A stretch of 52,794 bases of DNA from positions 1-52,794 of the forward strand of contig JAJEHL010000047.1 of NCBI GenBank assembly GCA_022823725.1. Direction: 5' to 3'. Both the position numbers and the translations under genes were made by a program. Under the pieces are notes generated by a model. The model was not told the origin of the DNA and did no database searches. It saw only the letters and a list, made by a program, of their open reading frames with translations. Below, in pieces: positions 1 through 52,794 of this stretch. The first letter of the stretch is position 1. Each line of letters opens with the position of its first letter. The stretch comes from Candidatus Latescibacterota bacterium. GTDB lineage: Bacteria; Latescibacterota; UBA2968.

Positions 1-64
1 ACAGGTGACGACGCAATATCGACACCTTCTCCTCGGGGGTATAGTGCTTACGCTTCTTCGGCAT
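1..64 (-). CDS. Transposase N-terminus (IS3-like, OrfA type), cut by window edge
   Basis: Reading leftwards from an ATG at 64-62, the first residues are MPKKRKHYTPEEKVSILRR. This matches the start of the helix-turn-helix transposase subunit (OrfA type) found in IS3-like elements. The start is supported by a strong ribosome binding site, AAAGGAGGAG, just upstream of the ATG on the minus strand. Only 21 codons lie in the window, so intactness cannot be judged. The gene points away from the truncated AbiC-like gene on its right, so the outer end of the element must lie between 65 and about 156. Confidence 0.7.
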   Translation of the reverse strand, partial: MPKKRKHYTPEEKVSILRRHL

Positions 65-125
65 GGACTCCTCCTTTACATGAGCCCAATTTATAGCTTA
101 TCAAAGATCCGCAAAAGTCCAGTTT
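1..125 (-). mobile_element. Left-edge insertion sequence, outer end
   Basis: The segment carries the transposase start and its upstream leader. Read on the minus strand, the sequence just outside the leader is TGGACTTTTGCGGATC. It begins with TG, as IS3-type ends do, and would place the element end near 121-125. The other end is outside the window, so neither the terminal inverted repeat nor a target duplication can be confirmed. The boundary is an estimate. Confidence 0.35.
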
Positions 126-156
126 TATCTGAAGCATAACAATTGTTAATTCAATT

Positions 157-648
157 GTGATATTACAGCTAAACAGACGACGGAGCATCTCGCAGAAAGA
201 CATAGAATATACAGAGCATTCTGGACGGAGGAGCTTTGGTTACCTGCTCGACAATCTGAAAAGCAGTCTTGAAAAAGCCATAGACGAGAATCGCCCTAAA
301 AAAGAAGTTTTTAATGATACCTATGAGGAAGAATTCTTTTCTATATACCAAACTTATATAGGTCATTACTTTCGGCATCTGTACAATGTTGTCAAATTTG
401 TTCATGAACACGAATTTTTTGACGAAAAAGAATTTAAAGAAAAGAAACGCTACACTAATTTCGTTCGTGCGCAACTGTCAAGCAATGAATTGGGCGTTCT
501 TTTTTACAACTGTCTGAGTGACCGCGGAGCCAAATTTAAAGATTTAGTTGAGGAATATGCACTTTTTGAGGACATGCCTCCAAAAGTGCTTATAGATGAA
601 GAACACCTGAAGCTCTATGCTCCAAGTGCTTATGGAGAATCCGATTGA
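157..648 (+). pseudogene. AbiC-like phage abortive infection protein, 5'-truncated
   Basis: The 163 codons match the C-terminal half of the putative AbiC-type abortive infection family. Recognisable stretches are GHYFRHLYNVVKFV, RYTNFVRAQLSSNEL, LFYNCLSDRGAKFK and the closing LKLYAPSAYG. Family members usually also have an N-terminal region with membrane helices and a coiled coil, which is absent here. The reading frame opens at a stop (130-132) close to the presumed IS end, and the only early start is a GTG at 157 with no good ribosome binding site. The simplest reading is that the IS insertion removed the 5' half. Expression of a shortened product cannot be excluded. The next gene begins about 80 bases downstream on the same strand. 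Confidence 0.6.
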
Positions 649-730
649 GTGGATGAGTGATGGTTCTCGTCTGCCATAGGGGGCAGGCCTGAAATTCTCA
701 GGATTGTATATTTTAGAAAGGAACAAGCGG

Positions 731-1255
731 ATGTTACAGGAATTATCCCAATTAGAACTAGCAGGTAAAAGTGTCTTGACGCGAGGTTTTGAAACATCCT
801 TTAGAATTTATAGGCCGAATCTCTCCATTCCACATGCTGAACAGGTCGAAGAAAGCTATGTCGTGTTCGATTGGCAGGCACGGTCAAGAATAATCCATCT
901 CCAGAATCAGTTAAACACACTGCAAGATCAAGTGAAGACGTTGAGACAAGAGAATCGGCAGTTAAGAGATGTTATTTTGGAGATTAAACCGGAGGCGTTT
1001 AAGGAAGAGGAAGTTGACGTAAACATCAACTGGAGTCATGTGCGTGCTGTTGTTGAAACAGCCGTTTCAGAGTTGAATTGGAATATTGAAATTTCTATTG
1101 ATACCACCGAGAATCTCATTATCGTAGCTATACCAGAAGACCAGGATGATCTGATAGCGGAGACGACTTTCGATTTCTATTCATTGATTGCGGGTCAATT
1201 AAATACAGAAGTATTTAAGGCGATTAATTTCTTTTTTGTTTCAGATTCTGACTGA
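731..1255 (+). CDS. Coiled-coil protein of unknown function (first gene of HEPN operon)
   Basis: This 174-aa protein is not recognised. I prefer the ATG at 731 (MLQELSQLEL) over the upstream TTG at 704 because GAAAGGA lies 8 bases before it. Residues about 50-95 form a likely coiled coil (NQLNTLQDQVKTLRQENRQ). A mixed alpha/beta C-terminal part follows, containing NINWSHVRAVVETAVSELNW and a run of beta-like segments. It has no signal peptide and no membrane segment. Only 18 bases separate it from the HEPN gene, and the next three genes are almost contiguous, so it is probably the first gene of one operon. A role as antitoxin, sensor or oligomerising subunit is possible but is only inference from position. 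Confidence 0.65.
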   Translation: MLQELSQLELAGKSVLTRGFETSFRIYRPNLSIPHAEQVEESYVVFDWQARSRIIHLQNQLNTLQDQVKTLRQENRQLRDVILEIKPEAFKEEEVDVNINWSHVRAVVETAVSELNWNIEISIDTTENLIIVAIPEDQDDLIAETTFDFYSLIAGQLNTEVFKAINFFFVSDSD

Positions 1256-1273
1256 TCTTCCTTCCTGATTATT

Positions 1274-1699
1274 ATGCATTTTGATCCAGCATTATTCGCC
1301 AAAGTTGGGCGATCAATAACACGACAAGGTGGCCTTGACAAAGAGGCCCGCATAAGAACTGCCATTGGGCGAGCGTATTACGCGCTTTTTCTTGCTATAA
1401 GAGCCGCTATACGCACACGAGAAGGTCGGGCGACCCATGGGCGCGATGATCGAATTGACCATGGAAAGCTGACGAATTTCTTATATGCGGCAAATGATCC
1501 CGAATTAAAAGGTTTGGCAGAAATTCTCAACGATCTTTATGAGGCACGTCGGCAGGCAGATTATGTTCTTGAACCCGTTGGTAATTGGGAGGGGTATTTT
1601 ACAAAAACCCGTGACACCGAGAGATTCTTAAAGCAGGTTGAGGCGACGATCAGAAGATTACCGAATATAGACTTTACGGAAATGGTGGGGAAAATTTGA
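1274..1699 (+). CDS. HEPN-domain protein (UPF0332-like)
   Basis: The 141-aa product has the layout of the small HEPN proteins of the UPF0332/MNT-partner type. A helix with ARIRTAIGRAYYALFLAIRA corresponds to the family signature (S/G)RAYYAxF. The helix LNDLYEARRQADYVLEP corresponds to the conserved R-x-x-ADY motif. Many HEPN proteins are RNases with an RX4-6H motif; I see no clear copy in the expected helix, so this one may not be catalytic, or its active site may differ. It sits second in a five-gene operon, between a coiled-coil protein and a large helical protein. There is no adjacent MNT nucleotidyltransferase, the commonest partner of this HEPN type. Confidence 0.75.
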   Translation: MHFDPALFAKVGRSITRQGGLDKEARIRTAIGRAYYALFLAIRAAIRTREGRATHGRDDRIDHGKLTNFLYAANDPELKGLAEILNDLYEARRQADYVLEPVGNWEGYFTKTRDTERFLKQVEATIRRLPNIDFTEMVGKI

Positions 1700-1731
1700 A
1701 TGGCTGAGCAAAGTATGGAGGGTTGCAGCGT

Positions 1732-3687
1732 ATGAAACATTTGGCGAACATATTGACGATGTGTCAGTCCATTTATCAAGGGATTGATGAGAATGATATT
1801 AAAGCACGTTTGTCAGATAAAAAGGATAAAATAAAAAAAGAAATTCAATATCTTGAGGCAAATAAAGGGCGAGCGGCCGGATTACTTAATATCCTTTTTC
1901 CCGAAGGGATTAAGGTTAGCGATGAATTCTACAAAACACTTTCAAAAATCCCTATTTGTTTAGAGTTTGAGAAATCGAGCTACCAATTAATAGGTATTCT
2001 CTGGAGCGAGGCGTATCAACGGGTCCCATCGGATAGCCGGGAATCTTTCTTAGACCTGTGGATTAAGAAAAAAGAATTTCAATTTTGGGATTACATTAAT
2101 GCATTACCGACGTTTTTGGCTCAGGTCGAAATTCCCGTAGTATTTGCTTCTGATTGGTTTTTAAGAATTGGAAACGCTGTGCGCGGAGATTGGGCGGGTG
2201 GTGGTTTTTTTAAAGGGGTTGAAAACTATGCTTTCAATTTTCCGTCTGCTGGTTTGGCCGTATTCGAACAATATATGAACGATGGACTCAATGATAATGA
2301 TACGAGGTTGCACCTTGCGGCAATTATCCTGGGAGCACTACGTGCAAAATCCGCGAAAGAGAAAACATCTAAGGCTGCAGTAAACAAATGGGATGTTGAA
2401 CTGAAGGCAAGTCCAAAAATAGAATTGCGACTTTGCTACTATCGGTCGTGGAGAACTTCCTTTGGAAGGGGTAGTGTTCCCATTGACGAGTTGCGCTTAG
2501 TACTCGATATAGCAATAAAAGGTACGGTAGAAGAACAGAAGGAAGCCTTTGATGTTGTGAGACGTCTTTGCTTGGGGCAAATAGGAGAAGAATTTTCCTG
2601 TTTTGTTTTACAATGGTTGACCAAGCATGTGTCACCTGAATTGTCACCAGACGCAAAGCTCAGTGTCGTGGATATGGTATCTCGATTACGAGATTACCAG
2701 GGGAGAGACAAGCCGTTGATAGATACTGCTGACTCGAATAAGCTCATCCTTGGCATTCAGCCAATAGAAAAAAAATATACCAGAATATGGAAAGAAGTTG
2801 AAGGTTATTTGGTTCACCGGCTATTTGAAAATACGAGCTATTTTGGCGAACTTCTAAAGCAAATTGCCGAGGAAAATCCAGAGACTTTGATCGAATTATT
2901 CAGAGACCATAAGTTTGAACATTTGGTCTCAAAAATGGATAGAGTTGGTATGTCGCAATTTATAACGGACTGCATTTTCTCTAAGAATGACACCATCAGA
3001 AGACTGGGAATTGTTCTCTTTGAGCAGCTCAAGATCGAAACATTATCCGATGAAGTAGTGAAGCAAATTTCGAATACTGAGTTGCGCTTGGCACTGTGGG
3101 AATTTATTAGAAAACCGTTTTTTGATGGCGAGGATATTGCTCGCTACTTGTATGTTCTGGAGCCATTATTCCGCAATGCCTCTGATAGGGAACTGCGGGA
3201 TGAGTTTGAGAGTGAGATGGTCTTACAGGCAATGAACTATCCGGGTTCATGCTTAAAAAAATGGAAAGAGGTGGAAAAGCCATCAGATTTACTTAAACGA
3301 GTCATAGCAAAAGCAGATGGCTATTTTGAAGATATCGAGAAAGTTCATAACTCTCCTGCAAATAGTTTCCAATTCCCAGATTTTGATGAGACGGCTGAGA
3401 AAGCATATCGAGATTTTTCACATCGAGTTTCACAAGGTGCTCATGACCGATCATTTATATCACAACTTGTTCCTACGGTAGATCTGATTTATGGGGACAA
3501 TTGGTGTGTTCTCGGACAAGGAGAACAGAACGGGCTGGGAGATTCTTTTCCGATGACTCGTTTTTTTCACCAAATGGAATTGCCATGCCTTGAAGTTCTC
3601 ATGCCAGAGATTATGGCACAGCGGAGAATTAATGCTATCGAAAATATATGGCGATTACAAACTGAGGAAATGGAAAATGCAAAGTAA
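1732..3687 (+). CDS. Large helical protein of unknown function (HEPN operon)
   Basis: This 651-aa protein is not recognised. The ATG at 1732 is chosen because GGAGGG (1717-1722) lies 9 bases upstream; a TTG at 1723 is in frame but overlaps that site. The sequence is almost entirely amphipathic helices, with paired helices in residues about 330-480 that resemble HEAT-like repeats. I find no Walker motifs, nuclease motif or membrane segment. The last 11 bases overlap the start of the next gene, so the two proteins are probably made together and may form a complex. Codon use looks more A/T-rich than in the genes beyond 15 kb, consistent with horizontal acquisition. A scaffold or sensor role is only inference. 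Confidence 0.7.
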   Translation: MKHLANILTMCQSIYQGIDENDIKARLSDKKDKIKKEIQYLEANKGRAAGLLNILFPEGIKVSDEFYKTLSKIPICLEFEKSSYQLIGILWSEAYQRVPSDSRESFLDLWIKKKEFQFWDYINALPTFLAQVEIPVVFASDWFLRIGNAVRGDWAGGGFFKGVENYAFNFPSAGLAVFEQYMNDGLNDNDTRLHLAAIILGALRAKSAKEKTSKAAVNKWDVELKASPKIELRLCYYRSWRTSFGRGSVPIDELRLVLDIAIKGTVEEQKEAFDVVRRLCLGQIGEEFSCFVLQWLTKHVSPELSPDAKLSVVDMVSRLRDYQGRDKPLIDTADSNKLILGIQPIEKKYTRIWKEVEGYLVHRLFENTSYFGELLKQIAEENPETLIELFRDHKFEHLVSKMDRVGMSQFITDCIFSKNDTIRRLGIVLFEQLKIETLSDEVVKQISNTELRLALWEFIRKPFFDGEDIARYLYVLEPLFRNASDRELRDEFESEMVLQAMNYPGSCLKKWKEVEKPSDLLKRVIAKADGYFEDIEKVHNSPANSFQFPDFDETAEKAYRDFSHRVSQGAHDRSFISQLVPTVDLIYGDNWCVLGQGEQNGLGDSFPMTRFFHQMELPCLEVLMPEIMAQRRINAIENIWRLQTEEMENAK

Positions 3688-5488
3688 TGACCTCACCCCT
3701 TTTTTGAGTAACTACCTGACGAGCTTGTTAGAGAGAACGAGAAATGAAAGGATAGGCAAAAAAATAGGTTTTGACTGGGTAGTTTATAATCTGGCTATTG
3801 CGAAAAACTGGACACCGAGACGGCTGCCGTTTTTTAGGACACCGATTCCTGAAACGCCAAAGCCAAAGAGCGAACCGGAATTTGGTATTGATTTCGCTTT
3901 TCTCAGCGAGAGTGCTCAAGAACTCATCATTTTTGTACTTAAGGACGAAGCACTGACTAATCGCAATTGGACAAAACACAATTTTGACGCAGACTTACGA
4001 ATGGCATCCACTGTAGATTTAATGCAACCAGAATTAAAGGCAGTGGAGAAGGTCAAGATTATACTCGCATATAATAAAGATGAAGATGACACTGGTAGTC
4101 GACTCTTCGAACAGACAACTAAATCCTTCGGCGAGACACGGGGCGATGGTGTTAAGTTGACTTTTGAAAGGTGGAATCTTACAAGATTGGTAGAAGAGGT
4201 AAGAAGCAATCTTCTCACGCCCGAGTTGATGCCACAGCACTTATCGAGTGCGTTACAGTATATTTGTTTGCAAGTGGGCGACTTTGATTTCGGGTCTGCA
4301 GAATGGGAGAATCAATTGGTTCCCCAATGGAGGTACTTTCTCAATAAGGCGTTAGAACCCCCGATAGATGAACGAAAATTGCGACTCGTGCCCGTTGCTC
4401 TGATGATTATCCACAAGTACAGAAAAAAAACGCCCAATAGCTATCCGGGATGGATTGATTTAATTGAATGGGCGATGCTGGCCTTGTGGGATACTTATCG
4501 AGATTTGGAAAAGAAAAAGTTAAAGGCCATTGTAGCTAATATTTGGCTTAAATTTTATGTTGAGGAATTGAAAAGCTACTTTTTTGAGATACGGGATGCT
4601 TTGACTACAGAACACGGCTTAACTGGGAGAGAGAGAGGGCGCGATATTGGTCAATTGGGAGCAGTCCGAGATGCCTATATTGCTTATTGGCATCTCGGTC
4701 GGTTGGGAATATTGAACTATGCTCCACAGCAATTGTGGGACACTCAAGGTGAGGATAGGGAAAGATTCGAAGAGCATTTGAGGCGAAATGTTGAATGGCT
4801 TGGTGAGTTGTTCTATAATAACCCTGCTGCATTGCGGCCATTGTTGGATGTTCACCATGTTGAATTATTTTTGGTATGGTTGATGTTATGGCAGGCAAAT
4901 TGCCAGAACGAGATATACGAATGGCTCGAAAGCCTGAAAAATTGTCTGCTTACAAGAAGAGCAGAAATGAGTGGGGTACCATTCATTGAGGCTCGAAACA
5001 GGATGGATTTAGTCGCTGAGTTTGCAGCCACTTCTAAACGTCCCCCAGAATTTACAGACAGAAGTTCGCATCTTCTTCTGGTGATTTTGGAATTATGCTT
5101 TTCGCTTGAAGAAAGCCAGCGAGATGAGTTGTTGAATCTATATTTTGAGCAGATTGTAAAGGATGTTGGCGGAGACGGACAGTCTCTTGATGACAATAAA
5201 ATTGATTTGCTTGGATGGATACCCCCGGATGATTGGGATGAGCGGATTCTCCGTGAACCTGTTAGGGATGGGACGGCAATTATGACTCACAATTTTGAAT
5301 TTCATCCAGATGACCAATGGTCTTTGGCCGAAAAAATTCGGGATTTTGTGAGACAATGTAGAGAAAAATCTCCCCCAAAGGGATTTATTGAAGTCCCCCA
5401 GGCGGCTTTGATTCTTGCCTGTATTAAACATCAGTCTCCATTGCCGCCAGAGTTTTGGCGAGGAATCATTTTTAAGCAAGAGAAATGA
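3677..5488 (+). CDS. Large protein with possible restriction-endonuclease-like N-terminal domain (HEPN operon)
   Basis: This 603-aa protein starts at the ATG at 3677, which overlaps the previous gene by 11 bases and has GAGGAAA 6 bases upstream. The N-terminal 190 residues contain the pattern FGIDFAFL, then LIIFVLKDEAL, then FDADLRMA, VKIILAYN and LTFERWNLTRLVEEV. The alternating strands and helices, with a lysine at the end of the second strand, resemble the PD-(D/E)XK nuclease fold. However, the acidic residue expected two positions before that lysine is a valine, so catalysis is doubtful. The remaining 400 residues are helical and unrecognised. The stop overlaps the next ATG in an ATGA junction. 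Function unknown; gene clustering suggests a subunit of a defence system. Confidence 0.6.
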   Translation: MQSNDLTPFLSNYLTSLLERTRNERIGKKIGFDWVVYNLAIAKNWTPRRLPFFRTPIPETPKPKSEPEFGIDFAFLSESAQELIIFVLKDEALTNRNWTKHNFDADLRMASTVDLMQPELKAVEKVKIILAYNKDEDDTGSRLFEQTTKSFGETRGDGVKLTFERWNLTRLVEEVRSNLLTPELMPQHLSSALQYICLQVGDFDFGSAEWENQLVPQWRYFLNKALEPPIDERKLRLVPVALMIIHKYRKKTPNSYPGWIDLIEWAMLALWDTYRDLEKKKLKAIVANIWLKFYVEELKSYFFEIRDALTTEHGLTGRERGRDIGQLGAVRDAYIAYWHLGRLGILNYAPQQLWDTQGEDRERFEEHLRRNVEWLGELFYNNPAALRPLLDVHHVELFLVWLMLWQANCQNEIYEWLESLKNCLLTRRAEMSGVPFIEARNRMDLVAEFAATSKRPPEFTDRSSHLLLVILELCFSLEESQRDELLNLYFEQIVKDVGGDGQSLDDNKIDLLGWIPPDDWDERILREPVRDGTAIMTHNFEFHPDDQWSLAEKIRDFVRQCREKSPPKGFIEVPQAALILACIKHQSPLPPEFWRGIIFKQEK

Positions 5489-5943
5489 GTGAGATGAAGA
5501 TGAAATACTTTGAGCAAGAAGACATCTTATACCTGGCGATTTCTGATGAATCGGAAAACAGCAGCATTGAACTCAGTCCCAATATCACAGCAGAATACAA
5601 CGCCAAGGGTGAGATTATTGGCATTGAAATTCTCAATGCCAGTGACTTCATCCGAGATTCAATCGCCGATTTGGAGGCTTTTTGTCGGGAAAGAGGCATA
5701 GCAGAGTGGTATTCAAAGATACCCGGACTTCTTGAGAGCCATTTCCCGAATTTAGAGGGTATAGAATTCAGCCTTCAAGAAGATGATGAATCTGAAGATG
5801 TCTTTGTTGAGGTATTATTCTCGGTCGCGGGTGATCCAGAAGAAATTAATGACTATTATGACAGATTTCTTGAGACCTGGGTCGAAGAGGTTCCAGCAGA
5901 GGTAAGAGCATATTTCCAGCTTCTTTTAGATATTGTGGAATAG
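5485..5943 (+). CDS. DUF2283 domain fused to an acidic C-terminal domain
   Basis: The 152-aa protein starts at an ATG overlapping the stop of the preceding gene (ATGA). Residues 4-55 match DUF2283: MKMKYFEQEDILYLAIS, an acidic segment, then an AEYNAKGEIIGIEILNAS-type strand. DUF2283 proteins are usually only about 60-70 residues and are often found near toxin-antitoxin genes. Here about 95 extra residues follow, rich in Glu and Asp (SLQEDDESEDVFVEVLF, EEINDYYDRFLETW), which I do not recognise. Translational coupling places it as the last gene of the HEPN operon. An inhibitory or antitoxin-like role would fit its size and acidity, but that is inference. Confidence 0.65.
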   Translation: MSEMKMKYFEQEDILYLAISDESENSSIELSPNITAEYNAKGEIIGIEILNASDFIRDSIADLEAFCRERGIAEWYSKIPGLLESHFPNLEGIEFSLQEDDESEDVFVEVLFSVAGDPEEINDYYDRFLETWVEEVPAEVRAYFQLLLDIVE

Positions 5944-5981
5944 TCAATGGGTCCAGAGGCTCATTTTTTTAGGAGATAGAA

Positions 5982-6191
5982 ATGTTGAAAATTCACAAGT
6001 ATTACGTCCTTGACGAAAATCAGGTTCCGATAGCGGTGCAGATTCCGGTACGGGAATTTGAGCGTTTGGAAGAGGCGATAGAAGATCATGGTCTCGCACA
6101 GTTGATAAATGAAGTACAGGACGGAGAACGTCTTTCAGGAGAGGATGCCTACAATTACTACAGGTCACTGAAAAATGAACTGGGAAGTTGA
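5982..6191 (+). CDS. Type II antitoxin (partner of RelE/ParE toxin)
   Basis: This 69-aa protein starts at an ATG with a good ribosome binding site (AGGAGA, 8 bases upstream). It begins MLKIHKYYVLDENQVPIAVQ and continues with REFERLEEAIEDHGLAQLI and an acidic LSGEDAYNYYRSLK tail. This is the layout of small antitoxins with an N-terminal dimerisation/DNA-binding part and a toxin-wrapping helix. It overlaps the following toxin gene by 17 bases. By analogy it should neutralise that toxin and autorepress the pair. No operator palindrome is obvious in the 38-base gap upstream. Confidence 0.75.
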   Translation: MLKIHKYYVLDENQVPIAVQIPVREFERLEEAIEDHGLAQLINEVQDGERLSGEDAYNYYRSLKNELGS

Positions 6192-6450
6192 TTACACAAA
6201 GACTTTCTTGAAGGAACTTGCATCTCTTCCTAAAGACGTACAAAATCGGGCAGAAGACATTGTATTTCGACAACTTCCTTTAACCAATCCCTTTAAGGCA
6301 GGATACGTTGAACGTCTGAGAGGACACCGGGGCAAATACAAGATTCGTATAGGCAATTATCGCATAGGACTTACCATTGACCAGAAGAATAGGGTCATTA
6401 CATGCCAACGTATTGCTCATAGAAGAGACATTTATAGAATATTTCCATAG
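6175..6450 (+). CDS. RelE/ParE-family toxin
   Basis: The 91-aa product has the compact RelE/ParE fold signature. A helix pair KTFLKELASLPKDVQNRAEDIV is followed by the strands VERLRGHRGKYKIRIGNYRIGLTI and RVITCQRIAHRRDIYRIFP. Conserved family features are L-x-G-x-x-G-x-Y-[KR]-[IV]-R-x-G-x-Y-R and the closing H-R-x-[DE]-I-Y. RelE-like toxins cleave mRNA on the ribosome and ParE-like toxins poison gyrase; the sequence alone does not decide which applies here. The gene overlaps the antitoxin gene upstream. The next ORF downstream begins with a copy of the hsdR start, so this toxin-antitoxin pair was probably once the direct upstream neighbour of hsdR. Confidence 0.85.
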   Translation: MNWEVDYTKTFLKELASLPKDVQNRAEDIVFRQLPLTNPFKAGYVERLRGHRGKYKIRIGNYRIGLTIDQKNRVITCQRIAHRRDIYRIFP

Positions 6451-6469
6451 AGGTTAATAAGCTCTCGCA

Positions 6470-7702
6470 ATGACCAGCAAACCCACATCTGAAAAAGACT
6501 TTGAGGACGCGATTGAATGGGTGGGCAAAATTGACATTAGCAATATTTCAATCATTTATGGAAACAAAATGCCATTCGACATAAGTTTAGAACAATTGCC
6601 AGCCGGTTACGCTTTCACATCTGCACGCTCCGGAGAGTGTGTTGAAGTTCGATACCGTGATTTTACATCAACTGAAGACGGGCAACAATTTATTCAAAGG
6701 GTTGAAAGTTCTACTTATAATTTTTTGCAACCGTCTTTAATAAATCCCTCGCAAGTGGATCACTTGCTTGCAGTCTGTCGTAGCGACAAGAGTGCAACTG
6801 TTTATGTCAATGAACTGGAGCTTCAGGCGCTTGTTCGTCCAGCAAGATCGGTTGAAGCTGGACCAGTTACAAAAGATGACATAGCTGATGTAGAGAGCTT
6901 TGAACTTGGCGTACATATACCGGATGATGCCGGTTTCCTGTTTCTTTTTTCGATTCACTGGAGAAAAGGGCTCTTTTTCGATTTTGGTCCTATCTTACCG
7001 GATCCCCAGCCGCGCCAATATGATGTTGCCGCTCTTTTGGGTCAAGCATACTCCCACGTTTTATTTCAAGAACGATTCAGCATTACTGACGATGAATGGA
7101 ACGCTTTATTTGCAGAGCAATGGTTTCCATTTGTAGGTCTTCGTAACAAAACCATCGACAAACTGATAAGTTATATACGGTCTGGCTGGAAATGTGACGA
7201 AATTCTTGGTGAAATCGTTTTGGAAGTCAAAAGTCGCGTTCCAAAAATGCTGGAATCTTGGCGAAAGCATCCGCCATTTTTGCAGCATATAGAGATTCTG
7301 GAACGTGCTATCGAGCGATTTCTGGACGACGATACGATAAGTTGTACAAGTCTGTTGTTTAATCGCATAGAAGGGATTTTGCGTACTAATCACCTCTCTG
7401 TCAGTACTGTAAGTATGAGAAAACAGAAAAATTTGGTTGAATCAGCAGTAAAGGCTAAAATGAAAAATGAAAAATGTTTGTTATTGCCACACCGTTTTAA
7501 TTCGTATCTTAACAATATTTACTTTGCAGACTTTAAGCCGGATGCACAGAATATTACTATTTCTCGTAACAGTGTTGGGCATGGTGTCGCGAGTGTATCT
7601 GAGTTTAACATAAAGTCCTCAGTGATCGGTATTCTCATTGTTCATCAACTGTTTTATCTTCTTGAAAATGATAGTACCGACCTTACTAAACGCCATCCGT
7701 AG
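6470..7702 (+). CDS. Chimeric protein: hsdR-derived leader fused to a HEPN (RX4H) C-terminal protein
   Basis: The first 16 residues, MTSKPTSEKDFEDAIE, are identical to the start of HsdR encoded at 8764. The rest (about 394 aa) is unrelated to HsdR. The unique body may originally have started at the in-frame ATG at 6569 or have lost its own start. The C-terminal part contains ISRNSVGHGVASVSEF followed by a hydrophobic helix IGILIVHQLFYLL. This fits ApeA/Abi-type HEPN ribonuclease domains with an R-N-x-x-x-H (RX4H) motif. The N-terminal two thirds have beta-rich segments that I do not recognise, possibly a sensor. No strong ribosome binding site precedes 6470; a GAGG lies about 14 bases upstream. 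Probably an abortive-infection effector, though that is inference from the motif and context. Confidence 0.6.
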   Translation: MTSKPTSEKDFEDAIEWVGKIDISNISIIYGNKMPFDISLEQLPAGYAFTSARSGECVEVRYRDFTSTEDGQQFIQRVESSTYNFLQPSLINPSQVDHLLAVCRSDKSATVYVNELELQALVRPARSVEAGPVTKDDIADVESFELGVHIPDDAGFLFLFSIHWRKGLFFDFGPILPDPQPRQYDVAALLGQAYSHVLFQERFSITDDEWNALFAEQWFPFVGLRNKTIDKLISYIRSGWKCDEILGEIVLEVKSRVPKMLESWRKHPPFLQHIEILERAIERFLDDDTISCTSLLFNRIEGILRTNHLSVSTVSMRKQKNLVESAVKAKMKNEKCLLLPHRFNSYLNNIYFADFKPDAQNITISRNSVGHGVASVSEFNIKSSVIGILIVHQLFYLLENDSTDLTKRHP

Positions 7703-7717
7703 ATCGACTTCAAGACT

Positions 7718-7975
7718 ATGGCCAACATGAGTAATTACACACTGCGCCTGCTTACCTCGCTTAAAGCCGAGGCGGAAAAGGTGGCGGAGGAAGAGGGCAC
7801 GACGCTCAACCAGTTTATTAACGTGGCTGTAGCGGAGAAGTTGGCTGCTTTGCGGACGCGCTACTTTCAAGAACGCGCCACACGCGCTGATTTGGAGACG
7901 TTTGATCGTCTTCTGAAGACGGCGAGCGATGAGTCACCACGCCGTGGAGATGAGATATTGCCAACAGAAAATTGA
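7718..7975 (+). CDS. Ribbon-helix-helix antitoxin-like protein (HicB-family RHH type)
   Basis: The 85-aa protein has a short N-terminal strand (SNYTLRLLTSL) followed by two helices, KAEAEKVAEEEGTTLNQFINVAVAEKLAALR. This is the typical ribbon-helix-helix DNA-binding layout of small antitoxins labelled HicB-family or CopG-like. The C-terminal part (YFQERATRADLETFDRLL) would bind a toxin. Start choice is open between the ATG at 7718 and the ATG at 7727; the second gives the shorter N-terminus usual in the family. No toxin gene of matching type follows immediately. The next gene is a 56-aa ORF, so the antitoxin may be an orphan or may act with an unrecognised partner. Confidence 0.7.
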   Translation: MANMSNYTLRLLTSLKAEAEKVAEEEGTTLNQFINVAVAEKLAALRTRYFQERATRADLETFDRLLKTASDESPRRGDEILPTEN

Positions 7976-8033
7976 TATTCGGATGCAGAATCTGTGCAGG
8001 AAAAGGACTTCTCAACGTTTTTAGGAGGAATCC

Positions 8034-8204
8034 ATGTCTAAGAACACATCAGAAGAAGGACCGAAGATATATGTAACCTCAAGGGGTGCAAGATATGTCA
8101 AAGCAGATGAGGTGCTCAAGAGTCCCAAGGTGCGCAAAGGAATTGAAAAAATGGCGCAGATTCCCGTTGAGCGGAAGTCATCTGGCGCGTCTCCGAGTAA
8201 GTAG
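8034..8204 (+). CDS. Small conserved-looking protein, 56 aa, function unknown
   Basis: An ATG at 8034 is preceded by a near-ideal ribosome binding site (TTAGGAGGAATCC) and opens a 56-codon frame ending in TAG at 8202-8204. The product begins MSKNTSEEGPKIYVTSRG and is basic, with YVKADEVLKSPKVRKGIEKM in the middle. The strong initiation site and the position between two antitoxin-type genes support a real gene. It matches no family I can name. Possible roles are a small regulator or a third component of a toxin-antitoxin locus. Confidence 0.55.
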   Translation: MSKNTSEEGPKIYVTSRGARYVKADEVLKSPKVRKGIEKMAQIPVERKSSGASPSK

Positions 8205-8272
8205 TACGAATTATTTCAGCAAGAAGGATCATCCGAATAGCCAAACAACCAGATTATATACGGAGAGAACAG

Positions 8273-8494
8273 ATGAATTATCAAATAACAGCTCTTATTG
8301 AACGCGAGGGCGACGGCTACGTATCTCGGTGTCCTGAATTAGATGTGTGCAGCCAGGGAGACAGTATTGAAGAGGCACGAGCTAATTTGCAAGAGGCTGT
8401 GGAGTTGTTTTTGGAATGTGCTTCGCCTGAAGAAATAGAGGAGCGTCTTCACAACGGGATGTACGTCACGCGGCTTGAGGTGGCTGTTGGCTAA
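8273..8494 (+). CDS. hicB: HicB antitoxin
   Basis: The 73-aa protein is a HicB-like antitoxin with the partial RNase H fold: MNYQITALIEREGDGYVSRC, PELDVCSQGDSIEEARANL and EAVELFLECA. These match the family pattern of a strand-rich start, P-E-L-x-x-x-x-Q-G-x-[ST] and a helix E-A-x-x-N-L-x-E-A. GGAGAG precedes the ATG. It lacks the C-terminal DNA-binding domain found in longer HicB proteins, as is usual for the short form. Its last bases overlap the hicA start. It should bind and inhibit the HicA mRNA interferase. Confidence 0.9.
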   Translation: MNYQITALIEREGDGYVSRCPELDVCSQGDSIEEARANLQEAVELFLECASPEEIEERLHNGMYVTRLEVAVG

Positions 8495-8705
8495 ATTGCG
8501 GATTTTGTCTGGGAAGGCAGTGTGTGACATCCTCGCCAAGCACGGTTTTGAAGAGGTCCGCAGACGCGGTAGCCATATAGTCATGCAGCGGAAATTCAAA
8601 ACTGGAACGAATACGGTGCCCGTGCCAGATCACAAGGAATTGCGTATTGGTACGTTGCATTCGATAATTCGTCAGTCGGGAGTGTCGCGGTCTGCTTTTG
8701 AATAG
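8487..8705 (+). CDS. hicA: HicA mRNA interferase toxin
   Basis: The product (72 aa from the TTG at 8487) reads AKLRILSGKAVCDILAKHGF, then EEVRRRGSHIVMQRK and VPVPDHKELRIGTLHSIIRQSG. This is the HicA double-stranded-RNA-binding-like fold, with the catalytic histidine in the GSHIV motif. I choose the TTG at 8487, overlapping the hicB stop, because family members begin M-x-K-L-R and because GAGGTGG sits just upstream. Further upstream TTG codons would add residues not seen in the family. HicA cleaves mRNA and is held inactive by HicB. The pair lies 59 bases before hsdR. Confidence 0.9.
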   Translation: MAKLRILSGKAVCDILAKHGFEEVRRRGSHIVMQRKFKTGTNTVPVPDHKELRIGTLHSIIRQSGVSRSAFE

Positions 8706-8763
8706 CACATATAGAAAATGCCGCAGAAACGTTGCGTGATGCATAGAAAGTTGGAAAGTCCCA

Positions 8764-11700
8764 GTGACCAGCAAACCCACATCTGAAAAAGACTTTGAAG
8801 ACGCGATTGAAGCGTGGCTGGTAGATCGCGCTGGATATGCCAAAGCCGATTATCGCCAGTTCGATTCTGAACTCGGTCTGGATAAATCCACGTTGCTCGC
8901 GTTTCTCAAAGAGACGCAGTCCGATACAATGGGCGCGCTCAAAAGGAGCTATGGCAACGCAGTGGACGCGGCGGTTGTCAAGCGGATTGCCTCTGAGTGC
9001 GATAAGCGCGGGTTGCTCGATGTGGTGCGGAATGGTGTGCGCGACCGGGGGCAACATCTGCGTCTGGCGTATTTTCGTCCGCCGACCCGTCTGAATGTCG
9101 AGACGGAAAAACGCTATAATCAGAATCGCCTTACGGTGATGCGACAGGTGCGTTATGATGTGGAGAGCAATCATTCGATTGATATGCTCTTGTCGCTAAA
9201 TGGCCTGCCCATTGCCACGGTTGAACTCAAAAACGCTTTCACGGGTCAGCGTACGGGTCATGCCATTCAGCAATATATCAAGGACCGCGTCCCTACCGTC
9301 AGAGCCCCCCTTATCCAGTTCAAAAAACGCGCGCTCGTGCATTTTGCCGTTGATACCGATGACGTGTATATGACGACGCGGCTTTCGGGTGATAAGACTT
9401 TCTTCCTGCCTTTTAACACGGGTAACAAAGGCGGTAAAGGCAATCCAGACGATCACCAGTATGAGACGGGATACAAGACTGGTTATCTTTGGGAAGAAAT
9501 CTGGCAGCGCGACAGTTGGTTGGATATTATCCACAGATTTATCCACCTTCATGTGGGAAAAAGTACCGATATCGCCACGCGCAAAACGACTACCAGAGAA
9601 ACCCTCATTTTTCCCCGCTATCACCAGCTCACCGCTGTTCGCAATTTGATCACAGATACCAGAGCCAAAGGTGTGGGTCATAATTATCTGATTCAGCACA
9701 GTGCCGGGTCGGGTAAGACCAATACGATTTCGTGGCTCGCCCATCAGCTTGCCAGTATCCACGATGATGTGCCTATTTTTAATTCGGTTGTGGTTGTTTC
9801 TGACAGGCGCAATCTGGATAAGCAGTTGCAGGATAATATTTATCAGATCGAACACAAGCAGGGTGTGGTTGTCAAAATTGATGAGGACCGCAATTCGAGT
9901 GATCTGGCTGATGAACTCAATAAGGGGACGAAGATTGTCATTACGACCCTGCAGAAATTTTCTTTTTTGATGGGTAAGGTGGAGGACCTGTCAGACAGGA
10001 CATTCGCGGTGATTGTGGATGAGGCTCATAGCAGTCAGGGTGGGCGAAGTGCGAGTAATCTGCGCGGTGTGTTGGGTGGGCTTGAGAAAGCAGAGGCTGA
10101 GGAGGCTGAGGGAGAGGATCCGCCCGATATGGAAGATTTAATTCTTGCGGAGGCCAAACGCCGGGGGCCACAGCCGAATATCAATTTTTACGCTTTTACG
10201 GCAACGCCTAAACACCGCACCCTCGAAATGTTTGGTGTGCGCGATGCAGAGGGCAATCCGCAACCGTTCCATCTTTATGCCATGCGCCAGGGTATTGAAG
10301 AGGGCTTTATCCACGATGTGCTCAAGCATTATACCACGTACAGGACGTATTACAAATTGTCCAAAGCAATTGAAGACGATCCCGAGGTGGATGAGAGTAA
10401 GGCGAAGCGGGCTATTGCGCGATTTATGAGTTTGCATCCGCACAATATCGCGCAGAAGACGGAGATTATGGTTGAGCATTTTCGGGCTTTTACCCGGAAG
10501 AAGATTAATGGCAATGCCAAAGCTATGGTTGTGACGCGCTCGCGGTTACATGCGGTGCGCTATAAACAGGCTTTTGACAAATATATTGAGGCAAGAGGAT
10601 ATACCGATCTCAAGACGCTTGTGGCGTTTTCTGGAACTGTTTTCGATCCAGATGTCGAGGATAAGCAGTACACAGAGGCGAGCATGAACGGCATTAGTGA
10701 AAGAGAATTGCCCGCCCATTTTGCTACGCCCGAATATCAGATTTTGATTGTTGCGGAGAAGTATCAGACGGGTTTTGATCAACCTCTTTTGCATACGATG
10801 TTTGTCGATAAGCGGCTTGCAGACCTGAAAGCTGTTCAGACTCTGTCGCGGCTTAACCGCACGGCGGGTGGGAAGGTAGATACTTTTGTACTGGATTTTG
10901 CCAATGAGATTGACGAGATCAAAGAGGCGTTTAAGCCGTATTACGAACAGACGGAGATCGATGAACCGACCGATCCCAATCATCTCTATACGCTGGATGC
11001 AAGATTAAAAAGCGAACCCGTGCTGCGCGATGAGGAGATTGAGGAATTTGCCCTGACCTATTTCAAGCTCCAACCAAATCGAACAAGGGGTGATCACGGA
11101 CAACTCAACAAGTGGGTTGATCCCGCTGTGGAGCGATTCAAGCAATCTTATGGTGTCTCGGGTTCGGGTGGGGAAGCGTACACGGAAGAAGGCGAGATTT
11201 TCAAAAGTACCTTGCAGAGCTTTATACGGCTGTATGGCTTTTTGAGTCAGATTATCGAATGGCAGGATACCGAACTGGAGAAGCTCTATGCATACTCGCG
11301 GCATTTGTTCACCAAATTGCCTCGTCGTTCGGGTGAGGGGATGTTGGAACTCGACGATGAAGTTGCACTTTCGCACTATCGCAACGAGATGACATTTTCT
11401 GGTAGTGGGGCATTGGAGGTGGGAGACAAAGATTTTGTGCAGGGCGTGGGTGATGTTGGTACGGCAACGGCCAAAGACGATCATACCGCACCGCTGTCGT
11501 CTATTATTGAAGTGATTAACGAGCGGTTTGGCACCAGTTGGACAGATGAGGATAGATTGTTGTTTGATCAGATTTCAGGGGATATGGTGCGAAATGCACG
11601 TCTTGCAGAGCAGGCTCAGGCCAATTCAATTGATCAGTTTAAGCAGGTTTTTGAACCCGAAGTGATGAAGGCATTTGTTCAACGGCAGGGCAGAAACCAG

Positions 11701-11793
11701 AAGATTGTGAACGATTTTATGTCTGATAGAGCACTGCGCGATTTCATCATGGACGCACTGCTCAAGGAGGTCTATAACGCTGCCCAAGTTTGA
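8764..11793 (+). CDS. hsdR: Type I restriction enzyme R subunit (HsdR)
   Basis: At 1009 aa this is a full-length HsdR, the nuclease and translocase subunit of type I restriction-modification systems. The N-terminal nuclease domain shows D...ATVELKNAF (the ELK of the PD-(D/E)XK site near residue 154). The two RecA-like domains follow: Walker A HSAGSGKT near 314, motif II VDEAHSSQGG near 418, motif III AFTATP near 477 and motif VI QTLSRLNR near 692. The helical C-terminal region would contact HsdM. The start codon is a GTG at 8764; its first 48 bases are repeated almost exactly at 6470. No hsdM or hsdS gene is in the window, so the methylase and specificity genes are either to the left of the IS or lost. 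Confidence 0.93.
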   Translation: MTSKPTSEKDFEDAIEAWLVDRAGYAKADYRQFDSELGLDKSTLLAFLKETQSDTMGALKRSYGNAVDAAVVKRIASECDKRGLLDVVRNGVRDRGQHLRLAYFRPPTRLNVETEKRYNQNRLTVMRQVRYDVESNHSIDMLLSLNGLPIATVELKNAFTGQRTGHAIQQYIKDRVPTVRAPLIQFKKRALVHFAVDTDDVYMTTRLSGDKTFFLPFNTGNKGGKGNPDDHQYETGYKTGYLWEEIWQRDSWLDIIHRFIHLHVGKSTDIATRKTTTRETLIFPRYHQLTAVRNLITDTRAKGVGHNYLIQHSAGSGKTNTISWLAHQLASIHDDVPIFNSVVVVSDRRNLDKQLQDNIYQIEHKQGVVVKIDEDRNSSDLADELNKGTKIVITTLQKFSFLMGKVEDLSDRTFAVIVDEAHSSQGGRSASNLRGVLGGLEKAEAEEAEGEDPPDMEDLILAEAKRRGPQPNINFYAFTATPKHRTLEMFGVRDAEGNPQPFHLYAMRQGIEEGFIHDVLKHYTTYRTYYKLSKAIEDDPEVDESKAKRAIARFMSLHPHNIAQKTEIMVEHFRAFTRKKINGNAKAMVVTRSRLHAVRYKQAFDKYIEARGYTDLKTLVAFSGTVFDPDVEDKQYTEASMNGISERELPAHFATPEYQILIVAEKYQTGFDQPLLHTMFVDKRLADLKAVQTLSRLNRTAGGKVDTFVLDFANEIDEIKEAFKPYYEQTEIDEPTDPNHLYTLDARLKSEPVLRDEEIEEFALTYFKLQPNRTRGDHGQLNKWVDPAVERFKQSYGVSGSGGEAYTEEGEIFKSTLQSFIRLYGFLSQIIEWQDTELEKLYAYSRHLFTKLPRRSGEGMLELDDEVALSHYRNEMTFSGSGALEVGDKDFVQGVGDVGTATAKDDHTAPLSSIIEVINERFGTSWTDEDRLLFDQISGDMVRNARLAEQAQANSIDQFKQVFEPEVMKAFVQRQGRNQKIVNDFMSDRALRDFIMDALLKEVYNAAQV

Positions 11794-11914
11794 AATGCAA
11801 ACGCAGTCTTATACACGAAAAGGGGCAATCAGTCCACAAGGGCGGGCACAGGTTGTCCCGTTATTTTTTGACTATTATATTGCTATTTTGACAAAAAATT
11901 GTTATTATTGCAAT

Positions 11915-13111
11915 ATGATTCATAAATTTTCCACATCTAACTTCCATTCGGTCCGCGAAGAAGTCGTTCTTGACCTGCGTATTCCAGGCACTGCCCCCGA
12001 CCTGCCGCGGTTCCGCCAGAGCAAAGCAAAGCCGGATATTCGGCTTCCTTCGGTGGTCGTGCTCATAGGTCCCAATGGGTCGGGCAAGACAACGTTGCTC
12101 AGTGCGCTGGTCGCTACTGCCACCATCGCTTCATCAGCATCACCCACTGAGAGGACCAGCCCGATCAAAAGCTTTTTACCCTTTTTGGCCAAGGAAACCA
12201 GAAACGAACCGACGCGGTTTTGTATGGAGTTCGAAATGAATTGGCAGGGCGAGGCCCGTCAGTTGTTCCGATACGAGTTAGAGGTGGTACGCAGTGGTAA
12301 GGATCCTTTTTTCTCTTATGAAGCCTTGTCCTACTTCCCAAAGGGCCGCCCTCGGCGCCTTTTTGAGCGCGGTGCCCCGGAAAAATCTATATACGTTTCT
12401 AACGAATTTGGTCTTAAGCCCGGGGATGATCGCCTCCAGGCGGTTAGGGCAGACACATCGGTGATCGCCACGCTCGCACTGCTCAATGTGCCTCTGGCGA
12501 TGAGTATTGCAAAATGGATGGAAGATTTTCTTTGGTCATCCAATATCATGCTTAGTGAGGGACGGGTACCTTTGACCCAAAAGGTGACGAATATATTCGA
12601 GCGCGACCCAGATATGGAATCCTGGATTAGAAATCATATCCGATCCAGTGATTTGGGGATTCAAGATATAAATATTTCTGACCGATCTGGAGAAAAGATA
12701 GTGTTTTTTCACCATCGCGGGCTTGATGCGCCGATCCCTCTACCTTTGGAATCCAGCGGAACAAAACGCCTATTTCATCTGTTGCCTCAGATCGGTGGTG
12801 CGCTCCGCGACGGCGTTCCTGCTGTTCTCGACGAGATAGATGGCGATCTTCATGTGGATATCGCCAGCGAGATTCTTATCTGGTTCCGTTCCCAGGAGGT
12901 CAATCCTTCAGACGCACAGCTTTTTGTCTCCTCGCACAATGTTGGCTTGCTCGACAATCTGGAAAAGGAGGAGGTTTTTATCGTCGAGAAGGACAGCAGT
13001 GGCGCAACCCGTGTACATGGAGCACAAGATGTGCGCGGTCTCCGCCGCGATACGCGTCTCTACCCTAAATACCGGGCGGGGGTGCTCGGTGGTATTCCAA
13101 AGATTGGGTAA
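11915..13111 (+). CDS. AAA-family ATPase of the RloA/OLD-like (AAA_15) type
   Basis: The 398-aa protein starts at the ATG at 11915 (MIHKFSTSNFHSVREEV), a typical start for this family; an in-frame extension to 11795 looks like untranslated leader. It has a Walker A (IGPNGSGKTTLL), an ABC-like signature (LESSGTKRLFHLLP), a Walker B (AVLDEIDGDLHVD) and a switch motif (FVSSHN). This is the RecF/SMC-like ATPase architecture of AAA_15 proteins such as RloA, which occur inside or beside type I restriction loci and in AbiL-like and other abortive systems. The usual RloB partner gene is absent: about 400 bases without a gene follow. Role presumed in defence, from its position directly after hsdR. Confidence 0.85.
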   Translation: MIHKFSTSNFHSVREEVVLDLRIPGTAPDLPRFRQSKAKPDIRLPSVVVLIGPNGSGKTTLLSALVATATIASSASPTERTSPIKSFLPFLAKETRNEPTRFCMEFEMNWQGEARQLFRYELEVVRSGKDPFFSYEALSYFPKGRPRRLFERGAPEKSIYVSNEFGLKPGDDRLQAVRADTSVIATLALLNVPLAMSIAKWMEDFLWSSNIMLSEGRVPLTQKVTNIFERDPDMESWIRNHIRSSDLGIQDINISDRSGEKIVFFHHRGLDAPIPLPLESSGTKRLFHLLPQIGGALRDGVPAVLDEIDGDLHVDIASEILIWFRSQEVNPSDAQLFVSSHNVGLLDNLEKEEVFIVEKDSSGATRVHGAQDVRGLRRDTRLYPKYRAGVLGGIPKIG

Positions 13112-13146
13112 AAAGAGATGCGTCGCTGATCTCTGTCAAAAAGTAA

Positions 13147-13183
13147 AAAGGACATGCACTCGATATATGAATGCGTGTCCTTT
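13147..13183 (+). terminator. Hairpin after the AAA ATPase gene
   Basis: AAAGGACATGCA (13147-13158) pairs with TGCGTGTCCTTT (13172-13183) with a single T-G wobble. The 3' arm ends in TTTGTGTTT. It lies 36 bases after the ATPase stop and would serve as a rho-independent terminator. The 13112-13520 gap otherwise holds only the repeat hairpin at 13398-13429. Confidence 0.65.
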
Positions 13184-13397
13184 GTGTTTATAACTGATGT
13201 TACGTAGTACTTCAAGCCATCACAAAATGAACCATCAGAAACGCGTTTAGACAAAATCATCATGCACAGCGCGTGAGTCCAATTCGCAGCAGACATTCTT
13301 ATGGTATCCCAACTTTGATGGCCACTGCATGGTGTTGTGTTACAGAAACGATTTGCGCTGTGCCTAGCCCCTCGGCGTTTGAGAGCGGCATTTTTTG

Positions 13398-13429
13398 CCT
13401 ACTTTTTTTTGCTGCTGAAAAAAAGTAGG
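13398..13429. repeat. Perfect 12-bp stem hairpin in the gap before the SUMF1 gene
   Basis: CCTACTTTTTTT (13398-13409) pairs with AAAAAAAGTAGG (13418-13429) around an 8-base loop TGCTGCTG. It is bracketed by CCTCGGCG (about 13371) and CGCCGAAGG, which can extend the pairing imperfectly. The element lies about 90 bases beyond the stop codon of the SUMF1-domain gene (minus strand) and could terminate transcription from either side. It may also be a mobile palindromic repeat. Confidence 0.6.
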
Positions 13430-13520
13430 TCGCCGAAGGCATGAAAAGAAAATAAAAGTGAAAAAGGTGAAATTATCACCAGCACTTTCGACAAGCAACG
13501 CAATATTATCCCACTCAAAA

Positions 13521-14366
13521 TTACCGATCCACCACACACCGAAATCCGAGTGTATCGGTTTGGAGATTGGATTTTCGAGCGTCACGCGCTGTTGTGCGAA
13601 TGAGGAAAGCCGTGCTGAACCAGGATCCGCCGCGTACAACGCGTTCGAGGTGCAAGAAGTGGGTTCTGAGTTCGTAGTTGACGGGGTTATCGCGTGGGCT
13701 ACGTTGATAGTACGCGCTGTCGTATTCGTCTTGTGTCCATTCCCAAACATTGCCAGCCATGTCCAATACGCCATAAGGGCTGCGTCCGTCGCTATTGCCT
13801 TCCCGATAATATGCAACAGGTGCTGTGCCGTTGTCAAAGGGATCCCCGCTATTGAGGTAGTTGGCGCGGTTGGGGTCTGGGGTAGCGCCCCAGGGATAGA
13901 TGCGTCCGTCGGTTCCGCGCGCAGCTTTTTCCCATTCGGCTTCGGTGGGTAAGCGTCCGCCGAGCCATTCGCAGTATTCGCCAGCATGAAACCAGTTGAC
14001 ATTGACAACGGGATGTTCGGGTGGATCGAAGTTGGGCAGTTGACGCTCGGCAATGGCGTAGGGGTTCCATTGGGCATTGGTGACTTCTGTGCGGTCTATG
14101 TAATAGGCTTTGAGATGGACGGTGTGTTCCGGGCCTTCGTTGCGTATGCCGTTGTTGGTGCCCATTTCGAACGGGCCTTCGGGTATTGTGATGAGGGTGT
14201 GCGTTGTGCCCACAGGGGTCGTGATCTGGATACCTGTTTGTGTCTGGGATATAACATGCGGTGGCGGCTCTGGATCTTCTGGCGGTGCCGTGGGTTTATC
14301 TTTGCATCCGGGCAAGGAGGCAGAGAGAATGATGAGATAGAAGGATATGCGGGTAAGGGGCTTCAT
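13521..14366 (-). CDS. SUMF1/formylglycine-generating-enzyme-like lipoprotein
   Basis: This 281-aa protein has a lipoprotein signal peptide ending at the lipobox LPGC (Cys near residue 21), a proline-rich linker, and a SUMF1 domain. The domain has the usual order: FEMGTNNG, DRTEVTNAQW, HPVVNVNWFHAGEYCEWLGGR, LPTEAEWEKAARG, DMAGNVWEWTQDEY, RVVRGGSW and GFRCV. True formylglycine-generating enzymes carry two active-site cysteines shortly after the RGGS motif. Here that stretch reads RGGSWFSTAFLIRTTARD, without cysteine, so sulfatase activation is unlikely. It is probably an exported or outer-membrane-anchored binding or structural protein. It is transcribed away from the PIN/HigA operon. Confidence 0.88.
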   Translation of the reverse strand: MKPLTRISFYLIILSASLPGCKDKPTAPPEDPEPPPHVISQTQTGIQITTPVGTTHTLITIPEGPFEMGTNNGIRNEGPEHTVHLKAYYIDRTEVTNAQWNPYAIAERQLPNFDPPEHPVVNVNWFHAGEYCEWLGGRLPTEAEWEKAARGTDGRIYPWGATPDPNRANYLNSGDPFDNGTAPVAYYREGNSDGRSPYGVLDMAGNVWEWTQDEYDSAYYQRSPRDNPVNYELRTHFLHLERVVRGGSWFSTAFLIRTTARDARKSNLQTDTLGFRCVVDR

Positions 14367-14541
14367 AGTGGATCAGGTAGAGAATGCGTGGGAGGATGGA
14401 AAATATAACTCGTCCAATATAATTTATTGCGGCTAAAAGAGAAACTATATGCAGCCCAGGTGTGTCTAACGAGTTGTAATTTTTAATTCGTTTGCGAGAG
14501 GAAATAGGTTCCGTCGCGCTGGCATTATAGACATCGATAGA

Positions 14542-14570
14542 TTGACAATTAAAATATAATATGGTATGAT
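14542..14570 (+). promoter_or_regulatory. Consensus sigma-70-type promoter of the PIN/HigA operon
   Basis: TTGACA at 14542-14547 and TATGAT at 14565-14570 are separated by exactly 17 bases. This is a near-consensus -35/-10 pair, about 80 bases before the first ATG (14653). The 200-base region back to the divergent SUMF1 gene holds no gene. Confidence 0.7.
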
Positions 14571-14652
14571 AAATTCGTTCCGAAATCGCGGTATTGAAAA
14601 TATTTTTTATACGGTCACGGTATTTTGCAAAATCCAGTGAAAGGATAAGGAT

Positions 14653-14973
14653 ATGCAAAGTTTTATTTGGATATCTTACGATCTCGGTGTGACAGGTGAT
14701 TACGAAGGGCTGTACACCTGGCTCGACGATCACGATGCAAAAGAGTGTGGTAATAGCGTCGCGTGTTTTTCGTTCTGCTATGATGGAGACTTATTCGAAT
14801 CCCTCAAGACCGAGATAGAGGAGGCGGTCGTGCTGAATAAACGCTCGCGGATATATATCATTTGTATGCAAGAAGGAGAGACAAGAGGACGTTTCATCAT
14901 TGGCAGACGCAAAAGCGCGCCCTGGTCGGGTTACGGCACATACGCGGAGTACGTTGATGATCGTGGATTCTAA
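14653..14973 (+). CDS. Small protein of unknown function upstream of PIN toxin
   Basis: The 106-aa protein starts at an ATG with AAGGATAAGG just upstream. It begins MQSFIWISYDLGVTGDYEGL and contains YTWLDDHDAKECGNSVACF, LKTEIEEAVVLNKRSRIYII and a C-terminal APWSGYGTYAEY. I recognise no named family with certainty. It overlaps the PIN gene by 17 bases, so the two are translationally linked. Proteins of this size upstream of PIN toxins are often antitoxins, but this one has no visible DNA-binding motif. The HigA-like protein after PIN could supply that function instead. Confidence 0.7.
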   Translation: MQSFIWISYDLGVTGDYEGLYTWLDDHDAKECGNSVACFSFCYDGDLFESLKTEIEEAVVLNKRSRIYIICMQEGETRGRFIIGRRKSAPWSGYGTYAEYVDDRGF

Positions 14974-15388
14974 AACGCTTTTGGTGGACTCGGGCTACTT
15001 CTTCGCGCTTTTCAACCCGAGAGATCGTTATCACGCCGATGCCTGTGAAAAACAAGATTGGCTGGAAATCCTTTCTGTTGTTATTCCCTGGCCAGTCTTA
15101 TACGAAACGATCAACACGAGATTTGTCCGAAGACCAGAAACGGTTGCGCGTTTTGAAAGCCTGATTCGCTTACCTGATACCGTCTTACTTGACGATGCTC
15201 CGTATCGTCTGGATGCGTACGAGAATACCTTCGCACAGGTCACTCCGTCCCACAATGCCATGAGTCTCGTAGATTTTGTGATCCGTGCAATCCTTGAAGA
15301 TAAGAACGTTCGCATAGATGCGATGCTCACATTTAATCTGCGTGATTTCGGGGGTATATGTAGCGAGCAAGAGGTCGAATTATTGTGA
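14957..15388 (+). CDS. PIN-domain toxin (VapC-like ribonuclease)
   Basis: Read from the ATG at 14957, the 143-aa product begins MIVDSKTLLVDSGYFFALFN. This is a PIN domain with the expected acidic residues: Asp11 in LLVDSG, a Glu in VLYETIN near residue 52, Asp in SLVDFVI near 106 and Asp in FNLRDF near 129. PIN toxins are magnesium-dependent endoribonucleases that usually cut tRNA or rRNA. An in-frame ATG at 14900 would extend the protein into the preceding gene with no family support. The stop overlaps the next gene start (GTGA). The usual VapB antitoxin is missing; the flanking genes are an unknown 106-aa protein and a HigA-like regulator. Confidence 0.82.
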   Translation: MIVDSKTLLVDSGYFFALFNPRDRYHADACEKQDWLEILSVVIPWPVLYETINTRFVRRPETVARFESLIRLPDTVLLDDAPYRLDAYENTFAQVTPSHNAMSLVDFVIRAILEDKNVRIDAMLTFNLRDFGGICSEQEVELL

Positions 15389-15726
15389 AATCGAAATTAC
15401 AGACTATCACTAAATTGACAGAGCGACGGCTTCCGACTAACCGACCGCCAACGCACCCGGGCGAAATGTTATTGGAAGAATTTCTCAAGCCCCTGGGAAT
15501 CAGCCAATCGGCCTTTGCAGTGAAATTGGGCATTTCATTCCCGCTTTTGAATAAAGTTATAAACGGCAAGCGATGTGTCACGCCAGATATCGCATTGCGT
15601 TTGGCACAAGTGCTTGGTATGTCCGCAGATTTTTGGCTTGATCTGCAATCAGATTGGGATTTGTGGCATGCGATGCGAACCGAAAAAGCCGAGAAAATTG
15701 CACAACTTGAGCCGTTGCCCGATTGA
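15385..15726 (+). CDS. higA: HigA-family antitoxin / XRE regulator
   Basis: The 113-aa product starts at a GTG overlapping the PIN stop. It contains PPTHPGEMLLEEFLKPLGIS, QSAFAVKLGISFPLLNKVIN and CVTPDIALRLAQVLGMSADFW, then LDLQSDWDL. This is the HigA (VapI) helix-turn-helix pattern with its usual HPGE start and the closing L-Q-x-x-[WY]-D-L. HigA antitoxins normally pair with a RelE-like HigB encoded upstream; here the upstream partner is a PIN protein. A strong terminator follows 14 bases after the stop. It probably represses the promoter at 14542-14570. Confidence 0.88.
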   Translation: MKSKLQTITKLTERRLPTNRPPTHPGEMLLEEFLKPLGISQSAFAVKLGISFPLLNKVINGKRCVTPDIALRLAQVLGMSADFWLDLQSDWDLWHAMRTEKAEKIAQLEPLPD

Positions 15727-15739
15727 TTTGTTCTGAATA

Positions 15740-15820
15740 AAAAGGTCTGTGACCAATGTCACAGACCTTTTATTTTTTATGGGTAGTCGTTTACTCAGCG
15801 GGTTGCTGTATTATGCGCCA
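15740..15820. repeat. 81-bp direct repeat, copy 1 (terminator plus peroxiredoxin 3' end)
   Basis: Bases 15740-15820 align without gaps to 18361-18441, with roughly 70 of 81 positions identical. The copy includes the terminator hairpin and, on the minus strand from 15791, the end of a peroxiredoxin reading frame (RIIQQPAE stop, against RVIQQPAE stop in the intact gene). It is therefore a fragment of the peroxiredoxin 3' end, stranded on the far side of the permease gene. Confidence 0.8.
15741..15777. terminator. Strong terminator hairpin after higA (copy 1 of a repeat)
   Basis: AAAGGTCTGTGAC (15741-15753) pairs perfectly with GTCACAGACCTTT (15758-15770) around a 4-base loop, followed by TATTTTTT. 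The A-run on the left makes it usable in both directions. It is the first part of an 81-base direct repeat whose second copy follows the permease gene. Confidence 0.9.
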
Positions 15821-15902
15821 AAAGAGAAACCATCTGCGACCTGAGTGTGTCCAATGGATAAAGGTTTTTGAAATGTTCTATTTTTAAGGGAGGCGGGTTG
15901 TT

Positions 15903-18341
15903 GTGTTTAAAAATTATCTGATTATCGCGCTGAGAAATCTCAATCGGCAAAAGACCTTTAGTGCGATTAATATTTTGGGGCTTGCCATTGGTCTGGGGAC
16001 GTGCTTTTTGATCGTGCTCTATATTCAGGACGAGTTGAGTTTTGACAGTTGGCATGCAAAAGGAGATCGGATTTATCGGGTGATGCGGGAGACCAGATCT
16101 GGGGGACAATCGGATTATTTGCCATATACGTCGGGCGCGCTGGCGCGGGCACTTGAGCGGGACTTTCCCGAGGTGGAAAAAGTCGTGCGCGTGATAACGT
16201 GGTCGTCCGTAGATGTGCGTTTGGATGAAAAAATGTTTGAGATGGGTGTCTGTGTTGCCGATCCCGAGATGTTTGAAATTTTCGATTTTCCATTTGTGCG
16301 GGGCAATCTCGAAACTGCATTTCCCAATCCAAATGCTATTGCTATAACAGAGTCGGCGGCAAAGCGGTTGTTTGGAGACGAAGATCCGATTGGTAAGGCA
16401 ATTACTGCTGACAGCAACCACCATGGGGGCGAGCGCACGATCACAGCGGTATTAAAAGATGTGCCTCAAAATTCTACGCTGCAGTTCGATTATGTTTCAA
16501 CAGGTGGATTTACGTCCCCAGGTGCGAAATACGCCTGGGAAGATTGGATAGCAACCGATGGTTGGCGTCCAGTCAATACGTATTTTTTGCTGCGAGAAGG
16601 GGCGGACCCAAAGGTGCTGTCCGCAAAGTTCCCGGAATTAATTGATCGCTATATGGGTGCGGAGATCGCGCGTACAAATGCGTATCATCTCCAGCCTCTC
16701 AAACGCATTTATCTTTATTCGAGGCAGGACTACAATCTGGATTGGTTCGGTGATATTGATCGCGTTTATCAGTTTGGTGCTATTGCGGTTCTGGTGCTTG
16801 CGATTGGATGTATCAATTTTACAAATTTGACCACGGCACAATCGGCTCGTCGAGCACACGAGGTGGGTTTGCGAAAGGTGTCGGGGGCATATCGCTCACA
16901 ACTGATGGGTCAGTTTTTGGGCGAGTCTGTTCTCACTTCATTGGTCGCGCTTGTTCTCGCGCTTGTTGCCGTCAAGTTCGTGCTTCCCGAGTTTAATGCT
17001 TTTTTCTTTAAACAGATCGAGTTGAATTTGTCGAGCGATCCTTTGCTCGCTATTGCTTTGATTGGTATTGCCGTATTTGTCGGGCTGTTGGCCGGCGTTT
17101 ATCCCGCGTTTTTTCTTTCGGCGTATGAACCCACAGAGACGCTAAAGGGGGCGTTTCGCGCGGGTTCTCGGGGGCAGTGGATTCGAAAGGGGTTGGTGGT
17201 GGTGCAGTTTGCAATTTCTATTATTCTGCTCGCGAGTACGGGGGTGATCTATCAGCAACTCGATTATATTAGAAATAAGAATCTGGGTTTTAATATGGAT
17301 CAGATGGTTCTCATGCCCATATTTGTTCTCGATCAGGAAACAAAATTAGATCCGGGGCAAAAGCTCGCTGCCCGTTATACGACGGTTAAAGAGGCATTTC
17401 GCGCCCATCCGAATGTGCTTGAAGTAACGGCTTATCGCTGGTGGATTGGATGGGGTGGGGGTATTACTCGAACCATTCGGGCAGAGGGACACGAGGACAC
17501 GGACTGGCGCATGCCTCTGCTGGAGGTCGATGAAGATTATCTCGATGTGTTTCAAATCGAACTGGTAGAAGGACGAAAATTTGATCCGATTGCATTTCCC
17601 ACGGATACATCGAAAGCGTTTATCATCAATGAAACGGCGGTTGCGCGGCTCGGTTGGGATGATCCTATTGGCAAGTCTTTTGAGTGGGTTGATCGGGTGA
17701 GAAATCGGAAGGGGACGGTGATTGGCGTTGTGAAAGACTTTCACTTCAGTCCGCTACGAGACAAAATTGGTCCCATTGCGCTGACGGTTCGGCATCAGCA
17801 ATTTTACAATTTGGGCGCGCGCGTCAAAGCCGAAGGCATGGAAGAGACGCTCGCTTTTTTTGAAGAGACCTGGAAGCGTTTCGCGCCTGCAGATCAGCCA
17901 TTTGATTATCTGATGTGGGATCAGCAGTTTGAATTCATGTACTATGCAGAACAACGGGCGCAAGCACTGACATTGCTCTCTTCGGGAATGGCGATTTTGC
18001 TCGCGTGTATGGGGCTGTTTGGCCTTGCGGCATTTACGGTTGAGCAGCGGGTGAAAGAGATCGGGGTGCGAAAGGTTTTGGGTGCGAGTGTGTCAAGTAT
18101 TGTGATTTTGGTTTCCAGGACATTTGCCATTATGGTTTTGATTGCGAATTTGTTTGCCTGGCCGGTTGCGTATTTTGCGATGCGCAATTGGCTGGACGGC
18201 TTTGAATATCGCACGGATCTTTCGTGGTGGATATTTGTTTTGAGTGGGGCGGTCGCGTTGGCGATTGCGTTGTTTACTGTGAGTTTCCACGCCCTTCGCG
18301 CGGCACTGTCCAATCCGGTGGAAGCGTTGCGGCATGAATAG
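15903..18341 (+). CDS. ABC transporter permease, MacB-PCD/FtsX type
   Basis: This 812-aa membrane protein starts at a GTG preceded by AAGGGAGGCGGG. It has the duplicated MacB/FtsX layout. The N-terminal membrane helix (INILGLAIGLGTCFLIVLY) is followed by a first periplasmic domain, then core helices (LVLAIGCINFTNLTTAQSA, VFVGLLAGVYPAFFLSAY). Next come a central helix (LVVVQFAISIILLAST), a second periplasmic domain and C-terminal FtsX helices (LLACMGLFGLAAFTVEQR, EIGVRKVLGASVSSIV). Such long proteins in FCB-group bacteria are called FtsX-like permeases; substrates are mostly unknown (peptides, lipids or antibiotics). No ATPase gene is adjacent. It lies between two copies of an 81-bp repeat and resembles the gene at 24883-27255 in length and layout. 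Confidence 0.9.
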   Translation: MFKNYLIIALRNLNRQKTFSAINILGLAIGLGTCFLIVLYIQDELSFDSWHAKGDRIYRVMRETRSGGQSDYLPYTSGALARALERDFPEVEKVVRVITWSSVDVRLDEKMFEMGVCVADPEMFEIFDFPFVRGNLETAFPNPNAIAITESAAKRLFGDEDPIGKAITADSNHHGGERTITAVLKDVPQNSTLQFDYVSTGGFTSPGAKYAWEDWIATDGWRPVNTYFLLREGADPKVLSAKFPELIDRYMGAEIARTNAYHLQPLKRIYLYSRQDYNLDWFGDIDRVYQFGAIAVLVLAIGCINFTNLTTAQSARRAHEVGLRKVSGAYRSQLMGQFLGESVLTSLVALVLALVAVKFVLPEFNAFFFKQIELNLSSDPLLAIALIGIAVFVGLLAGVYPAFFLSAYEPTETLKGAFRAGSRGQWIRKGLVVVQFAISIILLASTGVIYQQLDYIRNKNLGFNMDQMVLMPIFVLDQETKLDPGQKLAARYTTVKEAFRAHPNVLEVTAYRWWIGWGGGITRTIRAEGHEDTDWRMPLLEVDEDYLDVFQIELVEGRKFDPIAFPTDTSKAFIINETAVARLGWDDPIGKSFEWVDRVRNRKGTVIGVVKDFHFSPLRDKIGPIALTVRHQQFYNLGARVKAEGMEETLAFFEETWKRFAPADQPFDYLMWDQQFEFMYYAEQRAQALTLLSSGMAILLACMGLFGLAAFTVEQRVKEIGVRKVLGASVSSIVILVSRTFAIMVLIANLFAWPVAYFAMRNWLDGFEYRTDLSWWIFVLSGAVALAIALFTVSFHALRAALSNPVEALRHE

Positions 18342-18360
18342 ATTGGGATAATAAAAATAA

Positions 18361-18398
18361 AAAAGGTCTGTGATAAGTGTCACAGACCTTTTGCTTTT
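18361..18398. terminator. Terminator hairpin between permease and peroxiredoxin genes (copy 2 of repeat)
   Basis: AAAAGGTCTGTGA (18361-18373) pairs with TCACAGACCTTTT (18380-18392), followed by GCTTTTT. A-rich bases on the left also give a T-run in the other direction. It lies between convergent genes and can terminate both. It belongs to the second copy of the 81-bp direct repeat, 18361-18441. Confidence 0.9.
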
Positions 18399-18411
18399 TA
18401 TGGGTGGTTGT

Positions 18412-19044
18412 TTACTCAGCGGGCTGCTGTATGACGCGCAAATAGGGTTTTACAGCGGTGTATCCGGGGAAGCGTTCGTCGGCTTCTTCGTCTGTGACCG
18501 TGGGCGAAATGATTACGTCTTCGCCGGGTCGCCAGTTCACGGGTGTGGCCAAACTGTGTTTGGCTGTCAGTTGCAGGGAATCGACTACGCGCAGTATTTC
18601 GTCGAAGTTGCGGCCCGTGGATGCCGGGTAGGTGAGCATCAGTTTGATGGTTTTGTCGGGTCCAATTACAAATACCGATCGCACGGTTAGCGTGTTATCT
18701 GCATTGGGGTGGATCATCTCGTAGAGGTCGGCTACCTGGCGGTTGGGGTCGGCGATCATCGGATAATTTACAGTTGCATTTTGCGTTTCGTTGATGTCGC
18801 TAATCCAGCCTTCATGCGATTCGAGGGGATCAACGCTGATGGCTAAAACTTTGACGCCGCGCTTGTCAAATTCGTCTTTGATATTCGCCATGGCGCCCAA
18901 TTCGGTGGTGCATACCGGCGTAAAGTCGGCGGGATGGGAAAACAGAATGCCCCAACCATCGCCCAACCATTCGTGAAAATTGATGGTGCCTTCCGTAGTG
19001 TCTGCCGTAAAGTCGGGGGCAACATCGCCTAACTGCAATGACAT
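18412..19044 (-). CDS. 1-Cys peroxiredoxin (Prx6-like)
   Basis: The 210-aa protein has the peroxidatic motif SHPADFTPVCTTELG (Cys45) and the long C-terminal dimer domain of the Prx6 subfamily: LTYPASTGRNFDEILRVVDSLQ, ATPVNWRPGEDVIISPTVTDEEA and the GYTAVKPYLR end. It reduces hydrogen peroxide and organic hydroperoxides in the cytoplasm. No second, resolving cysteine is present, which fits the 1-Cys type. The start is supported by AGAAAGGA on the minus strand. The last codons of this gene are duplicated at 15791-15820. Confidence 0.93.
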   Translation of the reverse strand: MSLQLGDVAPDFTADTTEGTINFHEWLGDGWGILFSHPADFTPVCTTELGAMANIKDEFDKRGVKVLAISVDPLESHEGWISDINETQNATVNYPMIADPNRQVADLYEMIHPNADNTLTVRSVFVIGPDKTIKLMLTYPASTGRNFDEILRVVDSLQLTAKHSLATPVNWRPGEDVIISPTVTDEEADERFPGYTAVKPYLRVIQQPAE

Positions 19045-19220
19045 AGTATAATCCTTTCTATTGGATTGTGGAGGAGATAAAACGAAAATCCGTGGCGATA
19101 ATATAAGACAAAACCATACTCCGTCAAGTTGTCAAGGTTATCGGGTTGTTGCATGAGGTAGAGCTTTGAAATATATTCGGTGGAAAGTCGGTTGGTTTGA
19201 TGAACTCAAGGGGGGAGATT

Positions 19221-21416
19221 GTGTCCACGATTCATTTTGATAAACTTTCGATGTACGAGCGTATTGGCGAACCCGTTTCGCTCGGTATTCCATTTGCCCA
19301 GGGCCGACTCACTGATCCTGGGCAATTTGGTATTTGTAATGATGGGACAGATATAGCGGTTCAGACCGATGTTACAGCGCGCTGGGACGATGGGTCGATC
19401 AAGTGGCTTATGACGCATTTTCTGGCTGATCTTCCAGGCAATCGCGCACATGATCTCACTTTCGCCACTGATGGCAGTATTTCTACGCCTGTGCCCGATC
19501 AGAGGACTACGGTGACGCGACGGGGTGATCTCTATACCATTGATACGGGTGTTCTTGCCGTTGATATTGGGATAGGGACAGATCTGTTCAAGGCGATTCG
19601 CGTAAATGATACTGAATGGTTTGGTGCAAATACTTCTTTTGGTATAACCGATGCAGGAGGTGGATCGTATCTCGCTCATATCGACGGGATTACTATTCTG
19701 GAGTCAGGCCCCGTGCGGAGTCTTGTTGAATGTGCGGGTAAACACGTTGGCGATGTGGGTACATTGTTCGATGTGCGCGTTCTTGTCGAAGCATGGGCGG
19801 GCAAACCTTTTGTTCGTCTGGACTATCAGTTTATCAATCGGGAGAGGGCAGCGAGTGTTGATGTGGCAGAGATTGCGCTGAAGTTCGCTGCAGCGGGTGC
19901 GGGCGATGTGCGGTGTGCTACTGGGGAAGGATATTATCGCACGGATATTAAAGAGGGCGCGAATGCGCGTCTTCTGGATGCGGAGACGATTGTTTTTCAG
20001 TCTGTTGAACACGTGCTTGAGACGTTTTACGGCGATTTCTGGGCGGACTGGTGCGATGCTGAAAGAGGCGTTTGTGTTACGCCTTTTCATGCCCATCAAA
20101 ATTTTCCCAAGGGGATTGCAGTTGGTGAAGATGGTGTTGATCTGGATATTTATCCCGCGAGCCAGGATCCCGTCAAGGTTTTGCAGGGCGTGGCTAAGAC
20201 CCATCGCATGCAATTTTATTTTCATACCTCTGCTATGTCTTTGGACGATGTTGTTGTGCAATCGCTCCAATTTCAATATCCGGATATTGGTATTTTGTCC
20301 GAGTCCTGGTATCGCGAAGCGAATGTGTGGGAGAATCTCTTTCCCGAAAATAAAAATTGGGATATAGAGGCCAGTATTATCAATATGGCCGATGGGCGCA
20401 ACCAGGGTCTCGGGATGATGCACTGGGGCGATGGTCCCGATCACGGGTACACGCAGCAAGGGCGTGGCAAAGGGGAATTGGTGTGGACCAATAATGAATA
20501 CGATTTTCCGCATGCGATGTTTTTGCTCTATGCGAAAACGGGAGAGCGCCGGTTTAGAGATGTTGCGTGTGTGGCTGCACAACACTGGATTGATGTGGAT
20601 TTTTGCCATTACAGCGACGACCCACTTAAGATGGGTGGGCAGCCTATTCACACGGCGGGGCATGTGACGGGCGGTGTAACGCCTTCGCACGAGTGGACCG
20701 AGGGGTTGCTGGATTATTATCACATGACCGGTAAACGGGAGGCTCGCGAAAAGGCGATTTCCATTGCGGATAATATGATCCGCCATCTCGAGTCGCCCAA
20801 ATTTTCTCGCGCCGGGGGGCAGCAAGCCCGCGAGACTGGCTGGGCGATGCGCGGTTTGATTGCTGTGTATATCGAGACAGGGGAAAAAAAATATCTCGAT
20901 GCGTGTCGCAGTATTGCCGAGCAATTTATCGAGTGGAAAGAAAAATGGGGTGCTTTTCTTGCGCCTTATACCGCGCATACGCTGGTGCGCGTTCCTTTTA
21001 TGATTTCCATAGCGATCAATGCGTTGCATCGGTATTATACCGCTACGGGGGATGAACGGATTCCGTTACTTATCGTGGAGGAAATGCGGGATTTGCTCGA
21101 TCACTGTGTGATGCCCGATGGTCGTTTTTTTTACAAGGAATTGCCCAGTCTCCAGCGTCGCGCGGGTGGTCCTCGAGAAATGGAAGCGCTGTGCCATGCT
21201 TACGAGCACTCGGGCGATAAGCGCTTTTTGGAACAGGCCGAGCGCATGATGAAATCCATGCGTCCGGGAGGTAGCCGTAGTGGCAAGCGCATTGTCAAAG
21301 ATCTCGTTGGGGATACTGTGCTTTTCGATGGCTCAGGTCCCAAATCATTTGCTTCTTTTTACGTTCCTTTTATGTCTTCGTATAAGATTTTGTCGGATGA
21401 GAATTGCCTGACTTGA
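19221..21416 (+). CDS. PcRGLX/YetA-like polysaccharide lyase family protein
   Basis: The protein is 731-739 aa depending on the start. I favour the GTG at 19221, with AGGGGGGAG upstream; TTG 19197 and ATG 19200 are alternatives. It begins with a beta-rich domain containing GIPFAQGRLTDPGQF and WDDGSIKWLMTHFLADLP, which fits the N-terminal RIFT-barrel domain of PcRGLX/YetA-like proteins (exo-rhamnogalacturonan lyases). A second beta region follows. The C-terminal half is an alpha/alpha toroid, with HYSDDPLKMGGQPIHTAGHV, EWTEGLLDYYHMTGKREARE and GGQQARETGWAMRGLI. No signal peptide is seen, so a cytoplasmic role on oligosaccharides is likely. The substrate is not shown by the sequence. No sugar transporter or regulator is adjacent. 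Confidence 0.72.
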   Translation: MSTIHFDKLSMYERIGEPVSLGIPFAQGRLTDPGQFGICNDGTDIAVQTDVTARWDDGSIKWLMTHFLADLPGNRAHDLTFATDGSISTPVPDQRTTVTRRGDLYTIDTGVLAVDIGIGTDLFKAIRVNDTEWFGANTSFGITDAGGGSYLAHIDGITILESGPVRSLVECAGKHVGDVGTLFDVRVLVEAWAGKPFVRLDYQFINRERAASVDVAEIALKFAAAGAGDVRCATGEGYYRTDIKEGANARLLDAETIVFQSVEHVLETFYGDFWADWCDAERGVCVTPFHAHQNFPKGIAVGEDGVDLDIYPASQDPVKVLQGVAKTHRMQFYFHTSAMSLDDVVVQSLQFQYPDIGILSESWYREANVWENLFPENKNWDIEASIINMADGRNQGLGMMHWGDGPDHGYTQQGRGKGELVWTNNEYDFPHAMFLLYAKTGERRFRDVACVAAQHWIDVDFCHYSDDPLKMGGQPIHTAGHVTGGVTPSHEWTEGLLDYYHMTGKREAREKAISIADNMIRHLESPKFSRAGGQQARETGWAMRGLIAVYIETGEKKYLDACRSIAEQFIEWKEKWGAFLAPYTAHTLVRVPFMISIAINALHRYYTATGDERIPLLIVEEMRDLLDHCVMPDGRFFYKELPSLQRRAGGPREMEALCHAYEHSGDKRFLEQAERMMKSMRPGGSRSGKRIVKDLVGDTVLFDGSGPKSFASFYVPFMSSYKILSDENCLT

Positions 21417-21478
21417 TTTGAGGCCGACAAATGGTTACTTTTGAATCGAATGTCCCAACTTCATACAGGTAATAAACC

Positions 21479-22432
21479 GTGTCTAAAAATTCTATGGCTT
21501 TTGATGAGATAGACGAAACGGGTCTCCAGCAAGTGAATGACTCCATGAAGATGCTTATGGGGGAGTTGCATAATTTCCAGGATATTGCCCGCTATGTCAA
21601 ACCACTGTCTGGAGAAATACCCGCGCTTGATGGTATTGATATTTACGGTGAGACCATTCCGCTCAATGGTATTGTGGGGGGCGATCATATTCTCTATGTC
21701 GATTTTAAGAAGCGCTATGATCTCGATGCACGAATAAAAAAAGCCCGCGATCGCGGGCAGGATTATGTTGTCAAAAAGCTGGAGGAATGTCGCTTTAAGG
21801 CCGGTGTGGCTGTGGCTGATGTTTCAGGGCATCAGATTACGGACGCGCTTCTCGCCGCGATGCTGCATCAAGCTTTTTTGCTGGGTGCACTTTACGAGAT
21901 GGATTATTACGGGAATATTACGGCCAAGTTGTTTGAAAATCTCAATACGCGGTTTTACAATTCGTCGAGTCTCAGCAAATTTATTACGATGATTTACGGT
22001 GAGATATCTCAGGAGGGGCATTTTCAGTTTTTGTCGGCGGGGCATCCCATGCCGCTGGTGTATTCGCGCAAGTACAAAGGTATTGTCGAAGTGCCCGAAG
22101 ATAGGATGATCGCTTCTCCACCTATTGGTACGCTTCCCTCTGGCCGCGATATCGATCGCAATATCAATGAGAGTGTGCTCGGTTTTAAGGAAGAGTATGA
22201 AATTAACGAATGGGATCTAATGGGCGCGGGCGATATTTTTGTTCTTTATACCGATGGTTTGATTGAACACCACCGCAATGGCGAGTTTTACGCGCCGCAT
22301 TATCTCGAACAAAAACTTCACGAGAACAGAGACCTGACCGCTAAAGAAATTTTCCACGCGATTAAAGAGGATCTCATCGCTTTCAATGCACCGGATGACG
22401 ATATCAGTTACGTTATTATTAAGCGGAACTGA
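21479..22432 (+). CDS. SpoIIE/PP2C-type serine phosphatase (RsbU-like)
   Basis: The 317-aa protein starts at a GTG (MSKNSMAFDEIDETGLQQ). It has the SpoIIE phosphatase motifs in order: GGDHILYVDF, VAVADVSGHQITDALLAAML, FQFLSAGHPMPLVY, GDIFVLYTDGLIEH and the final PDDDISYVIIKR. The aspartates in these motifs bind the two metal ions. Such phosphatases dephosphorylate anti-anti-sigma proteins in partner-switching pathways. A short N-terminal helical region is present instead of a recognisable PAS, GAF or receiver domain. No anti-sigma or STAS gene is nearby, so its target is not evident. The gap of about 60 bases after the upstream lyase gene allows co-transcription. Confidence 0.88.
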   Translation: MSKNSMAFDEIDETGLQQVNDSMKMLMGELHNFQDIARYVKPLSGEIPALDGIDIYGETIPLNGIVGGDHILYVDFKKRYDLDARIKKARDRGQDYVVKKLEECRFKAGVAVADVSGHQITDALLAAMLHQAFLLGALYEMDYYGNITAKLFENLNTRFYNSSSLSKFITMIYGEISQEGHFQFLSAGHPMPLVYSRKYKGIVEVPEDRMIASPPIGTLPSGRDIDRNINESVLGFKEEYEINEWDLMGAGDIFVLYTDGLIEHHRNGEFYAPHYLEQKLHENRDLTAKEIFHAIKEDLIAFNAPDDDISYVIIKRN

Positions 22433-22456
22433 TCCGTAGATTTCCCTCCTTTCGCA

Positions 22457-23692
22457 CTATCCCTCTTCCACTTCATCCAGTGCGCCTACTTTTCTCAAGC
22501 GCGGGGAAGCTATTGCGGTTATGCCTGTGACCAATAGCGTTCCGATGCCGCCGCTTACGACTGAGAATACAGGTCCGTACAATTCCGCTACGCCTCCAGA
22601 TTCGAGGCCGCCCAGTTCATTTGACGCGCTGACAAATACGCCGTTTACAGCCGATACCCTGCCGCGCATTGCATCGGGTGTGATTAGCTGTACGAGTGTG
22701 TGGCGAATGACCATGCTGACGTTGTCAAATGCCCCGGTCAATACGAGCATCGCAAATGACAACCAGAAGTTTTCCGATATTCCGAATACAATGGTTGCGA
22801 TGCCAAATCCGGCTACGGTGAGGAGCAAATTTCTGCCGGCTTTTTTCATCGGGGGCAGGTGTGCCAGTGTCAGTGCCATGATCAGGGCTCCCACCGCAGG
22901 TGCCGAGCGCAGTATTCCAAATCCCTCGGATCCCACATTTAAGATGTCTTGCGCGTATATCGGCAGTAAATACACGGCTCCGCCCAGGAGCACGGCAAAC
23001 ATGTCCAGTGCCATGAGTGACAATAGCAATTGGTTGTTCTTCAAAAATACCAGTCCACCCATCAGATTTTGCAGTGGTGAAACCCGCGCTGCATTTTTAT
23101 CGCGTTCTACGGGCGGTACGCGCAATCGGGATAAGACCAATAGAAACCATCCCGTACATCCAGCACTTGCCAGGTACGCCGCAGGTACATAAACTGCGGC
23201 AATCAGGCCTCCGATCATAGGTCCTACTACCCACGCCATTTGCATCAAGCTCATACTCCATGCTACGGCATTGGGAAATATTCCGCGCGGTACCAGTTGC
23301 GGTACTATTGCGCGTCGTGCTGGTGCGCCGAGTACGGTTATTGCGGCATCTGCTACGAGTATGGCATACATCAGGGCAATTGGTCCCTGTTTCCACGATA
23401 CTGCTGCAAGGCCCAGAGAGGTTAATGTCGTGCCCGTCAGGCTCAACATCATGACCGTGCGTCGGTTAAAGCGGTCGGCGAGATATCCTGCGGGGAGTGC
23501 GAGGATCATTGTGGGCAATGCAATTGCCAGGCCCACCAGGCCGAGCGCGAGTGCCTGCCCGGTGCGCGCATACATTTCCCATCCTATGGCTGCACTCTGA
23601 ATTTGCGTACCGACTAATGCGGCAAACCAGCCCAGCGCGTATAGCCGAAATTCCCTGATGCGAAATGCTTCATAGGGATTGTGTTTTGTCAA
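22457..23692 (-). CDS. MFS transporter (EntS-like, MFS_3)
   Basis: The 411-aa protein has 11-12 membrane helices. It carries the MFS signature loop LADRFNRRTVMM between helices 2 and 3 and the MFS_3/EntS features FRLYALGWFAALVGTQIQ, PARRAIVPQLVP and DAMRGRVSAVNGVF. Proteins of this group export siderophores, drugs or metabolites by proton antiport. It starts at a TTG (minus strand, 23692) with AGGAA about 7 bases upstream. It is convergent with the phosphatase gene (24 bases between stops) and divergent from the aldo/keto-reductase-like gene. The substrate cannot be assigned from sequence or context. Confidence 0.9.
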   Translation of the reverse strand: MTKHNPYEAFRIREFRLYALGWFAALVGTQIQSAAIGWEMYARTGQALALGLVGLAIALPTMILALPAGYLADRFNRRTVMMLSLTGTTLTSLGLAAVSWKQGPIALMYAILVADAAITVLGAPARRAIVPQLVPRGIFPNAVAWSMSLMQMAWVVGPMIGGLIAAVYVPAAYLASAGCTGWFLLVLSRLRVPPVERDKNAARVSPLQNLMGGLVFLKNNQLLLSLMALDMFAVLLGGAVYLLPIYAQDILNVGSEGFGILRSAPAVGALIMALTLAHLPPMKKAGRNLLLTVAGFGIATIVFGISENFWLSFAMLVLTGAFDNVSMVIRHTLVQLITPDAMRGRVSAVNGVFVSASNELGGLESGGVAELYGPVFSVVSGGIGTLLVTGITAIASPRLRKVGALDEVEEG

Positions 23693-23782
23693 TATGATTC
23701 CTGTTTGTAAGAATTTCGTCAGATTCAGACATGATAGCTAACTTACGACTGATGTCAACACATCGCTTTCTGTGTTTGTCTC

Positions 23783-23811
23783 TTGACACTTCGACAAATT
23801 CTGACTATCCA
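23783..23811 (+). promoter_or_regulatory. Possible sigma-70-type promoter for the aldo/keto-reductase-like gene
   Basis: TTGACA (23783-23788) is followed 17 bases later by TATCCA (23806-23811), about 55 bases before the ATG at 23865. The -35 is consensus and the -10 is weak. Confidence 0.35.
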
Positions 23812-23864
23812 TACGTTCAGTGTGTTGCTTGTGAAATCGCGTTAAATATTCTCGGAGAGTATCC

Positions 23865-24713
23865 ATGCGACGTACTTTTCAATTTGACCAGAATACCCCG
23901 CCCCTTTGTCGCCTGGGGCTGGCTACGAGGGGTAACACTCACCTGTCCCCTGCCGATGTTTATTATGCAGTTGAGCGCGGTGTCAATTATCTCAATTGGT
24001 GCGGGCGTCCCGATGGTTTGAGTAGCGCTGTTGCGGATATGGGGACGGAACGGGAGAGAATTGTACTGGCATGGCAGATCAAGTCTCGTACTGCTTCAGG
24101 TGCGGAGCGGGAGCTTGACGATGCGTTGCGTGAGTTGAATACCGATTATATAGATGTCGTGACTTTTTACTATGTGGAGAGCGAAGGTGAATGGTGCGAT
24201 ATTGCGTCCGATGGGGGTGCTTATGAAGCTATGGCGCGCGCCCGCGAGCAGGGGAAGGTGCGCTTTCTGGGTCTTACCAGCCACCAGCGCAATATGGCGG
24301 CTCGCATTGCTACTGGCGATCTTCGCGCACCTGAACAAGTGGCGTCGAGGCCGCTGGATATGCTTATGCTCCGCTACAATGCCGCCCACCGGGGGGCAGA
24401 GGAGGATGTGTTTCCGTTGACCGATCCTTGTAATATTCCGGTGGTTGTTTATACCTGCCTGCGCTGGGGTGCTTTGATGAAGCCTACGCCGGATGATCCG
24501 CCCAATTTTATTCCGCCACCCGCAAGAGAATGGTACCGCTTTGCACTGGCCTATCCCTCTGTCGCCATTGCGATTGCAGCGCCCAACGATCGCTCGGAAC
24601 TGGAGCACGATTTTTCACTGTTGGACGATTGGCGGGCACCTGCGCCCGAAGAGCATGATATGCTTATGGCACACGGAGACCGCGTCTATCAACACGCTGG
24701 TCGTTTTCCATAA
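23865..24713 (+). CDS. Aldo/keto-reductase-fold protein lacking the canonical catalytic tetrad
   Basis: The 282-aa protein follows the AKR barrel: PPLCRLGLATRGNTHLSPAD, AVERGVNYLNWCG, ELDDALRELNTDYIDVVTFYYV, GKVRFLGLTSHQ and DMLMLRYNAAHRG. The usual catalytic residues are changed. The Asp of G-[IV]-[NT]-x-[IF]-D is Asn (NYLNW), the Tyr of the YG-x-SE loop is missing, and the His of D-[LIV]-x-x-x-H is Tyr (TFYY). The lysine position is ambiguous. It may therefore not act as a normal NADPH-dependent carbonyl reductase. Alternatives are an altered active site or a binding role. It is a single gene with its own possible promoter, divergent from the MFS gene. Confidence 0.78.
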   Translation: MRRTFQFDQNTPPLCRLGLATRGNTHLSPADVYYAVERGVNYLNWCGRPDGLSSAVADMGTERERIVLAWQIKSRTASGAERELDDALRELNTDYIDVVTFYYVESEGEWCDIASDGGAYEAMARAREQGKVRFLGLTSHQRNMAARIATGDLRAPEQVASRPLDMLMLRYNAAHRGAEEDVFPLTDPCNIPVVVYTCLRWGALMKPTPDDPPNFIPPPAREWYRFALAYPSVAIAIAAPNDRSELEHDFSLLDDWRAPAPEEHDMLMAHGDRVYQHAGRFP

Positions 24714-24760
24714 TTCTGTAATTGAGCGATACTTCAAAAAATTTACTAACATTTTTTAGA

Positions 24761-24833
24761 CTGGATTGCGGCTCAACATCATGCCGCAATGACACCTGTT
24801 GCTTGTCACGCCTGCATGGTTTAAGCAGGCGTC
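24761..24833. repeat. Intergenic palindromic repeat and hairpin upstream of the second permease
   Basis: GATTGCGGC (24764-24772) and GCCGCAATG (24783-24791) form an inverted repeat. In reverse orientation it matches 37440-37471 and 43549-43580. It is followed by a second hairpin, CGCCTGC and GCAGGCG, around 24811-24833, then CCAGTGGTTTTTT. The second hairpin could terminate the upstream gene. Similar order (palindrome, GCAGGC hairpin, CCAGTG) is seen before 43696. Confidence 0.6.
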
Positions 24834-24882
24834 CAGTGGTTTTTTAAGCCAATAAATTTTTTTGACAGACCACTGAGCCTTC

Positions 24883-27255
24883 ATGTTCTACAATTTTCTG
24901 ACAGTTGCCATTCGCAACGCGATGCGTCATAAGTTCTATGCGTTTATTAGTCTGAGTAGTCTCGCCATTGGATTGACGTGTGCTGTGCTCATTATGCTTT
25001 CTATTCGCTACGAGATGAGCTACGACGCCTTTCGCCCCCATGCTGATCGGGTTTATCGGATTATGAAGAGGGATATAGACGCGCGCGGGCAGGTCGAATG
25101 GCGCGGCGCACTATCTTCGGAGATTGCCGTGCATTTGCGCGATGAATATCCCGAGGTCGAGGCCGTTGTTCAGTTTCGCCGCATTACGTCCTATTTTCGC
25201 ACGGAGGACCGATTGTTTCAACAGCGCCTTTGCCCGGTTGATGGAGATGTTGTGGATTTCTTTGGTCTGGATATTATTCGGGGGGATGCTGCTGCGCTCA
25301 AACGCCGAGATGCGTCTGTTGTTTTAACGCAGGGCGTTGCCCGCAAACTCTACGGTAATGTAGATCCTATTGGTCGCACTGTTGAGGTGCAGCGCGAGAC
25401 CTATCAGCAGGTGTTCACAGTTGTTGCTGTGATGAAAGACCGCCCGACCAATACGCGGTTGGAGTTTGATAGTGTGACTTTTTTCGCGTCCGATAACTGG
25501 GCTATACGCACTGCGCCGATTTACATCCGTTTGCGTCCCGATGCCGATGTTGCGGCTCTCGAGCGCGCGCTTGCAACTCGCTTTCCCTCTGAGTCGGAGG
25601 CGACTTTCCATCTCCAGGCTTTGCCGCGCATCCATCTGTATTCCAGAATTGATCTGGAGGGTTTTACGGGGGATTCGGGGATGCCGTATCGGGATGTCCG
25701 CGATCTCTATCCCCTGTCTGTTCTGGGTCTGGGTATTTTGCTCATTGCCTGTATCAATTTTATGAATCTGGCTACTGCACGGTCGGCTATTCGCGCCCGC
25801 GAAATTGGTCTGCGCAAGGTTGTGGGGGCGCGTCGGCAGCATATTGTGGGGCAGTTTTTGTGCGAGTCTGTGTTGTTTACCGGGGTTGCTCTGCCCGTGT
25901 CTTTTGGTTTGACGGTGTTGCTTTTGCCCCAATTTTCAGGTCTGATGGGGCAGCCGCTTGTTTTTAATATTTTTGATCATGTTTGGTGGGTTGTGTGTAT
26001 TGCGCTGATTACTGCGCTGGTATCTGGAAGCTATCCCGCTTTTTATCTTTCAGCGCAGCAGCCCGTCGATGTGCTGAAGGGGCTGCGCAATAGGCTTCCA
26101 AGAGATCTCTGGCTACGCAAAGGACTCGTGGTGGTGCAATTTGTCGTGTCTGCTGTTCTCATTGCAGGTACGCTCGTGGTCTATCAGCAAATGGATCTGG
26201 TTCATGGTAAATATTTGGGATTTGATCGCGATCAGATTGTCGTGGTCAAAATTTTTGGTCCGGATGCAGAGCAGATCCACTTAAATAGTCAGTATAACGC
26301 GGTCAAACAGCGATTTCTTCAGCATCCCAATATTGTCGCTGCGGGTACGAGTCTGGACCTGCCCGGTCACAGTTGGCCGAGCCGACGTTTTGCGTCGGAT
26401 ATTGAAAGGCCGGACCGAGAGGTGGAAGTGCGCGTTTTTCGGGCAAATGAGAATTTTCTCGCATGTTATAATATTCCGATGCTCGTGGGTCGAAATTTTT
26501 CGCAGACTTATGCCGAGCAGGCGACAGAGAACGCGGGCGCGATGCAGGTGGTGATAAATGAGACTGCTGTAAAGCGGTTCGGTTGGGCGAATCCTTTGGG
26601 GCATACGCTGATGATTGGGGACAGGCCCGCGCAGGTTATTGGCGTGATGGGAGATTTTCACGTGCGTTCTCTGAGAGAGCCTTTGGGACCTGTGGTGCTG
26701 TCTGCGGCGGGTGCGGGTTTGAAGTATTTGCATCTCAAGATTAAACCCGACCGTATTCGAGAGACGATGGCTTTTGTTGAAGAGACCTGGACGCATTTTA
26801 TCCCGACGCGGCCTTTTGAGTACTTTTTTATCGATGATTATATCGATTCCAAATACCGACGAGAACAACGGCAAGGACGCATTTTTACGCGGTCCGCAGT
26901 TGTCGCCGTTGTGCTGGCCTGTCTGGGTCTGGCGGGTCTGGCGGCTTTTGCCGCTGAACAGCGTACCCGAGAAATTGGTATTCGCAAGGTGCTGGGTGCT
27001 TCGGCATCCCATCTCGTTGTTCTAATTATTCGAGACTTTGCCTGGCTCGCTCTCTTCGCCAGCACAATTGCGTGTCCGGTTGGATATTTTTTGATGCGAG
27101 ACTGGTTGCAGAATTTTGCCTATCAGATTGATCTCTCGGTTTGGCCGTTTTTTTTGAGTGTAGCGATTCTGCTTTTTATAGCTGTTTTAACAGCAGGAGG
27201 CATCGCCTGGAAAACAGCGCGTGCCAATCCCGTTGATGTATTGCGGTATGAATAA
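24883..27255 (+). CDS. ABC transporter permease, MacB-PCD/FtsX type (second copy)
   Basis: This 790-aa protein has the same two-half architecture as the gene at 15903-18341. The N-terminal helix is FISLSSLAIGLTCAVLIMLS. The first core is ILLIACINFMNLATARSAIR and LVSGSYPAFYLSAQQPVDVL, and the central helix is GLVVVQFVVSAVLIAGTLVV. The C-terminal FtsX part is VVLACLGLAGLAAFAAEQRTREIGIRK split by the loop into helices. Two periplasmic domains lie between. The ATG at 24883 is the first reasonable start, but no good ribosome binding site is seen. No ATPase gene accompanies it, so it must borrow one encoded elsewhere. The two permeases are paralogues that have diverged considerably at the protein level. 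Confidence 0.9.
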   Translation: MFYNFLTVAIRNAMRHKFYAFISLSSLAIGLTCAVLIMLSIRYEMSYDAFRPHADRVYRIMKRDIDARGQVEWRGALSSEIAVHLRDEYPEVEAVVQFRRITSYFRTEDRLFQQRLCPVDGDVVDFFGLDIIRGDAAALKRRDASVVLTQGVARKLYGNVDPIGRTVEVQRETYQQVFTVVAVMKDRPTNTRLEFDSVTFFASDNWAIRTAPIYIRLRPDADVAALERALATRFPSESEATFHLQALPRIHLYSRIDLEGFTGDSGMPYRDVRDLYPLSVLGLGILLIACINFMNLATARSAIRAREIGLRKVVGARRQHIVGQFLCESVLFTGVALPVSFGLTVLLLPQFSGLMGQPLVFNIFDHVWWVVCIALITALVSGSYPAFYLSAQQPVDVLKGLRNRLPRDLWLRKGLVVVQFVVSAVLIAGTLVVYQQMDLVHGKYLGFDRDQIVVVKIFGPDAEQIHLNSQYNAVKQRFLQHPNIVAAGTSLDLPGHSWPSRRFASDIERPDREVEVRVFRANENFLACYNIPMLVGRNFSQTYAEQATENAGAMQVVINETAVKRFGWANPLGHTLMIGDRPAQVIGVMGDFHVRSLREPLGPVVLSAAGAGLKYLHLKIKPDRIRETMAFVEETWTHFIPTRPFEYFFIDDYIDSKYRREQRQGRIFTRSAVVAVVLACLGLAGLAAFAAEQRTREIGIRKVLGASASHLVVLIIRDFAWLALFASTIACPVGYFLMRDWLQNFAYQIDLSVWPFFLSVAILLFIAVLTAGGIAWKTARANPVDVLRYE

Positions 27256-27364
27256 AAAGGTTGAAATCATTATGCGCTAATGATAACTTGCGATAGGTTC
27301 AGATGTAGTGATTGGTTTGCGGTCTGGTTTGGAATACGGTATTAAATTAGATATCGAGGGTCCT

Positions 27365-28414
27365 ATGATTGAATTGATCATCATTGTAATGGTTGTTGTA
27401 GGCACATCGGCGATGTGTTCACTGTTTGAGGCAATTTTATACTCTGTACCTATTAGCCATATCGAGTCTCTGGCTCAGGAGGGACGTGCATCGGGCAGGA
27501 TCTTACAGCGCTTGCGCAAAGAGGTTGACCGCCCTATTGCAGCGATTCTTTCTCTCAATACGATTGCCAATACAGCCGGTGCTGCAGTAGCCGGTGCTGT
27601 AGCACTAAATGTATTCGGTCCATCGAATGTCGTCTATTTTTCGGCCGTATTTACGTTGCTGATTTTAATGTTTTCCGAAGTGTTTCCCAAGACAGCGGGC
27701 GTTGTTTATAATCGCCCCTTGTCGAAATTTATTGCAAGACCATTACAATTGCTGGTGACATTGATGTCGCCGTTGGTCTGGTTTACACGCAAGCTTACAA
27801 GACTGATTGCGAAGCGTGATCAGGAACAGCAGATTTCAGAAGACGAACTCCAGGTTATGATACGGTTGAGTGGACAAACTGGCGTGCTCGGTAAAGACGA
27901 GGTGGATGCCATTACAAATATTATCGCGTTAAAATCAAAAAAAGTTGCAGAAGTGATGACGCCCCGTATTGTTATATTCTCAAAGAGCGGCCAGCTTACC
28001 GTGGGAGATATTCGAGACGAAGCGGGAAATTGGGTACATGGTCGCGTGCCGATTTACGATAAAGATGCCGAGGACATTGTAGGTATTGCACATCGGCGAG
28101 AGATTTTGAATGCCATTGGACAGGACGAGTTTGACAAGAAGCTAATTGACCTGATACATCCAGTGCATTTTGTAGCAGATGATCTGACTCTGGATCAATT
28201 GCTTCGACAGTTTCTCGAACGCAAGCAACATATGTTTGTGGTATTGGGTGAATTTGGTGGTGTAGCTGGCGTGGTAACCCTGGAAGATGTGCTGGAAGAA
28301 ATGCTGGGTCAGGAAATCGTCGATGAATTTGATGAAGTTGAAAATATGAGAGAATTGGCAAAACAAAGGCGTGATGAATTGATGCAAGCGCGTCAAAAGA
28401 AGATCGTAGGGTAG
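27365..28414 (+). CDS. CNNM/DUF21 membrane protein with CBS domains
   Basis: From the ATG at 27365 (MIELIIIVMVVVG, GAGGG upstream) the protein is 349 aa. The first 150 residues are the DUF21/CNNM transmembrane domain with three to four helices and the motifs SLFEAILYSVPISHIE, LNTIANTAGAAVAGAV and FSEVFPKTAGVVYNRP. Two CBS motifs follow: VAEVMTPRIVIF with GRVPIYDKDAEDIVGI, and HMFVVLGEFGGVAGVVTLEDVLEEMLG. The C-terminal CorC/HlyC domain is missing; it ends in a basic helix. Relatives take part in magnesium or sodium handling. The 17-base gap to the ABC exporter genes suggests an operon. Confidence 0.9.
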   Translation: MIELIIIVMVVVGTSAMCSLFEAILYSVPISHIESLAQEGRASGRILQRLRKEVDRPIAAILSLNTIANTAGAAVAGAVALNVFGPSNVVYFSAVFTLLILMFSEVFPKTAGVVYNRPLSKFIARPLQLLVTLMSPLVWFTRKLTRLIAKRDQEQQISEDELQVMIRLSGQTGVLGKDEVDAITNIIALKSKKVAEVMTPRIVIFSKSGQLTVGDIRDEAGNWVHGRVPIYDKDAEDIVGIAHRREILNAIGQDEFDKKLIDLIHPVHFVADDLTLDQLLRQFLERKQHMFVVLGEFGGVAGVVTLEDVLEEMLGQEIVDEFDEVENMRELAKQRRDELMQARQKKIVG

Positions 28415-28431
28415 AGCGGAAAGAAGTGAAT

Positions 28432-30201
28432 ATGGCAAAAAAAAATAAACAAGAGGGTTTGATCAAAAGCATCAGGGGTTTATGGCCGTACATCAAACCG
28501 TTTAAATGGAAGTTTATTTGGGCACTGCTTCTCGCTGGCGTACTGACCGTGATAGGGTTGTTGCCGCCGCTGGTGATGCGTCGGTTGGTCAATGATGTGG
28601 CTTCAGATGGGCAGTATGGATTGCTGCCATTATTGATTGGTGCGTTGTTCGGTATCACACTGCTGCGGGCAGGGATGACGTATATGAACGCGCGCGCTAT
28701 TGCGATTGTAGGTAGGAGTATCGTTGCCAGTATTCGCAATGATCTTTATCAGCACTTGTTGCATCTGCCTCTGCGTTTTCACGACAAAACACCCACGGGT
28801 TCCCTGATGCAAAGGTTGATGGGGGATGTCGGCGCGGTTCAAAATCTGGTGACAGGGCATTTGGTCAATCTGGTGATCGATATAATCACGGCAATATTTG
28901 CAATTGTTGTGATGATTGAGATCAGTGGCAAATTGACACTGGTTTCGTTGGCACTTGTGCCCATCTTTTATCTGAATTACAAACTGTTCACCGGGCGAAT
29001 ACAATCCAATAATGTGCAACTGCGTGGACACATGGATCACGTCAGCAGTATGCTCCAGGAAAGGCTGGCAAGCCATGACCTCGTGGTGAGTTACGCTCAG
29101 GAAGACGAATCCACATTGCACTTTCGAGATCGGTTGCGAGCAAGTCGCGATACAGCTCTTCGCGGTATTGTCTATAATATGGGGTTTACACAGGCAACGA
29201 CATTTATTAACGGCACCGGTGCAACCTGCATTTACGTAGCATCGGTGTATTTGTTTTTAAAGGGTGAGATCCAATATGGTGACGTAATTGCATTTGCGGC
29301 TTATTCAAATCAGTTGATGGGGCCCGTGGTTCGTTTTGTGAAAATGCTTCAAGCCGCGGCACAATCTCTTGTAAATATTGGGCGTGTGAATGAACTATTT
29401 AGACAATCACCGGAGATCGAAAAGACATCGGGCGCGAAATTAAAAGATGAGGCTGACGTAAATATAAAAATGAATGGATACAAATACAGCGATCCCGAAG
29501 AGGGGGAGGTCGTGCTTGACGGCGTGAATCTGGATATTGACCCGGGAGAGAATTTGACGCTTGTTGGACCACCTGCTTCGGGCAAAACATCTTTGCTCGG
29601 TGCAATCCGCAGAATGGTTGATCCTGAAGATGGACACCTTTTGGTCAATGGCCGCGATGTGCGCGAATACGATGTGGTGCATTATCAACAACAGGTGCCT
29701 ATGGTGCGCGATTCCACAGGGATTTTTAGAGGTACGATTCGAGACAACCTGACTTATGGAAAAGCGGATGCAAGCGAGGCGTCATTACAGGAAGCGTTGA
29801 AGGTTGTTGGATTGGATGGCCTTGTAGAACAACTCAGTGAGGGGATAGAAACACCTGTAGGACCAGGTGGAATTCGACTGTCTGCTGGGCAAAGACAGCG
29901 TCTGGGCATTGCTCGGGCACTGGTTGTAAAACCCAAAATACTGATTCTCGATGAGGCCACAGCGGCTTTAGACCCGGAAAGTGCAACCGAAGTGTTAAAT
30001 GCTGTTTTTGAGCATTTGCCAAACACGACCATTCTGACAGTTGCGCGTCGCCTGGGCGTAGCTCGTGAAACCGATATCATTGCCGTGATTGAAAATGGAA
30101 AAATAGTAGAGTCTGGAACACATGACGAATTAATGGCGATAGAAGGTGGACATTATCGCAATCTGTTTGAGCTACAATACAGTGTGGAGGAGGGGACGTG
30201 A
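28432..30201 (+). CDS. ABC exporter half-transporter A (ABCB/MsbA-like)
   Basis: The 589-aa protein (ATG at 28432, AAAGAAG upstream; GTG 28426 possible) has six membrane helices followed by a nucleotide-binding domain. The Walker A is VGPPASGKTS, the signature is LSAGQRQRLGIARAL and the Walker B is ILILDEATAALD. The H-loop histidine is replaced by arginine (TVARRLG, where TIAHRLS is usual). The stop overlaps the next half-transporter gene in a GTGA junction, so the two almost certainly form a heterodimer. It exports an unknown hydrophobic compound, drug or lipid. The presence of catalytic Glu but not the H-loop His makes the ATP site unusual. Confidence 0.9.
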   Translation: MAKKNKQEGLIKSIRGLWPYIKPFKWKFIWALLLAGVLTVIGLLPPLVMRRLVNDVASDGQYGLLPLLIGALFGITLLRAGMTYMNARAIAIVGRSIVASIRNDLYQHLLHLPLRFHDKTPTGSLMQRLMGDVGAVQNLVTGHLVNLVIDIITAIFAIVVMIEISGKLTLVSLALVPIFYLNYKLFTGRIQSNNVQLRGHMDHVSSMLQERLASHDLVVSYAQEDESTLHFRDRLRASRDTALRGIVYNMGFTQATTFINGTGATCIYVASVYLFLKGEIQYGDVIAFAAYSNQLMGPVVRFVKMLQAAAQSLVNIGRVNELFRQSPEIEKTSGAKLKDEADVNIKMNGYKYSDPEEGEVVLDGVNLDIDPGENLTLVGPPASGKTSLLGAIRRMVDPEDGHLLVNGRDVREYDVVHYQQQVPMVRDSTGIFRGTIRDNLTYGKADASEASLQEALKVVGLDGLVEQLSEGIETPVGPGGIRLSAGQRQRLGIARALVVKPKILILDEATAALDPESATEVLNAVFEHLPNTTILTVARRLGVARETDIIAVIENGKIVESGTHDELMAIEGGHYRNLFELQYSVEEGT

Positions 30202-32048
30202 AACTGATTAGACGGTTCTATAAGGAATACGTACTGAGACACTGGGGAAAACTGCTGCTGGCATTCCTGCTGACTGTTACGGCTAATCAAGCGCCTTATG
30301 GGTTCAGTTTGCTGGGCAAGTGGCTGGTTGATGATGTCCTCCAGGTTGCAAGAAAAGGCAATGTCGCAGTTGTGCAATCAGAGCAGAGCGCGCCGCCTGT
30401 GAGTACTGAGGACAAATTTGAAGGGCTTTGGATCTTTCTGGCCATTAGCCTATCACTGCGGTTTGGAACGGCTGGATTTGGTGGTATTTCTGGATATTTA
30501 ACATCGTCTGCAGGACAGCGTGTTCTGTTCCGGTTGCGGTCACAGGTACAGACAAAACTCAGCAATCTCCCGCTCTCGTATTTTGACAAATATTCAACCG
30601 GGCAGTTGATGGTGCGCGTAATGGATGATGCCAATAGTGCACAGACCAATACCGTGAATCTGCCGGTCAATGTTGCGACTCAGTTTGTAACCCTTATTGT
30701 GGGGCTTGTTTTGCTTTGGGGAATCAGTCCGACGATGACCCTTATGGCACTGGGCGTGTTGCCTTTTTATGCGACTGGCGCAATGCTATTTATGAGACCC
30801 CTGCGGAAAAATACAGAAGCGATGAGAAATGCCAATGCAGAACTGCAATCGCTGATCGAAGAAAAGTTGACTTATGTTGCGACAATCAAATACTATGCCC
30901 AAGAATCAGCAGAATCAACGCGCTTCTTCAAGCGGCTGCGGCAGAATTTACAGATCGGTTTTCGGCAAAATGCTTTGAACACTGGCCTGAGCGTTACCCT
31001 GATGATTATAAGTGGATTGGGTGCGACTGGCATACTGATGTATGGCTTCTTGCAATTGCAGGACGGGGCTATGAAACTCGGCGAAGTCCTCGCTGTCTAT
31101 CAGATGACCGCCCTGCTGTTTGGACCCATTACTGCGTTGACAAATACCAATGTTCAGCTTCAGACAACCCGCATCATTTTGGAGCGCATCTATGAAGTAC
31201 TTGACGCAGAGAGTGATCTATCAGACGATGGCGGAGGCGTGGTTGTAGATACTTTACGGGGAGATATTGCATTTGAGAATGTATCGCTGCGTTATATAGA
31301 GGGTGGGCCTGTTGCATTGCGAGATGTGAATTTTCATTTACCCGCGGGCCAGACACTTGCTGTATTGGGACCAAGCGGATGCGGCAAGACAGCGGTGGTG
31401 AATCTGTTATCGCGCTTTTACGATCCCACCGAAGGTCGGGTGTTAATCGATGGGCTGGATATACGCACACTCAATCTTCAAGACCTGCGCGAACAGATTG
31501 GCATGGCGAGTCAAGAAGCGCGCATATTTTCGGGAACTGTGGCGCAAAATATCGCTTTTGGAGATCCAGATATCGAACGGCCTACTATTGAACACGCCGC
31601 ACAGGTTGCAGGTATTCACGATGCGATTCTCGAACTGCCAAAGGGGTATGATACACAGATTGGAAAAGGTGGAGAATCGCTGTCTCAAGATGTTGTGCAA
31701 CGCATTTCCATAGCACGCACACTTTTGGGCGATCCGGCTATTTTTGTTTTTGACGACTCGGTTTCCGCACTTTCTGAAGAAGCTGAGGAACTGCTTTTTG
31801 AAAATATTGAGAAGGCATTTGAAAGGCAAACAATAATCATAATTACGAACCGGGTTCGCACAGCGGAAAATGCACACCAGATTCTCGTCATGCGCGAAGG
31901 GCATGTTGTAGAACAAGGCTCACACGATGAGTTGGTTGCACAAAAAGGTGTGTACTGGCGCATGTACTTACACCAGACACAGAGACCTTATGAGGTTGCA
32001 CCAGAACCGCGCTTGCACGAGCCGGACGAGATGATAGTAGAGGGTTGA
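30198..32048 (+). CDS. ABC exporter half-transporter B with degenerate ATPase motifs
   Basis: The 616-aa partner starts at a GTG behind GGAGGAGGGGAC. It has six membrane helices and a nucleotide-binding domain with intact Walker A (LGPSGCGKTAVV). The other motifs are altered: the signature is LSQDV instead of LSGGQ (SLSQDVVQRISIARTLL), the Walker B ends in Asp-Asp (IFVFDDSVSAL) instead of Asp-Glu, and the H-loop His is Asn (IIITNRVRT). Loss of the catalytic Glu and His on one subunit is known from heterodimeric exporters such as BmrCD or TM287/288. In those the partner subunit keeps a consensus site; here the partner also deviates. The downstream Na/Pi gene follows after 21 bases. Confidence 0.9.
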   Translation: MKLIRRFYKEYVLRHWGKLLLAFLLTVTANQAPYGFSLLGKWLVDDVLQVARKGNVAVVQSEQSAPPVSTEDKFEGLWIFLAISLSLRFGTAGFGGISGYLTSSAGQRVLFRLRSQVQTKLSNLPLSYFDKYSTGQLMVRVMDDANSAQTNTVNLPVNVATQFVTLIVGLVLLWGISPTMTLMALGVLPFYATGAMLFMRPLRKNTEAMRNANAELQSLIEEKLTYVATIKYYAQESAESTRFFKRLRQNLQIGFRQNALNTGLSVTLMIISGLGATGILMYGFLQLQDGAMKLGEVLAVYQMTALLFGPITALTNTNVQLQTTRIILERIYEVLDAESDLSDDGGGVVVDTLRGDIAFENVSLRYIEGGPVALRDVNFHLPAGQTLAVLGPSGCGKTAVVNLLSRFYDPTEGRVLIDGLDIRTLNLQDLREQIGMASQEARIFSGTVAQNIAFGDPDIERPTIEHAAQVAGIHDAILELPKGYDTQIGKGGESLSQDVVQRISIARTLLGDPAIFVFDDSVSALSEEAEELLFENIEKAFERQTIIIITNRVRTAENAHQILVMREGHVVEQGSHDELVAQKGVYWRMYLHQTQRPYEVAPEPRLHEPDEMIVEG

Positions 32049-32069
32049 TTTCAGAGCTAAGGAGGAGCA

Positions 32070-33635
32070 ATGGAATATCTTCCTGTTATTATGGCCGGGC
32101 TGACGGCGATTATTCTCTTTATTTTTGGATTGGAGAATTTTTCTTCGGAGATCGAACAGGTTTCTGGCGAAAAATTCCGAAGATTTCTCGCCAGGGCGAC
32201 CAAAATTCCAATTATAGGTGTGCTCATAGGCGCGCTCGTAACCGCTGTGATTCAGTCGAGTTCTGCGACCTCGGTGATTGCTGTGGGTCTGGTCAATGCG
32301 GGCGTGCTCTCGTTCAAAAGTAGCGTGGGCATTATTTTTGGGGCGAATATCGGCACCACGATTACGGCTCAACTGGTCGCATTTAAGCTCACGGCGTTTG
32401 CGCCCGTGTTTATCATTTTGGGATTTGCCCTTTCCTTTGTTCGGTCGAGAGTTGCTATTTTCGGCAAGTCTATTTTTTATTTTGGTTTTGTCTTTTTTGC
32501 CCTCAATCTGATCTCTTCTTCGCTCGGTCCTCTCCAGAATGATCCCACGCTGACCCAATATCTCATAAATCCTCAAAACCCGTTGCTCGCGATTCTGGTG
32601 GGCTGTCTGTTTACGGCTGCCGTGCAATCGAGTTCGGTGACGACAGGTCTGGCTATTGTGTTTACACAACAGGGGTTATTGAGCCTTGAAAACGCGGTGC
32701 CCATTATTATTGGGGCAAATATCGGCACTACAGCAACGGCATTGCTCGCGATGGTACACATGGACCTTGCCGCTAAGAAGACAGCGCTTTCCCATTTTTT
32801 CTTTAATGTGGGCGGTGTGCTGCTTTTTTTACCTATCCTTTTGCTTTTTGGCGATAGACTGAATGAATTTTCCACCGACCCCGCGATCGCGTTGGCCAAT
32901 ATTCACCTCGTATTTAATGTGGTGACCAGTCTGATTTTTGTTCTTTTGATCACGCCTTTTACGCGACTGGTCGATATGCTTTTGGGGGAGGATGAGATGG
33001 AGTTCGAGCGATTGGCCATTCCCGCGTTTGACGAGCAAATCGCTTTTAAGAAAGTAAAATCCGAACTGCGCCAAAATCTCGTTGATCTCCTCTCCTTTTT
33101 GCAGGAAAGCTACAATCTCGTTACGCTGAGTATCGAGTCTAATTATCGCGGTATCTTTGATGCGTCTGCCAAGCGCCTGGAATACGTGAGCTTTTTGGAG
33201 AAGGAATACGTGAGCTATTTTTCCCAGGCTGTCGTGTCCGTTAGCGATAAACGCGAATCTCGGGACCTGCTCAAGTTGCATACTCAGTTCGATTATCTTT
33301 TTTCGATATACGATTCAATAGACGATATATTCAATACCAAGAAAGCGTTGAATATGTACTATGTGGAGTTGGAGAGCGATATTTTATTGATGGTCAGAAC
33401 ACTTTCCGGGCACACATTGGCTTTGTTCGAAGCTATCCGCAAGTCGCTTGAGGAGGAGTCCAGGGGCAAGATTGAGAAAAGAGCCGAAGAGCTTCAGGAG
33501 GTGCTGGATGAGATCAACCGCGACTTGCTGCCGCTGTTGGTGCAGCCGGATAGACGCGATGCGGGTACGCTCTCCAATTTTGTCACCTATTCTCGGCGTC
33601 TCAAGGACAAATTGGTCAATTTTGCGGACCTGTAA
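32070..33635 (+). CDS. Na+/phosphate cotransporter family protein with PhoU-like tail
   Basis: The 521-aa protein starts at an ATG behind AAGGAGGAG. The membrane part carries the inverted repeat typical of the family: ALVTAVIQSSSATSVIAVG with GIIFGANIGTTITAQL, and LFTAAVQSSSVTTGLAIV with PIIIGANIGTTATALL. The QSSS and GANIGTT motifs bind sodium and phosphate. The C-terminal 200 residues are helical (ELRQNLVDLLSFLQESYNLV and the following helices), resembling the PhoU-like domain found in many bacterial members. It should import phosphate, or export it at excess. Position after the ABC pair suggests co-transcription. Confidence 0.92.
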   Translation: MEYLPVIMAGLTAIILFIFGLENFSSEIEQVSGEKFRRFLARATKIPIIGVLIGALVTAVIQSSSATSVIAVGLVNAGVLSFKSSVGIIFGANIGTTITAQLVAFKLTAFAPVFIILGFALSFVRSRVAIFGKSIFYFGFVFFALNLISSSLGPLQNDPTLTQYLINPQNPLLAILVGCLFTAAVQSSSVTTGLAIVFTQQGLLSLENAVPIIIGANIGTTATALLAMVHMDLAAKKTALSHFFFNVGGVLLFLPILLLFGDRLNEFSTDPAIALANIHLVFNVVTSLIFVLLITPFTRLVDMLLGEDEMEFERLAIPAFDEQIAFKKVKSELRQNLVDLLSFLQESYNLVTLSIESNYRGIFDASAKRLEYVSFLEKEYVSYFSQAVVSVSDKRESRDLLKLHTQFDYLFSIYDSIDDIFNTKKALNMYYVELESDILLMVRTLSGHTLALFEAIRKSLEEESRGKIEKRAEELQEVLDEINRDLLPLLVQPDRRDAGTLSNFVTYSRRLKDKLVNFADL

Positions 33636-33864
33636 GATGCTATGTGATCAACGCTTTGTTCGTCGATTGGGTAATGTAAACACAGATGGATTTCACGCAT
33701 GATTTGGAGGGCAATGAAATTCTGGTGAAGCGTCTGCGCCAAATGTACCAGGAGCGATATGATCAGTGATTCAGAAATTTCCCTTGATAGATATACAAAT
33801 GTTCACTATAATTTATTAGAAGATGTGGAGATGTTGTGTACTGATATTCGGGAAAGGAACCCAC

Positions 33865-35553
33865 ATGGATACAAATGGAACGTATCAAGTCGCTGACTTG
33901 TGTGAAGCGGCAAGCGAGGGCGATGTCGCCAAAATTCGTCAGATTCTCGATGTGCAACCCGATCTGGTCAATGTTCATATGGCCGAAAATGACGAGCATC
34001 TCGCCATTCATTATGCGGTTATGAATCAGCATGTGGATGCGGTGCGCGTTCTCATGGAGGCGGGGGCAGATCACACGTCGGGTATTTATCCTCACCGCGA
34101 TGCCACGGACGCGCTTACCATGGCGGATGAACGTGGTCTGGATGATATTGTTCAAATTTTGCGAGAGGAAGACGAGAAACGCAAACTCGCGGCTTGTGAG
34201 AATATTACCATTACGGAGGAGAATGACGCGCTTTTTGAGGCTATTCGAGAGGGGCGGATGATGGAGACAGCGGAAATTCTCTATAAGAATCCCGATTTGA
34301 TCAACGCCTGCCATCGCAATGGCGGTAGTGTGATTCACACTGGTGCATCTCTTGGAAATTATGAGCTTGTTCAATATCTGCTCAAGCGCGGTGCGGATAT
34401 CACGCATCTCACGCCCGAGGGTCAATCGCCTCTGGATGGTGCTGTTCACAATATTCGCGGCCGCAACAGGCCACTCAATGAAGGGTGTTTGATTTGTGCG
34501 GGTATTCTCCTTCAGGCAGGCTGCGAACAATCGCTTGAGTCTGCTGTCGCGCTTGGGGATTTGGGTTTTGTTCGCGAGTATGAGAGACAACATCCCGAAC
34601 GCTTTCAGTCCGATGATAGCGAGCGAGATGGGCTTTTACAGATCGCTGTGCAAAATGACAATCTCGATATGGTGCGTTTGCTGCTGGATCTGGGTCTCGA
34701 TCCCGACGATAGATATCAACTTCACCACTACGAGACCAAACCCTATTCATGGGGCCAACCGCTGGCTCATGCGGCGGGTCACTCGCAGTATGAGATTGCC
34801 GAGCTTTTGCTCGAGCGCGGTGCCGATCCCAATGCGAGTATTTACGCGAGTGGCAATCCCATAGCGGCTGCGTACAATAATCGCGACGATAAAATGAAGG
34901 GGTTGTTGTTTAGATACGGTGGGGTTTTGGATCATATTACTGCTGGGCTTGAAGGTGAGACGTCTGCTGCTGCGGTTGCACTTCACAATGATTCTTCTCT
35001 TGCGGAAAGACTTTTGTGGGCTGCGGGTTGCGGGGGCGATCCCAATATTGTGGGGATGTGTCTGCGTCAACTCAAATGGGATCCCGATGACGGTCGCTGG
35101 TTTGGCTTGCTCGAGCAACCTGTGCGCCTGTGGCGCACTCACCCGCATCGCAAGTTCAGGGATTTTGACCGTACGGTTTATCCCGAGATTTTTCGCATGA
35201 TTCTCGATCATGGCGTCAGTCCCAATCTGGTCGGGCGTTTCGGGTACCGTCTTGCCCATCACATGGCGGCATGCGGTGTTGTGTGGGGAGAGGTGATTAT
35301 GACTGAGGCCGAGCGCGTCACTTTTGCGACAATTTTGCTCGACTATGGTGCCGATCTCGATGTGATTGATGAGCTTTTGCAGTCTTCACCGCTGGGCTGG
35401 GCTGTGCGCTGGGGCAAGTACGATCTCGCGCGTCTCTATCTCGAGCGCGGTGCCGATCCCTCGCTCGCGGGTGCAGATTGGGCAACGCCACTCGCCTGGG
35501 CAGAGAAAAAAGGGTATGAGGATATTGCCGATCTTATCAAACGGTATCTTTGA
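33865..35553 (+). CDS. Ankyrin-repeat protein
   Basis: From the ATG at 33865 (MDTNGTYQVADLCEAASEGD, GGAAAGGAA upstream) the protein is 562 aa. It consists of about ten ankyrin-like repeats such as HLAIHYAVMNQHVDAVRVLM, GNYELVQYLLKRGADITHL, NDNLDMVRLLLDLGLDPDD, AGHSQYEIAELLLERGADP and the final GKYDLARLYLERGADP. There is no signal peptide, catalytic domain or membrane segment. Ankyrin proteins bind other proteins; the target is not indicated. The gene has its own upstream region of 229 bases and is followed by a clear terminator, so it is probably a single transcription unit. Confidence 0.9.
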   Translation: MDTNGTYQVADLCEAASEGDVAKIRQILDVQPDLVNVHMAENDEHLAIHYAVMNQHVDAVRVLMEAGADHTSGIYPHRDATDALTMADERGLDDIVQILREEDEKRKLAACENITITEENDALFEAIREGRMMETAEILYKNPDLINACHRNGGSVIHTGASLGNYELVQYLLKRGADITHLTPEGQSPLDGAVHNIRGRNRPLNEGCLICAGILLQAGCEQSLESAVALGDLGFVREYERQHPERFQSDDSERDGLLQIAVQNDNLDMVRLLLDLGLDPDDRYQLHHYETKPYSWGQPLAHAAGHSQYEIAELLLERGADPNASIYASGNPIAAAYNNRDDKMKGLLFRYGGVLDHITAGLEGETSAAAVALHNDSSLAERLLWAAGCGGDPNIVGMCLRQLKWDPDDGRWFGLLEQPVRLWRTHPHRKFRDFDRTVYPEIFRMILDHGVSPNLVGRFGYRLAHHMAACGVVWGEVIMTEAERVTFATILLDYGADLDVIDELLQSSPLGWAVRWGKYDLARLYLERGADPSLAGADWATPLAWAEKKGYEDIADLIKRYL

Positions 35554-35570
35554 TAATGGATATTATCCAG

Positions 35571-35609
35571 AACGCCATCGGAAATACTTTGCGGTGGCGT
35601 TTTCTTTTT
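35571..35609 (+). terminator. Rho-independent terminator after the ankyrin gene
   Basis: AACGCCATCG (35571-35580) pairs with CGGTGGCGTT (35592-35601) with one T-G wobble, followed by TTCTTTTT. It lies 18 bases after the stop codon. Confidence 0.8.
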
Positions 35610-35668
35610 GTACCATGAAAGCTCCAGAGGTTGATTTGGCCAACGATAAGATCAAAAGGAGATAGAGC

Positions 35669-36610
35669 ATGGTTCGCACATTGATTGGCAGTCGGTATTC
35701 AGAGGATGTTGAGGCGTTGTTAAAAGATGCGCCTTCTGAAGTTGAGGTGATTTTGTTGCCAGAAGGGGAAAATCAGGCTGATTATTTGTCGGGTGTGGAA
35801 GTGCTTTTTGGTCGGCTTTCCGAGTCCGATTTTGATCACGCAGATGCGTTGAAATGGGTTCAGCAGCCCCATGCGGGTGCCGAAGGACATTTGTATGAGA
35901 AATTTAAGCGTAGCGATATTGTATTGACCAATGCGGGGGGATTGTTCGGTCCTCAGATTGCAGAGCATGGGTTTGCCCTTTTGCTGGCGTTGACGCGACA
36001 GATTCACACGCAGTTGGGGTTTATGAAGCGCAAGCATTGGGAGCGCGTGCCATGTTTGGAACTGGCGGGTATGACGATGGGTATTATTGGATTGGGCGGC
36101 ATTGGACGGGCGATTGCAGATCGCGCAAAAGCGTTTGAGTTTCGGGTTATTGCCGTGGATCCCGAAGATATGGATTGTCCCGATTCTGTGGATTTGTTGG
36201 AAAAGATGAATTATTTACCCGAACTTATGTCGCAGTCCAATGTGATTATGGTGTGTTGTCCCAGTACGGCTGAAACGCATAAGATGCTATCTGGTGAAAT
36301 GTTTGACCGGTTGATGGCGGGCAGTTTGCTCGTGAATGTGAGTCGGGGAAAGGTGGTGGATGAGGAGGCGATGGTCGCGGCGCTGCGGTCGGGCAAGCTG
36401 GCGGGTATTGGGCTGGATGTAACCTATACGGAACCATGTCCAGAAGATAGTCCGCTGTGGACCGAACCCAATGTGATTTTGACATCGCATAGTGCGGGGT
36501 CTTCGCAACATATTCGGAGGCGCGCTATGGTGCGATTTGTGGATAATTTACACAGGTATGTGAGGGGTGAGGCGCTGCAGAATGTGGTGGATAAGGAGAA
36601 GGGGTATTAG
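35669..36610 (+). CDS. D-2-hydroxyacid dehydrogenase
   Basis: The 313-aa protein starts at an ATG behind AAAAGGAGATAGAGC. The NAD-binding Rossmann motif is GLGGIGR (residues 141-147). The catalytic triad is visible: Arg226 in NVSRGKVVDEEA, Glu255 in YTEPCPEDSPLW and His274 in LTSHSAGSS. It reduces a 2-keto acid to a D-2-hydroxy acid with NAD(P)H, or the reverse. It lacks the regulatory ACT domain of long SerA proteins, so it resembles the hydroxypyruvate/glyoxylate reductase or phosphoglycerate-dehydrogenase-like group. Its terminator lies about 90 bases downstream, inside the opposite gene. Confidence 0.92.
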   Translation: MVRTLIGSRYSEDVEALLKDAPSEVEVILLPEGENQADYLSGVEVLFGRLSESDFDHADALKWVQQPHAGAEGHLYEKFKRSDIVLTNAGGLFGPQIAEHGFALLLALTRQIHTQLGFMKRKHWERVPCLELAGMTMGIIGLGGIGRAIADRAKAFEFRVIAVDPEDMDCPDSVDLLEKMNYLPELMSQSNVIMVCCPSTAETHKMLSGEMFDRLMAGSLLVNVSRGKVVDEEAMVAALRSGKLAGIGLDVTYTEPCPEDSPLWTEPNVILTSHSAGSSQHIRRRAMVRFVDNLHRYVRGEALQNVVDKEKGY

Positions 36611-36620
36611 AGAGCTTCCT

Positions 36621-37346
36621 TTATTCGCCTAAAAAAGATGCTTTCCAGAGATTGGCAAAGTGGTGTTTTACCCATTTTAATGGTTTTTGAGCGAGTGCGT
36701 TAAACCCACCCCACGTCCACCGCGTGGGGTGGGTTTTTTTTGTTATTTTCTGGAATAGTTCTCGGCGGTCTGCGTCCAACCAGTTGAGTGTGTCAGACAT
36801 GTGTATCAATTCGCGTTCGTATTCCAGACATACCATTGCCTTCATGTGTGCATTGACTTTGTCGGTTTCTTTTAATTTTGTTTTTGGACATACTGTGTAT
36901 CGCTCTGTGGATAAGAAGGTAGATATCCACTGATAGGGTACCTGGTCGCGTGCGGATTCAGCCGTGGCATTGACCTGAGATACCTGGTTCAAAATACCGT
37001 AGGTGCGACACGTCAGAGGACGCGCCGGGTGGATCGAGCAGCCGCCTTCGGGTGTCAAGAACGGACAACGGCGCGGGCGTTCTTCGACTGTGTTCAGCAG
37101 TTCTCGCTGTTTTTGGGGGTCAAAGTGCGAGCGCACATAATCTATGATGTTGAGGTATTCGACGGCGTAAAGCGGATACATGGTTGCAAAGTCGTCATTG
37201 TATTCGGCATCTGTTAGCTCGCAACAACTTCCCGGTGCATCGCAACCTGCACACGATACAGCGGGGACCTGTGCGTACACTGCGTTCAGGCGAGTGCGGG
37301 TCTCTTCGGGTAAAATTGGCGATGCGATTTGTAGTAAATCACTCAC
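36621..37346 (-). CDS. YkgJ-family cysteine-cluster protein
   Basis: The 241-aa protein has the family's metal-binding cysteines: Cys32, Cys35, Cys41 and Cys42 in SCAGCDAPGSCCEL, then RRCPFLTPEGGCSIHPARPLTCRTYG and a late CPKT. YkgJ/Fli-B-like proteins are presumed to bind iron or zinc in an Fe-S-like cluster; their reaction is mostly unknown. The C-terminal 35 residues include the stretch encoded by the opposite-strand terminator. The gene converges with the dehydrogenase gene, with only 10 bases between the stops. Upstream, about 175 bases with a palindromic repeat separate it from the end of enolase. Confidence 0.85.
   Translation of the reverse strand: MSDLLQIASPILPEETRTRLNAVYAQVPAVSCAGCDAPGSCCELTDAEYNDDFATMYPLYAVEYLNIIDYVRSHFDPQKQRELLNTVEERPRRCPFLTPEGGCSIHPARPLTCRTYGILNQVSQVNATAESARDQVPYQWISTFLSTERYTVCPKTKLKETDKVNAHMKAMVCLEYERELIHMSDTLNWLDADRRELFQKITKKTHPTRWTWGGFNALAQKPLKWVKHHFANLWKASFLGE
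36702..36741 (+). terminator. Strong terminator embedded in the convergent YkgJ coding sequence
   Basis: AAACCCACCCCACG (36702-36715) pairs perfectly with CGTGGGGTGGGTTT (36723-36736) around a 7-base loop, and eight T residues follow (36734-36741). It is oriented to end the dehydrogenase transcript on the plus strand. The same bases encode residues of the YkgJ-family protein on the minus strand (around KKTHPTRWTWGGF). Confidence 0.85.
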
Positions 37347-37439
37347 TTTTTGTGCCTTTCAGCGGAACGGTGTACAAATGGTCGCTTCTCAGACCAGTTC
37401 ATCAACGAATCAATGAAACAGGTAATGTACATGAAAGCC

Positions 37440-37474
37440 GTCATTGCGGCATGGTTTTAGCCGCAATCCAGAGG
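37440..37474. repeat. Intergenic palindromic repeat, copy 2
   Basis: GTCATTGCGGC (37440-37450) and GCCGCAATCCAG (37460-37471) form an inverted repeat followed by AGGTTTTG. The same element with the same flank occurs at 43549-43586 and, reversed, at 24761-24792. It lies between the enolase stop and the YkgJ start. Confidence 0.7.
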
Positions 37475-37521
37475 TTTTGGGTGGTAGGGCGAGGTTCCTC
37501 TATTCGTCTATTCGCGCTTTT

Positions 37522-39353
<1,832 letters not shown>

Positions 39354-39364
39354 AAGTCAGTATC

Positions 39365-39388
39365 CAGTTGTCAGTTGTCGGTTGTCAG
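39365..39388. repeat. 7-bp tandem repeat between cNMP and TPR genes
   Basis: CAGTTGT CAGTTGT CGGTTGT CAG is three 7-base units. It lies in the 70-base gap between two minus-strand genes. A loosely similar run (CAGTGGTCAGCAGTCAG) occurs at about 43511. Confidence 0.6.
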
Positions 39389-39422
39389 CCCTCAGTCCCT
39401 TGTGTTGGGTGGTCGGATGGGG

Positions 39423-40406
39423 CTATACCTTTCCCCGGCCGCCGGAAATAAATTTGGCGAGTTGCCGATGTAGATGGGCGCGCATCTCCGGGTTATCCGG
39501 ATCCAGTGCAATGGCCTGGCGGATGATGAAAATGGCGCGTTCGGTATTGCCCATCCGGTAATGCAGTTCGGCCAGTGTGTCCAGGTAGGATGGGGTGTGT
39601 GGACGCAGGCGCAAAGACCGCCGCGACAGGCGAATACCTTCGCGCAGGTGAATTCCCTGAATGGCGTATATCCAGGCGAGATTGTTCAGGCTGCTGTCGT
39701 CAAGGGGGTTGATCTCCAGTGCTTTTTTGTAAAATTCCTCGGCGCGCTCATAGTTTTTGCGCTCGTAATAAACATTGCCCAATTCGCCGTGTGCGCGTGC
39801 TCGTATTTCTGCTTCATTGTCGTTTTTTGGCTCGATGTCCAGTACCTGTACATAAGCTTCTTCGGCGCGTTCGGGCCATTTTAATACCATATAGAGACCG
39901 CCCAGTTGAAAATGTGCCCACATCGTTTTTGGCCACTGTTCGACAACTGTTTCCAAAAGGGATTGCGCTTCGCTCAACCGGTCGTGGGACAGATAGAGAC
40001 TGACGAGGTCGCGGTAAGATTCCCGATGCTCGGGTACCTGTGATACGGCTTTTTCCAGCCACGCGATAGCAACTTCTGGTCTCTCGAGTGCTTCATTGAC
40101 GATTGCAAGGTCACGGTACAAGCGCATATAATCGGGTGCCAGTCCGAGCGCCGTTTCGAACTCGGCTCGCGCTGCGTCGTATTGGTTGCGCCTCAAATAT
40201 GCCCTGCCCAACCACTGCCGCAAAACCGCGTCTTCAGGGCATATATCCACAGCAGCCTGAAATATCGCGAGCGCGGTTTCGTAATCCCGATTGGCTTCAA
40301 GAGCAACTGCGCGGTCTAAGTGGCGATATGCCCGATACTCGACACAGCCAGAGAATAACGAGACGGATGCGAGTGTGCAAAAGAAAATTGTGCGCATGTT
40401 ATTCAT
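39423..40406 (-). CDS. TPR-repeat lipoprotein
   Basis: From the ATG at 40406 (MNNMRTIFFC, with GAGGAAT upstream) the protein is 327 aa; an in-frame extension to 40454 adds residues before the signal peptide and is unlikely. The signal peptide ends at the lipobox LFSGC. About seven tetratricopeptide repeats follow, for example DYETALAIFQAAVDICPED, QYDAARAEFETALGLAPD, RPEVAIAWLEKAVSQVPEH and NYERAEEFYKKALEINPLD. It is probably anchored to the inner face of the outer membrane, or in the periplasm, as a protein-interaction scaffold. The two genes downstream encode a cNMP protein and enolase. Confidence 0.9.
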   Translation of the reverse strand: MNNMRTIFFCTLASVSLFSGCVEYRAYRHLDRAVALEANRDYETALAIFQAAVDICPEDAVLRQWLGRAYLRRNQYDAARAEFETALGLAPDYMRLYRDLAIVNEALERPEVAIAWLEKAVSQVPEHRESYRDLVSLYLSHDRLSEAQSLLETVVEQWPKTMWAHFQLGGLYMVLKWPERAEEAYVQVLDIEPKNDNEAEIRARAHGELGNVYYERKNYERAEEFYKKALEINPLDDSSLNNLAWIYAIQGIHLREGIRLSRRSLRLRPHTPSYLDTLAELHYRMGNTERAIFIIRQAIALDPDNPEMRAHLHRQLAKFISGGRGKV

Positions 40407-40544
40407 AGATCTATTCCTCGGGGAAAGTATAGAAATCACAACAGGGGTTGTCAAGGCGCAAAGGTGTTTTCTCTTGACGCATATAGGTGGGCGGGTAAAT
40501 TAAGCAAGCAAATATCTATTCACTTTTTCTGCTGTGAGGTTTTT

Positions 40545-41543
40545 ATGTCGCGTATCTATTTCGTTTTTGTTTTTTTGTTTTGTATCTCTTGTGGGACCCC
40601 GCAGGAGGGTTTGCAGACGCAAAGTTTGATTATTGCAACAGCTACGCCCGGCGGTACGTATTATCCAGTGGGTGTTGCGCTGAGTACGACGATTACGCAG
40701 AAGCTACAGCCCAAGATTGTGGTAGCAGCTATCAATTCTGCAGGGTCGGCCGAGAATATTCAGATGCTGGTCAATCGAGAGGCACATCTGGCGATTTTGC
40801 TGGGTTTGTACGGTGCTATGGCTTATCGCGGAGAGGGTACCTATCAGGGGCAAGCGGTTAGCGAACTTCGATCCATTACTCTGCTCTGGGAGAATGTCGA
40901 GCATTTTCTACTTCGCGCATCTGATGCCAAAACAGGTACTGTTGAGGACTTGAGAAAACTCGGCCGCAAATACGTTATTGGCAAACGCGGCAGTGGTACA
41001 GAAGGCGCGACGCGAACTATTCTCGCAGCGCTTAATATTTCTCCGGATGAGGATTTTACGTCTGAGTATTTGGGTTATAGTCCGTCCGCTCAAGCTATGA
41101 TTGATGGTCGCATTGCAGGGGCGACGCTTTCGGCTGGTCCGCCCGTGGCCGCTGTGACGCAGGCTTTTGCCCAACTCGGTGCGGACGGGGTTTCTGTGCT
41201 TGCTTTTAGCGATGATCATCTCGCGGCGGTCCAAAATGCGTTTCCCATGTGGACGCGCTATATTATTCCGGCCAATACGTATCCCGGGCAGTCCGAAGCG
41301 ATTGAGACGATTGCACAACCCAATTTTTTGGCGTGTAGAGCAGATTTGCCCGAGGATGTGGTCTATGAGATTACCAGAACTATTTATGAAAACCTATCGG
41401 AAATTCAAAATATCCACAAGGCCACGCTCGCAATGTCTCTTGAAAAGGCCACGATGGGGCTGGCGGTCCCTTTGCATCCGGGTGCTGCGCGCTACTATAG
41501 CGAGAAGGGTATTGATATTTCGTCATCTCTGATAGGGGAATAG
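40545..41543 (+). CDS. TAXI-family TRAP transporter substrate-binding lipoprotein
   Basis: From the ATG at 40545 (MSRIYFVFVFLFCISCG) the protein is 332 aa with a lipobox cysteine near residue 17. The mature part has the TAXI-family signature: LIIATATPGGTYYPVGVALSTT, AAINSAGSAENIQMLVNREA, KYVIGKRGSGTEGATRTILA, YSPSAQAMIDGRIAGATLSAG and the C-terminal LHPGAARYYSEKGI. It captures a small organic acid, typically an amino acid or dicarboxylate, in the periplasm. The permease gene starts 2 bases after its stop. The region 5' of 40545 overlaps the divergent TPR gene leader. Confidence 0.93.
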   Translation: MSRIYFVFVFLFCISCGTPQEGLQTQSLIIATATPGGTYYPVGVALSTTITQKLQPKIVVAAINSAGSAENIQMLVNREAHLAILLGLYGAMAYRGEGTYQGQAVSELRSITLLWENVEHFLLRASDAKTGTVEDLRKLGRKYVIGKRGSGTEGATRTILAALNISPDEDFTSEYLGYSPSAQAMIDGRIAGATLSAGPPVAAVTQAFAQLGADGVSVLAFSDDHLAAVQNAFPMWTRYIIPANTYPGQSEAIETIAQPNFLACRADLPEDVVYEITRTIYENLSEIQNIHKATLAMSLEKATMGLAVPLHPGAARYYSEKGIDISSSLIGE

Positions 41544-41545
41544 GT

Positions 41546-43441
41546 TTGAATTCCAAATTTGAACAGGGCGGCGAAGTGAGTACGCCTCATCGCGTGCTTA
41601 CAGGCAAGCATCAGGTGCTTGTTCTCATTGTGGGGGTTTGCCTGTCTCTGTTTCACCTGTGGAGCAATACGCTGGGTGTTTTGCCCGAATTGCAGCGCAA
41701 TGCCGTCCATTATGCCTTCATTCTTTTTTTGGGATATCTGTTTTATCCCGTTTCTACGCGCTATGCCTCGCGCACGCTGATTCTCGATTATTTTTTCGCC
41801 ATCCTATCTGTTGCCGTCGCCCTTTATCTCGTGTTTTTTGAAGATGCGCTGCACGCTCGCAACGAAGTGCCGAATACGGCTGATCTCATTTTTGCGGGTA
41901 TTGCGATTCTCCTTTTGCTCGAGATTACGCGTCGTACGACTGGTTTTTTTATTCCTCTGCTCGCGCTTGTATTTCTCACGTACGCGCTTTTTTGGGGGCA
42001 ATATATTTCGGGTATATGGACGTTTCCCGGTGTGTCATTCCCACGATTGCTCTACCGCATGTACTTTGCGCCCGATGGTATTTTTGGGACGATTGCGACT
42101 ATTTCATCTACTTTTGTCGCGCTTTTTGTGCTTTTTGGCGCGTTTCTCCTGCGTTCGGGTGCGGGCGATTTTATGATTCGTCTGGCGCTCGCGCTGCTGG
42201 GGCGCACGGTGGGCGGACCGGCAAAGATGGCGGTTTTTGCCAGTGGTATGCTCGGTTCAATTTCGGGAAGTGCTGTGGCGAATACGGTGGGGTCGGGTTC
42301 GCTTACTATTCCGATGATGAAACGCACGGGCTTTTCGCCTACGTTTTCAGGTGCGGTCGAGGCGGCGGCATCTACGGGTGGTCAACTCATGCCGCCGATT
42401 ATGGGCGCGGGCGCGTTTATTATGAGTCAGTGGACGCAAATCCCTTATTTGACTATTGTCGCCGTGTCTTTTATCCCCGCGCTTATCTATTTTCTCAGTG
42501 TGACCTTTTTTATTCATTTTCGCGCGCGAAAACGGGGGATTGCGCCCTTACCTGCTTCGGAACTCCCAAATATCCGTGATACGATCCGAGAAGGCTGGCA
42601 TTTTGCGATTCCTATTGCTGTACTGGTGGGTACACTGATCTACGGTTTTACTCCCACATTTGCGGCGGCAACGGGAACGGCGAGTATTGTTGTGACGAGT
42701 TGGTTGAATAAGAACACGCGCATGAATATCCGCGATATTGTCGATGCACTTGCGCTGGGTGCTCACAATATGATTACCACTGGTATTATTCTTTTGTGCG
42801 CGGGTATTATTGTGGGCGTGGTGCTGATGGTTGGTGTTGGGATCAAATTTTCTTTGCTGATTTCGGCGATTGCCGGAAGCAGTGTGCTTATTACTGTTGT
42901 GCTCATTGCCATTGCGTCTCTGATTTTGGGCATGGGTTTGCCTGTGACGGCTTCTTATATCGTACTCGCGGTGTTGGCCGCGCCTGCGCTGACCAATCTG
43001 GGGGTGAGTCTGATTGCGGCGCATTTGCTGATTTTTTGGTATTCACAAGATGCCAATGTCACGCCGCCGGTTTGTCTGGCTGCGTATTCTGCTGCGGGTA
43101 TTGCGGGTGCGAATCCGCTGCGTACGGGTTTTGAGTCGTGGCGCATTGCCAAGGGTATTTATTTTATTCCCTTGCTTTTTTGCTATACGCCCATCCTTTT
43201 TGAAGGGGAGACCTGGCGCGTTATCGAGACAGCGATCGCTATGCTTCTGGGGCTGCTGGCTTTTGCGGCGGCTTCTGAGGGGTTTCACATGGTGGCGCTG
43301 GGTGTGATATACCGCGTTTTATTCCTATCGGCAGCGGTGCTGTTGCTTTGGCCCTTGCTGATATGCCACGCTGTTGGAGCGGCGATTTTTCTCGTTCTGG
43401 TGTTGGTGCAAAGACAGGCCAGGTCTATCCATCTCAATTAG
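41546..43441 (+). CDS. TRAP transporter fused 4TM/12TM permease
   Basis: The 631-aa protein (TTG at 41546; GTG at 41576 possible) joins the small and large TRAP membrane subunits, as usual for TAXI systems. About 16-17 helices are evident. The DctM-like part contains GRTVGGPAKMAVFASGMLGS, SGSAVANTVGSGSLTIPMMK, AAASTGGQLMPPIMGAGAF and LGMGLPVTASYIVLAVLAAP. It imports the ligand delivered by the neighbouring binding protein, driven by a sodium or proton gradient. The two genes form a complete TAXI-TRAP system. The 250 bases downstream contain two hairpin repeats. Confidence 0.93.
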   Translation: MNSKFEQGGEVSTPHRVLTGKHQVLVLIVGVCLSLFHLWSNTLGVLPELQRNAVHYAFILFLGYLFYPVSTRYASRTLILDYFFAILSVAVALYLVFFEDALHARNEVPNTADLIFAGIAILLLLEITRRTTGFFIPLLALVFLTYALFWGQYISGIWTFPGVSFPRLLYRMYFAPDGIFGTIATISSTFVALFVLFGAFLLRSGAGDFMIRLALALLGRTVGGPAKMAVFASGMLGSISGSAVANTVGSGSLTIPMMKRTGFSPTFSGAVEAAASTGGQLMPPIMGAGAFIMSQWTQIPYLTIVAVSFIPALIYFLSVTFFIHFRARKRGIAPLPASELPNIRDTIREGWHFAIPIAVLVGTLIYGFTPTFAAATGTASIVVTSWLNKNTRMNIRDIVDALALGAHNMITTGIILLCAGIIVGVVLMVGVGIKFSLLISAIAGSSVLITVVLIAIASLILGMGLPVTASYIVLAVLAAPALTNLGVSLIAAHLLIFWYSQDANVTPPVCLAAYSAAGIAGANPLRTGFESWRIAKGIYFIPLLFCYTPILFEGETWRVIETAIAMLLGLLAFAAASEGFHMVALGVIYRVLFLSAAVLLLWPLLICHAVGAAIFLVLVLVQRQARSIHLN

Positions 43442-43548
43442 AATTGATGTTACGCAACTCTAAGTAACGTCATGTGTGACTTTAGAATAATGGTGAAAAC
43501 AATAAGCAATCAGTGGTCAGCAGTCAGCAAAACAAGGATTTTAGAGCC

Positions 43549-43646
43549 GTCATTGCGGCAGGGGGTTAGCCGCAATCCAGAGGTTTTGACCCCTGCTCAA
43601 AATCATACAGAGCCTGCCCCGTAGTGTTTTAATACGGGGGGCAGGC
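43549..43646. repeat. Intergenic palindromic repeat copy 3 and strong hairpin
   Basis: GTCATTGCGGC (43549-43559) and GCCGCAATCCAG (43569-43580) repeat the element at 37440, including the AGAGGTTTTG flank. A second hairpin follows: GCCTGCCCCGTA (43612-43623) with TACGGGGGGCAGGC (43633-43646). Its right arm resembles a single-arm sequence GGGGGCAGGCCTGAA near 680. The region separates the TRAP operon from the kinase gene. Confidence 0.7.
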
Positions 43647-43695
43647 TTGAAGCCGCGATCCAGTGTTTGCTTTTTATCCGTATTTAGTTACTTCT

Positions 43696-46600
43696 ATGTT
43701 TGAAATCGGCACTATTCTCGACAAAAGATACCAAATCCGGGCGCATCTGGGAGCCGGGGGCATGGGAGAAGTTTATCGGGTTCTGGACCTGGAGCAAGAC
43801 CAGGACTGCGCGCTTAAAATTTTGAATGAAATGATGGACGAGCAGGCTGTGTGCCGCCGTTTTCACAGAGAATTTCAAGTGTTGAGCAGATTTCAGCATC
43901 CGCGCCTGGTACGCACATACACCTGGGGCTTTGCCGAAGATCGCCCCTATTTTACAATGGACTATTTACCCGGAAAGACATTGGAAAAAATTATTGCCGA
44001 TCCTGCACTGTTGGGGCAGTTCCGGGCGTCCCACTTTTTTGCTCTGATGCAACAACTTGTCGAGGGTTTGGCATACATCCATGCGCAGGGTGCGGTGCAT
44101 CGCGACCTCAAACCATCCAATATTATGGTATTGGAAACGGAAGAGGGGATTGAGACCACCATTCTGGATCTGGGGTTGGCGAAATTCAAGCATCTGCATA
44201 GCGCTTCTATTACGCAGACGGGTGCGACGATTGGTACGGCAGAATATATGTCGCCAGAGCAAGGTAAGGGGTTGTGGGTGGATCATCGGTCAGATTTGTA
44301 CTCATTGGGCGTGATTTTATACGAGATATTCACGGGCGCGCCACCCTTTTCTGGACAAAATCCGGTATCCGTTATTATGAAGCATATTCGAGAGTCACCG
44401 CCACCAATAGACAAAGTCAATATCGCTGTTCCCGAACAGATGAAACAAATTGTGTTGAGGTTGCTGGCAAAGGAGCGTGTTGATCGTTATCAATCGGCAG
44501 AGGAGTTGGTGCAAGCCTTAAAGAATGTAGCACCATCGGAACTTGTGCTGCTGGAGGACGAGCAACGCGATATGCCCCTGAAAATCATGCGCCCGCAATT
44601 TGTCGGGCGTGAATCTGAGATGAAGACGTTTCTCACAATGTTAAAGGATGTACAGGCTGGGAAGCAGCGCGTGGTTCTGATCTCTGGTGAGCCGGGTGTG
44701 GGTAAATCGAGACTAATTGAAGAACTATTGGGTGACGCTTTGATCCACGATTTTTTGTGTTTGAAAGGCGCAGGGCAGGAAGAGGGTGGGCAAATATACG
44801 GTGCGTTGAACGATGCTTTTCGGCAGGTAAAGACGACGGATTTGGTGGGGCGAGTGCCCGATTCAGTAGAGACGGACAAGTTTTCTGTTATGGAGCGCTG
44901 GTTGCAGTTATTAAAGCATCTGCAGCAGAAACAGCCTGTCGTGTTGTGTTTGGAAGATATTCAATGGCTTGATGAATTGACATTGGAATTTTTGCAGTAT
45001 GTGTTGCGTGATCCAGAACCGTGCCCGTTCTTATTATGCCTGACTTGCCGATGGTCTAACGTGGAATCCATTCCAAGCGAAGTTGAAAATTTTATATACG
45101 GTAATGAATTTGCCGAAGCGACCCAGATGCAGTTGGAAAATCTATCACAAGAAGAGGTGGGGTATTTAGCGGCGTCGATGTTGGGGGAGCGATCTATACC
45201 ATCCGATGCACTGCAAAACCTGTTCAGAGAAACGGGTGGGCAACCTCTGTTTGTCGTGGAGGCTGTGAGGACACTGGTGCATGTCGATGTGGTTCGTCAG
45301 AATGTGTACGGCGATTGGCAGTGGGGAGAATTTCCCGAAACCCTGTTGTCCAATGATATTTCAGAGGTTTTATACAGGCGCATAACTGCCCTGTCTGCGA
45401 TGCAACAGCGGGTGCTGGAATATGCCTGTGTCTTTCTCAATGATTTTTCTTTTGAATTATTGGCTACGATTTGGCGCGGCGATGAGTTGGAACTGTTAGA
45501 TGTACTGGACGACCTGATTACAGAAGGGCTTTTGGAGGCTTGTGGAGAAGCTGAAGATCGATATCGATTTTCACAGGAGTTGTATCGTCGTGCGATTTAC
45601 AATCGTATTCAAGATGTGCGTCGTCGTCTGTTGCATCGAGAAATTGGCAATGCTTTAGAAAAGACGGAAGACGCAGAAGAATTCACGGAAGAATTGGCGG
45701 ATCATTTTGCGGCGGCAGGAGAACAAGATAAAGCTGTGAAATATGCACGCTTGGCAGGCAAAAAAGCATTGGAGGTACAAGCCTATCGCCAGGGATTGAT
45801 GCGCTTTGAGGCTGTACGAGAATGGACAGCGGATGACGTTTTTGAATTACCCGAAGATGCTATTGATTTTTTGTGCGATTATGCAGATGTGTTGCGCAAT
45901 TGTAGTGAATACAATATAGCACTGGAACTTTTGGACGAAGCAAATGCATTATTGCCCGCTGATCGGAAAGATTTGAAAGCGCGTATTTTAAACGACCAGG
46001 GTGAGATTCACAGCGTACTTCAACATGGTGAAATTGCAGAAGGATATATGTTGGAGGCATTGCAGCTTTATCGTGAAACCGGTGATCTCGATGGCGAAAT
46101 TCAGACGTTAAGTAGCTTGTCTTATTTGTGCGATGTGTCAGAAAGGCACAAGGATGCTGCTAATTATGTACGTCAATATATCGAAAAACAACAGAAGCGA
46201 GATTCTGACGCGCATAATCAGACTGACGTTCAAAGGTCTAAAGGCCAACTTGCCTTAATCGAATTTCGATTTGAGATAGCAAGAGTACACTTGGAAGAAG
46301 TCTTAAGGACATCTCAACAAGTTGGATTTGAACACCACCGCATAGGGACACTCAATTTACTTCAAAGAATTTATTTTTATCTGGGTGAATGCGATCGTGC
46401 GGAAGCGGTTTGCAATGAAAACATTGGAGAGTGCCAGAAGCGAGGGATTATATATTGGGAAGCAGCAAATTTCTTATGGCTGGGAGAATTGGCACTGGAA
46501 CGAGGTGATTTTGCCGAGGCATTGGAATCCGCCGAGATTTCAGTGGAGCAATTTTTGCAAACACCGCGGAAAGATTATGTTTATCGTGCTTATGCGATTG

Positions 46601-48525
46601 CGGCAACGACTGCTGCAAAAATGGGAGATACAGAGACGGCTCTTGAATGGGCAAAAAAAGCCAGTGAAGGTGTGCAGCAAACATCGGGTATGTACACGGG
46701 CATATTGCCCCTGGTGTATTGTGGTATTGGTGTTGCTTTGGCTCAAGCGGGGCGGATAACTGAGGCTGAAGAGGCTTTTGAGCAGGCTATTGAATGCCGA
46801 AGAGAATCCAAAGGCGATCACTGGGCACGTGCATTGCTGATGGCTGGAGAGTTTTATCTTGAGCGCGGTGATATGACAAAGTCTCAAGCACATCTTGAAG
46901 AGGCAAAACAGGCATTTGGAGAAATGGAGATGTCTTATTTTCAGGAGAAAACACAGGTGTTATTAAATCAATTATCTCGCGACGAAGATGGTCGAGGCAG
47001 GGATGCCATATCCAGTTCTGAGGTTTCGGTTGGTACGTTATCTGTAGATCGCTGGCATTTGCTCTACGATATGAGCCAGGAATTGACAACAGAACACGAT
47101 GTCAAGGTACTATTGGATCGAACTTTGGGCAATTTGTTGGCTGTTTATTCAGCAGAGCGCGTGCTTGTTGCAATTAAAAATGATACCCCAAAAGACTTTG
47201 TGGTTGATGTGGTGCGTCACCACAATTTAGAATCGAATGATGCAGAAGAGTTGAGTGGGGGTATTATTCGTCGGGTTATTGAGACAAATGAACCCGTTTT
47301 GAGCCTTGATGCACAAATAGACGACAGGCTAAATCAGTATCAGAGTGTGATAGATTACAATATTCGGTCTGTATTGTGTGTGCCCCTATTTCATGTTAAG
47401 GATGGTGTTATCGGTGCGCTATATGTAGATCATCGCGGTATCGGCAACGCATTTTCTGAAGCAGATCAGACGTTTTTGCAGGTATTTGCAAATTTGGTGG
47501 GGGTAGCATTGGTCAATGCGAGGATGTACGAACGATTGGAAGAGAAAGCACAATATTTGCAGCAAGAGGTCGAAAGACGGCACCAACTCGGTGGTCTGTT
47601 TGGACAAAGTGATGCGATGCAGGCAATCTACTATCTGATAGAAAGGGCTGCAAAGAGCGATATTCCCGTGCTTGTGCAGGGCGAAACAGGTACGGGAAAA
47701 GAATTGGCTGCGCGTGCCATACACTACAATAGTACACGCAAAGATCAGCGATTTTTATCGCAAAATTGTGCTGCTCTTTCACCAGAGTTGCTGCAAAGTG
47801 AGTTGTTTGGGCACAAAAAAGGAGCGTTTACAGGAGCGACTGAAGATCATAAGGGGATTTTTGAAGCGGCTGATGGGGGTACGGTTTTTTTGGATGAAAT
47901 CGCCGATGCCCCGCCGCAGTTGCAAAGGAGTTTGTTGCGGGTGTTACAAGAAGGGGAGATTCGGCGTGTGGGAGAAACAGAGGATCGCGCAGTGGATGTA
48001 CGCATTATTGCAGCGACCAATCGAGATTTAAAAAAGGAAGTTGAAGAAGGTTCTTTCCGCGAAGATTTGTATTATCGGTTGCATGTGATTCAGATCGATA
48101 TGCCGCCTTTGCGAGAACACCTTGAAGATGTGCCGTTATTGGCCGAATATCTGCTCATTCGGATAAAAGAAAGTGTAAACAAGTCGGTTGGTGGGCTGAC
48201 AGTAGGTGCAATCAGGGCACTTACAAGTTACAACTGGCCTGGCAATGTGCGCGAGTTGGAGAATGAGATTCGGCGTGCGGTTGCATTGGCAGAAGAAGAG
48301 GGTGCTATTACGCCCGATTTGTTTTCGGAAGCTGTCGGGCACGCAGTGTCAGGTGTCTCTGTCGAATACCAGGGGCGTTTACAAGATCGTATGCAGGAGT
48401 ATGAGAAACGGTTGATTATGGATGCACTCGAGAAATGCAAGGGCAATATTACGCATGCGGCCGAAGAACTGGGGGTGGCACGCATTAGCTTATATAGGAA
48501 GATCAATCGTTTGGGGTTGAGATAG
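43696..48525 (+). CDS. Ser/Thr kinase - STAND ATPase - TPR - GAF - sigma-54 activator fusion
   Basis: From the ATG at 43696 (MFEIGTILDKRYQI) the protein is 1609 aa; upstream in-frame codons add nothing recognisable. Domain order: Hanks-type kinase (residues 15-290; GAGGMGEVY, Lys in ALKIL, HRDLKPSNIM near 135, DLGLAK, GTAEYMSPEQ); AAA_16/STAND ATPase (about 305-600; Walker A GEPGVGKS near 332, Walker B VLCLEDIQWLDE near 416); TPR-like helices (about 700-1110); GAF (about 1125-1275); sigma-54 AAA+ domain (about 1300-1530; GETGTGKE near 1329, GAFTGA near 1376, GGTVFLDEIAD near 1394); Fis-type HTH (last 35; CKGNITHAAEELGVARISLY). It can therefore sense a ligand, phosphorylate proteins and activate sigma-54 RNA polymerase. 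A sigma-54 promoter lies directly downstream. Confidence 0.93.
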   Translation: MFEIGTILDKRYQIRAHLGAGGMGEVYRVLDLEQDQDCALKILNEMMDEQAVCRRFHREFQVLSRFQHPRLVRTYTWGFAEDRPYFTMDYLPGKTLEKIIADPALLGQFRASHFFALMQQLVEGLAYIHAQGAVHRDLKPSNIMVLETEEGIETTILDLGLAKFKHLHSASITQTGATIGTAEYMSPEQGKGLWVDHRSDLYSLGVILYEIFTGAPPFSGQNPVSVIMKHIRESPPPIDKVNIAVPEQMKQIVLRLLAKERVDRYQSAEELVQALKNVAPSELVLLEDEQRDMPLKIMRPQFVGRESEMKTFLTMLKDVQAGKQRVVLISGEPGVGKSRLIEELLGDALIHDFLCLKGAGQEEGGQIYGALNDAFRQVKTTDLVGRVPDSVETDKFSVMERWLQLLKHLQQKQPVVLCLEDIQWLDELTLEFLQYVLRDPEPCPFLLCLTCRWSNVESIPSEVENFIYGNEFAEATQMQLENLSQEEVGYLAASMLGERSIPSDALQNLFRETGGQPLFVVEAVRTLVHVDVVRQNVYGDWQWGEFPETLLSNDISEVLYRRITALSAMQQRVLEYACVFLNDFSFELLATIWRGDELELLDVLDDLITEGLLEACGEAEDRYRFSQELYRRAIYNRIQDVRRRLLHREIGNALEKTEDAEEFTEELADHFAAAGEQDKAVKYARLAGKKALEVQAYRQGLMRFEAVREWTADDVFELPEDAIDFLCDYADVLRNCSEYNIALELLDEANALLPADRKDLKARILNDQGEIHSVLQHGEIAEGYMLEALQLYRETGDLDGEIQTLSSLSYLCDVSERHKDAANYVRQYIEKQQKRDSDAHNQTDVQRSKGQLALIEFRFEIARVHLEEVLRTSQQVGFEHHRIGTLNLLQRIYFYLGECDRAEAVCNENIGECQKRGIIYWEAANFLWLGELALERGDFAEALESAEISVEQFLQTPRKDYVYRAYAIAATTAAKMGDTETALEWAKKASEGVQQTSGMYTGILPLVYCGIGVALAQAGRITEAEEAFEQAIECRRESKGDHWARALLMAGEFYLERGDMTKSQAHLEEAKQAFGEMEMSYFQEKTQVLLNQLSRDEDGRGRDAISSSEVSVGTLSVDRWHLLYDMSQELTTEHDVKVLLDRTLGNLLAVYSAERVLVAIKNDTPKDFVVDVVRHHNLESNDAEELSGGIIRRVIETNEPVLSLDAQIDDRLNQYQSVIDYNIRSVLCVPLFHVKDGVIGALYVDHRGIGNAFSEADQTFLQVFANLVGVALVNARMYERLEEKAQYLQQEVERRHQLGGLFGQSDAMQAIYYLIERAAKSDIPVLVQGETGTGKELAARAIHYNSTRKDQRFLSQNCAALSPELLQSELFGHKKGAFTGATEDHKGIFEAADGGTVFLDEIADAPPQLQRSLLRVLQEGEIRRVGETEDRAVDVRIIAATNRDLKKEVEEGSFREDLYYRLHVIQIDMPPLREHLEDVPLLAEYLLIRIKESVNKSVGGLTVGAIRALTSYNWPGNVRELENEIRRAVALAEEEGAITPDLFSEAVGHAVSGVSVEYQGRLQDRMQEYEKRLIMDALEKCKGNITHAAEELGVARISLYRKINRLGLR

Positions 48526-48553
48526 ATGTTGAACGAATGTATCATTTTGTAAC

Positions 48554-48573
48554 AGTATATCATTTAAGTTACA
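48554..48573. promoter_or_regulatory. Candidate enhancer site, copy 1
   Basis: AGTATATCATTTAAGTTACA matches 48635-48654 at 16 of 20 positions. It also overlaps an inverted repeat TGTAAC (48548-48553) and GTTACA (48568-48573). The site lies about 210 bases upstream of the sigma-54 promoter, in an A/T-rich stretch just after the activator gene, where bacterial enhancer-binding proteins usually bind. Confidence 0.4.
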
Positions 48574-48634
48574 GTTTATTTATATTTATATAAATCAGTC
48601 AGTTATGCATATTTTGTTTAGATGAACGATTAGA

Positions 48635-48654
48635 AGTATATCATATTAGATACA
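48635..48654. promoter_or_regulatory. Candidate enhancer site, copy 2
   Basis: AGTATATCATATTAGATACA is the second copy of the 20-bp direct repeat, 81 bases after the first. It runs into an imperfect palindrome TTAGATACACTTGTGTCTAA (48646-48665). It lies about 130 bases upstream of the sigma-54 promoter. Confidence 0.4.
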
Positions 48655-48716
48655 CTTGTGTCTAAATGTCGCATTTGCAACACAAATAATTTTTAAATTT
48701 TATCTATCTGTTTTTC

Positions 48717-48748
48717 AAGCACTTGAGCACATTCAGGTGCTTTTTTTT
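48717..48748 (+). terminator. Rho-independent terminator upstream of the sigma-54 promoter
   Basis: AAGCACTTGA (48717-48726) pairs with TTCAGGTGCTT (48732-48742), with one wobble, and eight T residues follow. It would end the transcript of the giant kinase gene and insulate the promoter that begins 17 bases later. Confidence 0.75.
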
Positions 48749-48764
48749 ATCCTAAAACGATTTT

Positions 48765-48779
48765 TGGCACGTATTTTGC
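48765..48779 (+). promoter_or_regulatory. Sigma-54 (-24/-12) promoter
   Basis: TGGCACGTATTTTGC matches the consensus TGGCACG-N4-TTGC, with exactly 10 bases between the GG and GC doublets. Transcription should start near 48791 and run into the DUF218 and GWxTD genes. The adjacent upstream gene encodes a sigma-54 activator with an intact GAFTGA loop. Confidence 0.85.
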
Positions 48780-48815
48780 GAGATGTTTATCTTTGATTTT
48801 AGATCAAACAATAGG

Positions 48816-49559
48816 GTGTACGAAGAATGGCTCAGCGGGTTCGTGTTCTGCGTTCTGGTATTAATTCTCCCTATCCTTTCATTTGTTATGCCCAACACTC
48901 GTCTGGCATCAATGCGGTGGTTGGTGCTGACATCGGGAATGATTCTTCCCTGCTGCTTCATATTGCTAATATCATTCTCCAATGTGTGTTTTATTCTCGA
49001 TTATCCTATCCGTATTGCTTCCACGCCAAGACCCGCGGATGTGATCGATATTGGTGGACAGGGAAGTTTTCCCCTGAGTTTTGATTTGGGTGCCGATCTT
49101 TTTCATGCAGGCTTAGCCTCAAAAATAGTGACATTCGTCCCTAATAGAAAACCCTATTCTTCGTATTTACGCCAGACTCTTTCAATACCACCTGATGCCA
49201 TTATATGGGCGAGGGGTAAGTCTAATAATACATTAATAGAAGCATCCTCACTCGCCAAATTGTGTAGGGACAATTCCTGGGATAGCGTAATCCTGGTCGC
49301 AGACTCCCATCGTATGTTTCGGAAATCCAGGGCTTTTATTAAAGCAGGTGTTCCGATAGTTTATCCTGCAAATGTTCCTGGGGATCAACAGTGGATGGCT
49401 CCTGCGAAGTTTATAGGTGTGAGTCAACAGGCCTATTGGGATCTAAATGGTTTCGAATGTGACTGGTCTATTCTTCAGCAATTTCGACACAAGATGGTGA
49501 TCCGGACACTGCACGAATATTTGGGAATTATTTTTTACGCGGTCATTGGATACATTTAG
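48816..49559 (+). CDS. DUF218 (ElyC/SanA/YdcF-like) membrane protein
   Basis: The open frame reaches back to an ATG at 48783, but that lies before the expected sigma-54 start site (about 48791), so the GTG at 48816 (V-Y-E-E-W) is the more likely start. Two N-terminal membrane helices (FVFCVLVLILPILSFVM and WLVLTSGMILPCCFILLI) precede a DUF218 domain: ADVIDIGGQGSFPLSFDLGA, SNNTLIEASSLAKLCRDN and SVILVADSHRMFRKSRAFI. The N-T-x-E-[AN] motif and the [TS]-x-x-x-H-M-x-R motif are conserved in the family. E. coli ElyC and SanA act in envelope and peptidoglycan homeostasis. It is the first gene behind the sigma-54 promoter. Confidence 0.75.
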   Translation: MYEEWLSGFVFCVLVLILPILSFVMPNTRLASMRWLVLTSGMILPCCFILLISFSNVCFILDYPIRIASTPRPADVIDIGGQGSFPLSFDLGADLFHAGLASKIVTFVPNRKPYSSYLRQTLSIPPDAIIWARGKSNNTLIEASSLAKLCRDNSWDSVILVADSHRMFRKSRAFIKAGVPIVYPANVPGDQQWMAPAKFIGVSQQAYWDLNGFECDWSILQQFRHKMVIRTLHEYLGIIFYAVIGYI

Positions 49560-49672
49560 TAATGCCTTCAAAAGGCTTGTCTTTAGACTTACCCCCAAGT
49601 AGCATCACTATTTTGCAATTTCGATTGCTTTTATCACATTTCGCAGGTTTCACAATAGATAAGGAGGAAAAC

Positions 49673-52153
49673 ATGAAAGCAAGATTAGCAATTTATACGG
49701 GTTTTACACTGCTGATTTGCATCTTTGGCACTAACCTGGCCAAAGGGGAAACCACAATAGATGTGTTGTTTCAGAATGCAATGGAGCAAGTTGATCAGGT
49801 GAGTCGAGCAGAAAGCATTGTGGCTTTGGAGGAGATTATTTCCAAAGATAAAAATTATGCGCCTGCATACAACGAATTGGCCAAACTACATCTGTTGGAC
49901 CACACCATAAATGGCAGACAGCGCGCAATGCAAATGATACAGCAGGCAATCGCAAGTGACCCCGACAATATTGAGTATCAGCTAATGCGAGGAAAGATTT
50001 TGTGGCATCAAGGCTTTCGGTCACGCGCCTTGAACCAATTCAAAGACCTGACCAAAAAGCATCTGAAAAATACGGTTGTCCTCAATAGTATAGGTATGTT
50101 TTTAGTGTATGATTTCCTATCACAGAAAGATAGAAGAGCGCCATTGAAAGATATGGACATGGGGTCCTTGGTACCACATTACAAGGAAATGGCAATGAAT
50201 CATAGGATAGAAGATTTCAAGACCTTTGCCCAAGAATCCAAACAAGAAGCAGTGCAGGTCCTGCGAAAAAGCATCCAATTGGATGCCACCAACCAGCAAT
50301 CCTATTATTTGTTGGGCATCCTCTACTTTGAAGATGAGAATTGGAATGCGTTTCAAACCTTGATGCAAGACTTGTACGCGCACCACCCAGATGACAAAAA
50401 TGCGCTCTTGTTCTGTGGGCTTGCCGCCTATCAGATTGGCGAGTTCAATGATTCACATGAATACTATCAACGCGCCCTTGACTTGATGCGTGTTGAAGAA
50501 CGCGAGTTGCTCGAATCTATTGACCTGCTTGTGCCTGAAGAAGGGCATGCATCTCGCGATACGACGCAGACGATTGATGCGCTCTTGGAACGCGAGATGT
50601 TTTGGAAGCGCCAGGATCCACTGTATTTGTCTGATTTTAATGAAAGAAAAATGGAGCACTTTGGTCGCATAGCGTATGCGAATTTGCGGTTCAGGCGATT
50701 TTCAGATGATGTTGAAGGCTGGCAGACGGATATGGGGAAGACCTATATCAAATTTGGAAGATACAGACGTCGCGTGACAACCTATAAAGGGACCTGGGAT
50801 TCTGAAAAGGTCTTGGTGGATGCTGCAATGATAGAGTTCTGGTATTACGAAGACTTTCAGTTCAAATTTTGTGGCACTACGGATGATATCTGGCGTTTTT
50901 GCGGCGGTGCTGTAGGCTACCTCCCAAACGCGGTGCCTGCAATAGAAACCAGTGGTTTTACGATCACGAATAGAGTAGAGAAAGATGCTAAGAGGAGGAT
51001 ACGACCGTATTTTATGCGGAGAATATCACCGGGTTCCCTTGTTCCACCTGCATCTATATTGACAGAAGCCCCGCATCATATCTTCCGAAAAACAGCCCAA
51101 CGGTTTGTCGATCCTTACCTCAATCGCAAATACATCCTTCCCCATCAGATCGCCGCCTTTGAAGAACGAGACAGTATGCGGGTCGAACTCAGCTATATGA
51201 TTCCCAAATACCGATTAAAAGAAAATCCCGAAACGGGCAAGGTGCGTTTTTGGGATGGGGTGTTCTTCTTTGATCAGCACTGGAATGAGGTGTATAAATA
51301 TCGCAAATCCGTGAGCTTTGCATTGCCGCCGCAGAAGCCAGCCTCCAATGCTGCTGCACGACATCGCAACGATCACCTGTTGATCTCCCGCACATTGTTT
51401 GTACCTCAAGGCGGCTATCATGTTTCTGTAGAATTATTGGATCAGACATCCGGCGCAATTGGTATTGCACGCAATGAGGAACAATTTTTGTATGACCAGG
51501 AGCCTTTTCATCTGAGTAATCTGCTCGTCGGCAGCGATATTCAAACAAAGAAAGCATTGCCAGAAAGCCGTGGTGATTTGCACATCACCCCCAATCCAGT
51601 TCGCACATTTTCACCATCTGAATCGGTCTTTATCTATCTGGAACTGTATGATCTCCAGCGCGACGATTTTGGCAGCACGCAATATGAGATCTCCTACACC
51701 ATCGGCAAGCCAGAGGTAGATACGCTATCGCCTACGTTATTCGCTTCTCAAGATCTGATTGAGACGATGGGTAAAACAGAGATTGATCTGGAGAGTGAAC
51801 AAGCAGACCAAATTGCTGCCGAGGATTTGCAGACCGGACAATCACGGGATGGTGATGAAATCAGTAGCGTATTTCCCGATAGCGATATATGGGGGGAGAC
51901 AAGGGTTTATACGAGTGGTGGGCAAGTCCATCACATCGCTGCTGAGGACTTGAAGATCAAAAGATCACAAGATGGAGACTTAACGCGAACTGTGACAGCC
52001 AATTACGAAGGCAATCGAGCAGATGACTTTACGTATTTGCAGATTGATGTGAATCAGGTGCCTGAAGGAATTTACCAACTGACGGTGCTGGCGAGGGACA
52101 AGCGGACTGAGCAGACGGATAGGAAATACGTCTATTTCCGTATTGTCGAATGA
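49673..52153 (+). CDS. Exported TPR/GWxTD-domain protein
   Basis: From the ATG at 49673 (AAGGAGG just upstream) the protein is 826 aa; the frame open to 49562 is leader. A signal peptide is visible (MKARLAIYTGFTLLICIFG, cleavage near AKGE). Residues about 30-290 are TPR-like (NYAPAYNELAKLHLLDH, QSYYLLGILYFEDENW, NALLFCGLAAYQIGEF). The GWxTD domain follows: RRFSDDVEGWQTDMGKTYI near residue 350, with an EFWYY motif and a beta-rich C-terminal half resembling the usual GWxTD beta domains. A 14-residue motif, IAAEDLQTGQSRDG, recurs as IAAEDLKIKRSQDG near the C-terminus. GWxTD proteins are found in Latescibacterota, Gemmatimonadota and relatives; function unknown. Likely the main output of the sigma-54 operon. 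Confidence 0.82.
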   Translation: MKARLAIYTGFTLLICIFGTNLAKGETTIDVLFQNAMEQVDQVSRAESIVALEEIISKDKNYAPAYNELAKLHLLDHTINGRQRAMQMIQQAIASDPDNIEYQLMRGKILWHQGFRSRALNQFKDLTKKHLKNTVVLNSIGMFLVYDFLSQKDRRAPLKDMDMGSLVPHYKEMAMNHRIEDFKTFAQESKQEAVQVLRKSIQLDATNQQSYYLLGILYFEDENWNAFQTLMQDLYAHHPDDKNALLFCGLAAYQIGEFNDSHEYYQRALDLMRVEERELLESIDLLVPEEGHASRDTTQTIDALLEREMFWKRQDPLYLSDFNERKMEHFGRIAYANLRFRRFSDDVEGWQTDMGKTYIKFGRYRRRVTTYKGTWDSEKVLVDAAMIEFWYYEDFQFKFCGTTDDIWRFCGGAVGYLPNAVPAIETSGFTITNRVEKDAKRRIRPYFMRRISPGSLVPPASILTEAPHHIFRKTAQRFVDPYLNRKYILPHQIAAFEERDSMRVELSYMIPKYRLKENPETGKVRFWDGVFFFDQHWNEVYKYRKSVSFALPPQKPASNAAARHRNDHLLISRTLFVPQGGYHVSVELLDQTSGAIGIARNEEQFLYDQEPFHLSNLLVGSDIQTKKALPESRGDLHITPNPVRTFSPSESVFIYLELYDLQRDDFGSTQYEISYTIGKPEVDTLSPTLFASQDLIETMGKTEIDLESEQADQIAAEDLQTGQSRDGDEISSVFPDSDIWGETRVYTSGGQVHHIAAEDLKIKRSQDGDLTRTVTANYEGNRADDFTYLQIDVNQVPEGIYQLTVLARDKRTEQTDRKYVYFRIVE

Positions 52154-52235
52154 ACAATGGATAAAAATTTTTAGATTATGTACTGACTGGCGTCCTATAT
52201 GCATTTGAAAATTTATATGCTAATTATCTCGTATA

Positions 52236-52254
52236 ATATCATTCAATGTGATAT
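52236..52254. promoter_or_regulatory. Inverted repeat upstream of the BlaI-type gene (candidate operator)
   Basis: ATATCA (52236-52241) and TGATAT (52249-52254) form a perfect 6-bp inverted repeat with a 7-base spacer. It overlaps a TATAAT at 52232-52237 and ends 12 bases before the ATG. BlaI/CopY repressors bind such dyads over their own promoter. Confidence 0.45.
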
Positions 52255-52266
52255 AAGGAGCAAAGA

Positions 52267-52629
52267 ATGGCAAGACTGCGCCAAGAGGGATTGACCGCCC
52301 GCGAGATGGAACTTATACAGGTACTCTGGCAACAGAAAGAAGCAACTGTCGAGATGATCCAGGCAAAATTGCCCGATCAATTAGAAGGATCAACCATTCG
52401 CACACTGTTGCAGATTATGGAAGACAAAGGCTATGTGGCACACGAAAAGCAAGGACGCGCCAATGTGTACCGCCCCATAATCGAACAACATTTGGTTCAA
52501 TCTGTAGCACTGAAATACATCATTCGAAAACTGTTTGGGGGGTCAGCCGAACTGCTGCTGGTGCGACTGGTTAAAGATGGAGGGATTGGTTTGGACGCTG
52601 TGACAAGATTGTGTAAAAAACTCAAGTAA
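52267..52629 (+). CDS. BlaI/MecI/CopY-family transcriptional repressor
   Basis: The 120-aa protein starts at an ATG behind AAGGAG. It has the winged-helix pattern of the family: LTAREMELIQVLWQQKEATV, EMIQAKLPDQLEGSTIRTLL, QIMEDKGYVAHEKQGRANVY and the tail RLVKDGGIGLDAVTRLCKKL. BlaI-type repressors are normally inactivated by a BlaR1/M56 metalloprotease encoded next to them; here the next sequence is an IS remnant, so the partner is displaced or absent. The candidate operator is just upstream. Confidence 0.92.
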   Translation: MARLRQEGLTAREMELIQVLWQQKEATVEMIQAKLPDQLEGSTIRTLLQIMEDKGYVAHEKQGRANVYRPIIEQHLVQSVALKYIIRKLFGGSAELLLVRLVKDGGIGLDAVTRLCKKLK

Positions 52630-52702
52630 CGACCAAAACAGGTCAGGTCCACGCGGTCAAGTCCAAAAAGTTCTGTAAAATTGTAGCTCCGTGAAATAGG
52701 GG

Positions 52703-52794
52703 TCAGAGATTCTGTTTTAAATACCTCATGTCCAGATAGCGTCTGCCGGTGATCCATTCTTCAGACCACTCCATACACAAGGCGCCGATCAGAC
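52703..52794 (-). CDS. Transposase C-terminus (IS256/mutator-like), cut by window edge
   Basis: On the minus strand the window end encodes the last 30 residues of a transposase, including GALCMEWSEEWITGRRYL and ending RYLKQNL before a TGA at 52705-52703. The GAxxxEx-x-x-EWxxGRRYL pattern is the usual C-terminus of IS256-family transposases. The flank contains GTCCAAAAAGTTCTGT at about 52660-52675, which resembles an IS256-type terminal repeat. Only the 3' end is present, so intactness is unknown. Confidence 0.75.
   Translation of the reverse strand, partial: LIGALCMEWSEEWITGRRYLDMRYLKQNL

Follow-up and report, generated by a model that had tools for sequence, protein, structure and literature searches.

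A candidate kinase-fused sigma-54 switch, conserved ahead of RiPP operons in Latescibacterota, found joined to DUF218 and GWxTD genes

Repeats for a sigma-54 activator (bEBP) located upstream of the sigma-54 promoters of biosynthetic genes are known for Nla28 of Myxococcus xanthus (PMC7910581). In sponge Latescibacterota, ranthipeptide clusters were called by antiSMASH (PMC12993501); that paper makes no mention of sigma-54 or kinase control of these clusters, and no report of such control of RiPPs in Latescibacterota was found in the literature searched. The locus described here is located in a stretch of 52,794 nucleotides (the window, identical to contig C32) of the genome of a Candidatus Latescibacterota bacterium (5.34 Mb, 51 contigs, 98% complete). 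The relatives used for comparison were Candidatus Latescibacterota MAGs, including the chromosome OX638329: ten other genomes of the same genus and three genomes of another family (G015-G017). Judging from sample names and the literature, the lineage is probably marine and sponge-associated. It is proposed that region 48526-48779 serves as enhancer and promoter of a sigma-54 switch that is self-contained and duplicated. All features given with coordinates below are on the forward strand, with the exception of a recombination joint and a contig-edge repeat, to which no strand was assigned.

The activator gene (43663-48525), recognized by Pfam domains, motifs and homologous copies, encodes a kinase-fused bEBP of 1620 amino acids with the Pfam domain order Pkinase-AAA_16-TPR-GAF-Sigma54_activat-HTH_8 (Pkinase, residues 23-284; AAA_16, 312-453; GAF, 1148-1283; Sigma54_activat, 1313-1478). 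The Fis-type HTH (HTH_8, residues 1579-1616), with the recognition helix VARISLYRK, is encoded at 48397-48510. The kinase motifs HRD and DLG, two Walker A motifs, GAFTGA and the arginine-finger region are intact, and the AAA+ domain with Walker A/B motifs and a GAFTGA loop, by which a bEBP is recognized, is present. An activator gene directly upstream of repeats and a promoter had been described in a sequence-only reading of this DNA, and an ORF with all of these domains and motifs does occupy that place. RpoN, on which that reading depends, is encoded on contig C40 (Sigma54_AID, 50 bits). The same genome contains two activator paralogues, on contigs C33 and C35 (78-80% identical), the latter split into two ORFs; copies were found in nine of the ten other genomes of the genus, mostly with 79-85% identity, and full-length copies, 42-44% identical, are present in the genomes of the other family.

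The activator gene is followed by three 18-bp dyads, considered to be putative operators: operator 1, TGTATCATTTTGTAACA (48538-48554, centre at about -245), recognized by alignment with the operators at 17 other loci, and operators 2, TATATCATTTAAGTTACA (48556-48573, about -226), and 3, TATATCATATTAGATACA (48637-48654, about -145), recognized by repeat search and alignment with other loci. The 20-bp direct repeat with two copies 81 bases apart, noted earlier, is real (48554-48576 and 48635-48657, 83% over 23 nt, 81 nt apart), but the operators are three, not two; operator 1, a less perfect copy, had been missed. The position of the dyads is constant across all homologous loci, and in the window they show less symmetry than in most copies. 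The search of the genome for the window-type operator yielded matches with two mismatches only, most of them scattered; one is an operator of the C35 activator locus. Between operators 2 and 3, AATCAGTCAGTTA resembles an IHF site by eye, but no such site is claimed, because the match is inexact in the TGCAT class of operators described below.

The intrinsic terminator of the activator gene (48717-48742; 11 pairs and a T-run) is located between the operators and the promoter and is kept at all homologous loci. The sigma-54 promoter TGGCACG-TATT-TTGC (48765-48779, predicted start 48791), previously called near-perfect, matches the consensus at 11 of 11 specified bases, with GG of the -24 and GC of the -12 element 10 bp apart, and is conserved at other loci. 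Both elements had thus been read correctly. Genome-wide, 29 exact TGGCACG-N4-TTGC sites were found versus 2 for the reversed pattern, so that about 1e-4 sites are expected by chance in the 240-bp gap behind the activator. According to the ORF map, 23 of the 29 sites are intergenic, and where a start codon follows at short range, its distance from the site is most commonly 42-60 nt. No RNA families were found at 43000-52794.

The class of the recognition helix agrees with the class of the operator at 19 of 19 loci, an agreement that comprises few independent switches. The helix TR(A/V)GLQKK is found in ten copies with TGCAT...ATGCA operators, TRVGLHKK in five copies with TGTAT-type operators, TRVGLYKK in one copy with TGTAAAC...GTTTACA operators, and ARISLYRK in three copies, including the window, with T(G/A)TATCAT-type operators. 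One copy, G007b, belongs to the Gln clade (support 100/99), yet has the His helix and TGTAT operators; its operators retain the CTGG centre of the Gln clade, which suggests that helix and operator changed locally and were not copied from the His clade. The tree contains at least three joint changes of helix and operator, two of them on well-supported branches, and with two well-supported independent switches the association is not significant by the sign test, because such changes are too few. The simplest reading of these patterns is that the HTH binds the predicted dyads and that its specificity has come to differ between copies.

The genus has 17 further loci with this regulatory module, about 80% identical and unchanged in order and spacing. 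Together with the window, 18 copies have a sigma-54 site, and all share the order of operators near -245, -226 and -145, terminator and -24/-12 promoter. Accommodation of the activator, enhancer and promoter in one cis circuit is strongly supported by sequence comparison, because the module is kept at 18 loci, the operator positions are fixed, and the operators change with the helix. This circuit is probably functional.

The usual target of the switch appears to be a RiPP operon consisting of a precursor and a SPASM radical-SAM maturase. A precursor peptide ORF of 58-69 residues is found behind the promoter at all 17 other intact loci of the genus, beginning 28-59 nt after the sigma-54 site and preceded by a GGAGG-like ribosome site. 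The 17 peptides have the leader MATRRKLTLINGxID, one invariant Cys and a VPxxxFP acidic tail. Wherever the contig extends, the precursor is followed by a maturase (about 90% identical) with a PqqD-like N-terminus, radical SAM and SPASM domains; among NCBIfam models, that of the SCIFF maturase, TIGR03974, fits it best, with 264.7 versus a cutoff of 425, and the score against PapB NF047865 is also below the cutoff (229.5 versus 340). Within the window genome, the paralogue loci on C33 and C35 have a homologous terminator, operators and promoter, followed by precursor and radical SAM genes. A short precursor with a conserved leader and a neighbouring modifying enzyme with a recognition element, the parts by which a RiPP operon is defined, are thus present at the sister loci; by its parts the gene set there is a RiPP operon, the peptide of which would be modified. 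In the window, no match to precursor or maturase was found, not even a relic, and this combination of parts does not occur there. The genome contains three activators and only two such maturases.

Within the promoter, the window ceases to be homologous to RiPP loci and becomes homologous to DUF218 genes located elsewhere. The recombination joint is located at 48771-48779, where TATTTTGC is shared, with RiPP-locus homology on the left and DUF218-gene homology on the right, as read from one assembled contig. DUF218 homology starts at 48771 in comparison with G005 and G009 and at 48773 in comparison with G002. These boundaries indicate that the -24 half came from a RiPP-type promoter, that TTTTGC is shared, and that DUF218 is truncated. 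Orthologues of the DUF218 gene (90-94%) are found elsewhere in G002, G003, G005 and G009; in G005 and G009 the ORF is 36-37 codons longer at the 5' end, begins with an ATG, encodes a signal-like N-terminus and lacks a -24 element in front. Next to the same TTTTGC, G002 has a repeat that is probably the end of an insertion sequence; it is 95% identical to a multi-copy repeat of the same probable nature at the edge of the window contig (52655-52794). The locus of G001 that is syntenic with the window is broken as well.

The DUF218 ORF (48783-49559), recognized by Pfam and comparison with relatives, is 5'-truncated relative to G005 and G009. The match to PF02698 is weak but above the cutoff (32.9 versus 27.6 bits) and covers profile positions 46-133 only. 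The designation of its product as a DUF218 envelope protein is accordingly upheld as regards the family, but the 5' end is lost and the ATG at 48783, where relatives have ATA or GTA, precedes the predicted transcription start at 48791. The first in-frame start within the predicted transcript, and probably the usable one, is GTG 48816, which has no clear ribosome site. The reading frame is open with dN/dS of about 0.15 against relatives, so that the new gene order could serve a function instead of being debris. A second copy of TATTTTGC (49609-49616), which forms an 8-bp direct repeat with 48772-48779, lies where the DUF218 segment ends on the right; an inserted DUF218 cassette with an 8-bp target duplication would fit the sequence, as would microhomology recombination.

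The next gene (49673-52153), identified by TIGR04514 and by paralogues on contig C23, encodes a TPR/GWxTD protein of 826 amino acids. It had been described as an exported TPR/GWxTD protein; assignment to the GWxTD family is confirmed by NCBIfam TIGR04514 (54.0 versus 28 bits), with the Pfam model PF20094 below its cutoff (17.4 versus 26.9), but the start is at 49673, with AAGGAGG upstream, and not at 49562. The paralogues on C23 (76-78% identical) are located beside BlaI/BlaR1-like genes with TGCTAATTATTTCGC repeats. In the window, a BlaI/MecI-type repressor gene (52267-52629; Pfam, comparison with C23) accompanies the GWxTD gene as on C23, and no TGCTAATTATTTCGC copy was seen upstream of the latter. 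Sigma-54 control as a rule for GWxTD genes was ruled out: a scan of 600 bp upstream of each of the 13 others found in the genome, where the sequence-only reading had proposed to look, gave no sigma-54 site. No paper containing the word GWxTD was found in the literature searched.

In the other family, G015 and G016 contain a homologous activator, TGTATAC dyads, a terminator and TGGTACG-N4-TTGC, followed by GWxTD/TPR genes, three of them in tandem in G015; precursor and maturase are retained behind the activator in G017. The GWxTD proteins of G015 and G016 are about 32% identical to that of the window and belong to another subfamily, and their genes begin hundreds of bases after the site, the intervening sequence looking non-coding. 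Either GWxTD genes were repeatedly recruited under the switch, or they are merely neighbours beyond a lost RiPP operon.

According to the proposed mechanism, the product of the upstream gene would be a one-component bEBP in which a Ser/Thr kinase is combined with a GAF domain and a STAND-like ATPase/TPR sensor; through its Fis-type HTH it would bind the three 18-bp dyads centred near -245, -226 and -145. Upon a signal, the AAA+ domain would remodel sigma-54 polymerase at 48765-48779, giving RNA from near 48791. Recombination at the promoter TTTTGC would have removed the RiPP operon and joined a block of truncated DUF218 and GWxTD genes; if the switch still fires, both would be transcribed, and GWxTD would be translated better.

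It is considered likely, from sequence comparison, that the window contains a true sigma-54 switch in which the RiPP operon was exchanged by recombination for the DUF218 and GWxTD genes; the switch most likely now transcribes truncated DUF218 and GWxTD or is a relic. A wider reading, to which even chances are given, is that kinase-bEBP/RiPP switches exist as parallel insulated copies, the window one having been captured by new genes via promoter recombination; the own helix, operator and variant peptide of each copy would prevent cross-talk between paralogous circuits.

It is possible, though rather unlikely, that the locus has decayed, the promoter being a non-functional relic after RiPP loss and the adjacent BlaI-type repressor controlling GWxTD. 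The truncated DUF218 start, the weak hairpin right after DUF218 and the BlaI/BlaR1-like surroundings of the C23 paralogues are in line with decay, as are sister copies that are internally deleted or truncated (G007c and G001 C167, the latter a truncated activator at a locus syntenic with the window). The activator ORF, promoter and operators are, however, intact, the window activator has a tree branch no longer than the others, and the repeats typical of C23 were not seen 5' of the GWxTD gene.

That the activator evolved for an envelope response via DUF218 and GWxTD, the present arrangement being functional and selected, is improbable, even though all parts are intact and co-oriented, DUF218 is under purifying selection relative to relatives, and in G015 and G016 a homologous activator with its sigma-54 site likewise has GWxTD genes behind it. 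The precursor occupies this place at 17 of 17 other intact loci of the genus, the DUF218 gene is truncated at the 5' end, with its ATG ahead of the predicted transcription start, the 13 other GWxTD genes scanned have no sigma-54 site, and the G015/G016 proteins are of a different subfamily and distant from the site. Of the complete candidate circuit of the sequence-only reading, the regulatory half is thus well supported and the DUF218/GWxTD target is not; the envelope response was based on adjacency only, because the promoter lies on a joint and the target at other loci is a RiPP operon, and an evolved envelope regulon is not supported. An assembly chimera, with the activator locus wrongly joined to a DUF218/GWxTD contig at TATTTTGC, is unlikely. 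In its favour, the joint falls at 8 shared bases, both the activator and the repeats flanking it occur in several copies, and contigs of relatives break at the same places; against it, a k-mer join would need more than 8 bases, the 98%-complete genome has no third maturase left as an orphan, and the different joint of G002 at the same base suggests a real breakpoint.

In the preferred reading, with the switch genuine and its RiPP operon exchanged, the window copy is a possible promoter capture and a warning that a near-perfect promoter beside a gene need not have evolved for that gene. More generally, in bacteria that are uncultured and apparently associated with sponges, a radical-SAM peptide family would be tied to a kinase-sensing sigma-54 activator, a link unreported in the literature searched, and the 19 copies with readable operators provide a natural series for operator choice by Fis-type HTH domains.

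Similar to one-component bEBPs of the NifA/NorR/PrpR type, the activator combines GAF, a GAFTGA-containing AAA+ domain and a Fis-type HTH, with dyad enhancers upstream of -24/-12; it differs from them by the additional N-terminal Ser/Thr kinase, AAA_16 ATPase and TPR, and matches to the NifA, NorR and PrpR models are far below the cutoffs. The TOMM system kinase/cyclase fusion (TIGR03903) is likewise a kinase-ATPase regulator beside a RiPP locus, but the window activator has no cyclase domain, ends with a sigma-54 activator and scores 287 versus a cutoff of 706 bits. The maturases of the sister loci share with ranthipeptide/SCIFF maturases (TIGR03974, PapB NF047865) the PqqD-like N-terminus, radical SAM and SPASM domains and a short precursor alongside, although their scores are below the curated cutoffs and the precursor contains a single Cys instead of six in forty-five. 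Repeats of a bEBP and a sigma-54 promoter ahead of biosynthetic genes are also found for Nla28 (PMC7910581), where one regulator serves several loci and the targets are PKS/NRPS clusters; at the loci described here, in contrast, the gene of a kinase-fused bEBP immediately precedes a radical-SAM RiPP operon, its presumed target.

Conserved locations of the RiPP operon, containing genes of the precursor peptide and SPASM radical-SAM maturase, are two in number. One of them, the type found on contig C33, also encodes a short activator after the radical-SAM protein. This second sigma-54 activator (L078:12566-13600), directly 3' of the radical-SAM gene, contains AAA+ and HTH_8 domains without a sensor domain, and the gene for a UvrD-like helicase comes next; equivalents of the arrangement were found at loci L143, L147, L148 and L151. 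At the other location, on contig C35, the next gene (L079:5450-6358) encodes a protein of about 300 aa, for which the likeness to methyltransferases was judged by eye, Pfam giving no match. This protein, with equivalents at L144, L149 and L157, is a candidate tailoring enzyme. The C35 activator is represented by two overlapping ORFs (L079:8565-13477), a split that is a frameshift or an assembly error, and the RiPP operon is intact despite it.

Broken activator copies were found in two relatives of the same genus. In G001 (contig C167, L166:5131-7481), syntenic with the window locus, the activator ends at about residue 767, the cut falling at GCATTATTGCAG-like microhomology, and is followed by short ORFs coding for similar acidic peptides. 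The copy on the 577 kb G007 chromosome (L145:5582-7440) is internally deleted, with the N-terminal remnant joined to the C-terminal half; neither a sigma-54 site nor RiPP genes were found downstream of it.

Several more exact sigma-54 sites with a start codon 40-60 nt downstream are present in the genome G000 (contigs C2, C18, C29, C35, C46 and others; L084-L111). Examples are L103, where the gene behind the site codes for an ABC-type ATPase, L098 (permease-like protein) and L104 (response-regulator-like protein).

On contig C23 (L073:7000-16800), a BlaI repressor gene and the gene for a large BlaR1-like/thioredoxin-domain protein have a GWxTD gene on either side, and TGCTAATTATTTCGC repeats lie upstream. 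The cluster reads as a BlaI-type regulon of GWxTD proteins.
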